Shown: one piece after another, positions 1 through 9,024 of the stretch
Position numbering within the stretch: the stretch's first letter is position 1
Layout of the letters: each line of letters opens with the position of its first letter
Source: Planctomycetota bacterium
Lineage (GTDB): Bacteria > Planctomycetota > Phycisphaerae > FEN-1346
Reading direction: 5' to 3'
DNA: 9,024 nt
Assembly (NCBI GenBank): GCA_026386995.1
Contig: JAPLMO010000196.1
Span: forward strand, 1 to 9,024
The notes under the pieces: model-generated
Database searches by the model: none
Seen by the model: only the letters and a program-made list of their open reading frames with translations
Told to the model about the DNA's origin: nothing
Program-made: the position numbers and the translations under genes

Positions 1-518
1 GGCGGCAGGCGGTCAAAAAGGACGCCGAACCGATGGTGCCGCAGGCCACGCCGCGCCACCAGGTACAACAAGCCGTAGATGCACGCGAACCCGAACGCCG
101 TGTAGGCCATCAGCGCCGGCACGACGTGCAGGCGGGCCCAGACCGACTCGGCCGCCTCGCTGGGCGGCAAAGAGCCCGGCGCGGCCAGAAAGACCGTCGA
201 GGTGTACTGAAAGAGGAACGCCAGAAGGATGACGAACGCGCCGCTGCGTCGGTCGCGGCTGGCGAACTCGACGACCATGTACACGGCGGCGATCGCCAGC
301 GCCACCACCGAGAGAATCTCATGGGAATCGGTCGGCGGCCGGCCCAGGTGGATGCCCCGCAGCACGAGCATCGCCAAGTGCACGCCGATCACCGGCAGCA
401 GCCACGGATTGCGCGCAACGGTGCGCGTCCGCAGAAAAAACGTGGCCCCGTAATCTATCAAGAGGGCCAGGTACAGAAGCGGCAACAGCCAGTTGCCGAC
501 CGTCAGCACTGAAGCCAT
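1..518 (-). CDS. HemX/CcsA-like cytochrome c assembly family membrane protein, 3' end beyond window
   Basis: The minus-strand frame opens at ATG 518 with an AAGGA motif 8 nt upstream (AAGGAACGGACC-ATG) and stays open to the window edge, giving 172 visible residues. They form about five hydrophobic helices (near residues 4-27, 38-55, 67-87, 92-112 and 130-158). The pattern TDSHEILSVVALAI followed by a helix and an acidic residue, and later LHVVPALMAYTAFGFACIYG, matches the N-terminal half of the CcsA/CcmC/HemX superfamily, which handles heme in the inner membrane. The diagnostic tryptophan-rich WWG...WDP heme motif would lie in the missing C-terminal half, so HemX-type (tetrapyrrole gene-associated) and CcsA-type cannot be told apart. 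It is transcribed divergently from resB-ccsA. Membership in the superfamily is fairly sure; the exact role is inference. Confidence 0.75.
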   Translation of the reverse strand, partial: MASVLTVGNWLLPLLYLALLIDYGATFFLRTRTVARNPWLLPVIGVHLAMLVLRGIHLGRPPTDSHEILSVVALAIAAVYMVVEFASRDRRSGAFVILLAFLFQYTSTVFLAAPGSLPPSEAAESVWARLHVVPALMAYTAFGFACIYGLLYLVARRGLRHHRFGVLFDRLP

Positions 519-574
519 GGTCCGTTCCTTACGTAAGCAGGCGATATGGACCCGCACGGCGAAACAGGCGGTTT

Positions 575-603
575 ATTATACACTCTCCCCACCCTTTGGA
601 TAA
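575..603 (-). promoter_or_regulatory. Sigma-70-type promoter for the HemX/CcsA-like gene
   Basis: On the minus strand a perfect TATAAT (575-580) is preceded by 17 nt and then TTATCC (598-603; 3 of 6 matches to TTGACA). A start would fall near 568, about 50 nt before ATG 518. Spacing and -10 are good; the -35 is weak. Confidence 0.5.
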
Positions 604-604
604 G

Positions 605-749
605 GTTTCGGGTGCCTATTGAGCCAAGGCAGGGTGGCATGCCCAGCACGCTGTTTGCTGGGCATGCTGTTGCGCCTGCCATAGAGCATGCCCACGCAAA
701 CGGCGGCGTGGGCATGCCACCCCGCTTGGGCTGAATGAGCGCCCGAAAC
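605..749. repeat. 145 bp palindromic REP-like element with two inverted hairpins
   Basis: The outer arms begin with GTTTCGGG (605-612) and end with its complement CCCGAAAC (742-749), and remain imperfectly complementary inward for about 39 nt. The next layer is a perfect 14 bp pair: 632-645 (GGGTGGCATGCCCA) with 709-722. Inside are two independent 12 bp hairpins: 637-648/656-667 with a loop reading CGCTGTT, and 686-697/706-717, whose complement-strand loop reads CGCCGTTT. The two hairpin units are inverted copies of each other. No coding frame here is convincing. The element occupies most of the space between the divergent HemX-like and resB genes. Confidence 0.85.
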
Positions 750-797
750 TAAGCGGTTACTCCCTCCGCATTTTCTATGGCCACGGCCGCGCCAACC

Positions 798-806
798 TGA
801 TACCAT
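798..806 (+). promoter_or_regulatory. Possible extended -10 promoter of resB
   Basis: The sequence TGATACCAT is a TGnTAnnnT extended -10. No recognisable -35 lies upstream. The predicted start point is at or within a few bases of the resB ATG at 815, which would give a leaderless message; this agrees with the lack of a Shine-Dalgarno sequence before that ATG. Confidence 0.3.
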
Positions 807-814
807 GCGTTGTT

Positions 815-2272
815 ATGAAGCAACTTCGTCAAGCGATCCTCTGGGCCGTCCTGGCGGCCATTTTTTTGTTGATGGCATTATCGGCCATTGGCGCGTTGCT
901 CGGCGCAGAAAAAGCGCGGGAACTCTTCAACTCCGTCCCGATGATCGTCTACTGGTTCCTGTCGCTCCTGTTGCTTGCGGCCGGGTTTGCGTCCTTTCGC
1001 CGCCTGATCGCGGCGCCGGCGGGCCTGGCGATGCACCTCGGGGCACTTCTGATCATCGGGGGGGCCATGTGGGGCTCGGAAACGGGCCATCAGTGGCGAA
1101 CCGCGTGGTTCGGCGTCCAGAAGGCCCAGTCCGGCATGATGCACATCGCCGAGGGCGAGGCCGATGACGCCATCCGCGACGAGCGCGACGAGCCCATCGT
1201 CAAACTCCCCTTCAGCCTGCACCTGAAGGACTTCCGAATCGAGTACTGGCCCGCCAAGGAGACGCAGTGGAGCCTGGTCGTCGTCTCCCCGGTCATGGAC
1301 GCCGAAGGCCACCTCATGGCCCGCCAGCAGCAGAGCGTCGGCTGGAAACCCGGCGAGGACATCCCGCTCCCCCTGACGAACGTGCACCTGAAGGTCCTCC
1401 AGTACCTACCTCACGCGCGGCCGACGTTCGCCGCGGGCGCCAAGCCGCACATGGCCATCACCGACGCCGCCGGCAAGATGCTAGGCGACCTTCCGCCCGA
1501 GGCGGGGGCCGAGGTCGCCTTCAAGGAGCCGGCCGTCACGGTGAAGATCACCCGCGTGTTCCAGAACTTCAAGATCATGGGCGGCGGGCCACAGCGGCAG
1601 ATTATCGACGCCGTCGGCCAGGGCGAAAACCCCGCCCTCCAGGTCCTCGTCAGCCGCGGCACGGAGACCGTCTGGGAAGGCTACGTCTTTCCGCTGATGC
1701 CGGGGCAGGTCGAGCCGACGCCGGGGGCCAGCCCGCTCATCCTTCAGTACGCGATGCCCGGGCCGACCGGCGCCGCGGAAGACCCGGCCTCGCCGTCGCC
1801 CGCGATGGAACTGCTCCTAACGCACGGCAGCCGCCAGGAGCGCCAGTGGATCATGCCGGAGCCGGGGGCAGACATGGCACAACTGCCGCTGGCCCCGCTG
1901 GTGGCCGGCGGCCCCGAGGCGCACGGCATGGGCCGCATGATGGCCCCCGAACTTTACCTCGTCCAGCCGCGCGGCTCCGTCAAGTCCTATCAGAGCGACG
2001 TGACCATCCTCGAAGACAACCGCAAGGTGGGCGAGGCCGTCATCGAGGTCAACCACCCGCTGCACTGGGGCGGCTATAGTTTCTACCAGTCGTCGTACGA
2101 TGCAGAGCGCGAGTCGTACACGGTGCTCTCGGTCGTTTCGGATTCCGGGCTGGTCGTGGTGTACCTGGGGATGGCGCTTCTCTCGATCGGGGCCTTCTAC
2201 CGGTTCTGGGTCTGGGCGGCCTGGATGTGGCTGAGCCGGAGCAAGCCGCGCAAAACGCAAGGTGCGAAGTAA
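815..2272 (+). CDS. resB: ResB/Ccs1 cytochrome c biogenesis protein
   Basis: A 485-residue inner-membrane protein. With CcsA it forms the system II synthase that passes heme across the membrane and attaches it to CXXCH apocytochromes. Three N-terminal helices are visible (about 7-30, 42-60 and 70-87), the third carrying a histidine (H74 in LAMHLG). A large extracytoplasmic domain of about 350 residues follows, with LHLKDFRIEYWP near its start, and a last helix at about 438-468. The family signature VNHPLHWGGYSFYQ (from residue 412) precedes the last helix. There is no evident Shine-Dalgarno before ATG 815, but the start is set by the hydrophobic helix that begins at once, and no later in-frame Met keeps it. 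ccsA follows after 14 nt, so the two are probably one operon. Length and domain order fit the family. Confidence 0.92.
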   Translation: MKQLRQAILWAVLAAIFLLMALSAIGALLGAEKARELFNSVPMIVYWFLSLLLLAAGFASFRRLIAAPAGLAMHLGALLIIGGAMWGSETGHQWRTAWFGVQKAQSGMMHIAEGEADDAIRDERDEPIVKLPFSLHLKDFRIEYWPAKETQWSLVVVSPVMDAEGHLMARQQQSVGWKPGEDIPLPLTNVHLKVLQYLPHARPTFAAGAKPHMAITDAAGKMLGDLPPEAGAEVAFKEPAVTVKITRVFQNFKIMGGGPQRQIIDAVGQGENPALQVLVSRGTETVWEGYVFPLMPGQVEPTPGASPLILQYAMPGPTGAAEDPASPSPAMELLLTHGSRQERQWIMPEPGADMAQLPLAPLVAGGPEAHGMGRMMAPELYLVQPRGSVKSYQSDVTILEDNRKVGEAVIEVNHPLHWGGYSFYQSSYDAERESYTVLSVVSDSGLVVVYLGMALLSIGAFYRFWVWAAWMWLSRSKPRKTQGAK

Positions 2273-2286
2273 ACGAAAGTTGATTC

Positions 2287-3282
2287 ATGGCGCTTAAACT
2301 CACCACCATCGGCATCCTGGTCTACGTCGTCATGGCCCTGTACCTGGCGGCCGCGGCGGCGTATTCCGAGCGCCGGCTGCGGGCGACCCTGACCCTCGTT
2401 GCCCTGGGCATCGTCGCCGCCCTGCTGGCGGTCGGATTCCGCATCGCCGCGGCCTGGCAAGAGAACGCGGACGAACTCGAGAAGTTCCTCAACTTGTACA
2501 AGGCGTTTTTCTGCACCGGCATCATCATCTACACGGCCGTGGCGGTCCAACTGGTCGCGACCACACTCCTCAAACGCCTGGCGGGAACCGTCTTGTTCGG
2601 CATCGGATTCGGCGTTGCCGCCTTCACGTTCATCCTGCGGTGGATCGAGGTCGAGCACGTGCCGCTCCAGAACATGTTCGAGGTGTTCCTGTGCCTCGGG
2701 GCGCTGATGTGGCCAATCAGCCTTTTCTGCCGCAGGTTCCTGGGCGTGGGCGGCGAGGCGGCGGATGCGGCCATCGGCTTCATAGTGCTCTTCCCGGCGG
2801 GGCTCATCTTCAAGGCCGAGCCGCAGCAGTTGCCGCCTGCCCTCCAGAGTTTCCTCTTCCTGCCGCACGTCGCCTCTTACATGCTCTCGTACGTGATTCT
2901 GGCGAAGGCGGCCGTGCCCGCCTTCCAGGGTCTGTTCCTCCAGCGGCCTGCCGACGACCCTGCCGCCCTCGATTATGAGTCCGCCGCCAACCGCGTCGCG
3001 CGGATGGGCTTTCCGCTGCTGACGATCGGCCTTGTCCTGGGCATGTGGTGGGGCAAGGTCGCGTGGGGCGATTACTGGAACTGGGACCCCAAGGAACTCT
3101 GGTCCCTCATCTCGTGGCTAGTGTACCTGGAATACTTCCACTTCCGCTACATGTTCGGCCTGCGGTTCCGGCGGGCCAACTGCGCCTTGCTGATCGCCGG
3201 CCTTGCTGCGATCATCCTGACGCTTCTTTGGGTAAACCTCTCGCGGATCTTCGCCAGCGGCATGCACAGTTACGCATCTTAG
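2287..3282 (+). CDS. ccsA: CcsA/ResC cytochrome c biogenesis protein (heme handling subunit)
   Basis: A 331-residue polytopic membrane protein of about eight helices and the partner of ResB in system II cytochrome c maturation. The heme-binding WWD-type signature is intact: W254-W255-G256, W260-G-D-Y-W264 and W266-D-P-K-E-L-W-S. Other family marks are VPLQNMFE before an internal helix, a histidine in FLPHVASYM, and the conserved end MHSYAS with H327, which together would supply the axial ligands. The start ATG 2287 lies 14 nt after the resB stop, with only a weak GAAAG ribosome site, so translation may be coupled to resB. The gene ends with TAG at 3280-3282; because the conserved C-terminus finishes exactly there, TAG is a real stop codon in this genome. 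A terminator follows at 3525. Confidence 0.95.
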   Translation: MALKLTTIGILVYVVMALYLAAAAAYSERRLRATLTLVALGIVAALLAVGFRIAAAWQENADELEKFLNLYKAFFCTGIIIYTAVAVQLVATTLLKRLAGTVLFGIGFGVAAFTFILRWIEVEHVPLQNMFEVFLCLGALMWPISLFCRRFLGVGGEAADAAIGFIVLFPAGLIFKAEPQQLPPALQSFLFLPHVASYMLSYVILAKAAVPAFQGLFLQRPADDPAALDYESAANRVARMGFPLLTIGLVLGMWWGKVAWGDYWNWDPKELWSLISWLVYLEYFHFRYMFGLRFRRANCALLIAGLAAIILTLLWVNLSRIFASGMHSYAS

Positions 3283-3303
3283 CATGACAACGCCAGATTG
3301 CGA

Positions 3304-3345
3304 TTTGCGCGGCGGGTCTCCGTACCCCTATGTGTTTAGCGCAAC
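3304..3345 (+). repeat. Intact copy of a 19 bp repeat, forming a hairpin after ccsA
   Basis: The 19 bases at 3304-3322 (TTTGCGCGGCGGGTCTCCG) recur exactly, on the opposite strand, at 5122-5140. Here the sequence can fold: TTGCGC (3305-3310) pairs with GCGCAA (3340-3345), with GGGT/ACCC inside. It begins 21 nt after the ccsA stop codon. Confidence 0.7.
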
Positions 3346-3347
3346 AT

Positions 3348-3434
3348 GCCGGGTGCCACGGCTGCGCTGTTTGCAGCCGTGCCCTGCGTCAAACGGCGGC
3401 ACGGTTGCTGAACGGCGCAACCGTGGCACCCGGC
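3348..3434. repeat. 87 bp REP-like element: two inverted hairpins inside an outer stem
   Basis: An outer perfect 14 bp stem (3348-3361 with 3421-3434, reading GCCGGGTGCCACGG) encloses two perfect 9 bp hairpins that share bases with it: 3357-3365/3373-3381 (CACGGCTGC, loop GCTGTTT) and 3400-3408/3417-3425 (CACGGTTGC). The hairpins are inverted copies; the C-G pair in one is T-A in the other, a compensated change. The head GGGTG-C/G-CA and the loop GCYGTT are shared with the element at 605-749. Confidence 0.85.
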
Positions 3435-3439
3435 CTCTA

Positions 3440-3493
3440 CACCCACCAATGCCGTTTTTCTCGCGTGAAAATGGTGGGTGCATAGCACCCACC
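3440..3493. repeat. Competing hairpins built from CACCCACC/GGTGGGTG blocks
   Basis: CACCCACCA (3440-3448) pairs perfectly with TGGTGGGTG (3472-3480), enclosing an inner TTTTC/GAAAA pair (3456-3460, 3467-3471). The same GGTGGGTGC (3473-3481) can instead pair with GCACCCACC (3485-3493) around a 3 nt loop. The two folds exclude each other. No gene is visible here. Confidence 0.65.
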
Positions 3494-3524
3494 CTATTCA
3501 TGAAAGGCTGCCGTGAGTCAAGGC

Positions 3525-3553
3525 AAAACGTCCCCACGCGGGGCCGTTTTTTT
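3525..3553 (+). terminator. Rho-independent terminator of the resB-ccsA operon
   Basis: AAAACG (3525-3530) and CCCC (3532-3535) pair with GGGG (3540-3543) and CGTTTT (3545-3550), with one T/C mismatch and an ACGC loop. The run of seven T (3547-3553) follows the stem. It lies 243 nt after the ccsA stop. The A-rich left arm means it may also act on the minus strand. Confidence 0.7.
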
Positions 3554-3815
3554 GCCGTTTTGAAGCGTCGACCGGGCACACCCCGGGCGTCACAGCATCC
3601 AGACGGCCAGGAATTCATCCCCCGACGGCTTTTCCCTGGAGACGTCCTTGCTGTTTTTTTGTCCGTTTTGTTGTCGCCTCGTCCGTGCACCGGGGGAGGG
3701 CTCTCGCGGTCCCACCTATTCATTTGTCTGACAGCATGCGTGCCGTCGCGGCCTTGCGGCCTGCGGCGGCCACACGATCTCGTCCGGTGCGGGCGGCCCA
3801 GTTACGTAGAGGTCG
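3554..3815. other. Non-coding stretch between the ccsA terminator and the IS110 recombinase stop
   Basis: No credible gene on either strand. It contains a T-rich direct repeat (GC-C/T-G, seven T, G, optional T, CCGTTTTG at 3543-3562 and 3650-3670) and a GC-rich imperfect hairpin at 3742-3770 (GCCGTCGCGGCC against GGCCTGCGGCGGC). The right end of the IS110 element should lie somewhere between 3815 and about 3640, but IS110 elements lack terminal inverted repeats, so I cannot fix it. Any 3' remnant of the interrupted membrane protein gene would also be here; none was recognised. Confidence 0.5.
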
Positions 3816-5015
3816 TCAGGCCATGGGGGCCTGCGCCATAGGGTGGAAGGGCTGGCCCGTTCCAGGACGAGAGTTCTTCTGGGACCGACGCGTCTCGCGC
3901 CCGCTCCCGGGCCGACGCGGCAGCGCCTCACAATAGGCCACGTTTCGACTCCACACGATATAGACCACCTTCACCAGTTCCCGAGCTACCTTGATGTACC
4001 CCCGGCCACGGTTCTTCCGGCCGCCCTCGGTCGCCCGATCAAACATCGCACGCCACTTCCCGCCACGCCTCACCGCCCCGTGCGCCGCCTCGATGAACGT
4101 CCATTTCAGCGTCCGGTTCCCCCGGCCCCCGAGGTGCCGGCCCAGCGGCGCCCGCTCAGGGTGCGATTCTCCCGTGTCGTCCGACCGCGGTGCCAGACAT
4201 GCGTACGCCGCCAACTTCCGATGGTTCTTGAACCGTCCGATGTCCCCGATCTCCGACCGCAGCGTGTGCGACAGGATCAGCCCGATCCCCGGAATCCCGT
4301 CCAGACGCCTGGCCAGTTCGTCACGCTCCAACTGCCCGTGCAGCGTCTTCGCAATTTCCAGCAGCTGCCCACGCAGGTACGTATGCAAACTTACCAGACC
4401 GCGCAACGCCTGCCGCGCGCCGTCCGGCAACACGCCGCCCGCGTGCCGGCCGTCCTGGCTCAATTGCTCCAGGAAGCGCCGGCCCAGGCCGCCGAACAGG
4501 TCCGTCCTCTCCTCGAAGAAAATCCCATGCCGGTGAAACACCGAGTGAATCCGGTTCTTCGTCCCGCTCGTGAGCCCCACCATGTCCGCCCGATACCGCA
4601 TCCACTCCCGACGGTCTCGCACGTCGGCCGGCGCCCGCCACACCATCCACCACGGCTCCGGATCCGACGGCGTCTCCGCCGGAAGCAGCGACAACAGGTC
4701 CGCGTCCTTCTTGTTCGTCTTCACCCATCCGCGGGCCTTGCGCATCCCGTCCACCTTGTAGCAGTTCGACAACTGCGGGTCCAAGCCGACCTCTTCCAAG
4801 AGGTCGCTCAGCCACCCCCATCCGAACGACGCCTCCAGCACGATCGGTATCCCCTTCGGCCACCGCGCCAACTGCTCTCGCAACCCGCTCCGGTTGGTGT
4901 GATCGAGTTGCTCACGCGCCACCACCCTGCCGTCCGCGTCCCGAAACGTCACGTGGCTCGACTTGTAGTGGACATCCATCCCGCCACAGGCTACACTCGC
5001 GTACCGATTCTTCAT
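3816..5015 (-). CDS. IS110-family transposase (DEDD recombinase)
   Basis: A 399-residue recombinase. The N-terminal RuvC-like DEDD domain shows D14 (GGMDVH), E61 (VLEAS) and D104 in KTNKKDA. A helical middle part follows, with RYRADMV and KNRIHSVFHRHGI. The C-terminal Transposase_20 domain begins with a helix-hairpin-helix (GIPGIGLILSHTL), then YACLAPRSDDTGE and GGRGNRTLKWTFIEAA. The C-tail ends in SRPGTGQPFHPM, a style I associate with IS110 proteins. ATG 5015 is chosen because a strong AAGGAGG (5022-5028) lies 7 nt upstream. By eye, the third acidic residue of the DEDD set is Asn (N101 in KTN) and the SG motif that carries the catalytic serine reads TG (T281). This may reduce activity or mark a subgroup. 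The frame is open upstream into the neighbouring membrane protein gene. Confidence 0.92.
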   Translation of the reverse strand: MKNRYASVACGGMDVHYKSSHVTFRDADGRVVAREQLDHTNRSGLREQLARWPKGIPIVLEASFGWGWLSDLLEEVGLDPQLSNCYKVDGMRKARGWVKTNKKDADLLSLLPAETPSDPEPWWMVWRAPADVRDRREWMRYRADMVGLTSGTKNRIHSVFHRHGIFFEERTDLFGGLGRRFLEQLSQDGRHAGGVLPDGARQALRGLVSLHTYLRGQLLEIAKTLHGQLERDELARRLDGIPGIGLILSHTLRSEIGDIGRFKNHRKLAAYACLAPRSDDTGESHPERAPLGRHLGGRGNRTLKWTFIEAAHGAVRRGGKWRAMFDRATEGGRKNRGRGYIKVARELVKVVYIVWSRNVAYCEALPRRPGSGRETRRSQKNSRPGTGQPFHPMAQAPMA

Positions 5016-5121
5016 GGGCTGCCTCCTTCCTGGTCCCTTGGTTCTACCAATACCCAAGAGACTACACGGTTGGTGGCAGCCTTTCATGGGATTACATGAA
5101 CGGCAATTCGGCAACAGACCT
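5016..5121 (-). ncRNA. Candidate bridge RNA / structured leader of the IS110 recombinase
   Basis: IS110 elements make a bridge RNA, usually from the non-coding end before the recombinase. Here the minus-strand leader folds into a hairpin TTCATG/CATGAA (5083-5100, 6 nt loop), then a larger domain: a perfect 7 bp outer stem GGCTGCC/GGCAGCC (5075-5081 with 5017-5023), a 12 + 9 nt internal loop, a 9 bp inner stem with one G-U pair (5054-5062 with 5033-5041) and a 12 nt terminal loop. This stem, internal loop, stem, loop shape is that of the target- or donor-binding loops. Part of the AAGGAGG ribosome site lies in the outer stem. The visible length (106 nt) is shorter than the IS621 bridge RNA, so the 5' end may lie further upstream. 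The fold was found by eye, without energy calculation. Confidence 0.45.
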
Positions 5122-5140
5122 CGGAGACCCGCCGCGCAAA
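5122..5140 (-). repeat. Second copy of the 19 bp repeat, at the presumed IS110 left junction
   Basis: Exact match, on the minus strand, to 3304-3322. Both copies start about 20 nt after a shared TGACA-R-CG and point the same way relative to the gene they follow. The GCGCAA partner that completes the hairpin in the other copy is missing here, as expected if the element has been split. Confidence 0.65.
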
Positions 5141-6479
5141 CCCTTGAGAGTTTCGCTGTCACACCTCCTCCGCCGAAGTAGCGGCGGACCACGTCGCGGT
5201 CTTCGGGTTTGACCTCGGCCCCGGCGACGGCGGCAACCGTGCCCTGCCCTTCGGCGACCGAGCCCGCTGATTGACCCGAATTCGCGGGCAGTCCCGAGCC
5301 CGCGGCGGGAGCCGCGGGGAATTCCCGAACGCCCGCCCCGCTTCCAGTCGTCGTGGCGGCCGGCAACTCCTCCAGCCCCATCGCCCGGCGGGCCTCGCCG
5401 ACGACTGCCACGAGGCCCTGTACGCCCGCGCCGGGGGGCTCAGCCAGGTCCTGCGTCATCCGGGCGGCCAGGTCGAGAAGGGCGCGGCGGGCGGCGTCGG
5501 CATCGGCCCGGCGAAGGGCGTCGGCCGTGGCTTCCAACTGCTCGGCAAGTTTGGGGAACTGCTCGCCCCGGGCCACGCCGGCCGCGCCCGAGAGACCGTC
5601 GGCCACGCGGCGGCGGTCCGCCTCGGGGGCCGCGGGCGAGTTCGCCTGCGGCGCGAGCCGCGACGCCGCCTTTTCGGCGGCCGACGCCGCGCCGGCCGCA
5701 TCGGCCGCGGCCGCCGCGCGGGCCATCGCTTCCACCTCGGGGCTGCCGATCTTCTGGAACTCCTCGAGCGTCGTCCGCCGGGAGCGGGCGACACGAACGG
5801 CCGTCACGACGGTCTCGCGGGTCGCCTCGTCGGCGGTCGACCGTCTGAGGCCCGCCTCGGTCAGCGCCTGGATGGTGCGCGCGATCTGGCCGCGGACTTC
5901 CGGGCTGACCGCCTCGGGCTTCTCTGCGGCCCCGCGGCCGCGGGCCTCGGCCGCGCGCTCCGCCGCCTGCCTCGCCACGGGCGGGCCGCCCGCCGGCGGC
6001 ACAATCGCCGCCGCCGCGAGCACGAGGACCGCCGCCAGGAGCACCTTGAGGCTCCGGCCGGCCGTCCGGGCCAGGCTGAGGCGCGACGGGTCCAGCGCGG
6101 CCGCAGCCTGGGCGGCCTGCCCGGCGAGCCGCTCGTCGAGCGCGCCCGGCGGCTCGCGCCCCAGGACTTCCAGGGCGGTGGCCAGCCGCTCCTTCAGGCC
6201 CGCCGCGTGGTCCGCCGCAACGGCCGCCTGGCGAAGCGAGACGCCCATCACGAGGCGCATGAGAAACCCGAGGGCAAAGCCGCACGCCACAAGGGCCAGC
6301 GGCAGTGCCGGATGCCCCGCGGCCAGCGGCACAGACTCGGGCCGCAGGATGCGCAAGGCCGTGACGGCGGCCGCCACCGGCGCCGCGGCGATCGCCCCCA
6401 GCAGCCCCGCCTCCATCGCGCGCACCAGCAGCAGGCGGCGGCGGATGAGACGTAGCGAGTTAATCAGGGGCTTGGCCAT
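5122..6479 (-). CDS. Alanine-rich three-helix membrane protein, 3' end disturbed by IS110
   Basis: Not recognised with certainty. ATG 6479 opens a protein with hydrophobic helices at about residues 22-44, 57-78 and 143-161, then a long Ala/Arg/Glu-rich helical region (about 165-390) that is probably extracytoplasmic, and a low-complexity Ala/Gly stretch ending in EDRDVVRRYFGGGG (to residue 439). The motif ADHAAGLKERLATALEV after helix 2 and the terminal RDVVRRYF resemble DUF4175-like proteins found near MoxR/BatA clusters; this link is inference. A natural stop is not seen: the frame continues through the 19 bp repeat and the IS leader into the recombinase, so the open frame is 3816-6479, 887 residues. 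Most of the protein appears intact, since RRYF motifs usually lie close to the C-terminus of such proteins. The start has only a weak GAGG ribosome site. Confidence 0.6.
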
Positions 6480-6520
6480 GGGGCAACCCTCGCGGCTTGC
6501 AGAAGATTATACGGACGGAT

Positions 6521-6639
6521 CAATGCAGAAGGCAGAATGAAGAATGCAGAATGAAAAACAGAATCAAGAACGCGGGCTGGCCGCCGCATGCCCGGCATTT
6601 CTTTTTTTATTCTGCATTCTGCATTCTCTATTCTGCATT
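6521..6639. repeat. Imperfect inverted repeat built from GCAGAAT units
   Basis: The left arm (6521-6562) and the complement of the right arm (6598-6639) both read AATGCAGAA, three differing bases, AGAATG, one differing base, AGAATGCAGAAT and an A-rich run: about 41 nt with few differences. A GC-rich spacer of about 35 nt lies between. It starts 3 nt after the rpoN stop in the direction of transcription. It may act as the rpoN terminator and may shield the next gene; it also looks like a small mobile inverted-repeat element. Confidence 0.7.
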
Positions 6640-6642
6640 TCT

Positions 6643-6966
6643 TTAGTATTGCCTGCGGCGCCGTGATGACGGGATGCCCAGTTCCTCGCGGTACTTGGCA
6701 ACGGTGCGGCGGGCCAGGTCGATGCCCTCGCCCTTGAGCATGTCGACGAGTTGCTCGTCGGAGAGCGGGTTGGACTTGTCCTCGGCCTCGACGACGGCCT
6801 TCAGGCGTACGCGGACGCGGTCCCAACTGACTTTCTGGCCCTCGGCCGTCTGCGTGCCGCCCGTAAAGAAATCGCGCAGCGCGAAGATGCCCCACGGCGT
6901 GTCGGCGTACTTGTCGGCGACCGAGCGGCTGATGGTGCCGACATGCAGGTGGACGTCGTCGGCCAC
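6643..6966 (-). CDS. rpoN: C-terminal fragment of sigma-54: HTH and RpoN box
   Basis: This 107-codon frame directly continues the rpoN frame after the TAG at 6967-6969. It holds the promoter-binding part of sigma-54: the helix-turn-helix (VADDVHLHVGTISRSVADKY), the FALRDFF motif, and a complete RpoN box ARRTVAKYRE near the C-terminus, which reads the -24 element. It could be made alone from the GTG directly after the stop, but no Shine-Dalgarno is evident, so independent translation is doubtful. Its preserved sequence suggests the nonsense change is recent, or an assembly error. Confidence 0.8.
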   Translation of the reverse strand: MADDVHLHVGTISRSVADKYADTPWGIFALRDFFTGGTQTAEGQKVSWDRVRVRLKAVVEAEDKSNPLSDEQLVDMLKGEGIDLARRTVAKYREELGIPSSRRRRQY

Positions 6967-8166
6967 CTACTGCATCTTCAGGGGCCGGGTATGGTCGGGC
7001 CCATCGTCGAAGAACGGACGCTGGTACTTCACGATCGATTCGACGACGCGCCGCAGCGTGTCGCGCCGCTGCTCGATGGCGTCCATCAGCCACCTGGCCG
7101 ACCGGATGTTGTTGGCGACGAACTGGCGGGTCTTTTCGTCGAGGTCGCGGCGCTTGACGAGGCGGCGGTACGCGCGGCTGATGTAAAGTTCGGGAACCCC
7201 GCCCTTCTCGGCGCTCACGCGGTACTGGCCAGCCTCGTCGTCCCACTCGATGCGGACGTCGGGGACGATGGGGGGCGTGCGGCGGGGGCTGATGGCCGAG
7301 CCGGGCTTGGGGTTCAGGCGGCGGATGCTTTCGACCGCCTGCTTGACCTCTTCGATCGACGCCCCCAGGGCCTTGGCGATCTGCGGGTACCGGTTGGCCG
7401 AGAGGTCGCGCAGGTGGTGGCGGATGATGCGGACCTCGATCGAGTCCGCGGGCAGCGGGCCGCTGCGCTCCGGGTCGGCCTGTAACTGCAGGAGCAGGCA
7501 CTCTTCGATAGAGCGGGCGCCGACGCCGGGAGGCCCGACGCGCTGGACGCCCGCCAGGGCCTCTTCCATCTCGGCGGGCGCGGCGGGGGGGGCGGCCTCG
7601 TTGGCCAGTTCCTCCAGCGGCACGCGCACGTAGCCGTTGTCGTCGAGGTTGCGGATGATGAGTTCGCCGAGGAGCATGAGGCGCGGCGTGGCTTCCTCGA
7701 CGTGCCACAGGGCAAGCATGTGTTCCTGGAGCGTTAGGCCGACGTCGGCCGTGTTCTGCATGGCCTCGGTCTTGGCGTCGGCGTCCTGGTCGCTCGTCCG
7801 GGGCCGGCGCCCGCCACCTTCCCCTTCGGTCTCGAAATAGTTCTCCCAGCGATCGACGAGGTTGGAGAGGCGTTCGAAGTCCTCGGGGCTTCCGTCGTCC
7901 CGGACGACCAGGTCCTTCTCGCTCTCGGCGACGGGCGAATCGGGCGCGACCTCGGGTTCGCCGGCCTCGGCCGCATCCGACGGCAGGGCGGGCTCGCCAT
8001 CGTCGCCCGAGCGAATCTCCAGCACCGGGTTGGCGATGAGTTCCTGCTCGATCCGCTCCTGGAGGGCCTGGAGGGGCAACTGGAGAATCTCCATGGCCTG
8101 GATCATCCTCGGGGCGAGGATCATCCGCTGCTCAAGGCGCTGGTGCAGGCTGGTGTCAAAACGCAT
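6967..8166 (-). CDS. rpoN: RNA polymerase sigma-54 factor, interrupted by an in-frame TAG
   Basis: Residues 1-399 of sigma-54. Region I (HQRLEQRMILAPRMIQAMEIL and the following ELIANPVLE, about 8-51) is the activator-interacting domain. An acidic region II linker follows (about 52-140). The core-binding domain runs from LTLQEHMLALWHV through NLDDNGY, NPKPG and ARWLMDAIEQR to the start of the HTH. The frame stops at TAG 6967-6969 between RPLKMQ and VADDV. Reading through gives 507 residues, the usual sigma-54 length, with no frame change. A conserved acidic residue normally sits at that point, so one GAG to TAG change explains it. The truncated product could bind core polymerase but not promoters. 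ATG 8166 lies 55 nt after the recR stop, with a weak GGAAG further upstream, suggesting one transcript with recR. Confidence 0.93.
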   Translation of the reverse strand: MRFDTSLHQRLEQRMILAPRMIQAMEILQLPLQALQERIEQELIANPVLEIRSGDDGEPALPSDAAEAGEPEVAPDSPVAESEKDLVVRDDGSPEDFERLSNLVDRWENYFETEGEGGGRRPRTSDQDADAKTEAMQNTADVGLTLQEHMLALWHVEEATPRLMLLGELIIRNLDDNGYVRVPLEELANEAAPPAAPAEMEEALAGVQRVGPPGVGARSIEECLLLQLQADPERSGPLPADSIEVRIIRHHLRDLSANRYPQIAKALGASIEEVKQAVESIRRLNPKPGSAISPRRTPPIVPDVRIEWDDEAGQYRVSAEKGGVPELYISRAYRRLVKRRDLDEKTRQFVANNIRSARWLMDAIEQRRDTLRRVVESIVKYQRPFFDDGPDHTRPLKMQ

Positions 8167-8221
8167 ATCGTCTATCGCTTCCGGGCCGCTTCAATTGCGG
8201 CGATAATCTCCAACCTCCGCC

Positions 8222-8836
8222 CTACGACTCCGATTCGTCGAGCGCCTGGCGGCCACGAAGGGCGTCGGCCAGCATGCCAGGGTTGGCGTAGTCCAGCGTC
8301 GCGCCGGTCGGCAGGCCGCGCGCCAGGCGCGTGATGCGCACGTTCATCCCCTTCAGGCGCTCGGCGACAACGAGAGCCGTGCCGTCGCCTTCGGCCGTCG
8401 GCGCCAGGGCCAGGATGACCTCCTGGACCTCGCCGCCGCCGGCGCGATTTGCCAGCCGCTCCAGGTCCAGGTGCTCGGGACCCCGGCCTTCCACCGGCGC
8501 CACGAGGCCCCCGAGAACATGGTACAGTCCATCATACCCGCCCGTGGCCTCCAGGCGGATGACGTCCTTCGGTTTCTCGACGACGCAAAGGCGCGAGCGG
8601 TCCCGCCGGGAACTCGCGCAGATAGCACAGCGGCCGCCCTCGGCCAGCGAGCCGCACTCGGCGCAGCGGCCGACCTTTGTCTTGATGTCGCGCAGCGCCG
8701 CCTCAAGGGCCGCCACCTCCTCTTTATCGGCATCCAGGAGATAAAACGCCAGTCTCTCGGCGGTCCGGCGGCCGATTCCCGGCAGATTGCCGAGGGCCGC
8801 GATCAGGCGCTCCATTGATTCGGTGTAGGCGTCCAT
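8222..8836 (-). CDS. recR: Recombination mediator protein RecR
   Basis: A 204-residue RecR, which with RecF/RecO loads RecA on gapped DNA. The N-terminal helix-hairpin-helix (LGNLPGIGRRTAERLAF, 15-31), the four-cysteine zinc site (C58, C61, C70, C73), the Toprim domain starting CVVEKPKDV with E87, the EGDGTA motif and the C-terminal RLARGLPTGATLDYAN...LADALRGRQ are all present in order. ATG 8836 is chosen over the 19-codon longer open frame because it gives the family's usual lead of about ten residues before the MERL helix and normal total length. The ribosome site is poor (GGGG 6-9 nt upstream). The gene ends in TAG, a second proof that TAG is a stop here. rpoN follows. Confidence 0.95.
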   Translation of the reverse strand: MDAYTESMERLIAALGNLPGIGRRTAERLAFYLLDADKEEVAALEAALRDIKTKVGRCAECGSLAEGGRCAICASSRRDRSRLCVVEKPKDVIRLEATGGYDGLYHVLGGLVAPVEGRGPEHLDLERLANRAGGGEVQEVILALAPTAEGDGTALVVAERLKGMNVRITRLARGLPTGATLDYANPGMLADALRGRQALDESES

Positions 8837-8884
8837 AACAACCCCAGTGACTGAGTGACTGCGCCCTAACAAGTATACGCTGGC

Positions 8885-8905
8885 GGGTGGCATGCAACGC
8901 CGTTA
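8885..8905. repeat. Degenerate fragment of the REP-like head
   Basis: GGGTGGCATGC (8885-8895) is identical to the head of the element at 632-642, and the following CGCCGTT also occurs in that family. No partner arm is present, so this looks like a decayed single unit between the divergent recR and right-edge gene. Confidence 0.4.
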
Positions 8906-8918
8906 ACTATCCTTGGTC

Positions 8919-8927
8919 TGGTACAAT
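8919..8927 (+). promoter_or_regulatory. Extended -10 promoter toward the right-edge gene
   Basis: TGGTACAAT is a TGnTATAAT-type extended -10 with one mismatch in the hexamer. No clear -35 at 16-18 nt. A start near 8934 would give a leader of about 74 nt that contains the hairpin at 8963-8989. Confidence 0.4.
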
Positions 8928-8939
8928 GATTCGAGATAA

Positions 8940-8965
8940 TAAAAACAGCCCCTTTTTGCCGATTT
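8940..8965 (+). promoter_or_regulatory. Possible sigma-28 (FliA) type promoter
   Basis: TAAA (8940-8943), 14 nt, then GCCGATTT (8958-8965) resembles the sigma-28 consensus TAAA-N15-GCCGATAA, with spacing one shorter and two mismatches in the -10. If real, the downstream gene would belong to the motility regulon. Confidence 0.35.
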
Positions 8966-8989
8966 GGGTCTTTGGTAAAGAGTCCCAAA
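8963..8989 (+). promoter_or_regulatory. Leader hairpin before the right-edge gene
   Basis: TTTGGG-TCTTT (8963-8973) pairs with AAAGA (8977-8981) and CCCAAA (8984-8989), an 11 bp stem with a 2 nt bulge and a 3 nt loop. It ends 5 nt before the AAGGAG ribosome site (8995-9000). Confidence 0.55.
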
Positions 8990-9007
8990 GCAAAAAGGAG
9001 CGTGTCT

Positions 9008-9024
9008 ATGAGGATACCCAATCT
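9008..9024 (+). CDS. Start of an unidentified gene, cut by the window edge
   Basis: ATG 9008 follows AAGGAG (8995-9000) with 7 nt spacing, a strong ribosome site. Only five codons (MRIPN) are visible. Upstream lie an extended -10, a sigma-28-like promoter and a leader hairpin. Flagellin or hook-associated proteins can start this way, and the sigma-28-like site would agree, but five residues cannot establish this. Confidence 0.55.

Follow-up and report, generated by a model that had tools for sequence, protein, structure and literature searches.

The window analyzed here, a 9,024-nucleotide stretch of a planctomycete contig, carries an rpoN gene encoding sigma-54 together with recR, ccsA, resB, a gene at positions 3-557 and an open frame containing an IS110-family transposase. 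As in most of the relatives' loci, rpoN stands next to recR. The gene resembles known sigma-54 genes (RpoN; PF00309/PF04963/PF04552, TIGR02395) in possessing the three expected domains in order, but unlike them it contains an in-frame TAG at codon 400 (Table 1). With the TAG taken as a residue, the frame comprises 507 residues between the ATG at 8166 and the TAA ending at 6643, and apart from codon 400 no second stop or frameshift was found in the translation of these 507 residues. The locus is therefore not one unbroken frame but an interrupted one, with the break at codon 400.

Table 1. Features of the rpoN locus in the window
Feature	Position	Strand	Details
rpoN (sigma-54), complete frame	6643..8166	minus	507 codons plus stop, broken at codon 400
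In-frame TAG, codon 400 of rpoN	6967..6969	minus	From codon read-out
N-terminal piece	6967..8166	minus	399 aa plus TAG; activator-interacting and core-binding domains and start of the DNA-binding domain
Sigma54_AID match	8014..8151	minus	Residues 6-51, E 7.1e-14
Sigma54_CBD match	7168..7758	minus	Residues 137-333, E 2e-47
Sigma54_DBD, first part	6970..7125	minus	Residues 348-399; profile 2-53 of 160
Frame 3' of the TAG	6643..6966	minus	107 codons, the first GTG; rest of the helix-turn-helix and RpoN domain; Sigma54_DBD profile 56-160 of 160, E 1.3e-38
Presumed RpoN box, ARRTVAKYRE	6685..6714	minus	Intact, yet 3' of the TAG; read from the translation

The order of activator-interacting, core-binding and DNA-binding domains is kept across the two pieces, which cover TIGR02395 consecutively (1-327, then 330-434), and the Sigma54_DBD match of the tail (E 1.3e-38) is beyond chance. 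Judged by its domains and their order, the locus is a sigma-54 gene, with a product that is putative as a working sigma factor. The original prediction of a single TAG at codon 400, with the frame running on unshifted to 507 residues, was thus borne out by the codon read-out and by the way the pieces match consecutive parts of both Sigma54_DBD and TIGR02395. Its placement of the stop just before the DNA-binding domain was inexact, as the TAG lies inside Sigma54_DBD: in an alignment with E. coli-type sigma-54 chains of known structure, codon 400 comes to lie opposite the Asp of LADIAQ, within the first helix of the helix-turn-helix and near its start, given the limits that we presume for this motif. 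The sequence ARRTVAKYRE in the tail is what we take to be the RpoN box. Since 122 of the 506 other codons of the gene are likewise one base away from a stop, a TAG at codon 400 needs no special cause.

To place codon 400 among relatives, we searched with the window's sigma-54 and obtained 7511 proteins at E <= 1e-50. In the best 120 of these 7511, the facing residue is Gln in 59, Glu in 49, Ala in 4, Asp in 3 and Val in 1, with a gap in 4, a count that leaves out the placeholder of the query. The original prediction expected an acidic residue here, which agrees with the frequency of Glu but overlooks that Gln is as usual among these 120 relatives. Both CAG (Gln) and GAG (Glu) are one base from TAG, and in the DNA of the relatives' loci L001-L005, L025 and L026 the codon reads GAA, CAG, CAG, CAG, CAA, GCA and GAA, respectively. 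The closest homologue among the best 120, P0002, matches the query at 95% identity across 97% of the latter's length, carries Glu at codon 400 and retains an intact C-terminus.

Wider sampling gave the same picture. Within the order of genome G001, where all eight genomes match, none of nine matched sequences carries a stop in rpoN; seven of the genomes have one match, and in the eighth two contigs each carry a partial match. No stop occurs among the matches listed for a class sample in which 145 of 150 genomes match, nor among those listed for a larger sample in which the DNA-binding domain is matched in 374 of 397 genomes. A sequence pattern of the TAG form, run over the same 397 class genomes with two mismatches allowed, hit 160 of them. 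As a backward-read control of the pattern also hit many of these genomes, most of the hits are attributed to chance. Among the matches listed, six sites fall in rpoN by their coordinates (G002, G003, G004, G005, G006 and G008), and none has TAG at codon 400 (CAG in three, then GAG, GAA and CAA), which is a weak test, and the pattern misses rpoN copies with other flanking codons. The comparison of rpoN in close relatives that had been proposed as a check on the original prediction therefore places the stop in none of the relatives examined: it is absent from close relatives, as a nonsense allele would be, and it is not conserved across species, as a recoding signal would be, with the class samples represented in both statements by the matches listed. 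Because it is unseen in the relatives examined, the single TAG is most likely a recently broken copy or a sequencing error, and not a new mechanism. One class genome, G133, carries two full-length rpoN matches, so that the window's genome may conceivably hold a second copy.

Constraint on the 107 codons behind the stop was assessed through ratios of computed dN and dS values for codons 401-507. Between the window and L001, L002, L003, L025 and L026, tail dN/dS was 0.31, 0.31, 0.25, 0.36 and 0.19, compared with 0.19-0.42 among these five relatives themselves; L004 and L005 were aligned but excluded, and in two of the window's comparisons dS (0.40 and 0.41) falls slightly under the among-relatives range of 0.48-0.95. 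With eight further homologues as outgroup for assigning changes to branches, the tail has accumulated two changes on the window's side and none on that of P0002 since the two split, and residues 15-399 have seven on the window's side, ten on that of P0002 and six ambiguous. Relaxed constraint 3' of the TAG was thus not detected, either in dN/dS against the five relatives or in the two versus zero changes, which are too few to reveal any relaxation. By these sequence comparisons, selection acted on the tail until very recently, or still does. An unrelaxed tail is expected for a very young nonsense allele, and with the codons behind the stop under much the same constraint as their counterparts in relatives, the TAG should be of very recent origin, subject to read-through or spurious.

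We propose, with slightly more confidence than doubt, that the TAG is best read as a recent loss-of-function point mutation in rpoN and a real allele of the sampled strain. A recent single-base nonsense mutation would have hit rpoN in one sampled planctomycete strain, so that translation would end after Gln399. The predicted 399-residue product would retain the activator-interacting and core-binding domains, without most of the helix-turn-helix, responsible for -12 recognition, and without the entire RpoN domain, responsible for -24 recognition; with these parts missing, it should not direct transcription from sigma-54 promoters. The review PMC7057263 likewise assigns recognition of -12 to the helix-turn-helix and of -24 to the RpoN box, which suggests that the product would be deprived of what both need. 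The proposal takes the change to be present in the cell itself, sigma-54 function to be lost in the window's strain and the genome of that strain to hold no second rpoN. In its favor, the TAG stands in a frame that is otherwise undamaged. Against it, the near-universal retention of the gene across the class (DNA-binding domain matched in 374 of 397 genomes) argues that loss of sigma-54 is seldom tolerated.

The main rival, possible but with the balance somewhat against it, is that the assembled contig has a wrong base at codon 400 and the organism an ordinary sigma-54, and our weighting of a real allele against such an error is a matter of judgement, not of computation. What fits a nonsense allele also fits a base error: the stop is a singleton in every comparison made, it requires a single-base change, the tail is still constrained and rpoN is near-universal in the class. 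According to the authors of PMC7918605, many in-frame stops should prove artefactual, and comparable data contain what looks like error, in that the homologues P0117 and P0120 lose the reading frame near codon 390 and codon 385, respectively, the former appearing, from its protein read by eye, to be shifted again in the next gene. The neighboring genes speak against poor sequence, as recR aligns to relatives over its length with neither stop nor frameshift and ccsA extends to the end of its model. P0117 and P0120 lie on contigs of 86 and 85 kb, and their loss of frame near the window's codon 400 probably reflects assembly indels; a programmed event was rejected, given that the two sites differ and that P0117 seems shifted a second time.

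It is unlikely, on our assessment, that the TAG is read through or suppressed to yield full-length sigma-54 at a lower level. The relative-like dN/dS of the tail would suit such an arrangement, and PMC7918605 argues that bacterial read-through is frequent, but the stop is found in no relative examined and the RNA 3' of it folds about as its shuffles do (z -1.19, with 22 of 200 shuffles equally stable), so that folding against 200 shuffles revealed no stimulating structure behind the TAG. No tRNA gene was found in the window, and no Rfam family reached its gathering score there. Suppression of a general kind would also extend ccsA and recR, because both end in TAG; the remaining stops in the window are TAA in resB and rpoN and TGA in the IS110 open frame. 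That ccsA and recR end in TAG, as originally predicted, was confirmed; the stops lie near the usual C-termini, judged against relatives for recR and against the end of the model for ccsA, and this use of TAG, in two genes, argues against genome-wide reassignment of the codon.

We consider it highly improbable that the two pieces form a split sigma-54, in which a 399-aa piece would bind core and a piece of 107 aa, initiated at the GTG next to the TAG, would bind DNA. The GTG (6966) does lie directly 3' of the TAG, and 4 of 66 C-terminal database fragments begin at the same residue, 401. The cut would, however, fall in the first helix of the helix-turn-helix, so that a restart at the GTG begins within that motif, and no clear ribosome-binding site precedes it as judged by eye. 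None of the 123 aligned relatives ends at 399: 117 reach the C-terminus and the other six cease aligning at 302, 310, 347, 379, 385 and 390. Of the best 120 matches listed for the 399-aa half, none terminates at residue 399. The protein database is clustered at 90% identity, and a near-identical truncated form could hide in a cluster such as that of P0002, with two members. As for the 66 fragments, their starts pile up at residue 398 (13 fragments) and less so at 401 (4), a distribution that contig ends can produce and that we judge compatible with contig ends and internal start calling. Two of them, P0125 and P0126, have Val401 as their very first residue; P0125 matches the end of the full-length protein P0026 at 100% identity and P0126 that of P0031 at 99.1%, and these full-length proteins are themselves about 71-72% identical to the window's sigma-54. 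These two are the sole hint of recurrence at codon 400, and contig ends explain both as well. We accordingly give very little credence to the idea that sigma-54 is switched on and off recurrently and reversibly at codon 400, with amber forms arising repeatedly in the lineage and giving a core-binding, promoter-blind sigma that would damp sigma-54 transcription. The original prediction had left four options side by side (recent nonsense mutation, read-through, split protein and error); comparison with relatives favors nonsense mutation or error, with the split little supported and read-through without specific evidence.

PMC7918605 describes in-frame stops as occurring widely in bacterial genes, as transient for the most part and as including many artefacts. 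The TAG reported here resembles those stops in being isolated, in having a tail that is still constrained and in being apparently short-lived. It differs in that PMC7918605 required stops to be common to at least two species, whereas ours is found in one sequence only. Truncating and high-impact changes in rpoN itself have precedents. The phage-resistant Vibrio anguillarum PF4-R8 carries a 67-bp rpoN deletion with a frameshift (PMC6596326), the Pseudomonas aeruginosa chronic-infection isolate LESlike4 carries an rpoN deletion (PMC3914812), and high-impact rpoN mutations are described from longitudinal studies of P. aeruginosa chronic infection (PMC8190622). PMC3914812 also notes that none of its isolates was seen to have the growth defect that rpoN mutants usually show. 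As these three sources describe them, such mutants are selected laboratory or host-adapted strains, in contrast to the window, where a point change is seen in a single environmental sequence; what PMC10668709 reports is an insertion of four residues in RpoN and no stop. Searches for literature on truncated or dominant-negative rpoN and on substitution errors in metagenomes gave no paper, which is not proof of absence from print. At most, the window's rpoN adds one more to the known truncating or high-impact changes in this gene.

If the nonsense allele is real, a regulator retained almost throughout the class has been lost in one planctomycete strain, which would point to some setting in which cells can do without sigma-54. 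The case opens no new mechanism. If it is an error, the case becomes a caution about lone stops in contigs of unknown coverage.

The surroundings of rpoN show further peculiarities. The gene downstream of rpoN, also present at that place in L002, L003, L025, L026 and L027, is cut in the window by an IS110-family transposase (NF033542, E 4.9e-44), which is fused in frame with the cut gene into an 887-aa open frame (3816-6479, minus strand). For the remainder of the cut gene, no match turned up in the window when it was searched with the long open frames from the loci of three relatives, one locus ending within the gene. The break stems either from a true insertion accompanied by loss or from a join made at a repeat, and the broken neighbor could correspondingly reflect decay in this strain or such a join. 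Between rpoN and this gene, positions 6522-6639 hold a palindromic cluster of ATTCTGCATT-type repeats with 37-nt arms that are 86% complementary, and in P0117 another short repeat seems to occupy the same place after the sigma-54 gene, as read by eye from the protein. A second such element, an imperfect inverted repeat with 54-nt arms, 80% complementary, and nested GCATGCCCA-type palindromes, lies at 605-749 between the gene at 3-557 and resB.
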